Shown here: one piece after another, positions 1 through 64,000 of the stretch
How positions within the stretch are numbered: position 1 is the first letter of the stretch
Layout of the letters: the number at the start of each line of letters is the position of its first letter
From: Glycomyces tritici
GTDB lineage: Bacteria; Actinomycetota; Actinomycetes; Mycobacteriales; Micromonosporaceae
NCBI RefSeq assembly: GCF_030403505.1
Contig: NZ_JAUEMJ010000005.1
Location: 263,504-327,503 of the forward strand
Reading direction: 5' to 3'
Length of the DNA stretch: 64,000 nt
Made by a program: the position numbers and the translations under genes
Notes under the pieces: model-generated
What the model was told of the DNA's origin: nothing
Seen by the model: the letters and a program-made list of their open reading frames with translations, nothing else
The model's database searches: none

Positions 1-67
1 GGGCTCGCGGGGGGCCCCGGAACCCCCGGGGGCCCCCCGGCGTGGGGGGGGCGCCCCCACTCCCTGG

Positions 68-99
68 CGCTCCGCGACCCCGCGAGGGGTCGCGGAGCG
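68..99 (+). terminator. Strong hairpin upstream of the YcaO genes (terminator/attenuator)
   Basis: A perfect 14-bp GC-rich inverted repeat (arms 68-81 and 86-99, loop gcga) lies 38 bp before the first YcaO gene. The preceding 60 bases are further G/C runs with weaker self-complementarity and no recognisable gene. There is no U-tract on either side. RiPP operons often carry a leaky terminator between an abundant precursor-peptide gene and its modifying enzymes, so this may be that element; the precursor would then be just left of the window. Confidence 0.55.
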
Positions 100-136
100 A
101 CCAACACCAACGTTAGCGCCATCCTCAGGAGCGTCC

Positions 137-2365
137 ATGCCGACCGACCCGACCGCCGTCGCCGCCCCGCGAGCCGAGATCCGCGCCCTCAGCGGTGAGC
201 GCGCGCTCGTCACGACCCCCACGGGCGCCTCGTTCACCGTGGACGTCGCGCCCGACGCGATGCTGCGCCTCGTCGACGCCCTGGCCGGACACCCGTCGCC
301 GCTGCTGCCCGCCGACTGGGCCGAGTCCGCCGCCGACCTGCGGGCCGCCCTGGAGTCCGGCGGCGCCTTCACCGCGCCCGAACCGGCCGGCCTCCTCGCA
401 CCGCCTGCGGCCGAACCGGTCTGGGAACCGGGCGAGGAGTCCGCGGCCGAACCCGGCGACCCGCTGCTCCTGGGCGACCCCGCCGCCGTCGACGCCCTCC
501 TCCAGGCCCTGCGCGCCCGCGGCCGCACCGCCCGCAGCATCGACCCCTCCGACTGGCAGCGGGTCATCCACCGCGCCTTCCGCACCGGCGAACTCCTCGT
601 CCACTGCGTACGCGGCGGCGACGAGGCCACGCTCGCGCTCTTCGACCGCCACTGCGCCGACGCCCGCACCCCCTGGGTCGCCGTCGAAGCGGCCCGCTCC
701 GAGATCTGGGCGGGCCCGGCCGTGACCCCCGGCGTAGGCGCGAACTACGAGGACTTCGCCGCCCGGCGGCTCGCCGCCGCCGTCGACCCCGCGGCGCACC
801 GGGCCCTGCGGACCCCCTCGCTCACCGGCGACTGCGGGCTCGCACCGCACGAGATGGGCCGCGCGTTCGACGCCCTCGCCGCACTCCTCGACGGCTCCGA
901 CGGCCTGCCCGGCGACACCGTCGCCCACATCGGCACCAACGGCGAGACCCGCACCCACCCCGTGCTGCCGCTGCCGGGCAGCGTGATCGGCTCGACCCTC
1001 CCGCACGACCCGGCCGACCTCGTCGACCCCGTCACCGGCCTCGTGCAGCGCACGCGGTTCATCGCCCACCACCCGAGCGTCCCGCCCGCGCTCGCCACCG
1101 CCCAGACCGACGTGGCCAACATGCGCCTCATCAGCCGGTGGGCCAACAACACCTCCTGCCAGGGCTCGGCCTTCGACGACCCCGGGCAGGCCGCCGCGAG
1201 CGCCGTCGGCGAGGCCGTCGAACGCTACTGCGGCAACCTCCTCGACACGCTGCCGGTCACCTACGGGTCCTATGCGGACCTGCACAAAGGCGCCATGCGC
1301 GTGCTCGACCCCGAGGACCTGGTCCTGTACTCCGACGAGCAGTACCGGACCGCGGGGTTCCCGTTCACGCCGCTGACCCGCGACCTCGACGTCCACTGGG
1401 TCCCCGGCCGCTCCCTCACCCGCAATGAACCGGTGCTGGTCCCGGCCAGCATGGTGTACGTCAACTGGTTCACCGCCGGGTACTCGGCCGCGCCCGTCAC
1501 CAACTTCTGCCCCTTCGCGGGGATCGCCGCGGGCCCGAACCTGGATTACGCGATCGTCTCCGGTCTCGAAGAGGTCATCGAGCGCCACGCGACCATGGTG
1601 TGGTGGATCAACGGCCACCCGCTGCCCGCCAGCGAGTCCACCGCGGACCTGGAGCGCCTGTGGGACGGCGTCGACCCCGCGCACGGCCAGCGGCCCTCGA
1701 TCATCATGCTCGACAACGAGTTCGGCGTCCCCGTCGCCGCCGGGGTCCTCCACAACGACGCGGACGCGTTCGTCAACGTCGGCTTCGCCTCCCGCCACAC
1801 CCCCGAGGCGGCGGTCGCGAAGGCCTGGACCGAGGCGCTCACCCTCCAGGAGGGCACCCGCGACCTGGCCGACCCGCGCGGCGCCCACTGGGCCGCGATG
1901 CGCAGCGGCGAGCTCAACAGCCGCTCTTTCAAGCCCTGGCGGGCCGACCGCCGCTACCTCGACGACTACCGCGAGGACATGCGCGACTGCGACGACCTCA
2001 TGGTCCAGCAGCAGGTCTTCCTCGACCCGCGCTCGATCGAGCGCATGGCGCACCTGCTGGAGCCCGGCGTCACCCGGTTGCTCGCCGCGACCCCTTCGCT
2101 GCCCGAGCGCACGGTGGACGCCTACCGCGCCGCCGTCGAAGCGCGCGGCCTCGAAGTGATCGTCGTCGACCTCACCACGCCCGACATCGCCTCCACCGGC
2201 ATGGCCGCCGTCCGCGTCATCGTGCCGGGCACCGTGGGCAACGCGCCCGCCGCGTTCCCGTTCCTCGGCAAGGGCGTCCTCCAGGACCTGGCCGTCCAGA
2301 ACGGCTGGCGCACTGCGCCGCTGGCGGAGTCGGCACTGAACTACTTCCCGATTCCCCATGCCTGA
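137..2365 (+). CDS. Fused E1-like/YcaO azoline-forming cyclodehydratase (RiPP/TOMM)
   Basis: 742 aa. Residues about 10-85 look like a leader-binding (RRE-type) winged-helix region. About 110-260 resemble the E1/ThiF-like partner domain of TOMM cyclodehydratases, with GPAVTPG then GANYEDFAARR where homologues usually carry CxxC zinc ligands; the cysteines are absent. About 320-742 is a YcaO domain with the expected acidic ATP/Mg motifs: SAVGEAVERYCG (about 354-365), GLEEVIERHA (about 475-484) and TEALTLQEG (about 563). The C-terminus is proline-containing (FPIPHA), as in azoline-forming YcaOs. The family uses ATP to cyclise Cys/Ser/Thr of a precursor peptide to azolines. The next gene overlaps by 8 bp, implying translational coupling. 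No precursor, dehydrogenase or peptidase is visible, so the product class is open. Confidence 0.85.
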   Translation: MPTDPTAVAAPRAEIRALSGERALVTTPTGASFTVDVAPDAMLRLVDALAGHPSPLLPADWAESAADLRAALESGGAFTAPEPAGLLAPPAAEPVWEPGEESAAEPGDPLLLGDPAAVDALLQALRARGRTARSIDPSDWQRVIHRAFRTGELLVHCVRGGDEATLALFDRHCADARTPWVAVEAARSEIWAGPAVTPGVGANYEDFAARRLAAAVDPAAHRALRTPSLTGDCGLAPHEMGRAFDALAALLDGSDGLPGDTVAHIGTNGETRTHPVLPLPGSVIGSTLPHDPADLVDPVTGLVQRTRFIAHHPSVPPALATAQTDVANMRLISRWANNTSCQGSAFDDPGQAAASAVGEAVERYCGNLLDTLPVTYGSYADLHKGAMRVLDPEDLVLYSDEQYRTAGFPFTPLTRDLDVHWVPGRSLTRNEPVLVPASMVYVNWFTAGYSAAPVTNFCPFAGIAAGPNLDYAIVSGLEEVIERHATMVWWINGHPLPASESTADLERLWDGVDPAHGQRPSIIMLDNEFGVPVAAGVLHNDADAFVNVGFASRHTPEAAVAKAWTEALTLQEGTRDLADPRGAHWAAMRSGELNSRSFKPWRADRRYLDDYREDMRDCDDLMVQQQVFLDPRSIERMAHLLEPGVTRLLAATPSLPERTVDAYRAAVEARGLEVIVVDLTTPDIASTGMAAVRVIVPGTVGNAPAAFPFLGKGVLQDLAVQNGWRTAPLAESALNYFPIPHA

Positions 2366-4172
2366 GACGCCGGTCTGGGTCTACGGCCTCGGCGGCGAGT
2401 CGCTCGTCGCCGCTGAGGACGGGTCGCGGTGGATCGTCGGCGCCGCACCCGAGGTCCTGCTGGGCCCGGACGGCGCCGACGTCATCACCGAACTCGCGGC
2501 GGCCGCGCCGGTCGCCCCGCCGGAACTCGACCGCGACGACCTGGTGCTCGACTCCTGCGAAGCGCTGCTCGCGACCGCGAACCGCGCCGCACAGGAGCTC
2601 GGCGCTCCCGACTCGCCGCCTGCGATAGCGGCCCCGCGAACCGCGGTCTGGCCCTTCGGCGGGCGCTGGCACCGGATGCGCCTCGAACCCGGCGACGCAT
2701 CGGCCGCCGCCGCCTGCCTGCGCGCCACCGTCGCCGACCCGAGCCACGCCGAAACCCTGTGCCGTCCACCGGCATCCGGACCGACGTTGAAGACCGGGGC
2801 CGCCCGCCTCGACCCGTCCCCGCCCGGCGCGCTCACCCGCTGGGAACCCGGCACCGGCACCTGGGAACCCCACCCGCTCCGGCCCGCCCCGGCCGTCGAC
2901 CCGCTCACGGGCGTCCTGCGTCGCGTCGCCGCCCGGCCGCCCGACCCCGCGCTCCCGCCGGGCTTCCGGCACCTCCACGCCGAACTGCCGTACCTCGCGA
3001 GCGTCGACACCCGCTTCCAGGTCGACGCCCTCGCCCCTGCCGGCACGTTCGACGAGGACGACGAGGCCGCCGTCCTCTCCGGGGTCGAGCACTACTGCGG
3101 CGCGTACTTCGGCCAAGGCGAGCGCCGCCTGGCCTCCCTCGCCGAACTCGAAGGCGAGCAGGCGGTCTCGATCCCCGACTGGGAACCGCACGACCCGGCC
3201 CTCCACGCCGAGCCCGGCTTCCCCTTCGCGCCGTTCCACTCCGACAGTCCCCTGTGGTGGCTGGCGGGGGAGGAGCGCGGCGGGCGCTGCTGGGTGCCGC
3301 TGAGTCTGGTCCACGTCGGCTGGCTCGAAGCCGGCCTCACCCCGGCCCAGGTCTTCCACGGGCACAACTTCACCGGCATGAAGGCCGGCCGCACCCTCGC
3401 CGAGGCCGCCGAGCGGGCCTGCGCGCACGTCGCCGCCCACGACGCCGTCGCTGTCTGGTGGCACGCGGGCCGCGAAGCCAGGCTCCCGCCCGCGCCAGTA
3501 CCGACCGCGATCCAATCCGCTTGGGGTGCAAGCAAACTCGGACTCCGGCTCCTGCAAGTGCCTTCGACCGCCGGCATCCCGGTCCGGCTCGCGGTCGTCG
3601 ACGACCCCGACCGCGACCTCGTCTCGCTCGGTTTCGCGGCCGACCGCTCCGGTGAGCGGGCCGCCGAACTCGCCGTCGTCGAAGCCCTCATCCAGCACGC
3701 CTCCGTACGCGACCTCGACTCGCCCCACAGCCTGATCCGCAACGCCGAAGCCCTCGGCAACGGCGCCGTGGCCGGCCTCGCACCGTACGACCCCTCACGC
3801 CGCTACCTGGACGCCTTCGGGCCCGGGTTCCGCGGCCTGATCGACCCGATGGGCCACGTCCAGCTCGGCCTCGACCCGCGCGTGGCCGCGCTCGTGCGGG
3901 AACGCACGACCCCCGGCGACCCGCAACCCGAAGCGCCGGAACCGGACTCGATCCGCTCCGCCCTCGAACGCGACCACCGCGTCGTCATCGTGGACGCCAC
4001 CGCCGAACGCGTCGCCGAAGCCGGCTACCGCGTCGCCCGCGCCGTCGCACCGGGCCTCGCCCGCGTCCAACCGGCCGCGTTCCCCCTTGACCCGCAGGCC
4101 CGACTCGCCACGGCCGCGTCCGCACTCGGCTGGACCGCCCCCGCCGAGACCGTCCCGTACCCGGGCTGGTGA
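2358..4172 (+). CDS. Second, degenerate YcaO-like protein
   Basis: 604 aa, starting inside the end of the first YcaO gene. Residues about 1-230 are a divergent N-terminal part; about 235-604 align by motif order with the YcaO domain of its neighbour. The ATP/Mg motifs are eroded: the first reads LSGVEHYCG (about 241-249) instead of ExxER, the second EAAERACAHVAAHD (about 347), the third VEALIQHAS (about 440). The GFPFAPF and WW signatures are kept, and the end (VPYPGW) keeps the proline-rich style. I infer a paralogue that has lost some or all ATPase function and may act as a scaffold or docking partner of the upstream enzyme. An alternative is a YcaO with different metal ligands. Confidence 0.75.
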   Translation: MPETPVWVYGLGGESLVAAEDGSRWIVGAAPEVLLGPDGADVITELAAAAPVAPPELDRDDLVLDSCEALLATANRAAQELGAPDSPPAIAAPRTAVWPFGGRWHRMRLEPGDASAAAACLRATVADPSHAETLCRPPASGPTLKTGAARLDPSPPGALTRWEPGTGTWEPHPLRPAPAVDPLTGVLRRVAARPPDPALPPGFRHLHAELPYLASVDTRFQVDALAPAGTFDEDDEAAVLSGVEHYCGAYFGQGERRLASLAELEGEQAVSIPDWEPHDPALHAEPGFPFAPFHSDSPLWWLAGEERGGRCWVPLSLVHVGWLEAGLTPAQVFHGHNFTGMKAGRTLAEAAERACAHVAAHDAVAVWWHAGREARLPPAPVPTAIQSAWGASKLGLRLLQVPSTAGIPVRLAVVDDPDRDLVSLGFAADRSGERAAELAVVEALIQHASVRDLDSPHSLIRNAEALGNGAVAGLAPYDPSRRYLDAFGPGFRGLIDPMGHVQLGLDPRVAALVRERTTPGDPQPEAPEPDSIRSALERDHRVVIVDATAERVAEAGYRVARAVAPGLARVQPAAFPLDPQARLATAASALGWTAPAETVPYPGW

Positions 4173-4357
4173 CGCGACCTTCGCCTCGGGCCGACCGCGC
4201 CCGTCCGGTCGCGGTGAGCACCTGTCGGGTTCATTGTCGGCCACCGGAACCGTGTCGGCGCGTCACGTCTCGTCACGTGGCGAGCCGGACCACGCGGTGA
4301 CCCGAACGCGAGCGCCGCCATGACTGCGCCCGACCCAGAGCGGCGAAGTGTGGCCGA

Positions 4358-4657
4358 ATCGCCGCGCCCTCGCTCGCCCCAGCCGTCGCCGGGACCGCAC
4401 TCCAGTCGGCAGGCCACGCGGTCACCGCCGCAGCCGTCACCGCGCTCTTCATCCGCAGCGGCGGACCGGTGCGTTCAGCGGCGCTGAGCGTCAACGCCGC
4501 CGCGATGGCCTTCGGCACCTTCGCAGGCGCGAGCCTCGGCGGCGCCGGACTCGCGCTCTTCGGCTACCCCGGTATCGCTGCGGCCCTGGCGCTCCCGCTC
4601 CTCGCCGCACTCGTCATCGCCGCCGCCCTCGCCTGGCGCACCAGGCCGGACCGGTGA
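4358..4657 (+). pseudogene. C-terminal remnant of an MFS transporter
   Basis: An open frame ending at 4657 encodes roughly 100 residues of membrane protein: AVAGTALQSAGHAVTAAAV, the loop SGGPVRSAALSVNAAAM, then GTFAGASLGGAGLALFGYPG and a final hydrophobic helix ending WRTRPDR. This is the pattern of the last helices of a drug-efflux MFS protein. No N-terminal two thirds exists upstream, where the YcaO gene ends at 4172. It is probably a decayed exporter, perhaps once linked to the RiPP locus. 4173-4357 holds nothing I can identify. Confidence 0.65.
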
Positions 4658-4658
4658 G

Positions 4659-5468
4659 TCAGCGCCCGTACCGCGATTCGAGCCAGGCGACGGCGAACGC
4701 CACCACGGCCGCTGCCTCGACGAGCACACTGTCGGCGTCCCCGATGCGGCCCCGCCGACCCGCGCCCGTCGCGAGATGGTCCTCCACGATCTGCCCGAAG
4801 TAGTCCTCCGCAGGCCCGGGCACGACCGGTCGGCTCGTGTCGAACTCCTCGACCGTGCGCCAGCGCGTGCCCTCCGGCGTCGCGAACGGGTACTCGACCC
4901 TGATGCGGCGCTTGCCCGGGAGCACGGCCAGGTGCTCGGCGTGGTGCAGGATCGTCATCGTGTCGAGCGGCGCGCCGACCATGAGCACCCGCCCGCCCGC
5001 CGCCACCAGGCGCGCGAACGGCGAACCCTCCCCGTACCCGTAGTCGAGCGGATGGTCGGCCGTGAACTCCTCGGCGCGGGCGCCGACCGCCGCCACCGAG
5101 GCCCCCGGATTACCGCTGCGGCGCACACCCTGACGCGTCCCGATCACGGACGCCAGCACCCCGTGGTCGCGCGCCGGCCGGGCCGTCGCCGGGTCGAAGG
5201 GCGGCACGTGCTCGCGCAGCCCCTCCACGACCCGGCCGTCGTCGTCCCAGACGTCGACGCTCAACTCCCAGTCCTGGTAGCCCAGCACCGTCCCTTGCGG
5301 ACCGATGACGTCCAGCATCGCGTCGACCAGCGCATCCGGGCCGCCGAGGACCGGCCCGACGCGCCCGAACGCCGCGTGGACCATCACGGCATCGCCCTCG
5401 GCCAGGCCGAGCCGCCGCAGGTCGGCGGCCAGGTCCGATCGTGTCAGCACCCGGGGAGTCTCGCTCAT
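4659..5468 (-). CDS. AAC(3)-family aminoglycoside N-acetyltransferase-like protein
   Basis: 269 aa, the usual length for the antibiotic N-acetyltransferase (AAC(3)/YokD) family, which transfers acetyl from acetyl-CoA to the 3-amino group of 2-deoxystreptamine drugs. The N-terminus (MVHAAFGRVG.VLGGPDALVDAM) and the family signature region (GVLASVIGTRQGVRRSGNP then LDYGYGEGSPFARLVAAGG and LMVGAPLDTMTILHHAEH) are clear. The conserved acidic/His residues of the acetyl-CoA site (GAPLDTMT..HHAEH) are present. It overlaps the upstream regulator gene by one base, so the two are probably co-transcribed. Substrate is not predictable: many actinomycete members are housekeeping relatives without strong resistance. 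Confidence 0.85.
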   Translation of the reverse strand: MSETPRVLTRSDLAADLRRLGLAEGDAVMVHAAFGRVGPVLGGPDALVDAMLDVIGPQGTVLGYQDWELSVDVWDDDGRVVEGLREHVPPFDPATARPARDHGVLASVIGTRQGVRRSGNPGASVAAVGARAEEFTADHPLDYGYGEGSPFARLVAAGGRVLMVGAPLDTMTILHHAEHLAVLPGKRRIRVEYPFATPEGTRWRTVEEFDTSRPVVPGPAEDYFGQIVEDHLATGAGRRGRIGDADSVLVEAAAVVAFAVAWLESRYGR

Positions 5469-6295
5469 CAGCCGAGTCTAGCCAGCTTCTCGGCGGCGTC
5501 CGTGCCCTCGATCGGGGCGAGCCACAGCAGACGCTGGCCGCCGTCCTCGGTGAACAGGTGGTGGCATTCGAGCTCGATCACGCCGATCGCCGGATGGACC
5601 AGGCGCTTGCGGTCGAAGCGGCGCACCGCCACGTTCCACGCCGACCACACCCGCGCGAACTCCTCGCTGCGGTCGAGCAGGTCGGCGACCATCTTCTCCG
5701 CCTCGGCACCGCCGCCCGCGAGCGCGCGCCTCGCCACCGTGGCCCGCGTATCGGCCACGAACGACTGCGCATGGCGCCCATGGTCCTCGGCCGGGTAGAT
5801 CGTCCGCGCGGACGGGTCGGTGAACCACCGGTAGACGGTGCTGGTCGCATACCCCGGCTCGCCCACCGGGTCCAGCTCGCCCAGCAGCTCGGCCGCGAGC
5901 CGGTTCTGCGCGAGCGGCTGCAGCAGGTCCGTCATGATCCGCGCCGGCGTCCCGTCCAACCGCCCGAGCAGCGCCAGCAGCGACGGATCGGTCGCGCGCG
6001 ACGGCTCCCCGGGCGGCGGCGCCGGGTGCCCGGCCAGGTGGAACAGGTGCGCACGCTCGTCGCCGGTGAGGCGCAGCGCCCGCGCGAGCGCCAGCAGCAT
6101 CTGCGCCGAAGGCTGCACACCGCGCCCGCGCTCCAGCTCGATGTAGTAGTCGATCGAGGCGTTCGCGAGGAACGCGACCTCCTCGCGGCGCAGGCCCGGC
6201 ACGCGGCGGCGCGGCCCGCCGGCCAGCCCGACATCGGCGGGCCGCAGCCGGTCGCGGCGCGAGCGGAGGAAGGCGGCGAGTGCAGAAGCGTCCAC
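5468..6295 (-). CDS. Helix-turn-helix regulator with MmyB-like ligand domain
   Basis: About 275 aa from a GTG at 6295, chosen because the family begins almost directly with [13 protein letters not shown]; the open frame continues 30 codons further without conservation. Residues about 1-75 are an Xre-type HTH ([31 protein letters not shown], shown here as the typical MmyB start). The remaining about 190 residues are the MmyB-like PAS/ligand-binding domain ([17 protein letters not shown].., [30 protein letters not shown]). This actinobacterial family binds fatty-acid-like ligands and usually regulates an adjacent oxidoreductase. Here an SDR gene lies divergently 134 bp away, its likely target; it also overlaps the AAC(3)-like gene. 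Confidence 0.85.
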
Positions 6296-6429
6296 CCCCC
6301 AATCATCCACGCCGCGGCCCGGGAGGGCGGGCGTGAGGGGGGTTGGCGACCCCGGGGTCAACGCAACCGCGGCTGACCTCGGCATTCAGGGTCACGATGG
6401 GTGCCACACCTCGAATGAAGGAGCACCTG

Positions 6430-7173
6430 ATGACCATCGACAACGGCACCCGCGTCGCCATCGTCACCGGCGGCTCGCGCGGCATCGGCCGCGCCGTCGT
6501 CCGCCGCCTCGCCGAGCAGGGCTACTCGGTCGTGGTCGGCTACGCCGGGAACGCCGACGAGGCCGCCGCAGCAGTGAAGGAAGCGGTCGCCGCCGGAGCC
6601 CAGGCGCTGGCGTACCGCGCGGACGTGGCCGACGAGACGGCCGTCGCCGGCATGTTCGCCGAGGCCGAGACCCGGTTCGGCGGCGTGGACGCGGTGCTGA
6701 ACTCGGCCGGCCGCATGTACCTCGCGCCGGTGGCCGACCTCGACTTGGACCAGATGGACGCCTTGCACCGCACCAACATCCGCGGCACCTTCGTGGTCGC
6801 CCGCGAGGCCGCCCGGCGGGTCCGCGAAGGTGGGTCCATCACGCTGTTCTCCACGTCGGTGGTGGGCACGTACTTCCCGACCTACGGCGCGTACGCCGCG
6901 AGCAAGGGCGCGGTGGAGGCCTTGACGATGGTGCTGGCACGCGAGATGCGCGGCCGGAACATCAACGTGAACACGATCGCGCCCGGCCCGACCGCGACGG
7001 AGCTGTTCCTCGACGGCAAGAGCGACGAGCTCGTCGCCCGATTGGCGAAGTCGAACCCGCTGGAGCGGCTGGGCGAGCCGCGCGACATCGCCGAAGTGGC
7101 CGCGTTCCTCGCCTCGCCCGCAGGCCACTGGGTGAACGGCCAGGTCGTGCGCGCCAACGGCGGCATGGTCTAG
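6430..7173 (+). CDS. Short-chain dehydrogenase/reductase
   Basis: 247 aa from the ATG at 6430, with an AAGGAG-type ribosome site just before it. Classical [11 protein letters not shown] cofactor loop (about 13-20), NSAG (about 93), catalytic Ser in FSTSVVG and YAASK (about 156-160), then PGPTATE. The basic residues after the loop and no Asp at the end of strand 2 favour NADP(H). Divergent from the MmyB-like regulator, a common arrangement in actinomycetes where the regulator represses a neighbouring SDR. Substrate unknown. Confidence 0.85.
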
Positions 7174-7182
7174 CCGCAGCGG

Positions 7183-7210
7183 CCGGGGAAGGCGGTGACG
7201 CCTTCCCCGG
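7183..7210 (+). terminator. Hairpin after the SDR gene
   Basis: Perfect 12-bp stem (7183-7194 and 7199-7210) with a gtga loop, 9 bp after the SDR stop. No U-run follows, as is usual in this GC range. Confidence 0.6.
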
Positions 7211-7259
7211 ACCCGACCGTCGCGCGCCGCCGCCCGCACCCGGATGGCAGCATGGGCAC

Positions 7260-7586
7260 GTGCCAGCCAGTACACCCGTGCTCCCGCCCGTGCGATGCGC
7301 CGCGGCGCTCGAGACCGAGCGAGCCGCGACGCCTTCCGCGACCGTCGCACCCGACGTCCCGTGGATCACGCTCGTGCACAACGACCCGGTCAACCTGATG
7401 AGCTACGTCGCGTACGTCTTCCAGTCGTACTTCGGCTTCTCCGAGGCGAAGGCGAACCAGCTGATGCTCGACGTCCACAACAAGGGCCGCGCGGTCGTCT
7501 CCAGCGGCACCCGCGAGGAGATGGAACGCGACGTGCAGGCCATGCACGGCTACGGCCTCTGGGCCACGCTCAGGCAGGACCGCTGA
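7260..7586 (+). CDS. clpS: ATP-dependent Clp protease adaptor ClpS
   Basis: 108 aa from the GTG at 7260. The ClpS core is plain: [16 protein letters not shown] (about 36-51, with the N-degron pocket NDPVN), [23 protein letters not shown] and the C-terminal GLWATL. ClpS binds the N domain of ClpA/ClpC and delivers N-end-rule substrates to ClpP. The first about 32 residues are a disordered extension, so a start a few codons later is possible. The stop overlaps the start of the DUF2017 gene, a pairing conserved across actinobacteria. Confidence 0.93.
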
Positions 7587-8176
7587 TGAGCCGCTACTTC
7601 AAAGCCGAGGGCGGCGGTGCCGCCGCGTCCTTCAACGAGATCGAGGCCGGGCTGCTGCGCGCCTACGCCGAGCAGATGATCGAGCTCATCGACGCCCGCG
7701 AGGGCACCGGCGCCACCGCCGAGGACCTCATCGCCTCGGCCTTCAGCGAGGGCCCCACCGAACTCCCCGAGGACCCCGCGCTGGCCCGCCTCTTCCCTGA
7801 CGCCTACACCGATCCGGGCCCGGACGGCGACGCGCAGGCCGCTGCCGCCGAGTTCCGCCGGTACACCGAGCACGACCTGCGGGCCCGCAAGCGCGACGAC
7901 GCGCAGGCCGTGATCCGGGCGCTGGAGGCGCTGGCCCCGGAGGGGCGCGGGCGGAAGACGCTGCGCCTGACGCCGGACGAGTGCCGCCGGTGGCTCGGGG
8001 CCCTGAACGACCTGCGCCTCGTCATCGCGTCCCGGCTCGGCATCGTCGCGGACGAGGACTTCGACGAGCTGATGGACCTCCCGGACGACGACCCCCGCAG
8101 CCCGCTCGTGCTGGCCTACGGCTGGCTCACCACGCTGCAGGACACGCTGGTCGAAGCGATGATGCGGTCCCTGTAG
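7586..8176 (+). CDS. DUF2017 family protein, partner of ClpS
   Basis: 196 aa, starting in the ClpS stop (TGATG overlap). Matches the actinobacterial DUF2017 family: F..IEAGLLRAYAEQMIELI near the N-terminus, an acidic central region (DPALARLFPDAY) and the C-terminal LTPDECRRWLGALNDLRLVIASRLGI then SPLVLAYGWLTTLQDTLVEAM. No enzyme motif is visible. Genomic coupling to clpS suggests a role in or near regulated proteolysis; that is inference. Confidence 0.85.
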   Translation: MSRYFKAEGGGAAASFNEIEAGLLRAYAEQMIELIDAREGTGATAEDLIASAFSEGPTELPEDPALARLFPDAYTDPGPDGDAQAAAAEFRRYTEHDLRARKRDDAQAVIRALEALAPEGRGRKTLRLTPDECRRWLGALNDLRLVIASRLGIVADEDFDELMDLPDDDPRSPLVLAYGWLTTLQDTLVEAMMRSL

Positions 8177-8209
8177 GAGAGCGGTCCGGGCTGGCGGGGA
8201 CACCAGGGT

Positions 8210-8250
<41 letters not shown>

Positions 8251-8291
8251 GCGCGCGGGGCGGGCCGTGGGGGGCCGTTTGCGGAGTGGTC

Positions 8292-8364
8292 GGTTGGGCG
8301 GAGGCGGGGCGGGGCGGGCATAGGGGATGCCCCTTACCCACCCGCTGTCCGCCTCCGACCAACC
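8292..8364. other. Long imperfect stem-loop between convergent genes
   Basis: ggttgggcggaggcg (8292-8306) pairs with cgcctccgaccaacc (8350-8364) at 14 of 15 positions around a 43-nt loop, with a further agtggtc/gaccact match outside it. It lies between the DUF2017 stop and the stop of the minus-strand lyase, so it is most simply a bidirectional terminator. Confidence 0.4.
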
Positions 8365-8433
8365 GAAAAGGACCACTCTCCCACAAGGGTCCGACAGGCG
8401 ATCGAATCCCCAGTTCAGAGCCGCATTGAAGGG

Positions 8434-11202
8434 TTACTCGTCGGGTGCGAAGTCGCCGACCAGGTGGAGGATCTGGATCGCGGCCAGTCCCCATTGGGCG
8501 ATGTCGTTCGTCCCGCCGTTGGGCCACCAGGCGATCGGGTTGAGCGTCGTCTCGACGGCCTCGGTCTCGCGCGGCGTGTAGTCCGGCGCGTCCTTGGCGC
8601 CCCGGAACCGGTCCCAGGCGAGCCTGGCCTGCGATTCGTCCCCGGTCCGCTGGTACACGAACGCGTTCGCGCGCGTATAGGAGTACAGGAACAGGTCGCC
8701 GAAGCGCCCGCCGTACTCGGCCTCCTGCTCCTCGCGGGTGGCGGTGTAGAAGCGGGAGTACTTGAGCCAGTCCGCCTCGAACGCCGGCATGTCGATCTGC
8801 TGGATGAGCTCGGCGCAGATCTCGATGCGGCCGAAGGAGTTGCTGAGGTTGCTGCGCTCGGTCACCGGCCGTTCGGCGATCGCGTACCGCCCCGTGTCCA
8901 TGTCGTACAGGGCCGAGCCCTGCGCGAAGCCGTTCGGTTGCGCCGCAATGGTCTCCATCGTGCCGAGCACCTTGTCGCGGCAGAACTCCCAGTCCGGGCC
9001 GCGCCGCTCCCATTCGGTGAGCCACGCGGCGGCGAGGGCCGCCCAGCTGGTGCCGAAGCCGATGTCGATCGCGTTCCGGTCGGGGACCCACGGCACCGCG
9101 GGGTCTCGGATCTTGCGGGCCGTGTCGAGCACCAGCGCGGTCTCCTCGCTGCTCGCGAGCATGTGGAGCATGTCGCCGGTGCGCTCGTCGGCGGTCAGGT
9201 AGTAGAAGTACCTGCGGTAGTTGGCGTTGGAGACGCGCACCTGCTTCGAGGAGTCGCCCCAGTGCTGCACGCCGTGGCGCGTGCCGAGCCCGGCCCACTC
9301 CCCGATGTGGTAGCAGTTGACCTCGCTGGTCTTGCGGGTCATGGCCTCGGCGAAGCGGAACACCTCGGGCTTGTTGGTGTGCAGGTACGCCATCCAGAAC
9401 CACTGGTCGGGGGAGATCTCGGAGTTGTCCCAGGCGTAGCCGCCGACGTCGTAGCGCCAGACCTTCCGGTCGTGGTCCTTGGAGTGCATGAAGTCGCCGA
9501 AGTCCCAGAACCCGTACCAGTGCCGCTGCTCCTGCTCGGTGCGGTAGTGCTCGAACAGGAAGTCCAGTGTGTCCTCGACGTCCGCCTTGACCGGGTGCGA
9601 CCGGTCGACCGGACCGAAGAGCCCGCCGAAGGCCCCGGCCGCGCTCATGTGCTCGGTGGGGGCGATGACCTGCGGTTGGGCGCGCACGACGTCGGCCATC
9701 GCGCCGAGGCGCTCGTGCGAGGGCGTGCTCTCGGTGACCCAGAACTGGAGTTCGGTGGTGCGGGCGGCGCCGTAGGGGGTGCCGAAGCCGGGTTCGTAGT
9801 CCTCGTAGGTGATCTCGAGGGCGTCGAGCTGCTCGGGGTAGGTGTCCTGGCCGAGTCCGTCGTGGTAGAAGCGCGTGTCCATCGGCTGCGCCTCGGGGGA
9901 CCACATCCACACGGTCACCGTGGCCTCGTCCGTGTGCGCGTTGCGGACGTCGAGGCCGGTGGGGTGGCGCTGCCAGAAGTCCTTCATGCCGAATCCGAAC
10001 CCGCCGGAGACGCCGCCGACGTACCCGAACCCGGACGCGCGGCGTCCCTGGTCCACGGGCACCCAGCCGTGGCCTGCCTTGGTGCGCTTCTTGATCGCGT
10101 AGCCCTCGCTGTTGAGCTGGGCGAGCGAGTAGTCGCCCCAGTTCGGGATCCAGTGCAGGCGGGTCGTCACGCGCTGGTCCCAAGTGGAGGGATCGGGTAG
10201 CTTCTGTCCTGCGATCTGGGCGGCGCGCACGGCCGCGCCGGGGTCGCGGCGCAGTCCGGTGATGCCCTTGACGGCCTCGGTGAGCTGGCCGTGGCCCTCG
10301 CCGACGAAGCGCACGTGCCGGTCGTAGTGCTCGTCGGTGAGCGCGACCTTGAAGCGCACGCCCAGGCCGGCGATGAAGGCGTCGTCGCCGTCGGAGTCGT
10401 AGACGAACGTGTGCACCATGCGGAAGGACTCGCCGCCGGCGTAGAAGTACAGGCGCACGGTGAACGGCAGCCAGGTCTTGCCGCGGCTCTTGCGGTGGTT
10501 GCCGGTGATCTTGACGACGGCGCGCACGGGGCCGTCCTGCTCGACCGTGACCTCGTCGATGTCGCTGGTGTACCGGTCGCGGCTGACGGAGCCGGTCTCG
10601 GGGTCGGGGGCCTCGTCCTGGGTGATGTTGACCAGGTGCCCGCCCTTGACGAGGGTGCGGCCGCCGCGCTTGATGTGCTTGACGAGGTCGCCGCCGCTCT
10701 TGCCGATCCGGGCGGTGATGACGCCGGTGTTGACGTCGATGTGGTTCCTGGTCTCGGTGACCGAGACGGCGAACGCGGGGGCGGCGGGCTCTCCGGCGCT
10801 GAGCGTGAAGGTCTCGGCGGTCGCGGCCGGGCCGACGGCGTGGGCGGTCCACTTGAGGGAGCCGTCGGGCCAGTAGGCGAGCGGCCAGGTCTGCACGGGG
10901 ACCGTGGCGCCGTCGTCGGCGGTGAGCTTGAACGTCTGGTCGGCGGGGAAGCGGCCCCGGCCCCACGGGACGCCCCAGGTCGAGCCGGGGGACTCGGCCG
11001 GCCGGCCTTCGAGCCAGCGCAGCTGGACGGAGTCGGGGCCGGCGTCTGCCGCGGTGTCGGTCTGCGCGTGGGCGGGTGCGGATTCGAAGAGGGCGGTGGC
11101 GGCTGCGGCGCCTGCGGCGGTGGCGAGGACGCCGCGGCGGCTGAAACCGTGCGGTTGCTCGGTGAGCGCGCGCGGTGCGGCGGCCGGTGAGGGGTCGGTC
11201 AT
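8434..11202 (-). CDS. Secreted exo-rhamnogalacturonan lyase-like protein (PL26/YetA-like)
   Basis: 922 aa. The N-terminus has a Tat signal (FSRRGVLATAAGAAAATAL, cleavage near AHA-QT). The mature protein opens with LRWLEGRPAESPGSTWGVPWGRG and continues as the PcRGLX/YetA-like fold: beta-rich N-terminal domain, central catalytic region (WGDYSLAQLNSEGYAIKK, GFGYVGG, GFGFGMKDFWQRHPTGL) and a long helical C-terminal part (HYRTEQEQRHWYGFWDFGDFMHSKDHD, HIGEWAGLGTRHGVQHWGD). PL26 enzymes remove unsaturated disaccharides from rhamnogalacturonan I ends. The upstream promoter carries the shared LacI operator, and a PL11 lyase gene diverges from it, supporting the assignment. Activity itself is inferred. 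Confidence 0.8.
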   Translation of the reverse strand: MTDPSPAAAPRALTEQPHGFSRRGVLATAAGAAAATALFESAPAHAQTDTAADAGPDSVQLRWLEGRPAESPGSTWGVPWGRGRFPADQTFKLTADDGATVPVQTWPLAYWPDGSLKWTAHAVGPAATAETFTLSAGEPAAPAFAVSVTETRNHIDVNTGVITARIGKSGGDLVKHIKRGGRTLVKGGHLVNITQDEAPDPETGSVSRDRYTSDIDEVTVEQDGPVRAVVKITGNHRKSRGKTWLPFTVRLYFYAGGESFRMVHTFVYDSDGDDAFIAGLGVRFKVALTDEHYDRHVRFVGEGHGQLTEAVKGITGLRRDPGAAVRAAQIAGQKLPDPSTWDQRVTTRLHWIPNWGDYSLAQLNSEGYAIKKRTKAGHGWVPVDQGRRASGFGYVGGVSGGFGFGMKDFWQRHPTGLDVRNAHTDEATVTVWMWSPEAQPMDTRFYHDGLGQDTYPEQLDALEITYEDYEPGFGTPYGAARTTELQFWVTESTPSHERLGAMADVVRAQPQVIAPTEHMSAAGAFGGLFGPVDRSHPVKADVEDTLDFLFEHYRTEQEQRHWYGFWDFGDFMHSKDHDRKVWRYDVGGYAWDNSEISPDQWFWMAYLHTNKPEVFRFAEAMTRKTSEVNCYHIGEWAGLGTRHGVQHWGDSSKQVRVSNANYRRYFYYLTADERTGDMLHMLASSEETALVLDTARKIRDPAVPWVPDRNAIDIGFGTSWAALAAAWLTEWERRGPDWEFCRDKVLGTMETIAAQPNGFAQGSALYDMDTGRYAIAERPVTERSNLSNSFGRIEICAELIQQIDMPAFEADWLKYSRFYTATREEQEAEYGGRFGDLFLYSYTRANAFVYQRTGDESQARLAWDRFRGAKDAPDYTPRETEAVETTLNPIAWWPNGGTNDIAQWGLAAIQILHLVGDFAPDE

Positions 11203-11234
11203 GGTGCCTCCAGAAGGGAATTCGGCATCGAGGA

Positions 11235-11291
11235 TTAAACCGTTTTAACATCGGGATGGTTTAATATAGCCATGCGTCGATGCCTAGTCAA
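11235..11291 (-). promoter_or_regulatory. Promoter and LacI-type operator of the PL26-like lyase
   Basis: Reading the minus strand: -35 TTGACT (11291-11286), 17-bp spacer, -10 TATATT (11268-11263), then the near-palindrome TTAAACCGTTTTAA (11248-11235 region) starting 14 bp after the -10. The same operator lies in the same position relative to the -10 at 15457. Binding here would block the initial transcribed region. The likely ligand is the LacI protein encoded at 17854. Confidence 0.75.
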
Positions 11292-11388
11292 CCGGCTGCG
11301 GATCAGCCGACCGAAGCGGGCCAGCTCGTAGATTCGATCCCGCCCGCCCGCATCGGCGCTCTGTTCAACAGGCATGATTGAGGCAATC

Positions 11389-13623
11389 ATGGAAACGTTT
11401 ACGCACAAGGTGCCATGGCGCCGCTGGGTCGCCGGAGCCGCCGTGGCCCTGCTGGCCGCGGTGGGCGGCTTCACCGCGAGCGCCGCGCCCTCGTACGCGC
11501 AGGACGGCAGGTACGAGGCGGAGCAACCGCCGGCCGCCTGCGACGGCACGGTCGACACGAATCACTCCGGCTACTCCGGAACAGGCTTCTGCAACACCCC
11601 CAACACCCTCGGCGCCGCTGTCGCCTTCACGTTCAACGCACCGCAGGCGGGCACCGCGACCATCGAGATCGGCTACGCCAACGGCGGGAGCGACACCCGC
11701 CCCGCCGACGTCCAGGTCAACGGCTCGACCGTGCGGAGCGCGGTCGGGTTCGCGAACACCGGCGCCTGGAACGCCTGGTCCGCCAACACGGTCACCGTGC
11801 CGGTGAACGCGGGTGCCAACACCGTGCGGGTCGTCGCCACCACCGCTTCCGGCCTGGTCAACGTCGACTACCTCGACGTCTCGACGGGCGGCGGCCCGGC
11901 AGAGGGCTCCCGCCGGATGGAGGACCTCGACCGCGGCGTCGTGGCGGTACGCAACGGCAGCAACGTCCTGGTCAGTTGGCGTCTGCTCGGCCTCGACCCG
12001 ACCGGCATCGGCTTCAACGTCTACCGGTCGACGGGCGGCGGCACCGAGGTGAAGCTCAACGCGAGCCCGCTGACGGGCGGCACCAACTACCTCGACCGCG
12101 CCGCGAACCTGTCCCAGTCCAACCAGTACCGGGTCGCCCCGGTCGTCGGCGGTGTCGAGCAGCAGCGGAGCCCGGGATTCACGCTGACGGCCAACCACGC
12201 CGACGAACCGGCCGTGCGCATCCCGCTGCGCAACGGCGGCCCGATCAACTTCACCTGGGTCGGCGACCTCGACGGCGACGGCGACTACGACTACGTGGTC
12301 GACCGCCAGACCTCACCGCAGAAGATCGAGGCCTACGCCGACGACGGGACCTTCCTCTGGGAGGTCAACATGGGCCCCAACAGCACCGACCAGAACAACA
12401 TCGAAGGCGGCTCGGCCACCATCGACGTCGGCCACAACGACGGCGTCACCGTCTACGACTTCGACGGCGACGGCCGATCCGAGGTCGCGGTCAGGATCGC
12501 CAACGGCGTCACCTTCGGCAACGGCGTCAGGTTCAACCACGCCAACAACACCGAGCAGTTCATCGCCATCCTCGACGGACGGACCGGTGCACTGCGCGAC
12601 TCGGCGAAGGTGCCCACGGACTACCTCGCCGACGGCCCGATGTACGCCCGCTTCGCCGCCTGCCACCTCGACGGTGAAAAGGCGAGCCTGGTCGCCTTCA
12701 TGAAGAACCGGATCGGCAACGGCGGGTTCAACCTCATGATCACCGCCTGGGACTTCGACGGCACCAACGTCGACATGCAGTGGAAATGGCTGCGCGGCAA
12801 CGGCAACCATCCCGACGGGCACAACAGCCGCTGCATCGACGTCGACGGGAACGGCACCGACGAGTTCGCCGAGATCGGGTTCGTCCTCAACGGCGACGGC
12901 ACCCTCAAGTACTCGCTGGGCTCCCAGGGCATCATCCACGGCGACCGGTTCCACATCGCCGACATGGACCCGAGCCGCCCCGGCCTGGAAGGCTACGGCG
13001 TCCAGCAGGACAACCCCAGCGGCCTGCGCGAGTACTACTACGACGCCGCGACCGGCCGGATGATCTGGAAGCACACCCTCAGCGGCACCGCCGACGTCGG
13101 CCGCGGCATGGCCGGCGACATCGACCCGCGGCACCCCGGCATGGAGGTCTGGTCCTTCGACGGCCTCTACAACGCCCCGACCAACCGGCTGACCGAGCCC
13201 GACACCAGTCTGCGGCCCTACCCGCAGATGGGCCTGTGGTGGGACGGCGACATCACCATGGAGCTGTTCAACAGCGGCAAGATCGAGAAGTGGGACCCGA
13301 GCAACCCGACCCCGACCAACAGCGCGCCGCGGCTGGAGCAGACCACGGGCTACGGCGGGGTCCTCGGGCCGCGCAGCCAACCCACGCTCCTCGCCGACGT
13401 CTTCGGCGACTGGCGCGAGGAGGTCGTGCTCCCCAACAGCTCGTACAACCAGCTGATCATCTTCACCACCGACCGGCCGAGCGACATCCGGCTGTACACC
13501 CTGGCGCACAACCCCGGCTACCGGAACGACATGACCGTCAAGGGCTACATGCAGTCCCACCACGTCGACTACTTCCTGGGCGCGGGCATGAGCACGCCGC
13601 CCCGGCCCGACATCACCTACTGA
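11389..13623 (+). CDS. Secreted rhamnogalacturonan lyase, family PL11, with N-terminal CBM
   Basis: 744 aa from the ATG at 11389. Signal peptide about 1-38 (WVAGAAVALLAAVGGFTASA..). About 44-170 is a CBM35-like sugar-binding module (YEAEQPPA, GYANGGSDTRPADVQVNG, VDYLDVST). About 178-744 is a PL11 lyase: RRMEDLDRGVVAV, then repeated calcium-type motifs DLDGDGDYDYVVDR, DFDGDGRSEVAVR, DVDGNGTDEFAEIG and the C-terminal DVFGDWREEVVLP. The family cleaves rhamnose-galacturonate bonds inside RG-I by beta-elimination. AAACGTTT overlaps the first codons and could be a weak operator half, but the main LacI site is in the divergent promoter. The DUF2264 gene follows after 68 bp, probably in one operon. 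Confidence 0.92.
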   Translation: METFTHKVPWRRWVAGAAVALLAAVGGFTASAAPSYAQDGRYEAEQPPAACDGTVDTNHSGYSGTGFCNTPNTLGAAVAFTFNAPQAGTATIEIGYANGGSDTRPADVQVNGSTVRSAVGFANTGAWNAWSANTVTVPVNAGANTVRVVATTASGLVNVDYLDVSTGGGPAEGSRRMEDLDRGVVAVRNGSNVLVSWRLLGLDPTGIGFNVYRSTGGGTEVKLNASPLTGGTNYLDRAANLSQSNQYRVAPVVGGVEQQRSPGFTLTANHADEPAVRIPLRNGGPINFTWVGDLDGDGDYDYVVDRQTSPQKIEAYADDGTFLWEVNMGPNSTDQNNIEGGSATIDVGHNDGVTVYDFDGDGRSEVAVRIANGVTFGNGVRFNHANNTEQFIAILDGRTGALRDSAKVPTDYLADGPMYARFAACHLDGEKASLVAFMKNRIGNGGFNLMITAWDFDGTNVDMQWKWLRGNGNHPDGHNSRCIDVDGNGTDEFAEIGFVLNGDGTLKYSLGSQGIIHGDRFHIADMDPSRPGLEGYGVQQDNPSGLREYYYDAATGRMIWKHTLSGTADVGRGMAGDIDPRHPGMEVWSFDGLYNAPTNRLTEPDTSLRPYPQMGLWWDGDITMELFNSGKIEKWDPSNPTPTNSAPRLEQTTGYGGVLGPRSQPTLLADVFGDWREEVVLPNSSYNQLIIFTTDRPSDIRLYTLAHNPGYRNDMTVKGYMQSHHVDYFLGAGMSTPPRPDITY

Positions 13624-13691
13624 CCGACCCGCCGCCGCCGTCCGCCACGAGCGGGCGGCGGCGGCCCACCGCAACGGAAAGCACCAGCTCT

Positions 13692-15380
13692 GTGACCACG
13701 CCTCTGCGGGCCTTCGGGCCGCTCGAACCGACCTTCACCGGCTGGCAGGAAGCGGCGGCGGCCCTCGTCCGGCCCGCCGTCGCACTCGCCGCCAGGGGAC
13801 CGGACGAGATGCCGGTGACCATGTCGAACCATTCCCACCAGGAGAACTGGTTCGAACTGCTCACCCGCCCGCTCTGGGGACTCGCCCCCGCCAAGGACGC
13901 TGCGCCCCGAGACCTCTGGGAATCCCTCAACGCCACCCTCGCCCGCGCCCTCGACCCCGGCGACGACTGGTACATCGGCGACCCCGCCCCCCGCAGCCAG
14001 CGCTGCGTCGAGTCCGCCGCCGTGGGCTGGGCCCTCGCCACGGCCCCCGAACGCCTCTGGGACCCGCTGCCGCCCAAAGCAAGGGACCGCATCGCCGCCT
14101 GGCTCACCAAGGCCTACGAGACCGAGGTCATCGACAGCAACTGGCGGTTCTTCCCCGTCCTCGCCGGGCACGGCCTCGACCGCGTCGGCGTCGCACGCGA
14201 CCCCGCGATCGCCGAAGCCCACCTGAAGCGGCTGGGGGAGTTCCACCTCGGCGACGGCGCCTTCGAAGACGGCCCCGGCAACCGGGTCGACTACTACAAC
14301 CCGTTCGCCTTCCACACCTACGGCCTGCTCCACTATCGGATCTGCGGCGACGACCGCTTCGTCGGGCCCGCCGCCGCGTTCGCCCGGAGGTTCCGCTCCT
14401 GGTTCGCCGCCGACGGCGCCGCCGTCCCCTATGGACGCAGTCTCGGGTACCGCTTCGCCCAGGGCTCGCTCTGGGGCGCGCTGGCCGCCGCCGACGTGGA
14501 GGCGGTGCCGTGGGCCGAGGCGGCCGGGTTCGCGCGGCGGCACCTCGAATGGTGGTGGGACAAGCCGATCCTCGAACCGGACGGGCGCCTCAGCGTCGGG
14601 TACGGCTACCCGAACGACGCGCTGGTCGAGCAGTACCTCACGGCCGGTTCGCCCTGGTGGGCCGCGAAGGTGTTCACCGGGCTGCTCGCCGGCCCCGACC
14701 ACCCGTTCTGGGCCGCGGCGGCCGCATCGCCCGGCCCGGTGGTCGAGCCGCACCCGGCTGCGCGCGCCGTCCATGTGCGCGACACCGGCGGCCATGTGAC
14801 CCGCCTGAACGGGCAGGCGTGGCGGGCGATGATGCGCGGCGGCAAGGACACGTACGGCCGCCTCGCGTACTCCTCGCTCGCCGGGTTCTCGCACTCGGTC
14901 GACGGGCCCGGTCTCGAAGCGGCCGTTCCCGACGGGGCCCTGGTGTTCTCGGAGGACGGCCGTCACTGGCGCGGCCGCGAGGACTCCGACGACGGCGTGG
15001 TGCACCCGGACGGCACGGTCGTGATCACCTGGCGGCCTTGGGAGGACGTCACGGTCACGACGACCCTCGAGGGCGCGTGCGACGGCTGGCACTCCCGCAG
15101 GCACGAGATCACGACCGCGCGCCGGCTCCACACCGGCGAAGGCGGCTGGTGCGTCCCGCAGGGCGGCCAGGCGGCGGTGGCGAACGACCGCGTCGCCGTA
15201 GTCTCGCAGGGGATTCGCAGCGAGCTCGTGGACGACGGCGGCAACCGCTGCGCCGGGCTCATCGCGCCGATGCCCGGCACCCACCTGTACTGGCCCGCCA
15301 CGATGCTGCCGGTGCTCACCGGCGCGATCGAACCCGGCCGGCACGTGCTCCGCGCCCGGATCTTCGCGGGCAGGGACTGA
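13692..15380 (+). CDS. DUF2264 protein, putative unsaturated glucuronyl/glucuronidase-type glycosidase
   Basis: 562 aa from the GTG at 13692; in-frame sequence before it is not conserved in character. A whole-length DUF2264 protein: helical N-terminal part (NWFELLTRPLWGLAP, SQRCVESAAVGWAL, SNWRFFPVLAGHGLDRVG, DGPGNRVDYYNPFAFHTYGLLHY), active-site-like region (PYGRSLGYRFAQGSLWGALAAA) resembling an alpha6/alpha6 barrel, and a C-terminal beta domain (RLAYSSLAGFSHSV). No signal peptide is seen, so it is probably cytoplasmic. Some DUF2264 proteins are known as beta-glucuronidase-type glycoside hydrolases (CAZy GH154, from memory). In this neighbourhood it likely trims imported rhamnogalacturonan oligomers. 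Confidence 0.7.
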   Translation: MTTPLRAFGPLEPTFTGWQEAAAALVRPAVALAARGPDEMPVTMSNHSHQENWFELLTRPLWGLAPAKDAAPRDLWESLNATLARALDPGDDWYIGDPAPRSQRCVESAAVGWALATAPERLWDPLPPKARDRIAAWLTKAYETEVIDSNWRFFPVLAGHGLDRVGVARDPAIAEAHLKRLGEFHLGDGAFEDGPGNRVDYYNPFAFHTYGLLHYRICGDDRFVGPAAAFARRFRSWFAADGAAVPYGRSLGYRFAQGSLWGALAAADVEAVPWAEAAGFARRHLEWWWDKPILEPDGRLSVGYGYPNDALVEQYLTAGSPWWAAKVFTGLLAGPDHPFWAAAAASPGPVVEPHPAARAVHVRDTGGHVTRLNGQAWRAMMRGGKDTYGRLAYSSLAGFSHSVDGPGLEAAVPDGALVFSEDGRHWRGREDSDDGVVHPDGTVVITWRPWEDVTVTTTLEGACDGWHSRRHEITTARRLHTGEGGWCVPQGGQAAVANDRVAVVSQGIRSELVDDGGNRCAGLIAPMPGTHLYWPATMLPVLTGAIEPGRHVLRARIFAGRD

Positions 15381-15413
15381 CGCCCCGCGAAGCACCTTGA
15401 CCGCGCTGGCACC

Positions 15414-15470
15414 TTGACAGCGTTGGAAAGCGCGTTCTAAGGTGACACATCAAAAGTTAAAACGATTTAA
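15414..15470 (+). promoter_or_regulatory. Promoter and LacI-type operator of the sugar-binding protein gene
   Basis: -35 TTGACA (15414-15419), 18-bp spacer, -10 TAAGGT (15438-15443), then TTAAAACGATTTAA (15457-15470), a near-perfect palindrome, 13 bp after the -10. Sequence and spacing match the operator of the PL26-like gene. Confidence 0.75.
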
Positions 15471-15532
15471 CAACCTGGATGCGACCCCGCCCGCTTCCCA
15501 TCCCTCCCCTCACCATCAGAAGGAGTGCATCA

Positions 15533-16825
15533 ATGTCGATCCACAATCCCCTCCGCCGCCGGAGCCTCCTCGCCGGGGCGACCGCCGCCGCCGCGCTCGG
15601 CGCGACGGCCGCCTGCGGCGACGACGGCCCGTCCGGGACCGCCGAGGACCCGGTCGAGATCGGGTTCGAATGGTGGGGCGACGAAGCCCGCGCCGAGGCC
15701 ACCAAGCAGGCCGTCGACCTCTTCATGGCCAAGAACGAGGGCATCAAGGTCCAGATCAACTTCGCCGACTACCCGGCCTACTGGGAGAGCCTGACCGGCC
15801 GGATGGCCTCGCGCGACCTCCCCGACGTCTTCCAGATGGACTACCCGCGCCTGCGCCAGTTCGGCGCCACCGGGATGCTGCTGCCCCTCGACGGCGTGGT
15901 CGCGACCGACGACTTCCGCGACGGCGTGCTCGACACGGCGGAGCTGGACGACCAGCTCGTCGCCGTTCCCGTCGGCAGCAACATGTTCGGCCTCATCTAC
16001 CGCCCGGACTGGTTCGAGGAGCACGGCATCACGCCGCCCGAGGCCGGATACACCTGGGAGGACTACGGCAACCTCGTCACGCAGGTGAGCGAGGCGCTCG
16101 GCGAAGGCAAGTGGGGCGGCGCCGACTGGGCGAGCTCGTACCTGCTCATGGAGCTGTGGCTGCGCCAGCAGGGCGCCGCGTTCTACGCCGACGACGCGGC
16201 GAGCCTGGCCTTCACGAAGGAGCAGCTCGTCGAGTGGTGGTCCTCGACCACCGAGCTCGTCGCCTCGGGCGCGATGCCCCCGCCGGACGTCGTCGCCGAA
16301 GCCACCGCGCCCGGCATCGCCGCCGGCGTGATGGCCACCGAGCTGCGCTGGGACACCGCGATGAGCGGCTACTGGGCGGCCGTGGCCGAGAGCGGCGGCA
16401 GGCTCGCCCTCGCCCCGCCGCCCTCCGCCGACCCGTCCAACCTCGGGCTCCACCTGCGCCCGTCCGTGCAGTTCGTGATCGCGGCGAACTCCGAGTTCCC
16501 GAAGGAGAGCGCCAAGCTCATCGATTTCATGCTCTCCGACCCCGAGGCCGCCGCGATCCTCGGCACGAACCGCGGCATCCCCTCGACCAAGACCGGCCTC
16601 GACAGCGTCGAGATCGACGAGGCCTCGCAGGTCGTGCTCGACTACGAGGCCACCGTCGAGCAGTACCTCATCGAGGCCCCGGTGGTGCCCCCGGCCGCCG
16701 CCGGTGCGATCGAGGCCAAGTTCACCGAGGTGTACGGCCAGGTCCAGTACGGCGAGATGACCCCGGCCGAAGCCGCCGACCTGTTCTTCACCGAGGCCGA
16801 GACCCTGTTCCAGAGCGAGCAGTAG
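15533..16825 (+). CDS. Sugar ABC transporter substrate-binding lipoprotein (orphan)
   Basis: 430 aa from the ATG at 15533, with AGAAGGAG before it. The signal sequence has RRRSLLAG and a lipobox ending GATAAC-GDD, so the mature protein is lipid-anchored. The rest is a family-1 extracellular solute-binding protein (VEIGFEWWGDEARAEATKQAVDLF, YWESLTGRMASRDLPDVFQMD, RPDWFEEHGITPPEAG.TWEDY). No permease or ATPase gene is adjacent. It shares the lyase operator, so it probably binds rhamnogalacturonan products and uses permeases encoded elsewhere, perhaps those at 40-42 kb. Confidence 0.9.
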   Translation: MSIHNPLRRRSLLAGATAAAALGATAACGDDGPSGTAEDPVEIGFEWWGDEARAEATKQAVDLFMAKNEGIKVQINFADYPAYWESLTGRMASRDLPDVFQMDYPRLRQFGATGMLLPLDGVVATDDFRDGVLDTAELDDQLVAVPVGSNMFGLIYRPDWFEEHGITPPEAGYTWEDYGNLVTQVSEALGEGKWGGADWASSYLLMELWLRQQGAAFYADDAASLAFTKEQLVEWWSSTTELVASGAMPPPDVVAEATAPGIAAGVMATELRWDTAMSGYWAAVAESGGRLALAPPPSADPSNLGLHLRPSVQFVIAANSEFPKESAKLIDFMLSDPEAAAILGTNRGIPSTKTGLDSVEIDEASQVVLDYEATVEQYLIEAPVVPPAAAGAIEAKFTEVYGQVQYGEMTPAEAADLFFTEAETLFQSEQ

Positions 16826-16837
16826 GGCCACCCCGGC

Positions 16838-16874
16838 GGGTGGGGGGCGGCCTGAGGAGGACCGCCCCCCACCC
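16838..16874 (+). terminator. Terminator after the sugar-binding protein gene
   Basis: gggtggggggcgg (16838-16850) pairs perfectly with ccgccccccaccc (16862-16874) 13 bp after the stop, followed by a short T-rich stretch (tgtttc). Confidence 0.75.
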
Positions 16875-16931
16875 TGTTTCCACCAATCCCGCTGCGCGGG
16901 TGGCGCATCGCCGCCTCGATAGACTCGCCCG

Positions 16932-17732
16932 ATGCATGGCGAGCGAGCACCCCGGCCGACCGCGCTCATCACCGGTGGGGCGGCCGGCATCGGCGCGGCC
17001 TTCGCCAGAGCGCTCGCGGCCGAGGGGTACCGCCTCATCCTCGTGGACCGCGACCGCGAAGGGCTGCAGGCGTTCGCGGCCTCGCTCGGCGCCGACACCG
17101 AGACCGTCACGGCGGACCTCGCCGACGAGGCGGACCTCATCCGGGTCGAGGAGCGCTGCCGGGCCGGTCTCGACCTGCTGGTGAACAACGCCGGATTCGG
17201 CCACCCCACGGAGTTCCTGGAGACCTCGGCGGCGGCCGAGATCGCGATGTCGCGGGTGCACGTGGAGGCCGTTCTGCGCCTCACGATCGCCGCCCTGCCC
17301 GCCATGATCGAACGCGGCAGCGGCGGTATCGTCAACACCGGCTCGGTCCTCGGGTTCTTCCCCAGCTCCACCTACTCGGCCTCGAAGGCCTGGGTCATCA
17401 ACTTCAGCCAGTCCGCCCACACCAAGGCGAAGCCGCACGGCGTCCGCGTCACCGTGCTGTGCCCGGGCTTCACCCGCACCGAGTTCCACGACAGCGCCGG
17501 CATGAACATGTCGATGGTCCCCGCCTTCCTGTGGCTGGACGCGGACACCCTGGTCAAGGCGGCGCTGCGGGACTGGCGCAAAGGCAAGGCGCTCAGCATT
17601 CCCGGCTGGCACAGCAAGGTCATCACGGCCCTCAGCCGCCTGCTCCCGATGCGTTTGATCCTGCGCATCCACGCCGGCGGCGGCAAAGGCTCGAGGGCCG
17701 TGCGCGCAGCGGCCCCCGGCGGGCAGCGGTAG
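16932..17732 (+). CDS. Short-chain dehydrogenase (DltE-like)
   Basis: 266 aa. SDR fold with TGGAAGIGAAFARALAAEGY (about 14-33), Asp of VDRDREGL (about 41, favouring NAD), NNAGFG, catalytic GSVLGFFPSSTYSASKAW with YSASK, and CPGFTRTEFHDSAG. The last about 50 residues (LLPMRLILRIHAGGG) are an amphipathic tail found in the DltE-like/YqjQ subgroup. It sits between the sugar-binding protein and LacI genes but has no visible shared operator, and its substrate is unknown. Confidence 0.8.
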   Translation: MHGERAPRPTALITGGAAGIGAAFARALAAEGYRLILVDRDREGLQAFAASLGADTETVTADLADEADLIRVEERCRAGLDLLVNNAGFGHPTEFLETSAAAEIAMSRVHVEAVLRLTIAALPAMIERGSGGIVNTGSVLGFFPSSTYSASKAWVINFSQSAHTKAKPHGVRVTVLCPGFTRTEFHDSAGMNMSMVPAFLWLDADTLVKAALRDWRKGKALSIPGWHSKVITALSRLLPMRLILRIHAGGGKGSRAVRAAAPGGQR

Positions 17733-17834
17733 CGCGGCAGGGCTCGCCCGGCGATCCCGGCCGGCACGGCCCCGCAGGGCCTCGAAACTTGACACACCGG
17801 CACCGACCGGGAATCATTGTTTCCGTAACCGTTC

Positions 17835-17848
17835 TTGAAACTGTTTAA
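17835..17848. promoter_or_regulatory. Operator in front of the LacI gene (autoregulation)
   Basis: TTGAAACTGTTTAA, 5 bp before the GTG start, matches the TTRAAnCGnTTYAA palindrome of the lyase and binding-protein promoters except at the central position. Its place over the ribosome site suggests autorepression. Confidence 0.65.
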
Positions 17849-17853
17849 CCGAG

Positions 17854-18933
17854 GTGAATACTTTGGCGCGCAAAGCGAGTGCTTCGGGCGACGGGACGCG
17901 CCACACCACTATCCGCGAGGTGGCCGAGCGGGCCGGCGTCTCGGTCGCCACCGTCTCGCGCATCCTCTCGGGCACCTACCCGGCCGCGCCCGCCACCCGG
18001 AGCAAGGTCATGCGAGCCGTCGAAGAGCTCGACTACGTCGCCAACCACCACGCCCGCGCCCTCCAGGGGACCACTCGCAAGAGCATCGCCATCATCGTGA
18101 ACTCGGTGATCTCCCCGCACTACGCCCATGTGGCCCAAGGGGTCCAGACCCAGGCGGCCGAGGACAGCCGCCTGTGCCAGATCGGCACCACCGGCGGCGA
18201 CGCCGAACGGGAGCTCGCGATGGTCCAGTTCATGCGCGAGCAGCACCCCGAGGCCGTGATCCTCGTCGGCAACGTGAACGCCGACGCCGAGTACCGCGCC
18301 CGCATGAGCCGGTACGCGCACGCGCTCGCGGCCATCGGCTCCCGCCTGGTGCTCTGCGGCCGGCCCCCGCTCGGCCCGGACGTGCCCGCCGTGGTCGTGG
18401 AGTACGACAACACCGGCGGCGCGTTCGCGGCCACGAGCCATCTGCTCTCCAACGGCCACAAGCGCATCCTGTACCTGGGCCGCCGCGCCGGCTACACCAC
18501 GGCCGACGCCCGCATCGAGGGCTACCGCAAGGCCCTGGCGGCCTACGGCGCCGAACACGACCCGGGCCTGGAGGTCGACGGCACCTTCGAGCGCTTCGAG
18601 GGCTACCGGATGATGAAGGAGCGCCTGGCCGCCGGACCGCCCGACTACACGGCGGTGTTCGCGGGCAACGACCAGATCGCGGCGGGCGCGCGCCAGGCCC
18701 TCCTCGAGCACGGGCTGCGCGTGCCCGAGGACCTCTCGATGGTCGGCTTCGACGACCTGCCCCCGGCCGCGGACATCGACCTGACCACCGTCTACCAGCC
18801 CCACGAGGAACTGGGCCGGACCGCGGTGCGCCTCGCGCTCGAGCACGCCCGCCAGGGCGGCCCGCCCCCGCACACGGTCCTCGGTACCCACCTGGTGCTC
18901 CGCGGCTCGGTCCGCCCGCTCGTCGCGGCCTGA
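17854..18933 (+). CDS. LacI-family repressor, likely regulator of rhamnogalacturonan use
   Basis: 359 aa from the GTG at 17854. HTH at about 18-45 (TIREVAERAGVSVATVSRIL) with hinge helix HHARALQG, where the Leu-minor-groove motif is kept. The periplasmic-binding-like effector domain follows (IAIIVNSVISPHYAHVAQGV; HKRILYLGRRAGYTTADARIEGY; AVFAGNDQIAAGARQALLEHGLRVPEDLSMVGFDDLP). Matching palindromes occur at 11235, 15457 and 17835, all in the 11-18 kb block, so this is the best candidate regulator. Its inducer is presumably a rhamnogalacturonan oligosaccharide; that is inference. Confidence 0.9.
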   Translation: MNTLARKASASGDGTRHTTIREVAERAGVSVATVSRILSGTYPAAPATRSKVMRAVEELDYVANHHARALQGTTRKSIAIIVNSVISPHYAHVAQGVQTQAAEDSRLCQIGTTGGDAERELAMVQFMREQHPEAVILVGNVNADAEYRARMSRYAHALAAIGSRLVLCGRPPLGPDVPAVVVEYDNTGGAFAATSHLLSNGHKRILYLGRRAGYTTADARIEGYRKALAAYGAEHDPGLEVDGTFERFEGYRMMKERLAAGPPDYTAVFAGNDQIAAGARQALLEHGLRVPEDLSMVGFDDLPPAADIDLTTVYQPHEELGRTAVRLALEHARQGGPPPHTVLGTHLVLRGSVRPLVAA

Positions 18934-18938
18934 GCCAC

Positions 18939-18969
18939 CCGGGCGCCGCGTCCTGGACGCGGCACCCGG
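18939..18969. terminator. Hairpin between the LacI and small secreted protein genes
   Basis: ccgggcgccgcgtcc (18939-18953) pairs with ggacgcggcacccgg (18955-18969) with one mismatch. It lies between convergent genes and can serve both. Confidence 0.55.
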
Positions 18970-18976
18970 ACCGGGC

Positions 18977-19291
18977 TTACCGGTACCAGCCGTAGAAGCA
19001 GTTGGCGGGACCGCCGTCGTAGTACGCGTAGACCGTTCGCCAAGTGTTGTAAGGCGAGTTGCCGGCGTTGATGTTGTTCATGCCGGGCCGCGCGCAGAAG
19101 TGGTCGTCGTCGCCGAAGACGTGCTCCACGGTCAGCATGACATTGGTGTCGCCGCAGTGGTTGTAGTCCTGGGTGCCGTCGCCCTGCCAGCCGCACGGAG
19201 CGGCGTGCGCCGGAGCGGCGAGGGCCATGACGCCCGCACCCGCCAGCATCCCGGCGGCGATGACAGAGGTCGCGGTCTTGGCGATCCGCAT
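18977..19291 (-). CDS. Small secreted cysteine-containing protein
   Basis: 104 aa from the ATG at 19291; an in-frame start further out would spoil the signal peptide. Sec signal about 1-30 (IAKTATSVIAAGMLAGAGVMALAAPAHA). The mature part, about 74 residues, has four Cys (CGWQGDGTQDYNHCGD, FCARPG, NCFYGWYR) that could form two disulfides, and many aromatic residues. It resembles in layout the DUF6355 group of small secreted actinomycete proteins, but I cannot confirm this. Function unknown. Confidence 0.6.
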   Translation of the reverse strand: MRIAKTATSVIAAGMLAGAGVMALAAPAHAAPCGWQGDGTQDYNHCGDTNVMLTVEHVFGDDDHFCARPGMNNINAGNSPYNTWRTVYAYYDGGPANCFYGWYR

Positions 19292-19362
19292 GAGAGCTTG
19301 CTCCTTCACGTCGATGACAAATATCGCGAGCAGGCTAACACCGTACAATTTGGACAAAAGGC

Positions 19363-20301
19363 TCAGGTCATGTCGGGCGCGCTGGTGCTACCGCGCAAGC
19401 CCGCCGGGCCGGTGCGGACCGCGCGCGCCGCGGTCGCCCGGATCTCGTCCGCATAGAACCCCCACAAGGCGGGCGGGATGTCGTGGCCGACCCCGGGAAC
19501 GATGACGAGCCGTGCACCGCGGATGCCGTTCGCGAGGTCGCGGGCGGCCGAGGTGCGCAGGAGCTGGTCGGCGCCGCCGTGCATCACCGTGACCGGGAGC
19601 CGCAGCTGCGCGAGGCCGCCGCCGCTCCAGTGCGCGCCGAGCTGCCGGCCCATGGACTTCGGGTCCTGGAGGGAGCTCACCTCGTCCCGCTCGATGCGCG
19701 CCATCGCCTCCGCCTCGTCGAACGGGTGGCCCGGCGAGGCGAGCGCCCGCGAGACGGCCATCGCGAGGGCGATGTCGCCTTCCCGGGTCTCGGGGAACTG
19801 CAGCCTCGCCATCTTCGCGACGAAGCCGAATCGGATGTACCGCAGCAGCTTGAGGCTCCCGGCGTCACTGGAGACCGCCGCCGAGGAGACGAGGCTGCGC
19901 ACCCGGTCCGGGTGGCGCAAGGCGAGGCGCTGCGCCCGCAGGCCGCCGTTGGAGTGCCCGAAGAGGTGGGCCGAGTCCCACCCGAGGGCGTCCATGACGG
20001 CCGCGGCGTCGTCGGCGACGTCCTCGCCGGTGTAGGCGGGGGCGCGCTTGCGGAAGAGCGCCGCCACGGGGGATGCCGCCGCCTCGGGGAAGTGCGTGGA
20101 CTGCCCGGCGTCGCGGTTGTCGAAGGACGCCACGTGGAACCCGCGCTCGATGAGGGCCGCGATGAGGCCCTGCGGCCACCAGAAGCGGCTCACCGCCGAG
20201 CCCATGACGAGCAGCAGCGGCTCGCCGCCCGCGCCGCCGTGGTCCTCGTAGGCGAGGTCGACCGTGCCGTTGCGGGCGTAGCCGGTGGGGGACTGGCTCA
20301 T
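19363..20301 (-). CDS. Alpha/beta hydrolase (RdmC-like esterase family)
   Basis: 312 aa. Alpha/beta hydrolase with GSAVSRFWWPQGL oxyanion region, DNRDAGQST, nucleophile elbow GHSNGG (about 118-123), acidic residue in VMHGGADQLL and His in VPGVGHDIPPALW. This is the layout of the RdmC/aclacinomycin methylesterase-like hydrolases. It is divergent from a TetR gene with a shared inverted-repeat operator, so it is probably repressed by that TetR. Substrate unknown. A variant of unusual note: the elbow has Asn instead of the common Leu/Met/Trp after Ser. Confidence 0.85.
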   Translation of the reverse strand: MSQSPTGYARNGTVDLAYEDHGGAGGEPLLLVMGSAVSRFWWPQGLIAALIERGFHVASFDNRDAGQSTHFPEAAASPVAALFRKRAPAYTGEDVADDAAAVMDALGWDSAHLFGHSNGGLRAQRLALRHPDRVRSLVSSAAVSSDAGSLKLLRYIRFGFVAKMARLQFPETREGDIALAMAVSRALASPGHPFDEAEAMARIERDEVSSLQDPKSMGRQLGAHWSGGGLAQLRLPVTVMHGGADQLLRTSAARDLANGIRGARLVIVPGVGHDIPPALWGFYADEIRATAARAVRTGPAGLRGSTSAPDMT

Positions 20302-20319
20302 GGCTCCTCCTCGGAGTTA

Positions 20320-20363
20320 GCGAACGCTGTTCTCGAACTGTAGCCTTCGAGTACACTGTTCGC
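20320..20363. promoter_or_regulatory. Paired TetR operator between hydrolase and TetR genes
   Basis: gcgaacgctgttctcgaa (20320-20337) is repeated in inverted orientation at 20346-20363 with 15 of 18 positions matching. Each arm also contains a GAAC..GTTC-like dyad. Such paired sites are typical of TetR repressors controlling a divergent promoter. Confidence 0.7.
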
Positions 20364-20382
20364 AAACACCCGGAGGAGTGAC

Positions 20383-21042
20383 ATGACCGACGTGATCTGG
20401 CTGCGACCCGAGCGCGCCGCCACCGGCCGCCCCGCCGCGCACGACCGCGCCGAGATCACGGCCGCCGCGATCGGCGTCGCCGACCGGGGCGGACTGGACG
20501 CGGTGTCCATGCGCAGTGTCGCGGTCGAACTCGGCACCGGCGCGGCATCGCTCTACCGCTACGTCGCGAGCCGGGACGACCTGCTCGACCTGATGATCGA
20601 CGCGACCGCCGCCGAATGCCGCCTCGCGCCGCCCACCGGCGATCCGGTCGCCGACCTCGTAGCCGTCGCCGAGGGGCTGCACGAGGTGATGGTGCGCCAC
20701 CCCTGGCTCCCGGAACTGGCGGTCACCCGCCCGGCCCTCGGCCCCGGCGGGGTCGCGGTGCTCGACCACGTGCTCGGCGTCCTCGCCGACCACCCCGGGG
20801 ACGCCGCGTCGAAACTCGAGGTCTTCGCCCTCCTCAACGCCCTCGTGGCCACCTTCGCGCGCAACGAGTTCGCCGCCGCCGACCAGTCCCGGCGGGCCGT
20901 CGCGTACCTCGGCCACGTGGCCGCCGGCGGCGAGCGCCCGCGCATCTCCGCCCTCTTCGACGAACTCTCCACAGCGGACCCCGACCCGCGGGACCGCCGC
21001 GTCACCGCGCTGGCGGCGCTCCTGTCCGGCCTGCTCGGCTGA
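20383..21042 (+). CDS. TetR-family repressor
   Basis: 219 aa. The DNA-binding domain is offset by about 20 residues: DRAEITAAAIGVADRGGLDAVSMRSVAVELGTGAASLYRYVASRDDLLDLM. The tail fits the TetR_C (TetR/ActR) type (ELAVTRPALGPGGVAVLDHVLGVL). Probably represses the divergent alpha/beta hydrolase and itself through the sites at 20320-20363. Confidence 0.88.
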   Translation: MTDVIWLRPERAATGRPAAHDRAEITAAAIGVADRGGLDAVSMRSVAVELGTGAASLYRYVASRDDLLDLMIDATAAECRLAPPTGDPVADLVAVAEGLHEVMVRHPWLPELAVTRPALGPGGVAVLDHVLGVLADHPGDAASKLEVFALLNALVATFARNEFAAADQSRRAVAYLGHVAAGGERPRISALFDELSTADPDPRDRRVTALAALLSGLLG

Positions 21043-21048
21043 CGGGCC

Positions 21049-22416
21049 TCACGCCTCGGGGATCCAGTTCCCGTGCAGGCCCAGGGGGACGCGCGCGGGC
21101 AGGTGGACCCGGGCGAGCGGTTCGCCGGTGAAGTCCTGCGCGGCGAGGATCACCAGGTCCGCCGCGCCGCGCTCGGGATCGTGGACGTAGAGCAGGTTGT
21201 AGCCGTCGTCCTCGGCCGCGGCCGTGGCGGAGGGCACGAACACGGTCTCGCCCGCGGCGGCGTCGCGGCCGAACTCGTGCGCCTCGGTCGTCCCGGAGAC
21301 GAGGTCGTGCTTGAGGACCGCGTTGGAGAACCCCTCGTCCGGGCGGTCGGCGTCGATCGCGCTCGGCGCGGCGTAGAGCTCGGTCGACGCGGTGTACCCG
21401 TACCGGTGGGGTCGGCCGGAGTACTGGCCGTTGAGCCGCGGGAAGTCCTGGGGCCGGTCGTGCAGGAGCTCGGTCCGGGCCTTGCCCGCGGCCAGGTCGA
21501 GGGTCCAGCGTTCGAGCACGGGGCGTCCGGCGCCGATATCGGCGAGGTCGAACCTGCCGGCGTGCCAGGCCACGTCGACCACGATGGACCCGGCCTCCTC
21601 GTAGGCGTTGAGCGTGTGGCCGACCATGCCCGGCGGCAGGTCGATCCATTGCACGGCACCGCCCGCGCGGGCCATGACGCCGACCTGTGCGGGCAGTTCT
21701 GGGTTCCACCCGAAGGGCACTCCGGTCGCCAGGCGCCGCGGGTCGAACACGACCGGCGAGGTGTAGATCAGCACGTAGTGCTCGGTCAGGCCGAAGTCGT
21801 GCATGTACGGGAGCGTGGGCGCGGGGATGTTCGTCACCCGCTCGGCGGTGCCGCCGGGGGAGAAGACGATGTGCTGGAGGAAGTCGGTCCCGTACCGGAA
21901 CGCGAGGGAGTGCATCTCGCCGGTGCGGTGGTCGAACTTCGTGTGGGCGTTGGCCGTGAAGCCCTCGGGGGTCGCGCCGAGGTCGCAGGGGCCGACGGTC
22001 TCCAGTTCGGGGGTGAGCTCGTAGGGCGCGATGCCGCCCTCGATGAGGGCGTAGACGCGACCACCGTGCCCGGCGACTTGGACGTTCGGGGCGAAGTCGA
22101 ACCGCATGTCGAACCCGTCCTCGGCGGTGCGGCCGCGGCGCGGCTCGCCGAGCCTGTCCGCGACCGAGGCCGAGCGGATCCAGCGGTTGCGGTACCACTC
22201 GGCGCGGCCGTCGCGCAGTCGCACGCCGTGGACCATGCCCTCGCCGAGGGTCCAGATGTGGGCCGAGGCGTCCTCGATGCCGAGGGGGTTGGGGCCGATG
22301 CGGAGGTAGCGGCCGTTGAGGTCGGCGGGGATCGCGCCGCTCACCGGGAGGTCGTAGGCCGTGACCTCCTCGGTGACGGGCGCGAAGTTGCCGCGGGTGT
22401 ATCGCTCGAAGCGCAT
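21049..22416 (-). CDS. Carotenoid oxygenase (carotenoid cleavage dioxygenase family)
   Basis: 455 aa from the ATG at 22416. A seven-bladed-propeller non-haem iron oxygenase: NGRYLRIGPNP near the N-terminus, then the four-His signature places ANAHTKFDHRTGEMH, LPYMHDFGLTEHY, GHTLNAYEE and the C-terminal LHGNWIPEA. The family cleaves conjugated C=C bonds in apocarotenoids or stilbenoids, one Fe(II) per chain. No carotenoid synthesis genes are in the window. A TetR gene is divergent, with a long AT-rich operator between; the substrate may therefore also be an environmental aromatic. Confidence 0.9.
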   Translation of the reverse strand: MRFERYTRGNFAPVTEEVTAYDLPVSGAIPADLNGRYLRIGPNPLGIEDASAHIWTLGEGMVHGVRLRDGRAEWYRNRWIRSASVADRLGEPRRGRTAEDGFDMRFDFAPNVQVAGHGGRVYALIEGGIAPYELTPELETVGPCDLGATPEGFTANAHTKFDHRTGEMHSLAFRYGTDFLQHIVFSPGGTAERVTNIPAPTLPYMHDFGLTEHYVLIYTSPVVFDPRRLATGVPFGWNPELPAQVGVMARAGGAVQWIDLPPGMVGHTLNAYEEAGSIVVDVAWHAGRFDLADIGAGRPVLERWTLDLAAGKARTELLHDRPQDFPRLNGQYSGRPHRYGYTASTELYAAPSAIDADRPDEGFSNAVLKHDLVSGTTEAHEFGRDAAAGETVFVPSATAAAEDDGYNLLYVHDPERGAADLVILAAQDFTGEPLARVHLPARVPLGLHGNWIPEA

Positions 22417-22451
22417 GGGGGTCCTCTCTGGTCCGACGCGGGGACGCGTCG

Positions 22452-22484
22452 ATTTATACGAACGTATCATACGGATGTATAAAT
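22452..22484. promoter_or_regulatory. TetR operator between carotenoid oxygenase and TetR genes
   Basis: A 33-bp AT-rich dyad: atttatac at 22452 pairs with gtataaat ending at 22484, with further symmetry (CGTATC/ATACGG) inside. It covers the divergent promoters and is the likely site of the TetR encoded at 22510. Confidence 0.7.
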
Positions 22485-22509
22485 CCGGGACGCCCGCTAG
22501 GATCGCCGC

Positions 22510-23058
22510 ATGGGACACCGAGAGGACCTGCTCGAAGGCGCGAAGCGCTGCCTCGTCGAGCGCGGCTACAGCCGGACCACGGCCCGCGACATCGTCGAGG
22601 CCTCGCACACCAACCTGGGGTCCATCGGATACCACTACGGCACCAAGGACAAGCTGCTGCTGCAGGCCATGGTCGAGATGTCCGGGGAGCTGGCCGAGCG
22701 CATGATGGCGGTCGACCCCGGCGCGGGGGACGCCGGCGCGCGGCTGCTCGCGTTCTGGGAGGGCATGATCGCCTCGTTCCGCACCGACCCGGGCCTGTGG
22801 CGGGCCAACCTCGAGATCCTCGTGCAGACCCTGCACGACCCGGAGCTCCGGTCGCGCCTCGCCGACACCCACGAGCGCGCCCGCGACGGACTCGGACGCC
22901 ACCTCACCCCGGGCGCGGGAGCCGCCGGCCGCGCCGCCGGCTCCCTCCACTTCGCCCTCATCATGGGCGTGATGACCCAGCACCTCATCGACCCCGATCG
23001 CGCCCCCAGCGCCGCGGAGGTCGTGGACGGCCTGCGGGCGATCTCGGGTTCAGCGTGA
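22510..23058 (+). CDS. TetR-family regulator
   Basis: 182 aa. HTH: LLEGAKRCLVERGYSRTTARDIVEASHTNLGSIGYHYGTKDKLL. The short C-terminal domain (MVEMSGELAERMM.., RTDPGLWRANLEILVQTLHDPELR) forms the ligand pocket. Divergent from the carotenoid oxygenase. Its 3' end overlaps the convergent flavin monooxygenase gene by 9 bp. Confidence 0.88.
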   Translation: MGHREDLLEGAKRCLVERGYSRTTARDIVEASHTNLGSIGYHYGTKDKLLLQAMVEMSGELAERMMAVDPGAGDAGARLLAFWEGMIASFRTDPGLWRANLEILVQTLHDPELRSRLADTHERARDGLGRHLTPGAGAAGRAAGSLHFALIMGVMTQHLIDPDRAPSAAEVVDGLRAISGSA

Positions 23059-24222
23059 GTTCCTGATCGACCGCTCCACCAGCTGCCGGACGCCGGGCAG
23101 GGTGATGGAGCGCATCATCATGTCGCTCAACCAGACGTGGAACCGCGTGGGCGGTGCGAACCGGGCGATCCCCCTGCGCGCCAAGGCCTGGCGCTTCTCG
23201 GCCTCCGGGCGCAGCCGCGCCTCCCACTCCGCGAGCGCCGCAGTGACGTCCGCGCCGTGCCGTTCCAGGGCCTCGCCGAGCGCATCGGCGCCCGCGATCG
23301 CAAGGCCCGCACCGTAACCGGCGAACAGCGTCACGCACCAGGCGGCGTCGCCGAGCAGCACGACCCGGCCGTCGCTCCACGAGTCCATGCGGATCTGGCT
23401 CACCGAGTCGAAGTAGGCGCCGGAGTCCTCCTCGAGCTGGGCCAGGGCGTCGGGCACGCCGCCGCCGAGGTCCCCGAAGGCCTCGCCGAGTGCGGCGGCC
23501 GGCCCGCGCGCGAGGTCCGCTTCGGTGTCGGCGCTGCGGTAGGTGAAGAACGCCGAGGACCGGCCGGGGCCGAGGTTGATCACGGCCGCGGTGCGGTGCG
23601 GGCCGATGAACGTGGTGCCGCTGCCCTCTGCGAGGTCCGCCGGGACCCGGTGCAGCGGGAAGGCGCCGACCATGTGGTCCAGGTCGACCCGCAGCCGCGA
23701 CTCCTCGCCGAACACGAGCCGCCGCACGCCCGAATGCAGGCCGTCGGCCCCGATGAGCAGGTCCGCGCGCTCCTGGGAGCCGTCGCTGAGGGTCGCGACG
23801 ACCCCGCCCGCGTCCTGCGCGATCGCGGTGACCGTCGTGCCGAACCGGAACTCGGCCGTTTCCTCGACCGCCTCGAACAAGACCGTCTCCAGGTCGCCCC
23901 GGAACACCGACATCGCCCGCGCGCCCTGCGCGGCCTCCACGATCGCCTGCGGCACCGTGAACTTGGCGCTGCCATCGGCCCGCACGAGGATCGACGTGAA
24001 CGCCCCGAGGTCGCGCTTCGCCAACGCGGGCAGCAGGCCCAGCCGCTCGACCGCGTCATACTCGCCGCCGATCAGGTTGAGCATGTACCCGCTGCTGCGC
24101 CGCGCGGGCGCGCGCTCGACCACGACCGCGCGCCAGCCCGCCCGATGCAGCCGCAGCGCCGCTGCCAGCCCCGCAATACCCGCCCCGACCACGATCGCCG
24201 TGCGCTTCCCGTGCTCCGCCAT
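23050..24222 (-). CDS. FAD-dependent monooxygenase (PHBH/tetracycline hydroxylase-like)
   Basis: 390 aa. Class A flavoprotein monooxygenase: dinucleotide motif VGAGIAGLAAALRL (about 12-25) with Glu of VVER, second FAD motif DLLIGADGLHSGVRR, and GD motif VVLLGDAAWCVTLFAGYGAGLAIAGADAL. The active-site region has GYMLNLIGGEYDAVERLGL, typical of the TetX/RebC-like subgroup acting on polyketide- or aromatic-type substrates. A divergent TetR with clear paired operator controls it, which fits a detoxification enzyme; substrate unknown. Confidence 0.87.
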   Translation of the reverse strand: MAEHGKRTAIVVGAGIAGLAAALRLHRAGWRAVVVERAPARRSSGYMLNLIGGEYDAVERLGLLPALAKRDLGAFTSILVRADGSAKFTVPQAIVEAAQGARAMSVFRGDLETVLFEAVEETAEFRFGTTVTAIAQDAGGVVATLSDGSQERADLLIGADGLHSGVRRLVFGEESRLRVDLDHMVGAFPLHRVPADLAEGSGTTFIGPHRTAAVINLGPGRSSAFFTYRSADTEADLARGPAAALGEAFGDLGGGVPDALAQLEEDSGAYFDSVSQIRMDSWSDGRVVLLGDAAWCVTLFAGYGAGLAIAGADALGEALERHGADVTAALAEWEARLRPEAEKRQALARRGIARFAPPTRFHVWLSDMMMRSITLPGVRQLVERSIRNSR

Positions 24223-24234
24223 AGCCGCCTCCTT

Positions 24235-24279
24235 AGTTTGAACATGTGTTCATCACAAGTATGAACGATTGTTCAAACT
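24235..24279. promoter_or_regulatory. Paired palindromic TetR operator
   Basis: Two 12-bp dyads, GAACATGTGTTC (24240-24251) and GAACGATTGTTC (24263-24274), sit inside a larger inverted repeat whose ends are AGTTTGAACA and TGTTCAAACT. The spacing between dyad centres is 23 bp, about two helical turns. It covers the divergent monooxygenase/TetR promoters. Confidence 0.8.
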
Positions 24280-24318
24280 CGTGCCGGGCGCCCCCGCGCC
24301 GCCCGCTACACTGGGCCC

Positions 24319-24909
24319 GTGCCAAGAGGAGTCGCCATCCCCGAGCTGCGGCAGCAGCTCTTCACCGCCGCCGAGCGCGTGATCCTCCGCGACGGGCCCG
24401 GCAGACTCAGCGGCCGCGCCGTCACCACCGAAGCCCGCGTCGCCGCCGGACTCCTCTACGCCCACTTCACCGACCTCGACGACTTCCTCGCCGCCTACGC
24501 CGTCGACCGCTCCTTCGTCGTCATCGCCGCCGCCGGCCGCCTCACTGCACGCGCCGGCACCGGCGACCCCGCCGCCAACCTCGGCGACGCCCTCCTGGCC
24601 GTCCCCCGCGACGCCCTCGCCGCGCTCGCCCGCCTCCAGATCCTCCGGCCCGACCTCGCCCGACGCGTCCGCGACGTCCTCGGCGACGCCACCGCCCTCG
24701 ACGCGATCGAGCAGGCCGCCGCCGCGTACCTCGAAGCCGAACGCGGCCTCGGCCGCCTCGCCACGCGCACTGACCCCGAAGCGGTCGCACTGGCCCTCAC
24801 CGGCACCCTCCACCACCTGGTCCTCACCGGCGACGACCCCGAACGACTCCGGCCCGCGATCACCGCGCTGGTCGGCACCACCGCGAACGAACGGAGTGGC
24901 AATGGCTGA
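24319..24909 (+). CDS. TetR-family regulator
   Basis: 196 aa from the GTG at 24319. HTH: LRQQLFTAAERVILRDGPGRLSGRAVTTEARVAAGLLYAHFTDLDDFLAAYAVDR. The C-terminal domain is Ala/Leu-rich with no known ligand motif. It probably represses the divergent flavin monooxygenase. Its end overlaps the following DUF89 gene by 8 bp, so that gene may be under the same control. Confidence 0.87.
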   Translation: MPRGVAIPELRQQLFTAAERVILRDGPGRLSGRAVTTEARVAAGLLYAHFTDLDDFLAAYAVDRSFVVIAAAGRLTARAGTGDPAANLGDALLAVPRDALAALARLQILRPDLARRVRDVLGDATALDAIEQAAAAYLEAERGLGRLATRTDPEAVALALTGTLHHLVLTGDDPERLRPAITALVGTTANERSGNG

Positions 24910-26065
24910 CCTGCGCCCGAACCTGCCCCCGCGCATCGGCATCGACCGGCCCGGCTCGTTCAGCCGCTCCTGCTTCCACGAGCGCCACCCGGTGCTCATC
25001 GCGAACCTCATCGCCGACCACCCGTACCCGCCGCGCCTCCGCGCCCGGCTCGAAGCCCTGCTCGCCGAGTCCCTCGACGGCACCGTCCCGCCCGAGGTCC
25101 CGCCCGGTCCGAACCAGGCGTTCTGGGCCGCCGAGATCGCCGCGTGCGCCGGCCGGCCCTGGAGCGGCCTGCCGTACCTGTGGGCCGAGTCGTACTTCTA
25201 CCGCCGCCTCCTCGACGCGACCGAGTACTTCGACGCCGAGAGCCCCTGGTGCGGTGTCGACCTCTTCGCCCCGCAGAAGCACGCGCAGCTCGCCGGCCCC
25301 GAACTCCGGGCCGACCTCGACGCCTACGCCGCACTCGGCGAACGTGACCACGCCGAGCGCCGCCGGGCCCTGCTCTACGCGAGCCTCTGGGGCAACCAGG
25401 CCGACCTCGGCTTCCGCACCACCACCGACATCGCGGGCCGCAGCGGCATCGTCGTCGACGACGGCGCCGCCGTCTGGGACCTCGTCGACGGGCCCGGGAG
25501 CGGACCGGTGATCGTGGTGGCCGACAACGCGGGCCGCGAACTCACCGCCGACCTCGCCCTCGTCGACGCGCTCCTGGAGACGGGAACCGTCGAGCTCCAC
25601 CTCAAACCGCACCCCTACTTCGTCTCGGACGCCACCGGCAACGACCTGCTCGCCACCCTCGACGCGCTCGACGCCGACCCGAACAAGCCCGTGCAGGCCC
25701 TCGCCCAGCGGCTGCGCGAATCGATCCGCGACGAGTCGCTGCGCGTGCGCACCCACGGCTTCTACGCGCTGCCCTCCACCTACCGGCACCTGCCGCCCGA
25801 TCTCGCCGCCGACTACCGGGCCGCGAGGCTCGTGATCCTCAAGGGCGACTTGAACTACCGCCGCCTCGTCGGCGACCGCGCATGGGACCCGACCACGCCC
25901 TTCGGCGACGTCGTCGCCTACTTCCCGGGCGACGTGGCCGCCCTGCGCACCGCCAAATCGGACCTCGCGGTCGGCATCCCCCCGGCCCGTCTCACCGAGT
26001 TGGACAACGCTTCCCCGGACTGGCGGATCAGCGGCACGCACGCCATGATTCAAGTGCTGCACTGA
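24902..26065 (+). CDS. ARMT1/DUF89-family damage-control phosphatase
   Basis: 387 aa from the ATG at 24902. DUF89 features in order: N-terminal helical domain (FHERHPVLIANLIADHPYPP.., FWAAEIAACAGRPWSGLPYLWAESYFYRRLL), LYASLWGNQADLGF, metal-binding VVADNAGRELTADLALVDALL (Asp-Asn pair), and the C-terminal VILKGDLNYRRLVGDRAW. Such metal-dependent phosphatases hydrolyse harmful phosphometabolites such as fructose 1-phosphate. The overlap with TetR suggests co-transcription; the link to a monooxygenase regulator is unusual. Confidence 0.85.
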   Translation: MADLRPNLPPRIGIDRPGSFSRSCFHERHPVLIANLIADHPYPPRLRARLEALLAESLDGTVPPEVPPGPNQAFWAAEIAACAGRPWSGLPYLWAESYFYRRLLDATEYFDAESPWCGVDLFAPQKHAQLAGPELRADLDAYAALGERDHAERRRALLYASLWGNQADLGFRTTTDIAGRSGIVVDDGAAVWDLVDGPGSGPVIVVADNAGRELTADLALVDALLETGTVELHLKPHPYFVSDATGNDLLATLDALDADPNKPVQALAQRLRESIRDESLRVRTHGFYALPSTYRHLPPDLAADYRAARLVILKGDLNYRRLVGDRAWDPTTPFGDVVAYFPGDVAALRTAKSDLAVGIPPARLTELDNASPDWRISGTHAMIQVLH

Positions 26066-26094
26066 TGCAGCCGCACTGATCCGAGGAGGCGGCG

Positions 26095-27024
26095 TTGCCG
26101 GTCGACGAGTACTTCACCACGATGTTCCGAGGCCTCGAGCAGGCCACCGCACCAGGCGAGACCGAAGCGGCGAAAGACGCGCTCGCACAGGCCTACATGC
26201 GCGAGTACATCGGTGACGCCCTCGCCTGGGACGCCGCCGGCGTCGCGATCGAGGACACCGTGATCGAAGGCTCGCACGGCCCGATCCCGCTGCGCCTCTA
26301 CCGCCCCGAATGCGAGCTCGCCGGCTCGGTGCTCTGGTGCCACGGCGGCGGCTTCAAGTACGGCGACCTCGACATGTTCGAAGCCCACGTCGTGAGCATC
26401 GAGCTCGCCCGCCGCGCGGGCGTCGCGGTCGCCTCGGTGGACTACCGGCTCGCCGACGACACGGTCAAGTACCCCGTGCCCAGCGACGACGTGCTCGTCG
26501 CCTGGGACTGGTGGTGCGAGCAGCCGCTGCCCCAAGGCGCCCCGATCGGCCTCGGCGGCGCCAGCGCCGGTGCGGCGCTGGCGCTGACGACCGCGCTGCG
26601 CACCAGGGACCTCGGCGGCCGCCCCGCCGACGTGCTGCTCCTCGCCTATCCCTTCGCGCACTATCCGAACCCGGCCCTGAGCCCGGCGCTGAGCGCTGAG
26701 ATGGCGGCCCTCCCGTTCCGCTTCGAGGCCGAAGGGGTCGAGGGGATGGTCCGCAACTACGTGGGCCGCATCAGCGACATCCCGCCGAACGCGCTCCCGG
26801 GGGCGGCCCGGCTCGACGGCCTGCCGCCCACCCGCCTCGTCGTCTCGGAGTACGACGACCTGCGCGCCTCGGCCGACCTGCTGGAGCGCCAGCTGCGCGA
26901 GGTCGGCGTCCCGGTCGAGTCCTACGTGGCCCTGGGCATGACGCACGGCCACCTGAACCACGCGCCGAGCCTCCCGGAGGTCTCGCACTCCCTCGACTTC
27001 TTCGTGAAGGGCCTCCAGGCCTGA
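26095..27024 (+). CDS. HSL-family alpha/beta esterase
   Basis: 309 aa from a TTG preceded by a strong GAGGAGG site. Hormone-sensitive-lipase group: oxyanion HGGG in WCHGGGFKYGD (about 83-86), nucleophile in GGASAGAAL, acid in VSEYDDLRASADLLERQL and His in GMTHGHLN. Members hydrolyse short acyl esters. It follows the DUF89 gene by 29 bp on the same strand and may be in its operon. 27025-27292 contains GC-rich non-coding sequence without a gene I recognise. Confidence 0.87.
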   Translation: MPVDEYFTTMFRGLEQATAPGETEAAKDALAQAYMREYIGDALAWDAAGVAIEDTVIEGSHGPIPLRLYRPECELAGSVLWCHGGGFKYGDLDMFEAHVVSIELARRAGVAVASVDYRLADDTVKYPVPSDDVLVAWDWWCEQPLPQGAPIGLGGASAGAALALTTALRTRDLGGRPADVLLLAYPFAHYPNPALSPALSAEMAALPFRFEAEGVEGMVRNYVGRISDIPPNALPGAARLDGLPPTRLVVSEYDDLRASADLLERQLREVGVPVESYVALGMTHGHLNHAPSLPEVSHSLDFFVKGLQA

Positions 27025-27292
27025 CACGACCCGACTCCTGACGACGGGCCCGCCCGCCCTCCCGCAGCGCGGGCGCGCCTGCCCTCCGCCGACCGCTTCG
27101 ACCCGATCCACCTGCGGTGGCGCCTGATCCGTGGCATGGTGGGTACCGGCGACACCGGTCGCCGTGCGCTCCCACGGTCGGCGGATCCCGCCCGGCGGCG
27201 CCGGTGATCTGGTCCACCGCAGGCATACACCCGGCCCGGCTGGGTAGCCGAGCGGGACGAAGGACCGGCCGCCTTGGAGGGAGTGGGACGTT

Positions 27293-27397
27293 ATGGCTTC
27301 GCGCATCGAGGACCATGAGCGGATGCTCCCTGCCGGCGTGCCGTGCGGCCCGCGCACGAGCTCGATGAGAGGGAGTGGACCGCCATGCGCGCGTTGA
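27293..27397 (+). CDS. Possible 34-aa leader peptide ORF before the glucose dehydrogenase gene
   Basis: ATG at 27293 preceded by GGAGGG at about 12 nt; the product starts MASRIEDHERMLPAGV and ends with a TGA 13 nt inside the next gene. Its stop overlaps the start of the dehydrogenase, which could couple translation. It is too short to judge by composition and may be fortuitous. Confidence 0.25.
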   Translation: MASRIEDHERMLPAGVPCGPRTSSMRGSGPPCAR

Positions 27398-28440
27398 CCT
27401 TCGCCCCTGGGAAGCAGGGCACTCTGGAGCTCGCCGAGATCGACGACCCCGAGCCGGGGGAGGGCGGGCTGCTCGTCGAGGGCCTCGCACTCGGCGTGTG
27501 CGGCACCGACAAGGAGCTCGCGAACGGCGAGTACGGCTGGGCGCCCGAGGGCGCCGACCGGATGGTCATCGGGCACGAGTCGCTCGGCCGCGTCAAGACC
27601 GCTCCTTCGGGCAGCGGCTTCGCGCCGGGGGACCTGGTGGTCGGCGTGGTGCGCCGCCCCGACCCGGAGCCGTGCGGCGCGTGCGCCCGCGGCCAGTTCG
27701 ACTCGTGCCGCAACGGCGACTACACCGAGCGCGGCATCAAGCAGCTCGACGGGTACGGCAGCGAGCTGTGGACCGTCGAGGCCGAGTACGCCGTCAAGCT
27801 CGACCCGGAGCTGTCCGATGTGGGCGTGCTGCTGGAGCCGATGAGCGTGCTCGCCAAGGCCTGGGACCAGATCGACCGGATCGGTTCCCGCGCGTGGTTC
27901 GAGCCGAAGTCGGTCCTCGTCACCGGGGCGGGCCCGATCGGGTTGCTCGCCGCGCTGATCGGGGCGCGGCGCGGACTCGAGGTTCACGTCTACGACCATA
28001 ACGACCACGGGCCCAAGCCCAAGCTCGTCGCCGACCTCGGCGCGGCCTACCACTACGAGAGCATGGCCGCCGCGGTCGCCGCGGCCAAGCCGGACATCGT
28101 CATCGAGGCCACCGGTGTCGCCGAGCTCGTGTTCGACGCGATCAGCGCCACGGGCGCCTTCGGGATCACCTGCCTCACGGGCGTGTCGGCCGCGGGCCGG
28201 ACGGCCGACGTCGACGCGGGCGGCGTGAACCGGCAGATCGTGCTGGAGAACGACGTGGTCTTCGGTACGGTCAACGCCAATCTGGACCACTATGCGGAGG
28301 CGGCCCGGCAGCTCGCCGAGGCCGATCGCGACTGGCTCCGCCGCATCATCACCCGCCGCGTGCCGTTGAGCCGGTTTGAAGAGGCCTTCCGCGGTGAACC
28401 CGACGACGTGAAAGTCGTCATCGACCTCACTGGGGGGTAA
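27385..28440 (+). CDS. Glucose 1-dehydrogenase-type zinc alcohol dehydrogenase
   Basis: 351 aa from the ATG at 27385, behind GAGAGGGAG. Medium-chain dehydrogenase of the glucose dehydrogenase subgroup: catalytic zinc motif GVCGTDKELANGEYG and GHESLGRV, structural-zinc-type CGACARGQFDSCRNGDY, LEPMSVLAKAWDQI, then VLVTGAGPIGLLAALIGARRGLEVHVYD. The Tyr/Asp after strand 2 (YDHN) resembles GDH enzymes that take NADP. Reaction: beta-D-glucose to gluconolactone, probably; other aldoses are possible. Confidence 0.85.
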   Translation: MRALTFAPGKQGTLELAEIDDPEPGEGGLLVEGLALGVCGTDKELANGEYGWAPEGADRMVIGHESLGRVKTAPSGSGFAPGDLVVGVVRRPDPEPCGACARGQFDSCRNGDYTERGIKQLDGYGSELWTVEAEYAVKLDPELSDVGVLLEPMSVLAKAWDQIDRIGSRAWFEPKSVLVTGAGPIGLLAALIGARRGLEVHVYDHNDHGPKPKLVADLGAAYHYESMAAAVAAAKPDIVIEATGVAELVFDAISATGAFGITCLTGVSAAGRTADVDAGGVNRQIVLENDVVFGTVNANLDHYAEAARQLAEADRDWLRRIITRRVPLSRFEEAFRGEPDDVKVVIDLTGG

Positions 28441-28445
28441 GGGAA

Positions 28446-28479
28446 AGCGGCGGCCGGGCTGGGGGGCCCGGCCGCCGCT
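28446..28479. terminator. Bidirectional terminator between convergent genes
   Basis: A perfect 14-bp stem (agcggcggccgggc 28446-28459 with its complement 28466-28479) sits 5 bp after the dehydrogenase stop and 12 bp from the stop of the convergent peptidase gene. Confidence 0.75.
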
Positions 28480-28490
28480 GCCAATCGGCG

Positions 28491-30008
28491 CTAGAAGGGG
28501 CCGGCGGTGCGCGGCACTCGCCGGTCGCTGAGCGCGTCCATCCCCGGGAAGTCCAGGTTCGGGCAGCTCAGGCCCTCTTCAGGGACGGTCCGGTTCACGA
28601 AGTAGGCGTTCACGGCGTCGTCGATGCACGCTGAGATGCCGCCGTAGACGGTGTGCCCGTAGCCCTCGTAGGTGACGAGGTGCCCGTCGGCCTGCTCGGC
28701 GGAGGCCAGCGTCCAGTCGTACACGGTCGCGGGGTCGTGCTCGTTGCCGATGAACACGATCGGCGGGGCGTGGTCGACGTCCAGCTCCTCGCGTTCGTTG
28801 GTGTGCTCGATGCCGGAGCCGACGCAGGTCAGCGCATGGTTGTCATACGGGCTCCACTCGACGTTCGGGTACTCCTCGGTCAGGCGCCGCTGGAGTTCGG
28901 CCAGCTCCTCGTAGTCCTCGATCTCCCAGCCGTAGTCCTGGCACCAGGCCGGGTAGTACAGGTGCTCCAGCTCGTCCTCCTCCTGGAGTGCGGCGAGTCC
29001 GCTGAGGGGCGTGCCGTCGCGCATGGCGACGTACGCCTCGGCGAGGCTCGGCCACGCCTGCGGGGAGTTCGCGGCGAACGTGTACTGCATGGACAGTGCG
29101 TAGAAGTCCAGCGGCTCACCGGTGTCGGGGTCGATGAGGTCCCCGGCGCGGGCCTTCGCCTTGAGGTCGCCGTAGAGCGCTCTGACGTCCTCGCCGTGAA
29201 GCGCGCACTCGGGCGCGCCCTCGCACCAGGCGGTGAACGCGGCGAAGTTCTCCTCGACCGCCGCGGTCTCGGTGCTCATGAAGTCCCACACGGTTTCGAG
29301 GCTGTGGTCCATGTTGCCGTCCAGCACCATGGTGCGGATCTTGCGCGGGTAGGCCTCGGCGTACTGCTGGCCCATGATGGTCCCGTACGAGAAGCCGAGG
29401 TAGTTCAGCTTCCCCTCGCCGAGCGCGCGGCGGATGCGTTCCATGTCCTCGACGGTCTCGAGGTTCGAGACGTGGTCGAAGAGCTTGCCGGTGCGTTCGC
29501 GGCAGTCCTCGGTGAGCGCCGCGTTGGCGTCCTCGAGGGCCTCGAACGAGTCAGGGTCGGTCGGGACGCCGACGGCGTCCACTGCGGCCACGGCGTCGAC
29601 GCCGCAGCGGACCTGCGTGCTGGTGTTGACGCCGCGCGGGTCGAAGCCGACGATGTCGAAGCGCTCGGCGGCCTCGCCGGTGAGCGGGTTGTACTGCTGG
29701 AGGTCGCCGACGCCCGAACCGCCGGGCCCGCCGGGGTCCATGAGGATCGTGCCGAGCTTCTCGTCGGGGTTCGCGGCCTGCCTGCGGGCCAGGCCGATCT
29801 CGATCTTCTCGCCGCGCGGGCGGTCGTAGTCCAGGGGGACCTCGATGGTGGCGCATTCGACCGCTTCGGCCGGGTCCGCGTCGGGACAGGGCTGCCAGTC
29901 GATGCCGTGGTGCGCCGAGCCCGCGGCGGCGGGCGCGGCGGTGAGGAGGGTGATCGCGAGGACCGCGGCCGAACCGGCCGCGGCGAGGAGGCGGGTGGTT
30001 GCTCTCAT
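28491..30008 (-). CDS. Secreted tripeptidyl aminopeptidase-like alpha/beta hydrolase
   Basis: 505 aa. Sec signal about 1-30 (AGSAAVLAITLLTAAPAAAGSA). Member of the S33 Tap/SlpD group: VPLDYDRPRGEKIEIGLARR, oxyanion DPGGPGGSGV, DIVGFDPRGVNTSTQVRC, nucleophile elbow YLGFSYGTIMG (Ser about 207), VLDGNMDHS, and a C-terminal half with the acid in NEHDPATVYDW and His in YEGYGHTVYGG. Streptomyces relatives remove N-terminal tripeptides outside the cell. Four or more Cys fit disulfides. It lies 145 bp downstream of the marR gene on the same strand. Confidence 0.9.
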   Translation of the reverse strand: MRATTRLLAAAGSAAVLAITLLTAAPAAAGSAHHGIDWQPCPDADPAEAVECATIEVPLDYDRPRGEKIEIGLARRQAANPDEKLGTILMDPGGPGGSGVGDLQQYNPLTGEAAERFDIVGFDPRGVNTSTQVRCGVDAVAAVDAVGVPTDPDSFEALEDANAALTEDCRERTGKLFDHVSNLETVEDMERIRRALGEGKLNYLGFSYGTIMGQQYAEAYPRKIRTMVLDGNMDHSLETVWDFMSTETAAVEENFAAFTAWCEGAPECALHGEDVRALYGDLKAKARAGDLIDPDTGEPLDFYALSMQYTFAANSPQAWPSLAEAYVAMRDGTPLSGLAALQEEDELEHLYYPAWCQDYGWEIEDYEELAELQRRLTEEYPNVEWSPYDNHALTCVGSGIEHTNEREELDVDHAPPIVFIGNEHDPATVYDWTLASAEQADGHLVTYEGYGHTVYGGISACIDDAVNAYFVNRTVPEEGLSCPNLDFPGMDALSDRRVPRTAGPF

Positions 30009-30153
30009 GCAGGAAGTCCTTCTGCCCGAAGTGCACCGGATCGCGGGGAGGCGACCCGGTAGTTCCTTTTGCCACTGAGAGTCTATGAAAGGTGTTGCCC
30101 CGCTGGGGATCCCGCAGGCTGTACCTTCGGTGGTCCGGTTTTCCGCAGTGCGG

Positions 30154-30633
30154 CTACCAGCAGGTGCCGCCCTGCTTGCGCTCGGCGATGCGGTCGCGGA
30201 CCCGGCCGAGGCCGTCGGCCACGGCCTTGCGCTCCTCGGGCGTGAGCACGTCGATGAGGACCTCCCGCACGGCCTCCACGTGCCCGGGCGCGGCGCGCTC
30301 GAGGGTCGCGCGGCCCTCGGGGGTGATCTCGGCGAGGACGCCGCTCTTGCTCCACTCGCATTGGCGGCGCGTGACGAGACCGGCCTTCTCCATCTGGCCG
30401 ATCTGGTAGGTCAGGCCGCTCTTGGAGTTGATGATCCGCTCGGCCAGCTCGGTCATGCGCATCGCGCCGGATTCGGCCCGGTTGAGGGTCATGAGGATCT
30501 GGTACTGGAGGTGGGAGAGGCCCATGTCCTCCTTGAGTTGCTGGTCGAGCTCGCGGTCGACGAGGGTCGCCGCCGAGATGAACGCGATCCAGGCGCTCAT
30601 CTCCTCCTCGTTCAGCCAATTCGTGTGACCCAT
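30154..30633 (-). CDS. MarR-family regulator
   Basis: 159 aa. Winged helix: AWIAFISAATLVDRELDQQLKEDMGLSHLQYQILMTLNRAE, ELAERIINSKSGLTYQIGQMEKAGLVTRRQCEWSKSGVLAEITPEGR. Two Cys (in RRQCEW and the final GGTCW) are possible redox sensors, but this is not established. The divergent gene is ribA, and two identical 12-bp palindromes lie in the gap, so ribA is the probable target. Confidence 0.9.
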   Translation of the reverse strand: MGHTNWLNEEEMSAWIAFISAATLVDRELDQQLKEDMGLSHLQYQILMTLNRAESGAMRMTELAERIINSKSGLTYQIGQMEKAGLVTRRQCEWSKSGVLAEITPEGRATLERAAPGHVEAVREVLIDVLTPEERKAVADGLGRVRDRIAERKQGGTCW

Positions 30634-30652
30634 GCCTCCAGCCTAACTCCTT

Positions 30653-30702
30653 GTTCAAATTTGAACTCAACTGTACCTTAATCAAAGCAGTTCAAATTTG
30701 AA
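30653..30702. promoter_or_regulatory. Two identical MarR operators
   Basis: TTCAAATTTGAA, a perfect palindrome, occurs at 30654-30665 and 30691-30702, spacing 37 bp centre to centre. The first is extended to GTTCAAATTTGAAC. They lie between marR and ribA and are a strong match to the AT-rich dyads bound by MarR dimers. Confidence 0.85.
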
Positions 30703-30724
30703 ACGGTCGAGCATCGGAGACGAC

Positions 30725-31357
30725 ATGGAAACCGTTCACGCGACCGCCGCGGTCCGCACCCGCGTCACGATCCCCCTCACCTTCCCCGACGGTTACGCGA
30801 CCACCGCCGAGGCCGTCACCTTCAAAGGCCTCGCGGACGGCCAGGAGCACCTCGCCCTCGTCCTGGGCCACCCCGCCCCCGGCACCGCGCCGCTCGTGCG
30901 CCTCCACTCCGAATGCCTGACGGGCGACGTCTTCGGCTCGGCCCGCTGCGACTGCGGCCCCCAGCTGCGCGAGGCCGTCGAGCGCATCAGCGAACGCGGC
31001 GGCGTCCTCCTCTACCTGAGGCAGGAGGGCCGCGGCATCGGCCTGTACAACAAGCTCGACGCGTACGCCCTGCAGGACGGCGGCCTCGACACCTACGAGG
31101 CCAACGCCGCCTTGGGCCTGCCCGAGGACGGCCGCGACTACACCGCCGCGGCCCAGATGCTCGAGGCCCTCGGCACCGGCCCGTTCGAGCTGCTCACCAA
31201 CAACCCCGACAAGGCCCGTCAGCTCCGCGACCTCGGCGCCGACGTGACCGCGACCGTCCCCACGGGCGTTTTCGCGACCGGCAGCAACGTCCGGTACCTG
31301 AGCGCCAAGGTCGAGCGCACCGGCCACACGATCGCACTGGCCGGCCTCGCCGCCTGA
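30725..31357 (+). CDS. ribA: GTP cyclohydrolase II (RibA, stand-alone)
   Basis: 210 aa from the ATG at 30725. RibA: VRLHSECLTGDVFGSARCDCG with the three zinc Cys, LLYLRQEGRGIGLYNKLDAYALQDGGLDTYEAN, and LLTNNPDKARQLRDLG. It opens the GTP imidazole ring to give the first riboflavin intermediate. Most actinomycete riboflavin operons use a RibBA fusion; this one stands alone without ribB, ribD, ribE or ribH nearby and is under an apparent MarR switch. It may be a second, inducible copy or feed another pathway from the pyrimidine intermediate. Confidence 0.92.
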   Translation: METVHATAAVRTRVTIPLTFPDGYATTAEAVTFKGLADGQEHLALVLGHPAPGTAPLVRLHSECLTGDVFGSARCDCGPQLREAVERISERGGVLLYLRQEGRGIGLYNKLDAYALQDGGLDTYEANAALGLPEDGRDYTAAAQMLEALGTGPFELLTNNPDKARQLRDLGADVTATVPTGVFATGSNVRYLSAKVERTGHTIALAGLAA

Positions 31358-31364
31358 CGAACGC

Positions 31365-31403
31365 CGAAAGGGCCCCGCATCGCGATGATGCGGGGCCCTT
31401 TCG
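31365..31403. terminator. Strong bidirectional terminator
   Basis: A perfect 17-bp stem (cgaaagggccccgcatc 31365-31381, complement 31387-31403) between the convergent ribA and arsR genes. The A-rich and T-rich stem ends make it a good intrinsic terminator in both directions. Confidence 0.85.
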
Positions 31404-31424
31404 CGTGTCTCAGCAGCCCTTGAC

Positions 31425-31778
31425 TCAGCAGCTTTTTGGTCCGGTCGCGGTCGAGAGGCCGGCCAGGGCCCGCATCGGCCCCGTGAAGGCGTCGCAGCAC
31501 AGGGCGTAGATGTTGCTGCGGCCCTTGGGGGTCACGGTGACGAGGCCGAGTTCGCGCAGCGGCGCGAGGTGGTGGGAGACGAGGGTCTGCGCGAGCCCGG
31601 TCGCCTCGGTGAGCTCGCGCACGGTGCGGTCGCGCTCGGAAAGGAGCATCACGATCGCCAGCCGGTTCTCGTCGGCGAGGGCCTTGAACTGGGGTGCGAG
31701 GTCGCGGGCGCGCTCGACGAGCTTCTCGTCGGACTCGGCGGTGACGTCGGTCAACTCGATCTCGATCAGGCGGCTCAT
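31425..31778 (-). CDS. arsR: ArsR-family metalloid sensor
   Basis: 117 aa. ArsR winged helix: LAPQFKALADENRLAIVMLLSERDRTVRELTEATGLAQTLVSHHLAPLRELGLV. The classic alpha-3 CxC is absent; instead Cys94-Cys95 (YALCCDAF) and Cys117 at the very C-terminus form a candidate As(III) site. This resembles ArsR types where the inducer site evolved near the C-terminus. It is divergent from arsO, with the palindrome at 31831 between them. Confidence 0.87.
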   Translation of the reverse strand: MSRLIEIELTDVTAESDEKLVERARDLAPQFKALADENRLAIVMLLSERDRTVRELTEATGLAQTLVSHHLAPLRELGLVTVTPKGRSNIYALCCDAFTGPMRALAGLSTATGPKSC

Positions 31779-31830
31779 GGATCAAGTAAACCACAGAACT
31801 TGCTATCAACAGCAATCGCTGGTATTAATT

Positions 31831-31844
31831 ACATCAGTTGATGT
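31831..31844. promoter_or_regulatory. ArsR operator upstream of arsO
   Basis: ACATCAGTTGATGT, a dyad with ATCA/TGAT arms, lies 37 bp before the arsO start in the 102-bp gap between divergent genes. ATCA-N-TGAT is the usual ArsR/SmtB half-site form. A second atcaac at about 31805 may be another half-site. Confidence 0.65.
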
Positions 31845-31880
31845 GATCGCGATCGGCGCGACCACTGCAAGGAGGTCACC

Positions 31881-33371
31881 ATGTCTCTCACCACCCGCCC
31901 GGCCGCCACCTGCGCCGTCATCGGGGCCGGACCGGTCGGCCTGGCCGCCGCCGCCCACCTGCTCGAACGCGGCATCACCCCGATCGTGCTCGAGGCCGGC
32001 CCCAGCGCCGGGGCGGCGATCGGCCAGTGGGGCCACGTCCGCCTCTTCTCTCCCTGGCGCTTCGACATCGACACGGCCGCAAGGCGACTCCTTGAGGGCA
32101 CCGGCTGGACCGAGCCTGACGCCGACGGCCTGCCCACCGGCGCCGAGCTCATCGGGCGGTATCTCGAGCCGCTGTCCGCCGCACTCGGCTCCCATGTCCG
32201 CTACGGCACCCGCGTCACCGGTGTGAGCCGGGTGGACGCGGACAAGACGCACACCATCGGCCGCGAAGGCCGGGCCTACCTGCTGCGCACCGTGAGCGAC
32301 GCGGGCGCATGGTCCGATGTGGTCGCCGATGCGGTGATCGACGCGTCGGGCGTCTGGGGCCGGCCCAACCCGCTCGGCGCGCACGGCCTGCCCGCCGCGG
32401 GCGAGACCGCCGACGCGTCGTGGCAGGCCGGTCCGCTCCCGGACGTCCTCGGCGCTGACCGCGCCCGCTTCGCGGGCAAGCGCACCCTCGTCGTCGGCGC
32501 GGGCCACTCGGCCGCCAACACCCTCATCGTGCTGGCCGAACTCGCCGAGACCGCACCGGGCACCCAGATCACCTGGGCCGTGCGGGGCCCGTCCGCCGCG
32601 AAGGTCTACGGCGGCGGCTCGGCCGACGCGCTACCGGCGCGCGGCACGATCGGCACCCGGCTCAAGGCCCTCGTGGAGTCGGGTGCGATCGAACTGGTCA
32701 CCGGGTTCACCATCGCCGGATTCGACACGGCCGCAGACGGATCGGTGACCGTGACCGGGAAGACCGGCAGCCTCGCCGTGGCGATCGAGGCGGACAACGT
32801 CGCCGCCGCCACCGGCTTCCGGCCCGACCTCGAACTGCTGCGCGAGGTGCGCCTGGACCTGGACGCCACTGTGGAGGCCCCGGCGAAGCTCGCCCCGCTC
32901 ATCGACCCGAACTTCCACTCCTGCGGTACGGTTCCGCCGCACGGTGAGGCCGACCTCGCCCACCCCGACGAGGGCTTCTACATCGCCGGTGTGAAGAGCT
33001 ACGGCCGCGCGCCGACCTTCCTGCTGGCCACCGGGTACGAGCAGGTGCGGTCCATCGCCGCGGCCCTCGCGGGCGACCGCGAGGCCGCCGACGCCGTCGA
33101 ATTGGAGCTGCCCGAGACCGGGGTCTGCTCCTCCAGCCGGGCACTCGACGCCACCTCGATCGCCGACGCGGGGGAGTCCGCGGGCTGCTGCGGCACCACC
33201 GCCGCCGCTGACGCCGACGCAGGGTGCGGCACGAGCGCCGACTCCGGTTGCGGCACTGCGCAACCCGAGCCGGTCACCGTCGGCGCCCGGGGGCTCGCCA
33301 CGGGAGTCCTCCACGGCCGCGCGGGGGAGCGGGTCGAGTTGCCCCAGCTGCAGTCGGGCTGCTGCGGCTGA
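31881..33371 (+). CDS. arsO: ArsO-like flavin-containing monooxygenase with Cys-rich tail
   Basis: 496 aa, AGGAGG-type ribosome site. FAD motif CAVIGAGPVGLAAAAHLLERG (about 11-31, shown as its first and last residues), QWGHVRLFSPWRFDID, second dinucleotide motif TLVVGAGHSAANTLIVLAEL (about 203-222) and the FAD-closing ATGFRPDLELL. This is the layout of the ArsO flavin monooxygenase group seen in actinobacterial ars islands. The last about 80 residues are unlike a normal FMO: low complexity with seven Cys (VCSS, GCCG, GCGT twice, final SGCCG), a probable metalloid-binding extension. Reaction on arsenicals is not settled. Confidence 0.85.
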   Translation: MSLTTRPAATCAVIGAGPVGLAAAAHLLERGITPIVLEAGPSAGAAIGQWGHVRLFSPWRFDIDTAARRLLEGTGWTEPDADGLPTGAELIGRYLEPLSAALGSHVRYGTRVTGVSRVDADKTHTIGREGRAYLLRTVSDAGAWSDVVADAVIDASGVWGRPNPLGAHGLPAAGETADASWQAGPLPDVLGADRARFAGKRTLVVGAGHSAANTLIVLAELAETAPGTQITWAVRGPSAAKVYGGGSADALPARGTIGTRLKALVESGAIELVTGFTIAGFDTAADGSVTVTGKTGSLAVAIEADNVAAATGFRPDLELLREVRLDLDATVEAPAKLAPLIDPNFHSCGTVPPHGEADLAHPDEGFYIAGVKSYGRAPTFLLATGYEQVRSIAAALAGDREAADAVELELPETGVCSSSRALDATSIADAGESAGCCGTTAAADADAGCGTSADSGCGTAQPEPVTVGARGLATGVLHGRAGERVELPQLQSGCCG

Positions 33372-33392
33372 CCCGCCTGTTAGCTTGGCGGG

Positions 33393-33902
33393 ATGAAGCG
33401 CGTGCTCATCACCGGAGTATCAGGGGTCGGGAAGTCCACCGTCGTCGCGGAACTCGCGGCCCGCGGCCATGCGGCGGTGGACACCGATTACGGCGGCTAC
33501 TGCTCGCCCGGGCCCGACGTGGAGCCGCCGAAGCCGACCGCCGAGCCCGGCTGGGTCTGGAACGAGGCCCGCATCCGGCGACTGCTCGACAGTGCCAGCA
33601 GGGACGACGCGGAGGGCGAGGCGCTGTTCGTGAGCGGCTGCGTCGAGAACCAGGGCCGCTTCCGCGCCGACTTCGACCGCGTCGTCCTCCTCAGCGCCGC
33701 ACCGGCGGTCGTGCGGCGCAGGCTCCTGGCGCGCACCGGCAACGACTACGGGAAGCACCCCGGCCAGCTGGAGCGCGCACTGCGCGACCAGGCCGAGGTC
33801 GAACCGCTCCTGCGCGCAGGGGCGACCCTGGAGATCGACACCGACGCGCCCCTGGACGCCGTGATGACGCGGCTCCTGCAACACGCCCTCGGCTGCCCGT
33901 AG
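33393..33902 (+). CDS. P-loop nucleotide kinase-like protein
   Basis: 169 aa. Walker A GVSGVGKST (about 8-16), DTDYGGY in the place of the DxD of shikimate/gluconate kinase-like folds, FVSGCVENQGRF, VVLLSAAPAVVRRRLLARTGNDYGKHPGQL (lid with Arg-rich stretch) and LEIDTDAPLDAVMTRLL. Related small ATPases are annotated AAA_18-type or as unknown kinases. It follows arsO by 21 bp and could be in that operon; no arsenic role is known. Confidence 0.7.
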   Translation: MKRVLITGVSGVGKSTVVAELAARGHAAVDTDYGGYCSPGPDVEPPKPTAEPGWVWNEARIRRLLDSASRDDAEGEALFVSGCVENQGRFRADFDRVVLLSAAPAVVRRRLLARTGNDYGKHPGQLERALRDQAEVEPLLRAGATLEIDTDAPLDAVMTRLLQHALGCP

Positions 33903-34025
33903 GAGACGGTTTCACTAGTTGCATTTCCAAAGGTAAACCGCCCTACCAGGGGCAATATTGTCCAATGTCAACGCCCGGCGGGCGGCCGGGACCGGTCCCG
34001 CCCTGACCTGGATAGCCTCAAGCTC

Positions 34026-36212
34026 ATGTTTCGCAGACGGATGACTCGACACTCGGGCAACCGCGACGTGGCCGAGTCCGAGCAGCACGAGCCGCGCCCT
34101 CGGCGGGGGTTCCGTCGATGGGGACGCGTCAGCGAGCAGCCGCGGCCGGCTTGGCATGGGGCAGCGGTGATGCTCGCTCTCGGGACCGCTGTGGTGGTCG
34201 GGTGGAGCACCGGGGATCAGCACGTGCCCGGCACCGCAGGGGTACTCGCTTCGCAGACTGCGATCAACATCCTGATCGCGGTGGCGGCGTCCGGCCTCGT
34301 CACCGCGCTCCTGTTCGTCACCGTGGGACGGTTCAAGGCGCTCGCGTGGAGTTACCTGTGGACACTCGGCGCCTGCCTGATCCTGCTGGCGACCCTCGGC
34401 GCCGGAGCGAGCATGACCGCCTGGCTCGCCACCATCGCAGTGCTCTCCGTGGGCGCCTCCCTGCTCGGGGGGTCCCTCGGAAGCCTGCGATCCCGACCGG
34501 CTCAAGGGTTCGGGCGCCCCGTTCTGGCGCTCGTCCTGGCGCTGGTCGTCCTGGCGGCGCCGACGCTCTGGCTGCTCACCTCCAGCCAAGGCGGACCCGC
34601 GCCCGTCGATGACGGCGACCCGATCGCAGCGGTCGAGCAGGACCCGGCAGCGCCGGGCCCGTTCGAGGTCGCCGAACTCGTCTATGGCAGCGGCACCGAC
34701 CTGCGGGAGGCATACGGACGTTCGGTCGATCTGGAGACGCCCGCAATCGACGCCTCCGGGATCGTAACGGGCTGGAGCGAGCAGCGAACATCCTTGTGGG
34801 GCTTCGATATCGAGCACCTGCCGCTCAACGGCAGAGTGTGGTACCCGCAAGGCGATGGCCCTTTCCCGCTGGTGCTCATCGCCCACGGCAACAAGAGCAA
34901 CGCGACGGCCTCCGAAGACGGGTTCGCCTACCTTGCGGAACTGCTCGCCAGTCAGGGCTTCATCACCGCCGCGGTCGACCAGAACTTCCTCAACACCGGT
35001 CCGCTCGACCGCTCCGGCGGCCTCACGGGCGTTGACGTCGCGCGCGGCTGGCTGCTGCTCGAACACCTCCGCGTGTGGAGCGAGTGGAGCCAGGACGGCA
35101 CGTCGCCGTTCACCGGCCGCGTCGACATGGAGCGCATCGGCCTGATCGGACACTCACGCGGTGGCGAGGCGATCGCCTTGGCCGCCTATCTGAACGGGCA
35201 CGACAGCCTTCCCGGAGACGGCACGGTCGCACTCGGCCACGACTTCGGCATCCGGTCGCTCCTGGCGCTGGCGCCCTCGGACCGCCAGTACCTTCCCGAG
35301 GACGGGCCGATCCAGCTCGAAGACGTCAACTACCTGGCCGTCCAGGGCTCCTACGACGCCGACGTCACCTCCTTTGGAGGGCTCGACCAGTACGAGCGGG
35401 TGTCGTTCACCGGCGAGGGCGATTACTTGAAAGCCGTCCTTTATGCGGGCGGGGCGAACCACGGCCAGTTCAACAGCCGCTGGGGCCGGTACGACGTGGG
35501 CAACGGCATCCCCAAGCACTTCCTCGACACTGAAGCGCTCATCGCGCCGGAGGATCAGCAGCGCATCGCCCAGGTTTACGCGTCCTCGTTCCTGCGGACC
35601 ACGTTGACCGAGGACCAGTCCCAGGCATCACTGCTCCGCGACCACCGGGCCGCCTCGGCCTTCCTTCCCGAAACCGCATACGTCAATCAGTTCACCGACG
35701 CTACGACACACCCCGCGGCAGCGCCCACGGCATCGGGGTTCACCACAGCGGAAGAGATCCCCCTGCCGCTGCGCGGCGGCCCCGGTGAGGACAGCGTCCT
35801 ATCGCTCGAATGGCAATCCGGGGGTGAGGACCCCCAGGTCACCGCCGAGGCGGGCCCCGGCACGGCAAGCGAGGTCGTGTTCGACGCAGTGGCCTTGACC
35901 GAGGAATCGCACCTCGCCGACGCGGTGACGGTGCGGCTTACCGACCGGGCCGGCGTATCGGCCGAGCTGCCCCTCGCCGACATCATGCCCCTCGAACACT
36001 TGCAGAGCGCCCAATATCTGAAGGCCGCCTGGATGCACCCCACCGCCCTGACCGAGCCGGTGTTGCAGACCTACATCGTGCCACTGGGCTTCTTCACATC
36101 AACCGAATCGTCCCTCGACCCCGCGAACCTCCAGACGGTGTCACTGGTATTCGACGGCTCCAGGGACGGTTCAGCGCTCGTAGACGACATCCGGTTCACC
36201 TCGACCCGCTGA
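34026..36212 (+). CDS. Membrane-anchored alpha/beta hydrolase with C-terminal extension
   Basis: 728 aa. Four hydrophobic helices at about 38-185 (AAVMLALGTAVVVGW, INILIAVAASGLVTALLFV, LGACLILLATLGAG.., PVLALVLALVVLAAPTLWLL). About 230-530 is an outward-facing alpha/beta hydrolase: PLVLIAHGNKSNATASEDGFAYLAELLASQGF, nucleophile elbow IGLIGHSRGGEAIALAA, GANHGQFNSRWG with catalytic-type His. The last about 180 residues are beta-rich and uncharacterised. Codon use looks less uniformly G/C-ending than in neighbours, and an IS remnant follows, which suggests acquired DNA. Substrate unknown; polymer- or ester-cleaving activity is possible. Confidence 0.75.
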   Translation: MFRRRMTRHSGNRDVAESEQHEPRPRRGFRRWGRVSEQPRPAWHGAAVMLALGTAVVVGWSTGDQHVPGTAGVLASQTAINILIAVAASGLVTALLFVTVGRFKALAWSYLWTLGACLILLATLGAGASMTAWLATIAVLSVGASLLGGSLGSLRSRPAQGFGRPVLALVLALVVLAAPTLWLLTSSQGGPAPVDDGDPIAAVEQDPAAPGPFEVAELVYGSGTDLREAYGRSVDLETPAIDASGIVTGWSEQRTSLWGFDIEHLPLNGRVWYPQGDGPFPLVLIAHGNKSNATASEDGFAYLAELLASQGFITAAVDQNFLNTGPLDRSGGLTGVDVARGWLLLEHLRVWSEWSQDGTSPFTGRVDMERIGLIGHSRGGEAIALAAYLNGHDSLPGDGTVALGHDFGIRSLLALAPSDRQYLPEDGPIQLEDVNYLAVQGSYDADVTSFGGLDQYERVSFTGEGDYLKAVLYAGGANHGQFNSRWGRYDVGNGIPKHFLDTEALIAPEDQQRIAQVYASSFLRTTLTEDQSQASLLRDHRAASAFLPETAYVNQFTDATTHPAAAPTASGFTTAEEIPLPLRGGPGEDSVLSLEWQSGGEDPQVTAEAGPGTASEVVFDAVALTEESHLADAVTVRLTDRAGVSAELPLADIMPLEHLQSAQYLKAAWMHPTALTEPVLQTYIVPLGFFTSTESSLDPANLQTVSLVFDGSRDGSALVDDIRFTSTR

Positions 36213-36219
36213 CCGGCAC

Positions 36220-36441
36220 CACCTCCTCAGACCGCCGCCGCTGTGGGCGAGGCTCCATCGGGACGTCCTCGACCGGCTCGGCGAGGCTGACGACATCGAC
36301 TGGTCGCGCGCGATCGTGGGTGCAGCGAGCCTGCGCCTCACCATCCGATACGAGCGCCACGGTCACCTCTTCGCCGCATTCCTCACCCTCGCAGCAGCCA
36401 TCACCTGCTACAAGAAACTCGCCAACTGGGACACGCTCTAA
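36220..36441 (+). pseudogene. IS5-family transposase remnant with internal deletion
   Basis: An open stretch ending TAA at 36441 reads PPPLWARLHRDVLDRLGEADDIDWSRA.. then, abruptly, LRLTIRYERHGHLFAAFLTLAAAITCYKKL. The first half matches the N-terminal region and first DDE aspartate (DIDWSRAIV) of IS5-like transposases; the second matches their C-terminal RIRYERR-type tail. The whole catalytic middle is missing. No terminal inverted repeats were found by eye. Clear footprint of past transposition. Confidence 0.7.
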
Positions 36442-36490
36442 GCTCTTCGGGCCGCCTGAACTGCGGAAACTGTTTGATTGCTTCGCGGGC

Positions 36491-36521
36491 TTGACCTTGA
36501 CCTTGGGTCAGGGCTCAGACT
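36491..36521 (+). promoter_or_regulatory. MerR-type promoter of the hydrolase-MerR pair
   Basis: TTGACC (36491-36496) and CAGACT (36516-36521) are separated by 19 bp, the long spacer that MerR regulators act on. Between them lies the dyad TGACCTTGGGTCA (36498-36510). The ATG follows 6 bp later, so the transcript is probably leaderless or nearly so. Confidence 0.7.
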
Positions 36522-36527
36522 GGCCGC

Positions 36528-37343
36528 ATGGACAACACCAACTCACCCGACGCAACCCTTTCGGCCTGGTCAGGCATGGTCCCCCTCGAGGACACGGCAC
36601 TGGCGGTGCACGACACCGGCGGTACCGGTAGGCCCGTGGTCTACCTCAACGGCTCGTACGCGAACCACAAGCACTGGCGGAAGGTCATCGCCGACCTCGG
36701 GTCCGCATGGCGCCACCTCACCTTCGACGAGCGCGCCCGGGGCGATTCGCAGCGGTCGGCGGACTACTCGTTCGAAGCGTGCCTGCGTGACATCGACGCC
36801 GTCCTGGAGGCGAGGAATGTGGACCGGCCGCTGCTGGTGGGCTGGTCTTACGGTGCTGTACTCGCAGTGCACTGGGCCGCCCGGAACCCCGACCGCGCTG
36901 CCGGGGTCGTCTCGGTCGACGGCGCCTACCCGTGGGGGCTGACCGGCGAGGCCAACCGGGAGTACATCCGGCGGACGTTCCACCAGATGCGTTTGGCGCT
37001 GCCGCTGGCCCGCCCGCTGGGGATGGCTGCGCGGATGAGCGCTGCTCAGCACGCCGAGATCAACATCGAACTCAACGAGATCGTCGCGGGGATCGAACCG
37101 GTCTACGGCAAGGTGACCTGTCCGGTGCGCTTCATCGTGGCCTCCGGCGGCAACACCGGCGGCAGCGCCGAATCGATGGAGGCGATGCGCGCAACGCTCG
37201 GGCCGGTGCTCGCCGCTCACCCGAACGTGCAGGTGAGCGCTAAGGTCGCGAGCAACCACGAGAAGGTGCTGCGAAACGATTCCGGCGCCGTGGCCGACGC
37301 GGTGCGCGAGATCTCGGCCATCCTCGACCAGGAGGTCCACTGA
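36528..37343 (+). CDS. Alpha/beta hydrolase controlled by adjacent MerR
   Basis: 271 aa. Alpha/beta hydrolase: VVYLNGSYANHKHWRKVIADL, FDERARGDSQRS, nucleophile elbow VGWSYGAVLAV (about 102-112, Ser in GWSYG), VDGAYPW; a His near the C-terminus (ASNHEKVL) probably completes the triad. No signal peptide. It lies directly behind a MerR-type promoter and 4 bp before the merR gene, so the pair is one operon. Substrate unknown; drug- or ester-inactivating roles are common for such pairs. Confidence 0.8.
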   Translation: MDNTNSPDATLSAWSGMVPLEDTALAVHDTGGTGRPVVYLNGSYANHKHWRKVIADLGSAWRHLTFDERARGDSQRSADYSFEACLRDIDAVLEARNVDRPLLVGWSYGAVLAVHWAARNPDRAAGVVSVDGAYPWGLTGEANREYIRRTFHQMRLALPLARPLGMAARMSAAQHAEINIELNEIVAGIEPVYGKVTCPVRFIVASGGNTGGSAESMEAMRATLGPVLAAHPNVQVSAKVASNHEKVLRNDSGAVADAVREISAILDQEVH

Positions 37344-37347
37344 GCTC

Positions 37348-38127
37348 ATGAGCGGCGGCATCACGATCGGCCAGGCGGCGGCGTTCGCCGGCGTCACGGT
37401 GAAGACCGTGCGGCACTACCACAAGCTCGGACTCTTCGAAGAACCTCGACGCGACCGCTCGGGGTATCGCCGATACGGGTCCGCCGAGTTGCTTCGCCTG
37501 GTCCGGGTGCGGACGCTGGCCGAGGCCGGCGTCCCGCTGGCCGAGATCGGGCCGATGCTGGATGCCGACGCCGAGCAGTTCGCGACGGCGCTCGCCGATG
37601 TCGAGCGGCGCCTCAATGAACGGATCGAGGAACTGATCGCCAGGCGCGGGATGCTGCACCGCCTCGCCGACGGCGATCAGGCCCTGCTCCCTGACCGCGC
37701 GCTCGCGCTCTTGGACCGGGCCGACGAGTTCGGGATTCCCTCCGAGGACGTGGCGATCGCCCGGGAAGGTCTGGTGCTGGCCAGAGCGCTGGTTCCCGAC
37801 GGGTTCGACGACTACCTCGATCAGGTGGAGAACGCCCTGGGCGACACCAGGTTCATCGCCTTGGTCAAGCGCCAGGGGGAGGCCGCTTCCTGGGAGCCGG
37901 ACGACCCTCGGATCGAGGGACTCGCGACCGCTGTGGCCGACCACTTTCTGGCCAATCCCGCACTGTTGCAGATCATTACCAGCCTCCAAGTCAGGTCCGA
38001 CGACAACGCCGCCCGATACGGCATGATCCGCAGCTACGGCGACGACCAGTCGCCGACTTCGGCCCGCCTGTCCGCGCTGATCGAGACGAAACTCCGAGCC
38101 GCAGGCGTCTCAATCCCCCGCCAATGA
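37348..38127 (+). CDS. MerR-family regulator
   Basis: 259 aa. MerR HTH ITIGQAAAFAGVTVKTVRHYHKLGLFEEPRRDRSGYRRYGSAELLRLVRVRTLAEAGVPLAEI (a full-length N-terminal match, positions about 5-67), then a dimerisation coiled coil and about 150 residues of helical effector domain (LDRADEFGIPSEDVAIAREGLVLARALVPDGFDDYLDQVENALGD). No Cys metal site, so it probably senses an organic compound. It is co-transcribed with the upstream hydrolase and should act at 36491-36521. Confidence 0.88.
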   Translation: MSGGITIGQAAAFAGVTVKTVRHYHKLGLFEEPRRDRSGYRRYGSAELLRLVRVRTLAEAGVPLAEIGPMLDADAEQFATALADVERRLNERIEELIARRGMLHRLADGDQALLPDRALALLDRADEFGIPSEDVAIAREGLVLARALVPDGFDDYLDQVENALGDTRFIALVKRQGEAASWEPDDPRIEGLATAVADHFLANPALLQIITSLQVRSDDNAARYGMIRSYGDDQSPTSARLSALIETKLRAAGVSIPRQ

Positions 38128-38424
38128 CGCCACGCTCTCACCTTCCGCAAGGCACTCCCTGTTTTCGTTCACCGGTCTGCGATCTTCTGGAACGACCAGC
38201 CCTCCAGCCGCTTCGCGGTCATCTGCATCGCCCGCTGCGCAGTATCGGGGTTCGGGGCGAGGCCCGTGGCTCGGCCTTTAAGCGCCGTGGGTCGTCTTGT
38301 AGCCGAACGGGACGACGCCGCAGGCCCACTGGCCTCGCTGGCGCGGTTTCGCCCAGGTGGAGGTGTGGTCTCAGCGAGCGGGAGCCTCGTTGCCGCTTGA
38401 TTAGACGTCTGCCAAAATAGGCGC
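38128..38424. other. Gene-free interval; possible recombinase remnant
   Basis: No confident gene in these 297 bases. On the minus strand, an open frame contains KGRATGLAPNPDTAQRAM then RLEGWSFQKIADR, which resembles the DNA-binding linker of large serine recombinases. It has no start context or downstream continuation, so I treat it as a possible relic only. The right end should hold the arsR promoter (agacgtctgccaaaatagg, 38403-38421). Confidence 0.25.
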
Positions 38425-38811
38425 ATGTCGAAGCAACCTGTTCACCTCGTCGTTCGCGGCGATCTGGACGACTGCCGTGTGCCCCTCGTGAGCGAGCCGC
38501 TCAACGCCGACCAGGCCGAGCGGCTCGCCCCGTCCTTCAAGGCCCTCGGCGATCCGGTGCGGCTGCGGTTGCTCTCGCTCATCGCCTCCCACGCGGGCGG
38601 CGAGGTCTGCGTCTGCGACCTGACCGACGCGTTCGACCTCACCGCGCCCACCATCTCCCACCACCTCAAGGTGCTCAAGGAGACCGGGCTCGTCACGGCC
38701 GAACGCCGCGGCACCTGGGTCTACTACCGGGCCCGCGCGGAAGCGCTCGGCCTGCTCTCGACCGTGCTGGCCGTCCCGCAGCCCGCCGCCGCGCAGGAGG
38801 GCCACGCGTGA
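38425..38811 (+). CDS. arsR: ArsR arsenic-responsive repressor (CxC type)
   Basis: 128 aa. ArsR fold with FKALGDPVRLRLLSLIASHAGGEVCVCDLTDAFDLTAPTISHHLKVLKETGLV (given here by its key parts). Cys62 and Cys64 in VCVCDL are the standard As(III)/Sb(III) site on the recognition-domain helix; Cys17 may be the third ligand. First gene of arsR-acr3-arsC, overlapping acr3 by 4 bp. Different type from the arsR at 31425. Confidence 0.93.
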   Translation: MSKQPVHLVVRGDLDDCRVPLVSEPLNADQAERLAPSFKALGDPVRLRLLSLIASHAGGEVCVCDLTDAFDLTAPTISHHLKVLKETGLVTAERRGTWVYYRARAEALGLLSTVLAVPQPAAAQEGHA

Positions 38812-39890
38812 GCGCCGACCTCGCCACCGCGGCCCCCGCCAGGCTCTCGACGCTCGACAGGTTCCTGCCCGTCTGGATCGGCGCGGCCATGCTCGCGGGC
38901 ATCGCCCTCGGCCAATGGGTCCCGGCCGTCGGCAAGGCGCTCAACGCGGTCCAGATCGGCGGCGTCAGCCTCCCGATCGCCGCGGGCCTGCTGCTCATGA
39001 TGTACCCGGTGCTCGCGAAGGTCCGCTACGACAAGCTCGACTCGGTCACCGCCGACAAGCGGCTCCTCGTCTCCTCGATCGTCCTCAACTGGCTCGTCGG
39101 GCCCGCGCTCATGTTCGCCCTGGCCTGGATCTTCCTGCCCGACCTGCCCGCATTCCGCACGGGCCTGATCATCGTCGGGCTCGCCCGCTGCATCGCGATG
39201 GTCATCATCTGGAACGACCTCGCCTGCGGCGACCGCGAAGCCGCCGCCGTCCTCGTCGCCCTCAACTCGGTCTTCCAGGTCATCGCCTTCGGCGGCCTCG
39301 GCTGGCTCTACCTCGACGCCCTCCCGCGCTGGCTGGGCCTGGACGCCACGGGGCTCGAGGTCTCCGGCTGGGAGATCGCCCTCAACGTGGCCGTGTTCCT
39401 CGGCGTCCCGCTCGCGGCCGGGTACCTGACCCGCCGCATCGGCGAACGCCGCAAGGGCCGCGACTGGTACGAGGAGCGGTTCCTGCCAAGGATCGGGCCG
39501 TTCGCCCTCTACGGCCTGCTCTTCACTATCGTGGTCCTCTTCGCCCTGCAAGGCGAGGCGATCCTCGACCGGCCCATGGACGTCGTGCGCATCGCGCTGC
39601 CGCTGCTGGTGTACTTCGCGCTCATGTGGGCCGGATCCTTCCTCTTCGGGAAGGCCGTCGGCCTCGGCTACGAACGCTCCACGACGCTCGCATTCACCGC
39701 CGCGGGCAACAACTTCGAACTCGCCATAGCCGTCGCCATCGCGACCTTCGGCGCCGCCTCCGGCCAGGCCCTGGCCGGAGTGGTGGGCCCGCTCATCGAG
39801 GTCCCAGTGCTCGTGGGCCTCGTCTACGTGAGCCTGTGGGCCCGCCGCTTCTTCAACGCCCGACCGCAAAGGAACACCATCGATGTCTGA
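38808..39890 (+). CDS. acr3: Arsenite efflux permease Acr3
   Basis: 360 aa with about ten membrane helices. ACR3 family: LDRFLPVWIGAAMLAGIALG, YPVLAKVRYDKL, the conserved Cys in LARCIAMVIIWNDLACGD (TM4), AAGNNFELAIAVAIATFG and the conserved Glu in GPLIEVPVLVGLVYV (TM9). It exports As(OH)3 using the proton gradient. Starts inside the arsR stop; arsC begins 8 bp before its end. Confidence 0.94.
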   Translation: MSADLATAAPARLSTLDRFLPVWIGAAMLAGIALGQWVPAVGKALNAVQIGGVSLPIAAGLLLMMYPVLAKVRYDKLDSVTADKRLLVSSIVLNWLVGPALMFALAWIFLPDLPAFRTGLIIVGLARCIAMVIIWNDLACGDREAAAVLVALNSVFQVIAFGGLGWLYLDALPRWLGLDATGLEVSGWEIALNVAVFLGVPLAAGYLTRRIGERRKGRDWYEERFLPRIGPFALYGLLFTIVVLFALQGEAILDRPMDVVRIALPLLVYFALMWAGSFLFGKAVGLGYERSTTLAFTAAGNNFELAIAVAIATFGAASGQALAGVVGPLIEVPVLVGLVYVSLWARRFFNARPQRNTIDV

Positions 39891-40284
39891 GAAGCCGTCA
39901 GTCCTCTTCGTCTGCGTCCACAACGCCGGCCGCTCCCAGATGGCCGCCGGGTGGCTCGCCCACCTCTCGGAAGGCCGCGTCGAAGTGCGCTCGGCCGGCT
40001 CGGCCCCCGCCGAGAGCGTCAACCCGATCGCCGTCGAGGCCATGAGGGAGGTCGGCATCGACATCGCGAACCAGTCGCCGAAGATCCTCACGGTGGACGC
40101 GGTCGAGGCCTCCGACGTGTGCATCACCATGGGCTGCGGCGACGTCTGCCCGGTCTTCCCCGGGAAGCGCTACCTCGACTGGAAGCTGGACGACCCGGCC
40201 GGGCAGGGGATCGCGCCCGTCCGGGTCATCCGCGATGAGATCAAGGCCCGCGTAGAGGCCCTGCTCAAGGAACTGCTTCCCTAA
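39883..40284 (+). CDS. arsC: Arsenate reductase ArsC (LMW phosphatase type)
   Basis: 133 aa. P-loop VCVHNAGRSQMA (nucleophilic Cys about 11), RSAGSAPAESVNPIAVEAM, and ITMGCGDVCPVFPGKRYLDWKLDDPAG with the second and third Cys of the thiol relay. Reduces arsenate to arsenite using thioredoxin or, in actinomycetes, mycothiol/mycoredoxin; the two-Cys relay suggests thioredoxin. Its stop overlaps the stop of the convergent lplC gene. Confidence 0.93.
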   Translation: MSEKPSVLFVCVHNAGRSQMAAGWLAHLSEGRVEVRSAGSAPAESVNPIAVEAMREVGIDIANQSPKILTVDAVEASDVCITMGCGDVCPVFPGKRYLDWKLDDPAGQGIAPVRVIRDEIKARVEALLKELLP

Positions 40285-41171
40285 CCCTTCACCGCGCCGA
40301 TGATCACGCCCTTCTTGAAGTGCTTCTGCACGAACGGGTAGATGATCAGCGCGGGGATGATCGCGATCATGACGATCGCCATCTTCACCGCGAGGGTCGG
40401 CGGCGCGTCCTGCAGGCCCGAGGCCTGCGGAAGCGGCGCCGACTCCACCACGTACGTGCGCAGCACCAGCGCGAGCGGCCACTTCCCGGTGTCGTCCAGG
40501 TACAGGAACGCGTTGAACCAGTTGTTCCAGTAGGCCACCGCGTAGAACAGCGTGACCACGGCGATCACCGCCTTCGACAGCGGCGTCACGATCTGCCACA
40601 GCACCCGGAACTCCCCGGCGCCGTCGATCCGGGCCGAGTCGAACAGCTCCTGCGGGATGCTCATGAAGAACGCCCTGAGCACCACCACGTTGAACGCGGA
40701 CACGGCCATCGGCAGGATGATCGCCAGGTAGTTGTCGCGCAGCCCGATCGCGCTCACCCACAGGTACACGGGGATGAGGCCCGGGAAGATCACGAACATC
40801 AGCAGCACCGAGAACAGGATCGTCTTGTGCCCGAACGACCCCGGCCGCGACAGCGAGTACGCGCCCAGGATCGACACGACGACGCTGATGAACGTCCCGA
40901 CCGCCGTGATCCCCAGCGAGACCACCAGCGACCGCAGCACCACGGGGTTGCGGAACATCTGCTCGTACGCCTCGAACGTGACCCCGTCGCCGGGCCAGAT
41001 CACGAGCCCGCCGACGCGGTTCACCGTGTCCCCGCTCGACAGGCTCGTCAAAGCGATCGTGTAGAGCGGGAACAGGATCAGCAGCGCGATCACGACGATG
41101 CTCGCGCCCTTGGCCGCCAGTCCGGCGGCAGTCGGCTTCTCTTCCCAAGCGGGACGGTTCCGAGAACTCAT
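40281..41171 (-). CDS. Oligosaccharide ABC transporter permease (LplC-type)
   Basis: 296 aa, six helices. LplC/YtcP/MalG family: PLYTIALTSLSSGDTVNRVGG, YEQMFRNPVVLRSLVVSLGITAVGTF, EAA loop IPQELFDSARIDGAGEFRVLWQIVTPLSKA. The start overlaps the stop of the upstream permease (ATGA). No ATPase gene is adjacent; actinomycetes often use one shared MsiK-type ATPase. Confidence 0.92.
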   Translation of the reverse strand: MSSRNRPAWEEKPTAAGLAAKGASIVVIALLILFPLYTIALTSLSSGDTVNRVGGLVIWPGDGVTFEAYEQMFRNPVVLRSLVVSLGITAVGTFISVVVSILGAYSLSRPGSFGHKTILFSVLLMFVIFPGLIPVYLWVSAIGLRDNYLAIILPMAVSAFNVVVLRAFFMSIPQELFDSARIDGAGEFRVLWQIVTPLSKAVIAVVTLFYAVAYWNNWFNAFLYLDDTGKWPLALVLRTYVVESAPLPQASGLQDAPPTLAVKMAIVMIAIIPALIIYPFVQKHFKKGVIIGAVKG

Positions 41172-42154
41172 GATTTGGAGTACACCCCCCGCTCGCCCAG
41201 CATGTGGGCGAACTTGTTGGCGGCCAGGATCAGCACGAGCCCGACCACGCCTTTGAACAGCCCCGCGGCGGCGCCGTAGTCGAAGTCGCCGGTGCGGATG
41301 CCGCTGTAGTACACGAACGTGTCGAAGACTTCCGAGGCCTGCGACCCGACAGCGCTGCGCTGCAGGAAGAACTGCTCGAACCCGACGTTGAGCGCGTCAC
41401 CGAGCCGCAGGATCAGCAGCAGCACGATCACCGGCCGGATCCCCGGCAGCGTGATGTGCCACAGGCGCCTCCAGCGCCCGGCCCCGTCCACCGCCGCCGC
41501 CTCGTACTGGGCCGGGTCGATCGCGGCCAGCGCCGCGAGGAAGATGATCGCCCCGAACCCGGCCTCCTTCCAGATCGCCTGCGAGGTCACCAGCAGGATG
41601 AACGTGTCCGGATCGGTCATCCAGTCCACACCGTCGAACCCGTTGGAGCGCAGGATCTGCGAGAGCAGGCCCGCCCCGCCGAGCATCTGCTGGAAGATCG
41701 CGATCACGAGCACCCAGGAGAAGAAGTACGGCAGGTACACCACGCTCTGCAGCATCGAACGCAGCCGCTCGGACGCGATCGAGTGCATGAGCAGCGCCAG
41801 CGCGATCGGCACCGGGAAGTAGAACACCAGCTGGAACGCGGTGATCGACAGCGTGTTCACCATGGCCCGCAGGAACTCCGAGTCGGCGAACAGCACTTGG
41901 AAGTGCGTGAACCCGACCAGGCGCGAGCCGAGGATGCCGCCGGTGAACGGCTTGTAGTCCTGGAAGGCGACCACGTTGCCCAGGGTCGGGATCCACCAGA
42001 ACCCCCACACCAGGATCATCATCGGCGCGGCCATGAGGAGCAGCGGCCAGTCGCGGCGCAGCCGCTCCCGCCAGTGCGCCTTGGCCTTCGCCTTCCGCTT
42101 GGGGGAGTCCCCGGCCTGCTCGGCCGGGGACTCCTGCTCGGTCACGGTGCTCAC
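41168..42154 (-). CDS. Oligosaccharide ABC transporter permease (LplB-type)
   Basis: 328 aa from a GTG overlapping the binding-protein stop by 4 bp (GTGA). A Lys/Arg-rich N-terminus leads to WPLLLMAAPMMILVWGFWWIPTLGNVVAFQDYKPFTGG (first helix), six helices in all, and the EAA loop DPAQYEAAAVDGAGRWRRLWHITLPGIRP. LplB/YteP-type partner of the next permease. In Bacillus related systems import rhamnogalacturonan oligosaccharides. Confidence 0.92.
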   Translation of the reverse strand: MSTVTEQESPAEQAGDSPKRKAKAKAHWRERLRRDWPLLLMAAPMMILVWGFWWIPTLGNVVAFQDYKPFTGGILGSRLVGFTHFQVLFADSEFLRAMVNTLSITAFQLVFYFPVPIALALLMHSIASERLRSMLQSVVYLPYFFSWVLVIAIFQQMLGGAGLLSQILRSNGFDGVDWMTDPDTFILLVTSQAIWKEAGFGAIIFLAALAAIDPAQYEAAAVDGAGRWRRLWHITLPGIRPVIVLLLILRLGDALNVGFEQFFLQRSAVGSQASEVFDTFVYYSGIRTGDFDYGAAAGLFKGVVGLVLILAANKFAHMLGERGVYSKS

Positions 42155-43824
42155 AGGCGGTCGTTGTCCTTCGCGACCTTGGTGTAGTACTCGCGGGCGG
42201 AGTCGCCGACCTTCGCGCGCCAGTCCTCGACGATCTGGGTCCATGCGGCGACGTCGCGCTGGCCGCGGTAGATCTCGTGGTGGGCGTCCTTCATCGGCTC
42301 GTTCTCGGCGGAGAGGTCGGAGGGCATCTCGACGCGCAGGCCCTGGAAGGGGCTGGGGTCGAGGAACGGCGCGGCGTTGGTCTCCCACTCGTGCAGCCGC
42401 TCGACCATGCCGGGGTACTGGAACCGGTTGTTGGCGTTGGAGCGTCCGGAGAGGAACATGTAGGTCGGCGCGACCTCGGTCTGGCCGAGGTCGGTGCGCT
42501 GGGGCACGCCTTCGGCGTCGATGGTGAAGTGGACGCCTTCGACGCCGTCGGAGACCAGGTCGTACTCGACGGTGCCGAACGGTGCCGAGCACCAGTTGGC
42601 GACCCGCAGGCACTCCTGGATGCGCTCCTCGGAGAGGTCCTTCTTGATGAAGGTGAACATGCCGGCGGGGTCGTCGCGCCAGATCGTGGGCGTGCCGCCG
42701 GCCTCGCGGGCGAGCGGGTCGACGACCTGGAGGTTGAAGCCCTCGACGTTGCGGTAGGTCTGGTACATCTCGTGCCAGGCGCCGAGGCCGTCCTCGTAGA
42801 ACACAGCCTGGCCGGAGCCGATGATCTCCTTGGAGTTCGTGTTGCGGTCGGCGACGTAGTCGGGGTGGACGAGGCCCTTGTCGAAGACCTGCCGGGTGAA
42901 CTCGATCGCGGCGGCGAACGCCTCGGTCTCGAACTTGTGGACCAGCTTGCCGTCCTCGACCTTCCAGAGCGTGGGCACGCCCATGGCCTCCTGGACGGTC
43001 TGGTCGAGGCTGGCGAACGCCCAGCGGTTCTTGCCGGGGTCGTTGACCTCTTCGGCGATCGCGAGGAGCTCTTCGAGGTTGGTGGGCTGCTCGAGGCCGA
43101 GTTCGTCGAGGATGTCCTGGCGGGCGAACAGCGCGTTCGTGTAGGGCGCGCGTTCCCAGGGGATGCCGAGGAGCTTGCCGCCGAAGACGCCCATGGCCCA
43201 GGCGGCCGTGGGGTAGGAGGCGAGGAGCGGGTAGTCCGCGGCGGCCTTGTCGCCGGCGAGGTAGGGGGAGAGGTCGGCGAAGAGCTCGTTCGCGGCCTCG
43301 CTGAAGTCGGAGAGGTTCACGATCTCCCAGCCGGGGATCTGGAACATGTCCGGCACGTCGCCGCTGGCGAGGGTGGTGGTGATCTTGTCGAGGTAGTTGT
43401 TGCCGTCGGCGATGTTGAAGACGACGGTGCCGCCGAGGATCTCGTTGACCGTGGTGAAGTACGAGTTGTCGGGCAGGCCGGGCGGCGTCGGGTTCCACAG
43501 GGGAGTGACCGCGGTGATCTCCTCGCCGGTGGTCATCACGGGTTCGGTGACGGCCGTGACCGGTTCGGCCGGGCGCGAGAGGTACCCGGGGGTGACGGAG
43601 CCGTCGGGCTGGCCGGGCAGGTCGGGTTCGATGCCGCCTTCGTACGGCGTGTACTTCGGGAGCAGTTCCGCGAGTTCGTCGGACCCGGCGGCGGTGCCTT
43701 CGGGGCCTTCTTCGAGGGCCGCGCACCCGGCGAGGGAGGCTGCGACCGCACCCGCGGCGCCGGCCTGGAACAGGCCGCGACGCTGGATTCGGAACGCGGG
43801 GACGTTGCTTGAGGTGTCGCCCAT
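42151..43824 (-). CDS. Oligosaccharide-binding lipoprotein (LplA/YtcQ-type)
   Basis: 557 aa from the ATG at 43824. RRGLFQAGAAGAVAASLAGC is a Tat-like lipoprotein signal with lipobox LAGC. Long LplA-type solute-binding protein: VTPLWNPTPPGLPDNSYFTTVNEILGGTVVF, MFQIPGWEIVNLSDFSEAANELF, GIPWERAPYTNALFARQDILDELG, GFNLQVVDPLAREAGGTPT. First gene of a three-gene importer operon (42-43.8 kb) with a GntR-like operator. Proximity to lyase genes suggests pectic oligomers as cargo, but this is 25 kb away. Confidence 0.9.
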   Translation of the reverse strand: MGDTSSNVPAFRIQRRGLFQAGAAGAVAASLAGCAALEEGPEGTAAGSDELAELLPKYTPYEGGIEPDLPGQPDGSVTPGYLSRPAEPVTAVTEPVMTTGEEITAVTPLWNPTPPGLPDNSYFTTVNEILGGTVVFNIADGNNYLDKITTTLASGDVPDMFQIPGWEIVNLSDFSEAANELFADLSPYLAGDKAAADYPLLASYPTAAWAMGVFGGKLLGIPWERAPYTNALFARQDILDELGLEQPTNLEELLAIAEEVNDPGKNRWAFASLDQTVQEAMGVPTLWKVEDGKLVHKFETEAFAAAIEFTRQVFDKGLVHPDYVADRNTNSKEIIGSGQAVFYEDGLGAWHEMYQTYRNVEGFNLQVVDPLAREAGGTPTIWRDDPAGMFTFIKKDLSEERIQECLRVANWCSAPFGTVEYDLVSDGVEGVHFTIDAEGVPQRTDLGQTEVAPTYMFLSGRSNANNRFQYPGMVERLHEWETNAAPFLDPSPFQGLRVEMPSDLSAENEPMKDAHHEIYRGQRDVAAWTQIVEDWRAKVGDSAREYYTKVAKDNDRL

Positions 43825-43887
43825 GGCGATGCCTTTCGTTGGGGGATACAGGATTCGCCGGTAAATGTGCAGGCTGAGGGGGCCGTT

Positions 43888-43938
43888 GTTTAATGGTATG
43901 ACCAAACAAATATAACCGGCTCGATGAGACGGGTGCAA
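43888..43938 (-). promoter_or_regulatory. Promoter with GntR/FadR-like operator for the LplABC operon
   Basis: Minus strand: -35 TTGCAC (43938-43933), 18-bp spacer, -10 TATATT (43914-43909), then the dyad GTTTGGTCATACCATTAAAC (43907-43888), whose core TGGTATGACCA (43894-43904) is the TGGT-N3-ACCA form bound by FadR-subfamily GntR proteins. The site covers the start point, as in repression. No GntR gene is in the window. Confidence 0.65.
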
Positions 43939-43970
43939 CACCCCTCCCAGAAGTAACTCGAGCGCGCCGA

Positions 43971-44687
43971 CTACCAGCGCCTGCGGCCCCGGGCCTGAAA
44001 GAGCACCGCCGTCGTCGGCACCGGCAGCATCCGGACCGAGGCGCGGCGGCCGCGGAGCCAGAGCGCGAAGTCGATCAGCGACGGCCTAATCCCGCGCAGC
44101 TCGAGCGCCACACCGTGTCTCGCGCACTCCGCCACGAGCAGCCCGCGGTCCACCAGCAGCGCCGGGTCGTGGACGCCGCGCACCGCGATGCGCGGGATCC
44201 GCTCGGCGACACCGATCGCGAGGAACCGGCACAGTGCGGTCGCCGCGAGCGTGTCGATCACCAGGAGCCCGCCCGGCCGCAGCAGGCGGCACGCCTCCGC
44301 GACCGCCCGGGGGAGGTCCGGCACGTGCTCCAGGATCTCGCCCGCCACGACGACCTCCGCGCACGCGTCCGGCAGCGGGACCGCGAGCACGTCCCCCTGG
44401 ACGCCGAGCACGCCGTGATCGGCGGCCTGCCGCAGCGCCTCCAGCGAGAGGTCCACCCCGAGGTGGCGGTACCCCTTGCCCTCCAGATGCGGCGCGAGCA
44501 GCCCGGCCCCGCAGCCGAGGTCCACCAGGACCGCGTCCTCGTACGGCGCGGGCGGCACCAGTGCGGCCCGCGCCGCCGCCAGCCAGTGGAGCATCGCGAA
44601 CACGCCCCGCGGCCGCCACCACTCCGCGGCCAGCCGGTCGTACATCGCCGGATCATTGGGCGCCAAGGATTCGGGGGTTCCGCTCAT
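43971..44687 (-). CDS. UbiG-like SAM-dependent O-methyltransferase
   Basis: 238 aa from the ATG at 44687; the 6 codons before it look like promoter. AMYDRLAAEWWRPRGVFAMLHWL is the UbiG-like N-terminus, followed by SAM motif LVDLGCGAGLLAPHL, GVDLSLEAL, GDVLAVPLPDACAEVVVAGEILEHVPDLPRAVAEACRLLRPGG. UbiG enzymes methylate phenolic OH of quinone precursors. It lies 20 bp from a divergent UbiA prenyltransferase gene, with the type III PKS downstream of that, so it probably methylates a polyketide phenol here. Confidence 0.85.
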   Translation of the reverse strand: MSGTPESLAPNDPAMYDRLAAEWWRPRGVFAMLHWLAAARAALVPPAPYEDAVLVDLGCGAGLLAPHLEGKGYRHLGVDLSLEALRQAADHGVLGVQGDVLAVPLPDACAEVVVAGEILEHVPDLPRAVAEACRLLRPGGLLVIDTLAATALCRFLAIGVAERIPRIAVRGVHDPALLVDRGLLVAECARHGVALELRGIRPSLIDFALWLRGRRASVRMLPVPTTAVLFQARGRRRW

Positions 44688-44707
44688 CCCGTCAGAGTGA
44701 CACACTG

Positions 44708-45535
44708 ATGGCCGTGAAGCAGTTGTCGACGAGCTGGGCGCTGGTGCGGGCCTCCCATCCGCTGCCGGCGGTCGCCGTCTCCGCCGTAGCCGCCGGACTG
44801 GCCCTGGGCTCGGACCGCGGGCCCGCGTCGGCGGCCTGCGCGATCGCCGCGGTCTTCGCCGGGCAGCTCTCCGTCGGCTGGCTCAACGACCTCGTCGACG
44901 CGCCCCGCGACGCCCGCGTCGGCCGCACCGACAAGCCCTTGGCCGCCGGCGAGATCCGGCCTGCCGCCGTCCGGGCGGCGTTCATCGCCTCCGCGGTCGC
45001 CGCCGTGCTCCTCTCGCTCTTCTCGGCCCCGCTCGCCGCCGCCGCGCACCTCGCCGCACTCGCCTGCGCCTGGGCCTACGACCTGGGTGTCAAGGCCACC
45101 GCATACTCCGTGGTGCCGTTCGCGATCGCCTTCGGCCTGCTCCCCGCGTTCCTGTCGAACGGCGACCCGTTCCCGCCGCCCTGGCTCATCGGCGCCGCAG
45201 CGGCGCTCGGCTCCGCGGCGCACTTCGTCAACGTGCTCCCCGACCTCGCCGACGACGACGCCACCGGCGTGCGCGGCCTGCCGCACCGCCTCGGCCCCTG
45301 GCCCAGCCGCATCGCCGCCGCCGCGCTGGTGCTCACCGCCTCCGGTCTGCTCGTCTTCGGTCCGAACGGTGCGCCCACGCCGCTCGCCCTCACCGCCGCG
45401 CCCCTCTCGGCCGGCATCCTCGTCACCGGATTCCTCCTCGACCGCCGGCCCCGCTCCCGGGCGGCGTTCCGCGCAGTGATGCTGGTGGCCCTCATCGACG
45501 TGGCCCTCTTGCTGCACACCGGGTTCGCGTACTGA
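44708..45535 (+). CDS. UbiA-family aromatic prenyltransferase
   Basis: 275 aa, about eight helices. First Asp-rich motif VGWLNDLVDAPRDARVGRTDKPLAAGEI and second LPDLADDDATGVRGLPHRLG are the two Mg-diphosphate sites of UbiA proteins. Substrate is a polyprenyl or geranyl diphosphate plus an aromatic or quinone head group. First plus-strand gene of the polyketide locus; the gap to the next gene is 126 bp. Confidence 0.9.
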   Translation: MAVKQLSTSWALVRASHPLPAVAVSAVAAGLALGSDRGPASAACAIAAVFAGQLSVGWLNDLVDAPRDARVGRTDKPLAAGEIRPAAVRAAFIASAVAAVLLSLFSAPLAAAAHLAALACAWAYDLGVKATAYSVVPFAIAFGLLPAFLSNGDPFPPPWLIGAAAALGSAAHFVNVLPDLADDDATGVRGLPHRLGPWPSRIAAAALVLTASGLLVFGPNGAPTPLALTAAPLSAGILVTGFLLDRRPRSRAAFRAVMLVALIDVALLLHTGFAY

Positions 45536-45661
45536 TCCCCGGTCGCGCCCGGCAGCCCCTCAAGCGCACGTGCTCGGGGTTGATCGAAACGCGGGTTCCG
45601 TGGACACTGGTTCGCAGAGGTTCACCCGGTGCTGCCGGGCCCCGCATCCGAGGAGCGTGCG

Positions 45662-46867
45662 TTGACGACCAGTGAGCACCCCGCAGACGGCCCGAACGGC
45701 GGCGCCCGCGCCCTCGCCCTGGCCCGCGAACTCGCCCCGAAATTCGCCGAACGCGCTGCGGTGCACGACGAACACGGCCGGTTCCCCGAAGCGGACTTCG
45801 CCGACCTGCGCGCCGCCGGCCTGTTCGGGCTCATGGTGCCCGAGCGACTCGGCGGCTTCGGCGCGTCCTTCGCCGAGTACGCGCGCGTCGCCTCCGCCCT
45901 CGCGCGCGGCGCGGGCTCCACGGCGCTCGTCTTCAACATGCACGCCTCGGTCACCGGCGCCCTCGCCCAGACCCCGGACGACCTCGTGCGCCTCCTCGGC
46001 GCCCCGAAGAGCTCCTTCGAGGCCCGCGACAAGGCCCTCGAAGCCGCCGCGGGCGGCGCGCTCTACGGGGTCGCGATGAGCGAGCGCGGCAGCGGCTCCC
46101 GCCTCTCCCAGACCTCGACCGCCTACCGCCGCACCGACTCCGGGTACCGCATCATCGGCAGCAAGGCCTTCGTCTCCGGCGCCGGGCACGTGGACGCCTA
46201 CCTCGTCACCGCCCGCGAGGCCGACGCCGAGGAACCGCAGGTCTCCTACTTCCTCGTCCCCGCGGGCGAGGGCATCCGCGTCGAAGAGACCTGGGACTCG
46301 CTCGGCATGCGCGCCACCGGCAGCCAGGACGTCCACTTCGACCTCGAAGTGGGCCCCGAGGCCCTCCTCGGCGGCGTCGAAGGCCTCACCCTGATGATCG
46401 CCGAGGCCATGCCGCAGTGGCTGGTCGCCTCCTACTCCGCCGTCTACGCGGGCGTCGCCCGCGCCGCCGTCGACGCCGCCGCCGAGCACCTGCGCCGGCG
46501 CGGCCTCGGCCGCCTCCCGGCCGCCCGCGCCCGGCTCGGGCGCGCCGACACCATGGTGGCCGCCGCCGAACTCGTCGTCGCCGAGACCGCCGCGCGGATC
46601 GACAGCGCCCCAGGCGATCCCGTGACCAACCAGTGGGTCTGGCGCGCCAAGCTCACGGCCGGGGACACCGCCGTCCAGGTGGCCTCCTCGCTGCTCGAAG
46701 CCGCCGGCGCCTCCGCGTCCCGGCGAGGGCACACCCTCGAACGGCTCTACCGCGACGCCCGCTGCGGCGCGCTGCAGCCGGCCACCTCGGACGTGTGCGC
46801 CGACTGGCTCGGCGTCGCCGCCCTCGGCGAGGACCCCGACCACGACGCCGAAGTCCCGCGATGGTGA
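45662..46867 (+). CDS. Acyl-CoA-dehydrogenase-fold flavoprotein lacking the usual catalytic Glu region
   Basis: 401 aa from a TTG with GAGGAG before it. ACAD fold: LAPKFAERAAVHDEHGRFPEADFADLRAAGLFGLMVPERLGG, VAMSERGSGS, GSKAFVSGAGHVDAYLV, ETWDSLGMRATGSQDV, and the C-terminal HTLERLYRDARCGALQPATSDVC. True dehydrogenases have GEGTSE or an adjacent Glu base; here the place reads GALQPATSD. This is typical of ACAD-like flavin-dependent oxygenases (group D). In a type III PKS locus it may hydroxylate the phenolic ring or the acyl chain. Overlaps the PKS start by 7 bp. Confidence 0.75.
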   Translation: MTTSEHPADGPNGGARALALARELAPKFAERAAVHDEHGRFPEADFADLRAAGLFGLMVPERLGGFGASFAEYARVASALARGAGSTALVFNMHASVTGALAQTPDDLVRLLGAPKSSFEARDKALEAAAGGALYGVAMSERGSGSRLSQTSTAYRRTDSGYRIIGSKAFVSGAGHVDAYLVTAREADAEEPQVSYFLVPAGEGIRVEETWDSLGMRATGSQDVHFDLEVGPEALLGGVEGLTLMIAEAMPQWLVASYSAVYAGVARAAVDAAAEHLRRRGLGRLPAARARLGRADTMVAAAELVVAETAARIDSAPGDPVTNQWVWRAKLTAGDTAVQVASSLLEAAGASASRRGHTLERLYRDARCGALQPATSDVCADWLGVAALGEDPDHDAEVPRW

Positions 46868-47892
46868 CCGCCCGGATCGCCGGCATCGGCGCCGCCCTGC
46901 CGCCGCTCTACACCCAGGAGCAGCTGTGGGAGGACGTCTTCCGCTGGCACTTCTCCCGCAGCCGCGTCGCCCAGCGCATCTTCACCGCCTCCGACGTGCG
47001 GACCCGCCACTCCGCCACCGACCCGGCCGAGTTCAAGGCCGTCGCCGACTGGTCGACCGCCGAGCGCATGGTCCGCTACGGCGAGGTCGCGCCGCCGCTC
47101 GGCCTCGAAGCGGTCCGGAACGCACTGGACGCGGCGGGCACCGACCCCGATGAGATCGGCCTGCTCACCGTCGTCACCTGCACCGGCTACCGCACGCCGG
47201 GTCTCGACATCGAGCTCGCGCGGATGCTCCCGCTCCCCGCCGACGCCCGCAGGCTCCTCATCGGACACACCGGCTGCCACGCCGCGCTCCCGGCGCTCGC
47301 CACGGCCGCCGACTACGTCGCGGCCCAAGAGCAGCCGGCGGTCGTGCTCTGCCTGGAGCTCACCTCGCTGCACCTGCAGCCGGCCACGATCGATCCCGGG
47401 CAGATGGTCTCGCACGCGCTGTTCGCGGACGCCGCCGCCGCGGTGGTCGTCCGGCCCGGCGCCTCCGGCCTGCGCGTGGTCGACGTCGCCGCCCGCACCG
47501 ACACCGACCGGCGCCACCAGATGACCTGGGACATCACCGACCTCGGCTTCCGCATGGGCCTCTCCCCGGAGGTCCCGGACGCCTTGGCCGAGCAGGTCGG
47601 CCCGCTGGTGAAGGACCTCCTGGGCCGCCACGGCCACGACGTGCGGGACGTCGCGGCCTGGGCCGTCCACCCGGGCGGTCCGCGCATCCTGGACGCCATC
47701 GAAGAGGGCCTCGAACTGGATCCGAGCGCGCTCGCGGCCTCCCGCAAGGTGCTCGCCGAGCACGGCAACTGCTCCTCGGCGACCGTGCTGCTCGTCCTGC
47801 AGGAGCTGGGGCCGCAGGACGGGCCGGTCGTGGCCCTCGCCTTCGGCCCCGGCCTCACCCTCTACGCCGCGCTCCTCGAGCCCGAGGAGTAA
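46861..47892 (+). CDS. Type III polyketide synthase
   Basis: 343 aa. Chalcone/stilbene synthase superfamily: catalytic triad Cys139 (GHTGCHAAL), His270 (WAVHPGGPRI) and Asn303 (HGNCSSATV); GFGPG-loop equivalent FGPGLTLYAALL at the end. N-terminal half FRWHFSRSRVAQRIFTASDVRTRH is of the bacterial alkylresorcylic/quinolone-synthase type. It extends a starter acyl-CoA with malonyl units and cyclises it to a resorcinol or pyrone. Genes for methylation, prenylation and oxidation are adjacent. Probably located in cytosol near the membrane. Confidence 0.92.
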   Translation: MVTARIAGIGAALPPLYTQEQLWEDVFRWHFSRSRVAQRIFTASDVRTRHSATDPAEFKAVADWSTAERMVRYGEVAPPLGLEAVRNALDAAGTDPDEIGLLTVVTCTGYRTPGLDIELARMLPLPADARRLLIGHTGCHAALPALATAADYVAAQEQPAVVLCLELTSLHLQPATIDPGQMVSHALFADAAAAVVVRPGASGLRVVDVAARTDTDRRHQMTWDITDLGFRMGLSPEVPDALAEQVGPLVKDLLGRHGHDVRDVAAWAVHPGGPRILDAIEEGLELDPSALAASRKVLAEHGNCSSATVLLVLQELGPQDGPVVALAFGPGLTLYAALLEPEE

Positions 47893-47894
47893 GG

Positions 47895-47929
47895 GAACGG
47901 GCCCGGTGGCATCGCCATCGGGCCCGTTC
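47895..47929. terminator. Terminator after the type III PKS gene
   Basis: gaacgggcccggtggc (47895-47910) pairs with gccatcgggcccgttc (47914-47929), with one internal mismatch, then TTC. It lies between convergent genes and can serve both. Confidence 0.75.
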
Positions 47930-47937
47930 TTCAATGG

Positions 47938-50628
47938 TTACGAGAGAGCGAAGTTCGCTTCGGTCACGTCGTCGGCGACGACATTGACCGAACCCGTCGC
48001 CGAGCCGGACTCGGCGTCCACCACCGAGAACTGCGACGAACCGGCACCGGCCGCGAAGGTCCAGTACACGCCGTCAGCGCCGGAGACGCCGTAGTGGCCC
48101 GAAGCGGTGTGGGTGACCACCGCGCCGGCGACGGGCGCGCCGTTCTGGTCGGTCACGGTGCCCCGCACGAGTCCGCCCGCGATCGGGGCGCAGGTCGGCG
48201 TGCCGCCGACGAGGACGTCGTCGATCTGCCACCAGTATCCCGAGCGGTAGGCGTGGTAGTAGTGGAACTTGAGCTGCGCCTGCTGCGCTCCGGCCCAGGC
48301 GCTCAGGTCCACGGTGACCGTGCTGTCGCGGATCGAACCCGTTGCGGCCCAAGCGTCCACCCAGGTCTGACCGCCGTCGGTGCTGATCGCGACCTCCGCC
48401 TCCGAGTACGGGAGCTGCCCGAGGAAGTCGGTGGCGAAGGTCAGGACCGGCTCCGGCGCGCTCGACAGGTCGAACACCGGCGAGATGAGGTCGGTGTCCA
48501 TGGTGCCGCCGCCCGGCGGGCGGGCGAAGGCGAAGCCGCCCGTGCCCGGGGTGAGGTTGCCGTAGTTGAAGGCGTCGTCGAAGGTCCACGGCGCGGGGCC
48601 GCGGTTCTCCACGGTCCACCCCAGCGGCGTGGTCAAGGACTCGAAGCCGGTGCCCAGCGGGTCGAACGCGTAGCCGGGCGCGGTGCAGCCGCTCGCGACC
48701 GGCACCGCGATGTGCAAGTTCGCCGCGTTCGCCTCGATCTGGACGGTCTGGTACCCGCCGTACTCGGTCTCCACGACCAGGTCCACGCCGCCGGTGGGCA
48801 GCGTCAGGGAGAACTCCCCGGTGAGCGGGTCGGTCTCGGTCGAGACCTCGCCGCCCGCCGTCGTCACCGTCGCGGCCAGCGGCCAGCCGTGCCCGGAGCC
48901 GTCGACCACGGTGCCGGTGACCACTGTGGTCGGCAGCGGGGTCAGGACCGTGTCGAACACGGCCGTCTGGTCGGCCGCGACGGTCACCGTGCCTTGGGCC
49001 GCCGCGTACCCGAACTTGGTGACCGTGACCGCGTGCTGCCCGGTGAGGGCGAACTTCACGGTGTACGTGCCGTCGGCCGCGGTGGTGGCGCGGCGGTCGA
49101 AGGCCCCGTCGAAGACCAGTTCGGCGTCCGCCAGCGGCGCGCCGTCGGGTCCGGTGACGGTGCCGGCGATGGAGCCGGAGTCGCCGTCGGGGAGCGCCTG
49201 GGCGGCCGCGAGCGCGTCGATGCGCCCGTACCCGTGGACGTTGTTCGCCTCGGCGGTGCCGCCGCACTGGTCGTCCGCGGTGTAGCGGGCCGAGCCGGTG
49301 AGCATCTCGTAGACGAGGCCGTAGTCGCCGCGGAGGGCGGGTTCGGCCGACATCATGAGCGCGATGGTGCCGGCGACGTGCGGCGCGGCCATCGAGGTGC
49401 CGCTCTGCGAGCCGTAGGCGCTGCCCGGCACCGAGGAGAGGATGCCCGAGCCGGGCGCGGAGACGTCCGGCTTGACGCGGCCGTCGCTGGTGGGCCCGCG
49501 CGAGGAGAAGTCGGCGATCGCGCCGCTGGAGCTGTAGGCGCCCACGGCGATCACGTTCGCGTACCCGCCGGGGGCGTTGGTGGTGAGGCAGACCGGGCCG
49601 CTGTTGCCCGCGGCGAACACGGGGATGATCCCGGCGGCGTGCCAGAGGTCGACGATGTCCTCGAAGTACGGGTCGTCGTCGCCGTCCCGGCCCCAGGAGT
49701 TGTTGATGATGTCGGGCGCCTTGGACGGGTCCGGGTTGTTCCCGGCCCAGTCGGTGGGCGCGACCATCCACTCACCGGCCCTGAGCACCGATTCCATGCT
49801 GCTGCCGTAGTAGTTGGCGGCGATCCACTCCGCGCCGGGGGCGACGCCGATCTGGTTGCCCGCGCCGTCGTCGCCGACCATGGTGCCCACGGTGTGGGTG
49901 CCGTGGTTGCTGAGGTCGCACGGGGCGGCGCCGCAACCGCCTTCGACGTCGTAGAAGTTGTAGTCGTGGGTGAAGGTGCCGTCGCCGTTGTTGCCCCGGT
50001 ACTGGTTCACCAGCGCGGGGTGGTCGTACTGGACGCCGGAGTCGATGCTGGCGACGACGACGCCTTCGCCGGTGGCGCCGAGCTGGTCCCAGACGGCGGG
50101 GGCGTTGATGTCGGCGACGTTCCAGCCGGCGGCGGCCGCTTCGAGTTCGGTCTCGGCGGGTGCGACCGGTTCGACGTTCACCACCTCAGGGGCGTTCACG
50201 ACCTCGGCGACCTCGTCGAAGGCGGCGACGGTCTCGAGCAGGCCGGTGCCGCCGGTGACCTTGAGCGACGACGAGGCCCAGTAGGACTCGTACTGCACGC
50301 CGGCCTCGTCGAGGGCGGCGGCGACGTCGGCCTGGGAGGACTCGGCGAACGCCTTCGCCGCCGCTACGGCGGCGGCGCCCTTCTCGGCCTTGGTCTCGGC
50401 GTCGTATGCGGCCGAGTAGTCCGGGGCGCCTTCGAACTGCACCCAGAGTTCGGCTTCGCCTTCGGCGTCGATCTCGGCCAGCAGTTCGGGGTCGACCTTC
50501 TGATCTATCAGTGCTGTCGCGTCGGTCTCGGTCTGCGCCAAAGCGGGCGCGCCACCGGCAAAAGCCGCTGAGAGCGCTCCCACTAGCGAGACTGCGAGTC
50601 CTCGACGCCATCGTTGCGTACCTGACAA
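47938..50628 (-). CDS. Secreted S8 subtilisin-type protease with multidomain C-terminus
   Basis: 896 aa from a TTG with GAGGAG upstream. Signal about 1-32 (LAVSLVGALSAAFAGGAPALAQ). About 45-165 is an I9-like propeptide. Peptidase domain about 180-470 has Asp196 (ASIDSGVQYDHP), His243 (NHGTHTVGTMVG), oxyanion Asn (AAGNSGP) and catalytic Ser in SGTSMAAPHVAG. C-terminal domains follow: two carboxypeptidase-regulatory-like beta modules, a jelly-roll/MAM-like domain ending YWWQIDDVLVGGTPTC, and a last CarboxypepD_reg module. Resembles bacillopeptidase F-type degradative enzymes. Confidence 0.93.
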   Translation of the reverse strand: MSGTQRWRRGLAVSLVGALSAAFAGGAPALAQTETDATALIDQKVDPELLAEIDAEGEAELWVQFEGAPDYSAAYDAETKAEKGAAAVAAAKAFAESSQADVAAALDEAGVQYESYWASSSLKVTGGTGLLETVAAFDEVAEVVNAPEVVNVEPVAPAETELEAAAAGWNVADINAPAVWDQLGATGEGVVVASIDSGVQYDHPALVNQYRGNNGDGTFTHDYNFYDVEGGCGAAPCDLSNHGTHTVGTMVGDDGAGNQIGVAPGAEWIAANYYGSSMESVLRAGEWMVAPTDWAGNNPDPSKAPDIINNSWGRDGDDDPYFEDIVDLWHAAGIIPVFAAGNSGPVCLTTNAPGGYANVIAVGAYSSSGAIADFSSRGPTSDGRVKPDVSAPGSGILSSVPGSAYGSQSGTSMAAPHVAGTIALMMSAEPALRGDYGLVYEMLTGSARYTADDQCGGTAEANNVHGYGRIDALAAAQALPDGDSGSIAGTVTGPDGAPLADAELVFDGAFDRRATTAADGTYTVKFALTGQHAVTVTKFGYAAAQGTVTVAADQTAVFDTVLTPLPTTVVTGTVVDGSGHGWPLAATVTTAGGEVSTETDPLTGEFSLTLPTGGVDLVVETEYGGYQTVQIEANAANLHIAVPVASGCTAPGYAFDPLGTGFESLTTPLGWTVENRGPAPWTFDDAFNYGNLTPGTGGFAFARPPGGGTMDTDLISPVFDLSSAPEPVLTFATDFLGQLPYSEAEVAISTDGGQTWVDAWAATGSIRDSTVTVDLSAWAGAQQAQLKFHYYHAYRSGYWWQIDDVLVGGTPTCAPIAGGLVRGTVTDQNGAPVAGAVVTHTASGHYGVSGADGVYWTFAAGAGSSQFSVVDAESGSATGSVNVVADDVTEANFALS

Positions 50629-50952
50629 GACGGCTCCTCGTTGTGACGGTTGTCGGCGCCGGGGGTAGGCGGCGCCGCTCGCGATCGAGATGCAATGGCC
50701 ATGCGATTCCCTTGCGCCCCACCATGACAGCCCATTCGCAAAGACCGAAATGGACATAAGAGAGAAATCACGAGGAACCATGTGGAAACATCCTCGCAAG
50801 TGCCGCAACTCACAAGCGGTCGCAGCTCCGGCCGGAACGGCGCCGCCCGCCCGAATGCCGGGGTGTCGCACGCGGCGCTCCGTCGACTGCCGCAGGAGAA
50901 CGCCGAACGCCGGGGCGCTGATGCGCCCCGGCGTTCGGTCTGCTTGCGGCCC
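50629..50952. other. Gene-free interval holding the protease promoter and dehydrogenase terminator
   Basis: The half nearer the protease must contain its promoter, though no clear hexamers stand out. The other half has the terminator described separately. A fairly A/T-rich patch at about 50740-50790 is the likeliest promoter location. No gene seen. Confidence 0.4.
50903..50938 (-). terminator. Terminator after the zinc alcohol dehydrogenase gene
   Basis: Perfect 16-bp stem (ccgaacgccggggcgc 50903-50918, complement 50923-50938) with loop tgat, 14 bp downstream of the dehydrogenase stop on the minus strand. Confidence 0.75.
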
Positions 50953-51996
50953 TTACTGCATGGTCGCGGTGTCGATGACGAAGCGGTAGCGCACGTCGGA
51001 GGCGAGCACGCGCTCGTAGGCCTCGTTGATCTGGTCGGCGGCGATGATCTCGACGTCCGAGGCGATGCCGTGCTCGGCGCAGAGGTCGAGCATCTCCTGT
51101 GTCTCGGCGATGCCGCCGATCGTCGAGCCGGCGAAGGTGCGGCGGGTCGAGATCAGGTTGAAGATGCCCACCGGGAGCGGTTCGGCGGGCGCGCCGACGT
51201 TCACGAGCACCCCGTCGACCTTGAGGAGCCGCAGGTACGCGTTGATGTCGACCTCGGCGGAGACGGTGTTGACGATGAGGTCGAAGGTCCCGGCGAGGGT
51301 TTCGAACGTGGCCGGGTCGCCGGTCGCGTAGTAGTGGTCGGCGCCCAGGCGGAGGCCGTCCTCCTGCTTCTTCAGCGACTGCGACAGGACGGTGACCTCG
51401 GCGCCGAGCAGGTGGGCGAGTTTGACGCCCATGTGCCCGAGCCCGCCGAGGCCGACGATGGCGACCTTCTTGCCCGGGCCCGCGCCCCAGTGCCGCAGCG
51501 GCGAGTACAGGGTGATCCCGGCGCACAAGAGGGGCGCGGCGGCCTCGAAGGGGATGCCTTCGGGCATGCGGAGGACGAAGTGCTCGTCGACGACGATGTG
51601 GGTGGTGTAGCCGCCCTGGGTGACGGTGCCGTCGGCGTCGACCGCGCCGTAGGTGTCGACGAAGCCCTTGAGGCAGTACTGCTCGTTGCCCTTGAGGCAC
51701 TGCTCGCATTCGCGGCAGGAGCCGACCATGCAGCCGACGCCGACGCGGTCGCCCGCGGCGTGCTTCGTGACCTCGGGTCCGACTTCGGCGACGAAGCCGA
51801 CGATCTCGTGGCCGGGTGCGAGCGGGTACTGCTGGGGGCCCCAGTCGCCGCGCACGGTGTGGATGTCGGAGTGGCAGATCCCGGCGTACTTGATCTCGAT
51901 GAGCACGTCGTGCGGGCCGAGGTCGCGGCGTTCGACGGTGGTCTTGACGAGCGGTTCGGTCGCGGACGGCGCGGCCCAGGCGTTGACGGTCGGCAC
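50953..51996 (-). CDS. NADPH-dependent cinnamyl/aldehyde-type alcohol dehydrogenase (YahK-like)
   Basis: 347 aa from the GTG at 51996. Catalytic zinc motif [17 protein letters not shown] and GHEIVGFV, structural zinc [81 protein letters not shown] (Ser-Gln after strand 2 favours NADP). Matches the CAD/YahK aldehyde-reductase subgroup. Stands alone; probably reduces a range of aldehydes. Confidence 0.9.
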
Positions 51997-52165
51997 GGTG
52001 GCTCCTTCGGCAGGTGTCGTGATACCGGTGAGCTTAAGCGCCAGGATTCGACGTACGCCCGTTTCCGGTTCCGATCCATCATCGCTCCGTTTCGGCCCCG
52101 TGCCAAGCACCGGGCCTGACCGGGGCGCGCCGACAGGCCCCTCCGGCCGCGCAGCCGTGCCCGGA

Positions 52166-53458
52166 TCAGCGGTCGGCGGCGGCCACGGGTTCGGGCTCCG
52201 GTTCGCCGGTCTTCCGGCCCATGCCGACGAGGCAGAGGATCGCCGGGACGAGCAGCGCGCCGCCGGTGAGCAGCGCGGCCCGCAGGGTGAAGGCGGTGCC
52301 GATCGCTCCGACGACGGGCCCGCCGATGATCTGCCCGCCGCTGTCGAACATGTCCCTTGCGGACAATGCGGTGGCGCGGACCTTCGGCTCGACCCTGACC
52401 ACCAGCCACCCGTTCACGAGCGGCTCGTACAGCGGCCGGGCCACCGAGACCAGCAGCAGGAAGACGAGCGCGACCCAGAAGCCCTGCGCCAGGCCGAATC
52501 CGATGACGCCCGCGAGGGTCACGGCGGTGAACAGCACCAGCATCCCGATGATCGCGCCCGAGCCGAGGCGCGCGGTGCGCCGCGTCGCCCACTCGGTGAC
52601 GCCGATGCCGCCGATCGCGACCGCGCACGAGACGAGGCTGAACCACATGGCCGGCTCGAGGCTGAACACTGCGGGGAACCCGATGTCCTCCAGCAGGAAC
52701 GCGCCCGAGAGCCGGTCGAAGCTCTCGCTCCACAGCCCGAACGCGAACGTCATCCCCAGCAGCAGGACCAGGCCCGGCACGAGCCGCGGCGCGCGGCGCG
52801 ACGCCCGCACCTGCTCGCCCGCTTCGGCTCTCGCCTGCGCGAGCACGGTCCGCACCGTGCCGTCCCCGGCGGGGCGCTGGAAGTGCCGCTCGGGCATCAC
52901 GAGCACGAGCGCGACCGTGCCGAGCCCCATGAGCGTGCCGCCGACGAGCATCGGCAGGCTCAGCGAGACCGTGCCGAGTGCGCCGCTCAGCAGGCTGCCG
53001 GTGATCCCGCCGATGAAGCTGAGCTGCGTGGCGCGCAGGTAGACCGGGGTCATCTCGGCCCGCTGCGTCTCGTCGGCGACCCAGGACTCCTGGGCGCCGC
53101 TCATGAGCGCCGCGCCGAGCGCCAGCAGCACCTGCGCCGCCAGGTGCACCCAGAACTCGGCCGAGAGCCCCATCCAGGCCAGCCCGCCCGCGTACACGCC
53201 GAACCCCGCCACCACGCACGCCCGGCGGCTCACCAGATCGGCCAGGAACCCGGTGGGCAGCTGGAGCACCAGGTACGTCGCCTCGAGCACGGTGCCGATC
53301 ATCATCAGCTCGAACGGGTTCATGCCGCCTTCCTCGACCCGGTACACGATCGAGGTCGTGAACGCCATGGCGACCAGGAAGGACAACCCCACCCGCATCG
53401 CGAGGTAGAGCCGGTACGGATTCACGCGGGCGCGGTCGATAAGGGGCACAGAACCCAA
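52166..53458 (-). CDS. Major facilitator superfamily transporter
   Basis: 430 aa from a TTG; a GTG three codons on is an alternative. About 12 helices with a long cytoplasmic loop near residue 210. MFS motif A is [13 protein letters not shown] (about 69-81); motif [11 protein letters not shown] follows helix 4. Resembles the MFS proteins annotated as drug efflux or sugar transport in actinomycetes. No partner genes are close; the substrate cannot be read from the sequence. A dyad cgatgcgg..ccgcatcg (53459-53479) sits directly before the start and may be an operator. Confidence 0.82.
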
Positions 53459-53508
53459 CGATGCGGCAGCCCCGCATCGATGTCAATCGAATTGCCCGGG
53501 AACGCATC

Positions 53509-53544
53509 GGGGGGGGGGGGGGGGGCGCCCCCCCCCCCCCCCCC
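53509..53544. repeat. Perfect G17-CG-C17 palindrome
   Basis: Seventeen G, then CG, then seventeen C form a 36-bp perfect palindrome, extended by tc/ga on the flanks. It lies between the tctA stop (53570) and the MFS start, both on the minus strand. It could be an extremely strong terminator for the tct operon, but a homopolymer of this length is also where sequencing or assembly often fails. Confidence 0.7.
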
Positions 53545-53569
53545 GACCCCCGCTTCAGGGCGGACCCGG

Positions 53570-55087
53570 CTAATCCGCCCTGACGCCTTCCTGTTCCGCG
53601 TTCGCCGTCTGGCGGGTGCGGACCTTGCGCAGCAGGGGCACGACGACCACGGTCAGGACCAGGATCGCCACGAGTGTGCCGGAGACGGGACGCTGCACGA
53701 ACTCGCTCACGTCGCCGCCGAAGATCCTCATGGAGCGGCGGAACGAGGCCTCCAGGAGCGAGCCGAGCACGAACGCGAGCACGAACGGCCCCGGCTCGAA
53801 CCCGAGCTTGCGCATCCCGTACCCGAGCAGGCCCAGGCCGATCACGAGCAGCATGTCGAACGCGTTGTTGCGGATCGAGTAGGTGCCGATCATCGTGATG
53901 ACGATGGTGATCGGCGCCAGGACCCCCGGGCGGACCTTCAGCATGCGCACGAACAGCCCGATGAGCGGGATGCTCAGCACCAGCAGCAGCAGGTTGCCCA
54001 GGTACATCGAGTTCACGACGCCCCAGAACACGTCCGGGTGGTCGCTCATGAGCTGCGGGCCCGGCGTGATGCCCTGGAGCATGAGCGCCCCGAACAGCAC
54101 CGCCATGGTCGCGTTCGCCGGGATGCCCAGCGTCAGCAGCGGGATGAACGAGGAGGTCGCCGCCGCGTTGTTCGCCGACTCCGGGCCGGCGACGCCTTCG
54201 ATGGCGCCCTTGCCGAACCGGGACGGGTCCTTCGCGGCGCGCTTCTCGACGGCGTACGCCACCAGCGAGGCCATGGTCGCCCCGCCGCCGGGCAGGATGC
54301 CGAGGACGAAGCCGGTGACCGAGCCGCGCAGGATCGCCAGGCGCGACCTGAGCCAGTGCAGGCGGCTGGGGATCGCCCGCCCGAACGACGGCACGGCGGC
54401 CTGCGGCCGGTTCCGGTGCTCGAGGTTGTACAGGATCTCGCCGACCCCGAAGAGCCCCATGGCGACGATGGTGAAGTCGATGCCGTCGGCGAGCTGGTCG
54501 GTGCCGAACGTGAAGCGCGGCGTGCCCAGCAGCGGGTCGAGCCCGACCACGGCGAGCAGGAGCCCTGCGGACGCAGCGGCGGCGCTCTTGATGATCGACC
54601 CGTTCCCGAGCGTGCCGACCAGGAAGATCCCGATCAGCGCCAGGACCGTGTACTCGGCCGGGCCGAACGCCAGCGCGACGCCGGCCAGGGCCGGGGCGAT
54701 GAACGAGAGCAGGATGATCGACGCGGTGCCCCCGATGAAGGAGGCGATCGCGGCGATCCCGAGCGCGGGTCCGGCCTCGCCGCGCCGCGCGAGCGCGTGC
54801 CCGTCGAGTGCGGTGACCACTGTGGAGGCCTCGCCGGGGAGGCGCAGCAGCACCGAGGTGATGGTGCCGCCGTACTGCGCGCCGTAGAAGATCCCGGCGA
54901 GCATGATGACGGCCGCCGTCGGTTCCAGGTTGTAGGTGATGGGCAGCAGGATCGCGATCGTCGCGGCGGGGCCGAGGCCCGGCAGCACGCCGATCAGCAT
55001 CCCGACGGTGACGCCGAGCAGGCAGAAGAGGATGTTCTGCCACTCGAACGCCACCGCGAACCCGGAGAGCACGGAGGAGAAGTCCAC
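53570..55087 (-). CDS. tctA: Tripartite tricarboxylate-type transporter, large membrane subunit TctA
   Basis: 505 aa, about twelve helices. TctA signature: GVTVGMLIGVLPGLGPAATIAILLPITYNLEPTAAVIMLAGIFYGAQYGG (as the N-terminal repeat; given by its start), GSVTGFVLGILPGGGATMASLVAYAVEKR as the second GxLPG repeat. Takes up carboxylates with protons or sodium from the TctC-type binding protein. Last gene of kdgD-gudD-tctCBA. Confidence 0.93.
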   Translation of the reverse strand: MDFSSVLSGFAVAFEWQNILFCLLGVTVGMLIGVLPGLGPAATIAILLPITYNLEPTAAVIMLAGIFYGAQYGGTITSVLLRLPGEASTVVTALDGHALARRGEAGPALGIAAIASFIGGTASIILLSFIAPALAGVALAFGPAEYTVLALIGIFLVGTLGNGSIIKSAAAASAGLLLAVVGLDPLLGTPRFTFGTDQLADGIDFTIVAMGLFGVGEILYNLEHRNRPQAAVPSFGRAIPSRLHWLRSRLAILRGSVTGFVLGILPGGGATMASLVAYAVEKRAAKDPSRFGKGAIEGVAGPESANNAAATSSFIPLLTLGIPANATMAVLFGALMLQGITPGPQLMSDHPDVFWGVVNSMYLGNLLLLVLSIPLIGLFVRMLKVRPGVLAPITIVITMIGTYSIRNNAFDMLLVIGLGLLGYGMRKLGFEPGPFVLAFVLGSLLEASFRRSMRIFGGDVSEFVQRPVSGTLVAILVLTVVVVPLLRKVRTRQTANAEQEGVRAD

Positions 55088-55111
55088 GATCGATACTCCA
55101 GAGGGGACGGA

Positions 55112-55627
55112 CTAGAAGGCGATGAGGTGCGGGAGCGGCACGTTGAGCCCGATGATGAACAGGGCGTAGGCGACCGCGGTGACCGCGACCGCCAGGATCG
55201 CGCTCATGAGCCACGATTCGCGGCTGAGGAACCGCAGCCACGCGAACAGCAGGAGCACCGTCGGCACCTCGAAGCCCACGATCTCGTACAGCGAGGCGTA
55301 CACGGCCAGGCCGCCGGCGGCGGCCAGCACCGCCACGGTCCCGCGCGTGAACGCCTCGGTGTCCCTGCGGGTCTTGGCGGTCACGGCGATGATCCCGATC
55401 CCGGAGGCCACGAGCAGGCCGGCCACGATCAGCGGCCAGAGCCCCGGCCCGGGCTCGGTGAGGCTCCCGATGTCGAGCCCGAAGCTCAACCAGGCCGCGA
55501 CGGCGCCGAGCAGCACGGGGATCGCACCCGCGACCACCGACTGGACGCGTCCGCCCGCGCGCGGCTCCTCAGGCTGCTCGCCCGGGGCCGCTTCGGTTTC
55601 GGCATCGGCCATGACCGCCTCGCTCAT
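55112..55627 (-). CDS. tctB: Tripartite tricarboxylate-type transporter, small membrane subunit TctB
   Basis: 171 aa from the ATG at 55627, which overlaps the tctC stop (ATGA). Four hydrophobic helices: VVAGAIPVLLGAVAAWLSFG, GLWPLIVAGLLVASGIGII, TVAVLAAAGGLAVYASLYEIVGFEVPTVLLLF and WLMSAILAVAVTAVAYALFI. TctB proteins are poorly conserved, so recognition rests on size, topology and position between tctC and tctA. Confidence 0.9.
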   Translation of the reverse strand: MSEAVMADAETEAAPGEQPEEPRAGGRVQSVVAGAIPVLLGAVAAWLSFGLDIGSLTEPGPGLWPLIVAGLLVASGIGIIAVTAKTRRDTEAFTRGTVAVLAAAGGLAVYASLYEIVGFEVPTVLLLFAWLRFLSRESWLMSAILAVAVTAVAYALFIIGLNVPLPHLIAF

Positions 55628-56625
55628 TCCGCGGTGCCGAGTTCGACGCCGGACGCGGCGATCTGGGCGGCGAACTGCTCGGTGGCCTCGGCCAGGTGCA
55701 GTTCCGCCTCCATGCCGTCGACCTCCCAGCGCTCCATGAAGTTGTCCTGGAGGAACTGGCCGTACTCGGAGCCCTCGCGGGCCTCCTCGAACGCCAGGGT
55801 CAGCACGCCCACGACCTCGTCGGGGGTGTCGGCGGGGACGACGATGAACCGGCGCTGGTCGACGAGGATGTCGTGACCCGCCTCCAGCGCGGTCGGCACG
55901 TCGTTGAGGTAGACGCTGCGCTCCTCGGAGAACACGCACAGCGGCCGCATGTCACCGGCCTCGATGTGCGGCATCGTCTCGGCGAGCGACAGCGACGCGG
56001 CGTCGATGTTCTGACCCAGCAGCGCGGTGACGGTGGGGCCGCCGCCGTCGAACGGGACGTCGGTCGCCTCGACCTGGGCGAGCCCGAACAGCAGGCCGGC
56101 CGAGAGCTGCGAGCCGGTGCCCACGCCCGTGGTCCCGTAGTTCACGTGGTCGGCCGCGAGCAGGTCCTCAAGGGTCTGGTACGGCGAGTCGGCGTGCACC
56201 ACGAGCACGTAGCCCTCGTTGGTCAACGTGGTGATGATCCGCAGGTCGGTGATCACGACCGCGTCGGGGTCGTCGACGATGAGCGGGCCGATGGCGAACA
56301 GCGACTTGACCGCGAGGGAGATCGTGTAGCCGTCGGCCTTGCCGGCCAGCAGCTCCTTGAGTCCGACGGCGCCGTTGGCACCGGGCTTGTTCGTGACCGG
56401 AAGCGATTCGCCCAGCGGCTCTTCGGCGGCCTTGGCGACCGCGCGGCTGATGAGGTCGCCGGAGCCGCCGGCGTCGAAGGGCACCCAGAAGTCGACCGCG
56501 CGGGTCGGGAAGGTCGCGTTCGCCTCGTCGGCGCCGCCCTGCACCTGGCAGGCCGACAGCGCGACGAGCGGGGGCACGGCGGCAAGACCGGCGAGCAGTC
56601 CGCGTCGGGGGAGGGGGTGTTGCAT
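55624..56625 (-). CDS. tctC: TctC-type carboxylate-binding lipoprotein
   Basis: 333 aa from the ATG at 56625. Signal with lipobox (PLVALSACQVQ). Bug/TctC domain: FPTRAVDFWVPFDAGGSGDLISRAVAKAAEEPLGESLPVTNKPGANGAVGLKEL (N-terminal hallmark, key parts), YGTTGVGTGSQLSAGLLFG, VPFDGGGPTVTALLGQNIDAASLSL. Captures carboxylate ligands such as aldarates through carboxylate-bridging waters. Placed directly after gudD in the operon. Confidence 0.92.
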   Translation of the reverse strand: MQHPLPRRGLLAGLAAVPPLVALSACQVQGGADEANATFPTRAVDFWVPFDAGGSGDLISRAVAKAAEEPLGESLPVTNKPGANGAVGLKELLAGKADGYTISLAVKSLFAIGPLIVDDPDAVVITDLRIITTLTNEGYVLVVHADSPYQTLEDLLAADHVNYGTTGVGTGSQLSAGLLFGLAQVEATDVPFDGGGPTVTALLGQNIDAASLSLAETMPHIEAGDMRPLCVFSEERSVYLNDVPTALEAGHDILVDQRRFIVVPADTPDEVVGVLTLAFEEAREGSEYGQFLQDNFMERWEVDGMEAELHLAEATEQFAAQIAASGVELGTAE

Positions 56626-56662
56626 TGTGTCTGCTCCTCTTAGTGATCGAATAGCCACGAAT

Positions 56663-58024
56663 TCACCCCAGGGAGGGGCGTTTCGGGTTGAACATCCATC
56701 CGGGGACAAGGTATTTCATAGCGGCCGCGTCATCGCGCGCGCCCAGAGCATTTCTCGTATACCGCTCGTGAGCTGCCTCTACTTGCGCCGCATCGAGTTC
56801 GATGCCGAGACCGGGCGCGGTGGGCACTGCGATCGCGCCGTCGACGATGCGCGGCGGGTCGACCGTGAGGCGCTGGCCGTCCTGCCAGATCCAGTGCGTG
56901 TCGATGGCGGTGATCTCGCCGGGCGCGGCGGCGGCGACGTGGGTGAACATCGCCAGCGACACGTCGAAGTGGTTGTTGGAGTGGGAGCCCCAGGTCAGAC
57001 CGAAGGCCTCGCAGGCCTGCGCCACGCGCACCGAGCCGGCCATGGTCCAGAAGTGCGGGTCGGCCAAAGGGATGTCGACGGCGCCGGAGCGGACCGCGTG
57101 CGCGAATTCCCGCCAATCGCAGGCGATCATGTTCGTCGCCGTGCGCATTCCGGTGGCGCGCTTGAATTCCGCGAGTACTTCACGACCCGAGTAGCCGTTC
57201 TCCGCTCCACAAGGGTCCTCGGCATACGCCAATACGCCGTCCAGTCCCCGGCACAGTTCGACCGCCTCTTTGAGCGACCAGGCCCCATTGGGGTCCAAAG
57301 TGATCCGTGCATCCGGGAACCGCTCGGCCAATGCCGTGACGGCCTTGGCCTCCTCGGGCCCCGGCAGCACGCCGCCCTTGAGCTTGAAGTCGCGGAACCC
57401 GTACCGCGCCTCGGCCGCCTCGGCCAGGGCCACCACGGCTTCAGGGGTGAGGGCCTCTTCGTCGCGCAGCCGCAGCCACGCGTCGTCCGCCCCTGACCCG
57501 TCCCGGTACGGCAGGTCCGTGCGGCCCCGGTCGCCGATGAAGAACAGGTATCCCAGGACCGGCACACTGGTGCGCTGCGGGCCGTCCCCGAGCAGTTCGG
57601 CGACCGGCACGCCGAGGTGCTTGCCGAGCAGGTCGAGCAGTGCGGCTTCGAGCGCGGTCCGCACGTGCACGGTGACGCGCTGGTCGAAGGTCTGGCTGCC
57701 GCGCCCGGCCGCGTCCCGGTCCGCGAAGCGGCGGCGCACGGCTTCCAGGACCGACCGGTACGCGCCGATGCCGGAACCGATCACCAGGTCGGCGGCGTCG
57801 CGGAGGGTCTGCGCGATGGCCTCGCCGCCGGGCACTTCGCCCACACCGGTGTTCCCGGACTCGTCGGTGAGGATCACGAGGTTGCGCGTGAAGTACGGCG
57901 CGTGCGCTCCGGAGAGGTTGAGGAGCATGGAGTCCTGGCCGGCCACGGGCACGACGCGCATCGCGGTCACGGTGGGGGTGGTCGCCTCTTCCGCTGGGCC
58001 AGCGGCCGGTTCGAGTCGCGTCAT
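56663..58024 (-). CDS. gudD: D-glucarate dehydratase
   Basis: 453 aa from the ATG at 58024, overlapping the kdgD stop. Enolase superfamily, glucarate dehydratase subgroup: N-terminal capping region ends [29 protein letters not shown] Lys pair ([12 protein letters not shown]); metal ligands in [32 protein letters not shown] and [12 protein letters not shown]; catalytic base His-Asp part [17 protein letters not shown]. Converts glucarate or idarate to 5-dehydro-4-deoxy-glucarate. Confidence 0.93.
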
Positions 58025-58938
58025 GAGGCGGACTGCTCGATCAGCGCTGCCAGTGCGGCCAGTTCGGCCTCGTTCAGGTCGGTGAGCGGCGGGCGCACGG
58101 GCCCGGCGGGGCGGCCCACGGCCGTCATGCCCGCCTTGACGATCGACACCGCGTAGCCCTTGCCGGCGTTGCGGATGTCCAGATAGGGCAGGACGAACTC
58201 GCGCAGCCGCCGGTACACCTCGGGGCGGTCCCCGGCGCGCACCGCGTCGTAGAACGCGAGCGCGAACTCCGGCACGAAGTTGAAGATCGCCGAGGAGTAG
58301 GTGGTCACGCCGAGCTGGAGGTAGGGGAGCGCGAAGGTCTCGGCCGTGGGCAGGCCGCCGATGTACAGCAGCCGCTCGCCGAGGGTCGCGTACAGGCGGG
58401 TCATGAACTCGATGTCGCCCACCCCGTCCTTGAACCCCACGAAGTTCGGGCATTCGTCGGCGAGCCGCTCGACCGCGGCGACGCTGTACTCGGCGTTCGA
58501 CCGGTGGTAGACGATGACGCCCAGCGAGGTCGCCTCGCAGACGGCGCGCACGTGGGCGACCAGGCCGTCCTGCCCGGCCTCGGTGAGGTACGGGGGGAAC
58601 AGCAGCACCGCGTCGGCCCCGGCGGCCTCGGCGTCGCGGGCGAACGCGACCGCCTGGGCGGTGCCCTGCCCGGCCGGGGCGATGATCGGGACGGCGCCGG
58701 CGGCCTCGTCGGCGGCGACGCGCACGACCCGGCCGACCTCTTCGGGGGTGAGCGAGAAGAACTCGCCCGTGCCGCCCGCTGCGAACAGGCCCGCCGCAGG
58801 GAAGGACGCCAGGTGCCCCAGGTGCTTCCGGTACCCGTCCTCGTCGAAGGAGAGGTCCTTCTGGAAGTGGGTCACGGGGAAGGACAAGAGCCCTTCGCCC
58901 AGCGCACGCTGGATCTCTGCGGGGCTGTATCGCGACAT
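58021..58938 (-). CDS. kdgD: 5-dehydro-4-deoxyglucarate dehydratase
   Basis: 305 aa from the ATG at 58938. DapA/NAL superfamily TIM barrel: [57 protein letters not shown] (Tyr), [13 protein letters not shown] with the Schiff-base Lys, and [15 protein letters not shown]. Decarboxylates and dehydrates the GudD product to 2-oxoglutarate semialdehyde. First gene of the operon; a 2-oxoglutarate semialdehyde dehydrogenase is not in the window. Confidence 0.93.
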
Positions 58939-59025
58939 ATGCGGCAGTCTCCTGTTCCGGGGGTTGAGGCCCGTACCGTAACCTCCGCCGCTCATACCGG
59001 TCCAACACTCATTCGATATCGGCTG

Positions 59026-59040
59026 ATACCTTCACGGTAT
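59026..59040. promoter_or_regulatory. LysR-type binding site between kdgD and lysR
   Basis: ATACCTTCACGGTAT, a T-N11-A type dyad with ATACC/GGTAT arms, overlaps the lysR start codon. A second partial copy (atacc at about 58994) lies toward kdgD. The 100-bp gap serves both divergent promoters. Confidence 0.6.
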
Positions 59041-59932
59041 GGCTACAGGCGACGTCGGGTACACACTCGACCAACTCCGGGGATTCGTGGCCGTCGCAGA
59101 AGAGTCCCACTTCGGAAGGGCCGCAGAGCGACTGCGCATGACGCAGCCGCCGCTGAGCCGCCAGGTGCAGCGCCTCGAGCGCGCCGTCGGCTTCGCGCTC
59201 TTCCTGCGCACCCAGCGCGGCGTCGAGCTCACTCCGGCCGGACGGATCTTCCTCGACGAGGCCCGCCGGCTCCTGTCCTCGGCGGACACCGCGCCGCTGC
59301 GCGCCCGCCGCGTCGCCGCTGGCACGGCGGGCACCATCCGCATCGGCTTCACCGCCGTCTCGGCCCTCACCGTGCTCGGGCGGTGGATCAGCGCGGCCGC
59401 CGCCGAACTGCCCGGCGTCGACCTCGTGCTCAATGAGATGGTCACCCACGCGCAGCTCGACGCCCTCCTCGCCGGTGAGATCGAAGTCGGGCTCGTGCGC
59501 CAGGTCCCGCGCTCGGACCTGCTCGACTCCCGGCTGGTGGCCAGGGACTCGCTCATCCTCGCCGCCCCGCGCGACCACGCCCTCACCGGCCTCGGGCGAA
59601 CGCCCACAATGGAGGACATCGCCGAGCACGACGTGGTGACCTACTCGCCCTCGGAGGCCTGGTACTTCTACGAGCTCGTCGTCGCCGCGTTCCAGCAGGC
59701 CCACTTGAAACCCCGGTACGTGCAGCACATCAGCCAGGTCCACACGGTCCTGTCAGTGGTCAACGCGGGGCTCGGGGTCGCGCTCGTGCCCTCCTCGGCC
59801 AGCGCGTTCAACCTCTCGAACCTGGTCTTCCTCGATATCGCGGACCTGCCGCCGGACACCGTGGAGCTCCACGCCGTGTGGCGCCGGCGCCACGGCAACC
59901 CCGCGCTCGACGCCCTGCTGCGCAGCGTCTGA
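59039..59932 (+). CDS. LysR-family regulator of the glucarate operon
   Basis: 297 aa. HTH: YTLDQLRGFVAVAEESHFGRAAERLRMTQPPLSRQVQRLERAVGFALF. Effector domain starts GTIRIGFTAVSALTVLGRWI and has HAVWRRRHGNPALDALL at the end. Divergent from kdgD-gudD-tctCBA, the classic arrangement for a LysR activator of that operon; glucarate or its dehydrated product is the likely inducer. Confidence 0.9.
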   Translation: MATGDVGYTLDQLRGFVAVAEESHFGRAAERLRMTQPPLSRQVQRLERAVGFALFLRTQRGVELTPAGRIFLDEARRLLSSADTAPLRARRVAAGTAGTIRIGFTAVSALTVLGRWISAAAAELPGVDLVLNEMVTHAQLDALLAGEIEVGLVRQVPRSDLLDSRLVARDSLILAAPRDHALTGLGRTPTMEDIAEHDVVTYSPSEAWYFYELVVAAFQQAHLKPRYVQHISQVHTVLSVVNAGLGVALVPSSASAFNLSNLVFLDIADLPPDTVELHAVWRRRHGNPALDALLRSV

Positions 59933-59939
59933 GCCGGCC

Positions 59940-60965
59940 CTAGACCGCCGGACCGATGGACTCGCGGTCGACGAACTCCGTCGGCAGCGCGGCCTCGTTC
60001 TCCGAAGCGCCGCCGTCGATCTCGATCAGCAGCCGCCTGATCCCGCGCTCGCCGAGCAGGGCCAGCGGCATCCGGATCGTGGTCAGCGCCGGCGTCGGCA
60101 GGTCGGCTCCGAAGATGTCGTCGAAGCCGACGATGCTCAGCCGGCCCGGGACGTCGAGGCCGTGGTCCCGGCACTCCCGCAGCAGGCCGAGCGCGACCAG
60201 GTCGTTGTAGGCGAGCACCGCGCTCACGTCGGCGGCCTTCACCCGGCCGAACGCCTCCGCGCCGCCTTCGCGGGTCGGCGCGTTCGACTTGATCTCCACG
60301 ATGGACATGTCCCATTCGACCGCGATCTCGAACGCGTGCTGCCAGCGCTGCCCGTTCATCCACGAGGCCTCGGGCCCGGCGAGGTAGGCGATGCGGCGGT
60401 GCCCGGCCTCGCGCAGCCGCTCCAGCGCGGTCGTGATCCCCGGCCGCACATCGGGAATGACGGCCGGAATGCCTTCGACGAGGCGGTTCACTACCACGAG
60501 CGGCTTCACCGAGGAGAGTTCCTGGATCTGGTGGTCCTCCAGGCGCGTGCCCACGAGCAGCAGTCCGTCCACTGAGGTCTGGAGTCGCTCGGCCGTGGAC
60601 CGCTCGAGTTCGGGGGACTCCTGCGAGTCGGCGAAGACGATGGTCATGCCGGTCTCGGAGGCCACCCGTTCGGCGGCGCGCACGAGGTCGAAGTACGCCG
60701 GGTTGGTGATGTCGGAGACGAGCAGGCCGAGCGTGCCGGTCTTCCCGGTCGGCAGTGCCCGCGCCATGGGGTTGATCCGGTAGCCGAGCTCGGCGGCGGC
60801 GTCGCGGATGCGGCGCTCGGTCTGCGCGTTGAGGCGTCCGGGCTTGTTGAGCGCGCGGGACACGGTGGAGGGGCTCACCCCGGTGAGCCGCGCGATGTCG
60901 TAGATCGTCGGGGGCGCCTTGCGATCGCCGTTGCGGGGACGGGTGGCGGCGTCGGACTGCTCCAT
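59940..60965 (-). CDS. LacI-family regulator
   Basis: 341 aa from the ATG at 60965, behind GGGGAGG. HTH PTIYDIARLTGVSPSTVSRALNKPGRLNAQTERRIRDAAAELGY (about 19-62, key parts), hinge NPMARALPTGKTG, then effector domain (LGLLVSDITNPAYFDLVRAAERVASE; GHRRIAYLAGPEASWMNGQRW; AVLAYNDLVALGLLRECRDHGLDVPGRLSIVGFDDI). CAATCGnTTG palindromes at 61006 and 61110 are its probable sites; the SDR and FMN-oxidase genes upstream are likely targets. Confidence 0.9.
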   Translation of the reverse strand: MEQSDAATRPRNGDRKAPPTIYDIARLTGVSPSTVSRALNKPGRLNAQTERRIRDAAAELGYRINPMARALPTGKTGTLGLLVSDITNPAYFDLVRAAERVASETGMTIVFADSQESPELERSTAERLQTSVDGLLLVGTRLEDHQIQELSSVKPLVVVNRLVEGIPAVIPDVRPGITTALERLREAGHRRIAYLAGPEASWMNGQRWQHAFEIAVEWDMSIVEIKSNAPTREGGAEAFGRVKAADVSAVLAYNDLVALGLLRECRDHGLDVPGRLSIVGFDDIFGADLPTPALTTIRMPLALLGERGIRRLLIEIDGGASENEAALPTEFVDRESIGPAV

Positions 60966-61005
60966 GCCTCCCCTTTCGCGCTTGTTGCCGGGGGTTGTCA
61001 TCCGG

Positions 61006-61015
61006 CAATCGTTTG
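61006..61015. promoter_or_regulatory. LacI-type operator, copy 1
   Basis: CAATCGTTTG, one mismatch from CAATCGATTG, 41 bp before the lacI start. Probably autoregulatory. Confidence 0.55.
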
Positions 61016-61109
61016 GTGCCAAGCAGCCGCGTTCCGCGGCAGGGCCTACCGAGCATACCGGAGGCCCGCCGCCTTTGCGGAGGCGAGGGTTCCGCGATTT
61101 CAGCGGTGG

Positions 61110-61119
61110 CAATCGATTG
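61110..61119. promoter_or_regulatory. LacI-type operator, copy 2
   Basis: CAATCGATTG, a perfect 10-bp palindrome with central CG as in LacI-family operators, between the SDR stop (61210) and the lacI gene. Centre-to-centre distance to copy 1 is 104 bp, about ten helical turns, which would allow looping. Confidence 0.6.
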
Positions 61120-61209
61120 ACGAACGGCCGTCAACGCCGCGTTGCCGCTGCTGGGGCTGCTTCCCGGGGTCCTTGCGGAACCGGGCGGGCGCGGCAGGGG
61201 CGCGGGCGG

Positions 61210-62007
61210 TCACGGGAGGATCGAGTCGACGTACCCGCCGTCGACCCGCACGGCCGCGCCGGTGGTCGCCGACGCGAGCGGAGAACTCAAGTACGCCACC
61301 AGGTTCGCGATCTCCTCGGGCTCGATGAGGCGGCGCAGCAGCGACTGCGGGCGGTGCACGCGCATGAACTCGCGCTGCGCCTCCTCCCACGGCAGCGCCT
61401 TGTCCACGAGCTGGTAGACGAACTCCTCCACGCCGCCGGTGTGCGTGGGTCCGGCGATCACCGAGTTCACGGTGACCCCGGTGCCCGCCGCGGCCTTGGC
61501 GAAGCCGCGGGAGACCGCCAGCAGCGCGGTCTTGGTGGTGCCGTAGTGGATCATCTCCTCGGGGATCACGATCGCGGAGTCGCTGGCGATGTTGAGGACC
61601 CGGCCCCAGCCCTGCGCGGTCATGCCGGGCAGGTACGTGCGGATGAGGCGCACCGCGGAGAGCACGTTGACCTCGAAGTACCGCCGCCATTCCTCGTCGG
61701 CGATCTCCAGCGCGGGCTCGGCGCCGAAGATCCCGAGGTTGTTGACGAGGATGTCGACCGAGGGCAGTTCGGCGGCGAGCGCGGCGGCGCCGTCCTCGGT
61801 GGCGAGGTCGCCTGGGGCGGCGAAGCACCGGTCGGTGAAGGTGGCCTCGTTGACGCGGGCCACGGCGGCGTCCACGGTCGCAGGGGTGCGGCCGTTGATG
61901 CCCACGCGCGCCCCGCCGAGGGCGAGCTTCGCGGCGACGGCCTCGCCGATGCCCTGGGTGGAGCCGGTGACGAGCGCGGTCCTGCCTTCGAGGTCGATCG
62001 AGATCAT
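61210..62007 (-). CDS. Short-chain dehydrogenase
   Basis: 265 aa. SDR: LEGRTALVTGSTQGIGEAVAAKLALGGARVGINGR (Arg after strand 2 suggests NADP), NNLGIFG, catalytic Ser in ASDSAIVIPEEMIHYGTTK with YGTTK, GPTHTGGVEEFV. Shares the strand with lacI and the FMN oxidase. Sugar or sugar-acid oxidation is plausible in this context but not shown. Confidence 0.83.
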   Translation of the reverse strand: MISIDLEGRTALVTGSTQGIGEAVAAKLALGGARVGINGRTPATVDAAVARVNEATFTDRCFAAPGDLATEDGAAALAAELPSVDILVNNLGIFGAEPALEIADEEWRRYFEVNVLSAVRLIRTYLPGMTAQGWGRVLNIASDSAIVIPEEMIHYGTTKTALLAVSRGFAKAAAGTGVTVNSVIAGPTHTGGVEEFVYQLVDKALPWEEAQREFMRVHRPQSLLRRLIEPEEIANLVAYLSSPLASATTGAAVRVDGGYVDSILP

Positions 62008-62079
62008 GGGGCCACCCTAGCGCCGCACGCGGCGGGGCAGCGCCGGTTCGCGGACGCCAGGGCGCCCCTGACGGCCCGC

Positions 62080-63312
62080 CTAGCGGGGGATGAGCCGCTG
62101 GAGCTGGGTCACGTGGCCCGGTTCCAGCTCCTCCAGGCTCGCCACGCCGAGGAGCTTCATGGTGCGCTCGATCTCCTCCTTGAGGATCGCGATCGTGCGG
62201 TCCACGCCGTCGCGCCCGCCCGCCATGAGCCCGTACAGGTACGCCCGGCCGATCATGGTGAACCTGGCGCCCAGCGCGATCGAGGCCACGATGTCGGCGC
62301 CGGACATGATGCCGGTGTCCACGTGCACCTCGGTGTCCCGGCCGACCTCGCGCACGACCGCGGGGAGCAGGTGGAACGGGACCGGGGCGCGGTCGAGCTG
62401 GCGACCGCCGTGGTTGGAGAGGGTGATGCCGTCGACCCCCATGTCCGCCAAGCGCTTCGCGTCGGCCACGGTCTGGACGCCCTTGACCACCAGCTTGCCG
62501 GGCCACTGCTCCTTGATCCAGGCCAGGTCCTCGTAGTCGACCGTGGGGTCGAACATGGTGTTGAGCAGGTCGGCCACGGTGCCCGACCAGCGGCTGAGCG
62601 AGGCGAACGAGAGCGGCTCGGTGGTGAGCATGTCGAACCACCAGTTAGGGTGCTTCGCCATGTCGAAGACCGTCTTCACGGTCAGCTCCGGCGGAATGGC
62701 GAAGCCGTTGCGCTTGTCGCGCAAGCGGGCCCCGGCCACGGGCACGTCCACAGTGACCAGCAGCGTGTCGAATCCGGCCGCCGCGGCGCGGTCGACGAGC
62801 GCCATCGAGCGGTCGCGGTCCTTCCACATGTAGAGCTGGAACCAGTTGCGGCCGCTGGCACCTCCGGCCTCGGCCACGTCCTCGATCGGGGTGGTGCCCA
62901 TCGTGGACAGCGCGAACGGGATGCCCGCCGCGGCCGCCGCTCCGGCGCCGGCGCGCTCGCCCTCGGTGTGCATCATGCGGGTGAACCCGGTGGGGGCGAT
63001 GCCGAACGGCAGCTCCGAGCGGCGGCCGAGCACGTCCCAGCCGGTGTCGAGCTGCGAGACGTCCCGCAGGATCGCGGGGTGGAACTCGATGTCCTTGAAC
63101 GCCTGCCGCGCCCGGGCCAGCGAGAGCTCAGCCTCGGCCGCGCCCTCGGTGTAGTCGAACGCGGCGCGCGGGGTGCGGCGCTTGGCGATCCGGCGCAGGT
63201 CCTCGATGGTGAGCGCGGCGCGCAGGCGCCGCCGCTTCGCGTTGAAGTCCGGCTTCTTGAACTTCACCAAGGGCAGGAGGTCCTTGGGCCGGGGGAGTTG
63301 TCGCTGCGTCAT
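62080..63312 (-). CDS. lldD: FMN-dependent L-lactate/alpha-hydroxyacid dehydrogenase
   Basis: 410 aa from the ATG at 63312. FMN-dependent alpha-hydroxyacid oxidase barrel: [112 protein letters not shown] (active-site Lys, His-Gly-Gly-Arg), [33 protein letters not shown]. Oxidises L-lactate or similar acids to 2-oxoacids. An operator of the rhamnogalacturonan type lies 91 bp upstream. Confidence 0.92.
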
Positions 63313-63402
63313 GTGCGGGCCTATCGGAACGGTGACGGGTGGGGCATGCCGCGGTCCGGGCACGGCGGCCGGTTCCCCTGGCCGCTGCGTCCCGCCCTAC
63401 GG

Positions 63403-63418
63403 TTTGAATCGTTTCAAA
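63403..63418. promoter_or_regulatory. LacI-type operator upstream of lldD
   Basis: TTTGAATCGTTTCAAA, a 16-bp near-palindrome with central CG, matches the TTRAAnCGnTTYAA consensus seen at 11235, 15457 and 17835. It lies 91 bp before the lldD start. Confidence 0.65.
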
Positions 63419-63458
63419 TACCGAGCTTATCCCACTCGGCGCTCCCGCACCAGGCCCT

Positions 63459-63489
63459 GCCTCCGATGCGCCCGTCGCGCATCGGAGGC
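63459..63489 (-). terminator. Terminator after the alpha-glucosidase gene
   Basis: Perfect 13-bp stem (gcctccgatgcgc 63459-63471, complement 63477-63489), 13 bp beyond the alpha-glucosidase stop on the minus strand. Confidence 0.75.
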
Positions 63490-63501
63490 GGGGCCGCGGC
63501 C

Positions 63502-64000
63502 TCACTCGCCGCTGCGCAGCCAGACCGTCGTCTCGGGCGGCAGCTCGCCCTCGACCGGGCCGCTGGCGATCAGCACCGCGCCGGCGGGCAGCGGCACGGC
63601 GGTCGCGCCGAAGTTCGCCACGGCCTCCCAGCCGTTGGACCGGCGCAGGTGCAGCACCTGCGGCCCCGAGTCCACCCAAGTCAGCGACTCGTCGGTCTGG
63701 AGCCGGCGGCGCAGCGCCAGGGCGTCGCGGTACAGGTTGAGGGTCGAACCCGGATCGTCCGACTGCGCCTCGACCGAGACCGCGCCGAACCACTCCGGTT
63801 GCGGCAGATGGGCTTCGGCGCTGCCGAACCCGAACGACCCGCCCTGCTCGGTCCACGGGATCGGCACCCGGCAGCCGTCGCGGCCCACGTCCACGCCGGG
63901 GCTGCGGAAGAACGTCGGGTCCTGCCGCTCCTCGTCCGGGATCGCGGCGACCTCGCCCAGTCCCAGCTCCTCGCCCTGGTACAGGTACGCGCTGCCCGGC
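63502..64000 (-). CDS. GH13 alpha-glucosidase, C-terminal part (cut by window edge)
   Basis: 166 codons of the 3' end. PGSAYLYQGEELGLGEV is the last beta-strand region of GH13 (YQGEELG), followed by IPDEERQDPTFFRSPGVDVGRDGCRVPIPW (key parts) and the small C-terminal beta domain ending PETTVWLRSGE. This order fits the actinobacterial alpha-glucosidase/oligo-1,6-glucosidase group (GH13_30-like), which releases glucose from maltooligomers. The catalytic residues are outside the window. Confidence 0.88.
   Translation of the reverse strand, partial: PGSAYLYQGEELGLGEVAAIPDEERQDPTFFRSPGVDVGRDGCRVPIPWTEQGGSFGFGSAEAHLPQPEWFGAVSVEAQSDDPGSTLNLYRDALALRRRLQTDESLTWVDSGPQVLHLRRSNGWEAVANFGATAVPLPAGAVLIASGPVEGELPPETTVWLRSGE

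What the first reader, a model, noticed from the sequence alone, without database searches (positions are those of the whole stretch)
68..4172. Edge of an azole/azoline RiPP locus with tandem overlapping YcaO genes
A fused E1-like/YcaO gene is followed by a second YcaO paralogue starting 8 bp inside it. The E1-like part lacks the usual CxxC cysteines (YEDF at that place). A perfect 14-bp hairpin lies just upstream, as often found between a precursor gene and its enzymes. Known fused cyclodehydratases usually work alone or with a dehydrogenase; a fused enzyme plus a second full-length YcaO is uncommon. The class of product cannot be told from this half.
Basis: partly seen in the sequence, partly recalled or inferred. 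Interest (0 to 1): 0.75.

Follow-up and report, generated by a model that had tools for sequence, protein, structure and literature searches.

The report
Zinc-regulated peptide cluster with inactive YcaO
The window begins inside a bacterial gene cluster that probably makes a small ribosomal peptide when zinc runs short, using one apparently working modifying enzyme and a partner that has lost its ATP-binding residues.

Summary
Window 137-2365 encodes a fused E1-like/YcaO protein (Y1); Y2 (2358-4172) overlaps it by 8 bp; a perfect 14-bp hairpin lies at 68-99. The RiPP reading holds, but not as a classical azole locus. In 10 of 10 related Y1-Y2 loci with readable context, a 36-43-aa precursor precedes Y1, with a paired ABC exporter and a divergent FecBCD-type importer. 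The core (LAPNxxxHxH..xTxFxW) is Cys-free; no dehydrogenase gene was seen. This resembles the streptamidine (ami) family, but with a fused enzyme and an extra protein. Two points look new. Y2 is a conserved pseudo-YcaO: equivalents of E. coli YcaO E75, R79, E202 and R203 are lost in every scorable one of 39 sequences, while 80 of 80 Y1 keep them. And all 10 divergent promoters carry a Zur-type palindrome, which in the same genomes also precedes znuABC, cobW-type and alternative ribosomal-protein genes. Streptamidine-type loci carry it too. Best explanation: a zinc-starvation RiPP, probably a zincophore. Product, zinc binding and a Y1-Y2 complex are not shown. The window's own precursor and promoter lie left of base 1 and are inferred from relatives.

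The parts
1..67 (.). left edge of the window: GC-rich DNA, probably part of the gap between the precursor gene (left of base 1) and Y1
   Evidence: sequence; position by comparison with 9 related loci whose precursor-Y1 gaps are 78-199 bp (some Y1 starts there were set by eye)
68..99 (+). perfect 14-bp hairpin (68-81 with 86-99) between the inferred precursor and Y1
   Evidence: similar arm sequence in the precursor-Y1 gap of L001; strong GC-rich fold in all 9 gaps folded
137..2365 (+). Y1: fused E1-like/YcaO cyclodehydratase, 742 aa, ends PIPHA
   Evidence: keeps the equivalents of EcYcaO E75, E78, R79, E199, E202, R203
176..358 (+). N-terminal part of Y1 (residues 14-74), three strands then helices, RRE-like by topology only
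   Evidence: secondary structure of the model, pLDDT about 92; no profile hit, so inferred
440..994 (+). E1-like domain of Y1 (residues 102-286), without the CxxC cysteines
1004..2362 (+). YcaO domain of Y1 (residues 290-742) with intact nucleotide-binding motifs
2358..4172 (+). Y2: pseudo-YcaO, 604 aa, overlaps Y1 by 8 bp
2373..2603 (+). N-terminal part of Y2 (residues 6-82), three strands then helices as in Y1, RRE-like by topology only
   Evidence: inferred
3078..3092 (+). Y2 residues 241-245 (SGVEH) at the place of E75..R79 of E. coli YcaO
3426..3440 (+). Y2 residues 357-361 (HVAAH) at the place of E199..R203 of E. coli YcaO
4155..4169 (+). C-terminal PYPGW of Y2 (Y1 proteins end PxPHA in 77 of 79)
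   Evidence: YPGW in 39 of 39 Y2 sequences; the shorter Y2 of L099 and L100 end WPGW

Best explanation
This is the enzyme end of a zinc-starvation RiPP cluster related to the streptamidine (ami) family. Inferred working: when zinc is short, Zur leaves a divergent promoter. One side makes a FecBCD-type importer; the other makes a two-subunit ABC exporter, a 36-43-aa precursor, Y1 and Y2. The RRE-like start of Y1 binds the leader, and the YcaO domain of Y1 uses ATP to activate a backbone amide of the core LAPNxxxHxH..xTxFxW, giving an azoline at the conserved Thr or an amidine. Y2 keeps the YcaO fold but not the Mg-ATP ligands; it most likely acts as a structural partner of Y1 that helps hold leader or core. 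The product is exported, binds zinc through its Asn/His-rich core and returns through the importer. Shown here: gene order, precursor and Zur-type box in relatives, loss of the ATP residues in Y2. Inferred: the chemistry, the Y1-Y2 complex, zinc binding and re-import. My probabilities: RiPP cluster 0.95; Zur control of this branch 0.88; Y2 without canonical ATP chemistry 0.9; zincophore 0.55; Y2 as obligate partner of Y1 0.5.
Against: The window itself holds no precursor, transporter or Zur box; its best site by the matrix scores 8.1. Russell et al. detected no metal binding by streptamidine, zinc included, and no phenotype of the amiD mutant under metal starvation (PMC8442711). Eight of 33 loci scanned have no site above their shuffle maximum: L071, L075, L076, L104, L154, L155, L156, L161; none of the last four shows a Y2. 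Of 17 regions fetched around sites, 5 show no zinc gene that I could recognise (L128, L129, L130, L136, L137), three of these with perfect sites. The best NCBIfam matches of the L006 importer are F420-0, haem, corrinoid and Fe-dicitrate models, all under cut-off; the zinc model AztA scores less. Y2 evolves faster than Y1 and is shorter at its start in L099 and L100.
Confidence: 0.6

Rival explanations
1. The cluster is zinc-controlled, but the product is a signal or an inhibitor of competitors made under zinc shortage, not a carrier of zinc. The importer serves immunity, salvage or sensing.
For: Streptamidine showed no metal binding and its null mutant no phenotype under metal starvation (PMC8442711). 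The authors themselves raise signalling.
Against: An exporter pair plus a FecBCD-type importer sits in 10 of 10 pair loci (gene; domains confirmed by profile in L001, L002, L003 and L006 in part). The core is almost invariant across families, unlike diversifying toxins. No antibacterial or antifungal activity was found for streptamidine.
Confidence: 0.27
2. Y2 is a catalyst with a new, ATP-independent or metal-dependent chemistry in the remodelled pocket, not a structural partner.
For: Former ligand positions are His in most Y2 (R79 to H 36 of 37; E199 to H 35 of 39; R203 to H 30 of 39, Q 8); D362 and the C-terminal YPGW are invariant in A1.
Against: R203 varies (H, Q, S), and L002 has R at the E199 place. 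No structure with a ligand exists.
Confidence: 0.2
3. The palindrome is bound by another Fur-family regulator, so the metal is iron, nickel or manganese.
For: The importer's best profile matches are not zinc models; Fur-family boxes resemble each other (recalled).
Against: Sites of the same kind precede ZnuA, CobW-type and ribosomal-paralogue genes in the same genomes, and published actinobacterial Zur sites have the same form (PMC2823685, passages).
Confidence: 0.07
4. Ordinary azole/azoline (LAP/TOMM) locus with a duplicated cyclodehydratase.
For: TIGR03604 above cut-off for Y1; one conserved Thr in the core. A second fused cyclodehydratase is reported for some thiopeptide clusters (PMC4603692, passages).
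Against: No Cys in 68 precursors, no dehydrogenase gene seen in the 10 pair loci (gene calls of 23, 47, 91 read by eye), Y2 has no canonical ATP site.
Confidence: 0.12

Closest known systems
Streptamidine (ami) family, Russell et al. 2021, PMC8442711 (read: parts 1-4 of 5)
   Same: FecBCDE-like importer, paired ABC exporter, short precursor with an LA....H stretch, YcaO with an E1-like partner. A Zur-type site above the shuffle maximum was found here in 7 of 7 ami-type loci (L069, L070, L102, L103, L157, L158, L159; the last two are near-copies from one genome)
   Different: ami has a standalone YcaO with separate AmiB, a hydrolase AmiC and often a dehydrogenase AmiE (the paper says many clusters lack AmiB, AmiX and AmiE). 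This branch has fused Y1 and Y2, no ALV, and core LAPN..H.H..xTxFxW. That study searched standalone YcaO only.
Cyanobactin-type fused heterocyclases TruD, LynD, MusD
   Different: no CxxC in the E1-like part; paired with a pseudo-YcaO
Two-YcaO ami relatives (Frankia, Rhodococcus, Clavibacter subset of PMC8442711; here probably L067, L068, L076, L101)
   Same: two adjacent YcaO genes, FecBCD-type genes nearby
   Different: both YcaOs keep the ATP residues in L067, L068, L076; Y2 does not group with their second YcaOs
Thiopeptide clusters with an additional fused cyclodehydratase (PMC4603692, passages)
   Same: more than one YcaO-type enzyme in one cluster
   Different: other product class; no loss of the ATP site is stated in the passages seen
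Zur-controlled metallophores coelibactin and EDDS (review PMC6103462, passages)
   Same: a biosynthetic cluster under Zur in actinomycetes
   Different: those are not ribosomal peptides (recalled)

Membership tests
RiPP cluster with YcaO cyclodehydratase | precursor gene next to the enzyme genes | tested here: met
   10 of 10 pair loci with readable context; not testable in the window itself, cut at base 1
RiPP cluster with YcaO cyclodehydratase | YcaO with intact nucleotide-binding residues | tested here: met
   Y1: 80 of 80, the window plus 79 of the 120 proteins listed
Azole/azoline RiPPs (LAP/TOMM) | Cys/Ser/Thr-rich core | tested here: not met
   no Cys in 68, one conserved Thr
Azole/azoline RiPPs (LAP/TOMM) | azoline or azole in the product | not testable with these tools
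   needs mass spectrometry
Streptamidine (ami) family | FecBCDE-like importer and two ABC exporters | tested here: met
Streptamidine (ami) family | precursor with motif A or B, both with ALV (22 of the family's peptides lack both motifs) | tested here: not met
   no ALV in 68 precursors; ami-type loci L102, L103, L157-L159 have it
Streptamidine (ami) family | standalone YcaO | tested here: not met
   Y1 is fused
Streptamidine (ami) family | hydrolase AmiC | tested here: not met
   none seen in the gene calls of the 10 pair loci, read by eye
Streptamidine (ami) family | amidine product | not testable with these tools
   no product known
YcaO superfamily (Y2) | YcaO fold | tested here: met
YcaO superfamily (Y2) | canonical ATP-binding residues | tested here: not met
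Zur regulon | Zur-type palindrome in the promoter | tested here: met
   10 of 10 divergent promoters of relatives; window promoter not available
Zur regulon | Zur binding and zinc response | not testable with these tools
   needs gel shift and expression data
Metallophore | metal binding of the product | not testable with these tools
   needs the purified product

The most novel reading that the evidence does not exclude
A ribosomal zincophore class: zinc-starvation peptides made under Zur control, spanning this branch and the streptamidine relatives, here built by a two-part machine of an active YcaO and a dedicated pseudo-YcaO. In its boldest form the His-substituted pocket of the pseudo-YcaO itself senses or delivers zinc.
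Probability: 0.4. Interest if true: 0.87.

Novelty: new variant of a known kind. Interest (0 to 1): 0.74.

Why it matters
The role of streptamidine-type peptides was left open by their discoverers, who tested metals without success (PMC8442711). A Zur-type box near the genes gives a direct, testable reason for their spread and says when to look: under zinc starvation. A conserved YcaO that has lost its ATP ligands would be a kind of partner in YcaO enzymes that my searches of an open-access library did not turn up, and a tool to dissect how these enzymes hold their substrates.

Tried and rejected
Housekeeping YcaO: rejected, because the 7 genomes first found each have two YcaO matches, lying side by side, and a precursor lies beside them in the six with readable context. 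Y2 as a copy of the second YcaO of two-YcaO ami relatives: not supported, since those of L067, L068 and L076 keep the ATP residues and Y2 is a separate clade. Y2 and E. coli YcaO are long branches, so the deep placement of Y2 is unsure. Y2 as a decaying pseudogene: not supported (dN/dS 0.33-0.46; 39 of 39 share the C-terminus), though a remnant exists in L098.

The first motif was drawn from the RiPP promoters themselves, so I rebuilt it from other zinc genes and tested it on loci fetched later. The training sites were chosen by me, from 9 of the 17 fetched regions, those with zinc genes recognised. L153 was new to the matrix, but its Y1 and Y2 proteins were in A2 and A1. Only 10 shuffles per locus were used, so no fine P values are given. 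Over 33 loci scanned, 25 had a site above their shuffle maximum and 8 did not.

Rows dropped: 7 of 46 proteins (P0040-P0046, 724-801 aa, Y1-like in length) were left out of the Y2 count; the 39 kept include the window's own Y2. From, 79 of the 120 listed (162 found) were used. L007 was left out of the pair count because its contig starts inside Y1.

Literature: 211 papers, 25 listed; (pseudo-YcaO terms) 0; 1 paper, not read; 176 papers, 20 listed; (Zur with YcaO) 4, judged by title and abstract start; (streptamidine) 12, only PMC8442711 read; 9 papers, judged by title and abstract start. None of those listed is on a zinc-regulated YcaO peptide by title. Most subscription papers are not held. 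The ligand residues of E. coli YcaO are recalled from Dunbar et al. 2014 (not held), apart from E202A and the general statement on ATP-binding residues in PMC13063428 (passages).

Full report

Y2 is a pseudo-YcaO. I aligned Y1 and Y2 with E. coli YcaO. At the equivalents of E75, E78, R79, E199, E202 and R203, all 80 Y1 sequences used keep the E. coli residue. Among 39 Y2 sequences (the window's included) E75 is lost in 37 of 37 scorable (2 gaps), R79 in 37 of 37, E199 in 38 of 39, E202 in 39 of 39 and R203 in 39 of 39; E78 is kept by 5, the window among them. R79 has become His in 36 and E199 His in 35. Three other positions looked at (184, 187, 191) differ from E. coli in most Y1 too and say nothing. 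In E. coli YcaO, replacing ATP-binding residues impairs the reaction (PMC13063428, passages); which residues these are I recall from Dunbar et al. 2014. All 39 Y2 end in YPGW, while 77 of 79 Y1 end in PxPHA. Y2 is one clade (SH-aLRT 99). Its dN/dS is 0.33-0.46 against 0.22-0.28 for Y1 in five species pairs, by a simple count. So Y2 is kept by selection but probably cannot use ATP in the known way.

The missing half, from relatives. The window's genome is not held, so I used related loci. Seven came from one scan of genome contigs, one of them cut off at its start (L007), and more from whole genomes. Ten loci hold the Y1-Y2 pair with readable context: L001-L006, L066, L099, L100, L153. In all ten my gene calls show the same order: ATPase, substrate-binding protein and permease of a FecBCD-type importer on one strand; on the other a two-subunit ABC exporter, a short gene, Y1 and Y2. 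Pfam confirms FecCD, Peripla_BP_2, ABC_tran and ABC_membrane domains for L002 and Peripla_BP_2 for L001 and L003. In L006 the NCBIfam matches are all under cut-off: F420-0, haem, corrinoid and Fe-dicitrate transporter models for the importer, CydD/CydC for the exporter. The short gene encodes 36-43 aa; a profile of nine found 68 proteins, 61 at E up to 6e-5 and 7 weaker. In their alignment L-A-P is present in 68 of 68, N in 67, H in 67, F in 66, T in 60 and W in 58; none has Cys or ALV. The precursor-Y1 gap holds a strong hairpin in all nine gaps folded, and that of Glycomyces salinus (L001) has nearly the same arm sequence as the window hairpin. Hence the precursor of the window very probably lies just left of base 1.

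Zinc control. The divergent promoters of the pair loci share a palindrome close to TGANAAYSRTTNTCA. In nine genomes this pattern (up to one mismatch) occurs 58 times, against 8 for the reversed pattern. I fetched 17 regions around such sites. Nine show zinc-type genes: cobW-type genes with alternative ribosomal proteins (L123, L126, L131, L134, L138), znuABC sets (L124, L127) and AztD-like genes (L122, L125). Pfam confirms L28, L31, L33, S14 and CobW_C in L123, CobW in L126 and ZnuA in L124 and L127; the rest are by eye. Three more show transporters of related kind (L132, L133, L135), and five show no gene that I could tie to zinc (L128, L129, L130, L136, L137). The zinc genes are those of the known actinobacterial Zur regulon, and the published Zur sites of C. 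glutamicum and S. coelicolor have the same form (PMC2823685, passages). I then trained a matrix only on the nine zinc regions plus one published site. It ranks the divergent promoter first in the whole locus in 7 of 9 pair loci, second in L006 and fourth in L004, which has three other strong sites. In the later-fetched pair locus L153 it is again first. In L006 the cluster sits between type B ribosomal-protein genes and an AztD gene, both confirmed by profile.

The streptamidine link. Russell et al. described clusters with FecBCDE genes, two ABC transporters, a short precursor and a standalone YcaO; the product is the amidine peptide streptamidine, of unknown role (PMC8442711). Seven loci here are of that kind by gene order, and the five with a readable precursor show HLSxxH or a close variant and ALVENPF (L102, L103, L157, L158, L159). 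All seven (with L069 and L070) have a Zur-type site above their shuffle maximum, rank 1 in six and rank 2 in L070; L158 and L159 are near-copies from one genome and not independent, and in L158 the site lies before the importer genes, as the other side is off the contig. In L157 the core is HLSATH, as in streptamidine itself; the site overlaps the end of the upstream ATPase frame as called, shortly before the precursor, with ribosomal-protein-like frames nearby (by eye). Five relatives with further YcaO arrangements also have one (L067, L068, L072, L073, L101), as do L074, L098 and L160; L071, L075, L076, L104, L154, L155, L156 and L161 do not. L160 is telling: one Zur-type site, then a cobW-type gene, an LAPNSNHHSH precursor, Y1, exporters and importer in one direction, without Y2. 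So Y2 is an addition in one branch, while zinc control appears wider.

What it is not. It does not meet the definition of an azole/azoline RiPP core (no Cys, one conserved Thr). Of the ami features it lacks the ALV motif (which 22 peptides of that family lack as well), the standalone YcaO and a visible AmiC; absence of AmiB or AmiE alone would not exclude it, since the paper says many clusters lack them. It works like an ami-type system but is best called a separate branch of the same kind.

Limits. No product, no binding data and no expression data exist. The negative metal tests on streptamidine count against a zincophore, although the isolated peptide may be a fragment and this branch has a more His-rich core. 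Rarity: Y1 at E up to 1e-100 in 8 of 396 genomes of one order, two of them fragments or broken; Y2 as a strong match next to Y1 in 5 of 221, 2 of 61 and 1 of 299 genomes of three families, these centred on known carriers and so not unbiased. Gene starts in my calls are approximate.

Noticed in passing
window 4659-5468 (-): 269-aa frame matching Pfam Antibiotic_NAT (aminoglycoside 3-N-acetyltransferase), 209.6 bits.
   Followed up: partly
window about 4318-4657 (+): Stretch that by eye looks like the tail of a membrane transporter without a full frame, just after Y2; not tested.
   Followed up: no
L098 (G374, same genus as L001): Only a C-terminal remnant of Y2 (about 100 aa) was found, with a Zur-type site nearby (score 25.0): the cluster seems to be decaying or lost in that species.
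   Followed up: partly
L133 and L004 (G004 contig C34): Six Zur-type sites within about 37 kb, beside a second FecBCD-like set, a cobW-type gene and an oligopeptide-type importer: a possible zinc island around the RiPP cluster.
   Followed up: partly
L158, L159 (G741): Near-identical streptamidine-type clusters on two contigs of one genome; one search lists a third place.
   Followed up: no
P0219-P0224, P0227: Precursor variants with HHPGxH or HHPAVH and no Trp at the usual place, some named from Schaalia and Mobiluncus.
   Followed up: no
L101 3852-4040 (in the reversed orientation): Precursor with two tandem repeats of a core ending NALVHNPFAF, like the multi-motif precursors described for the ami family.
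   Followed up: no
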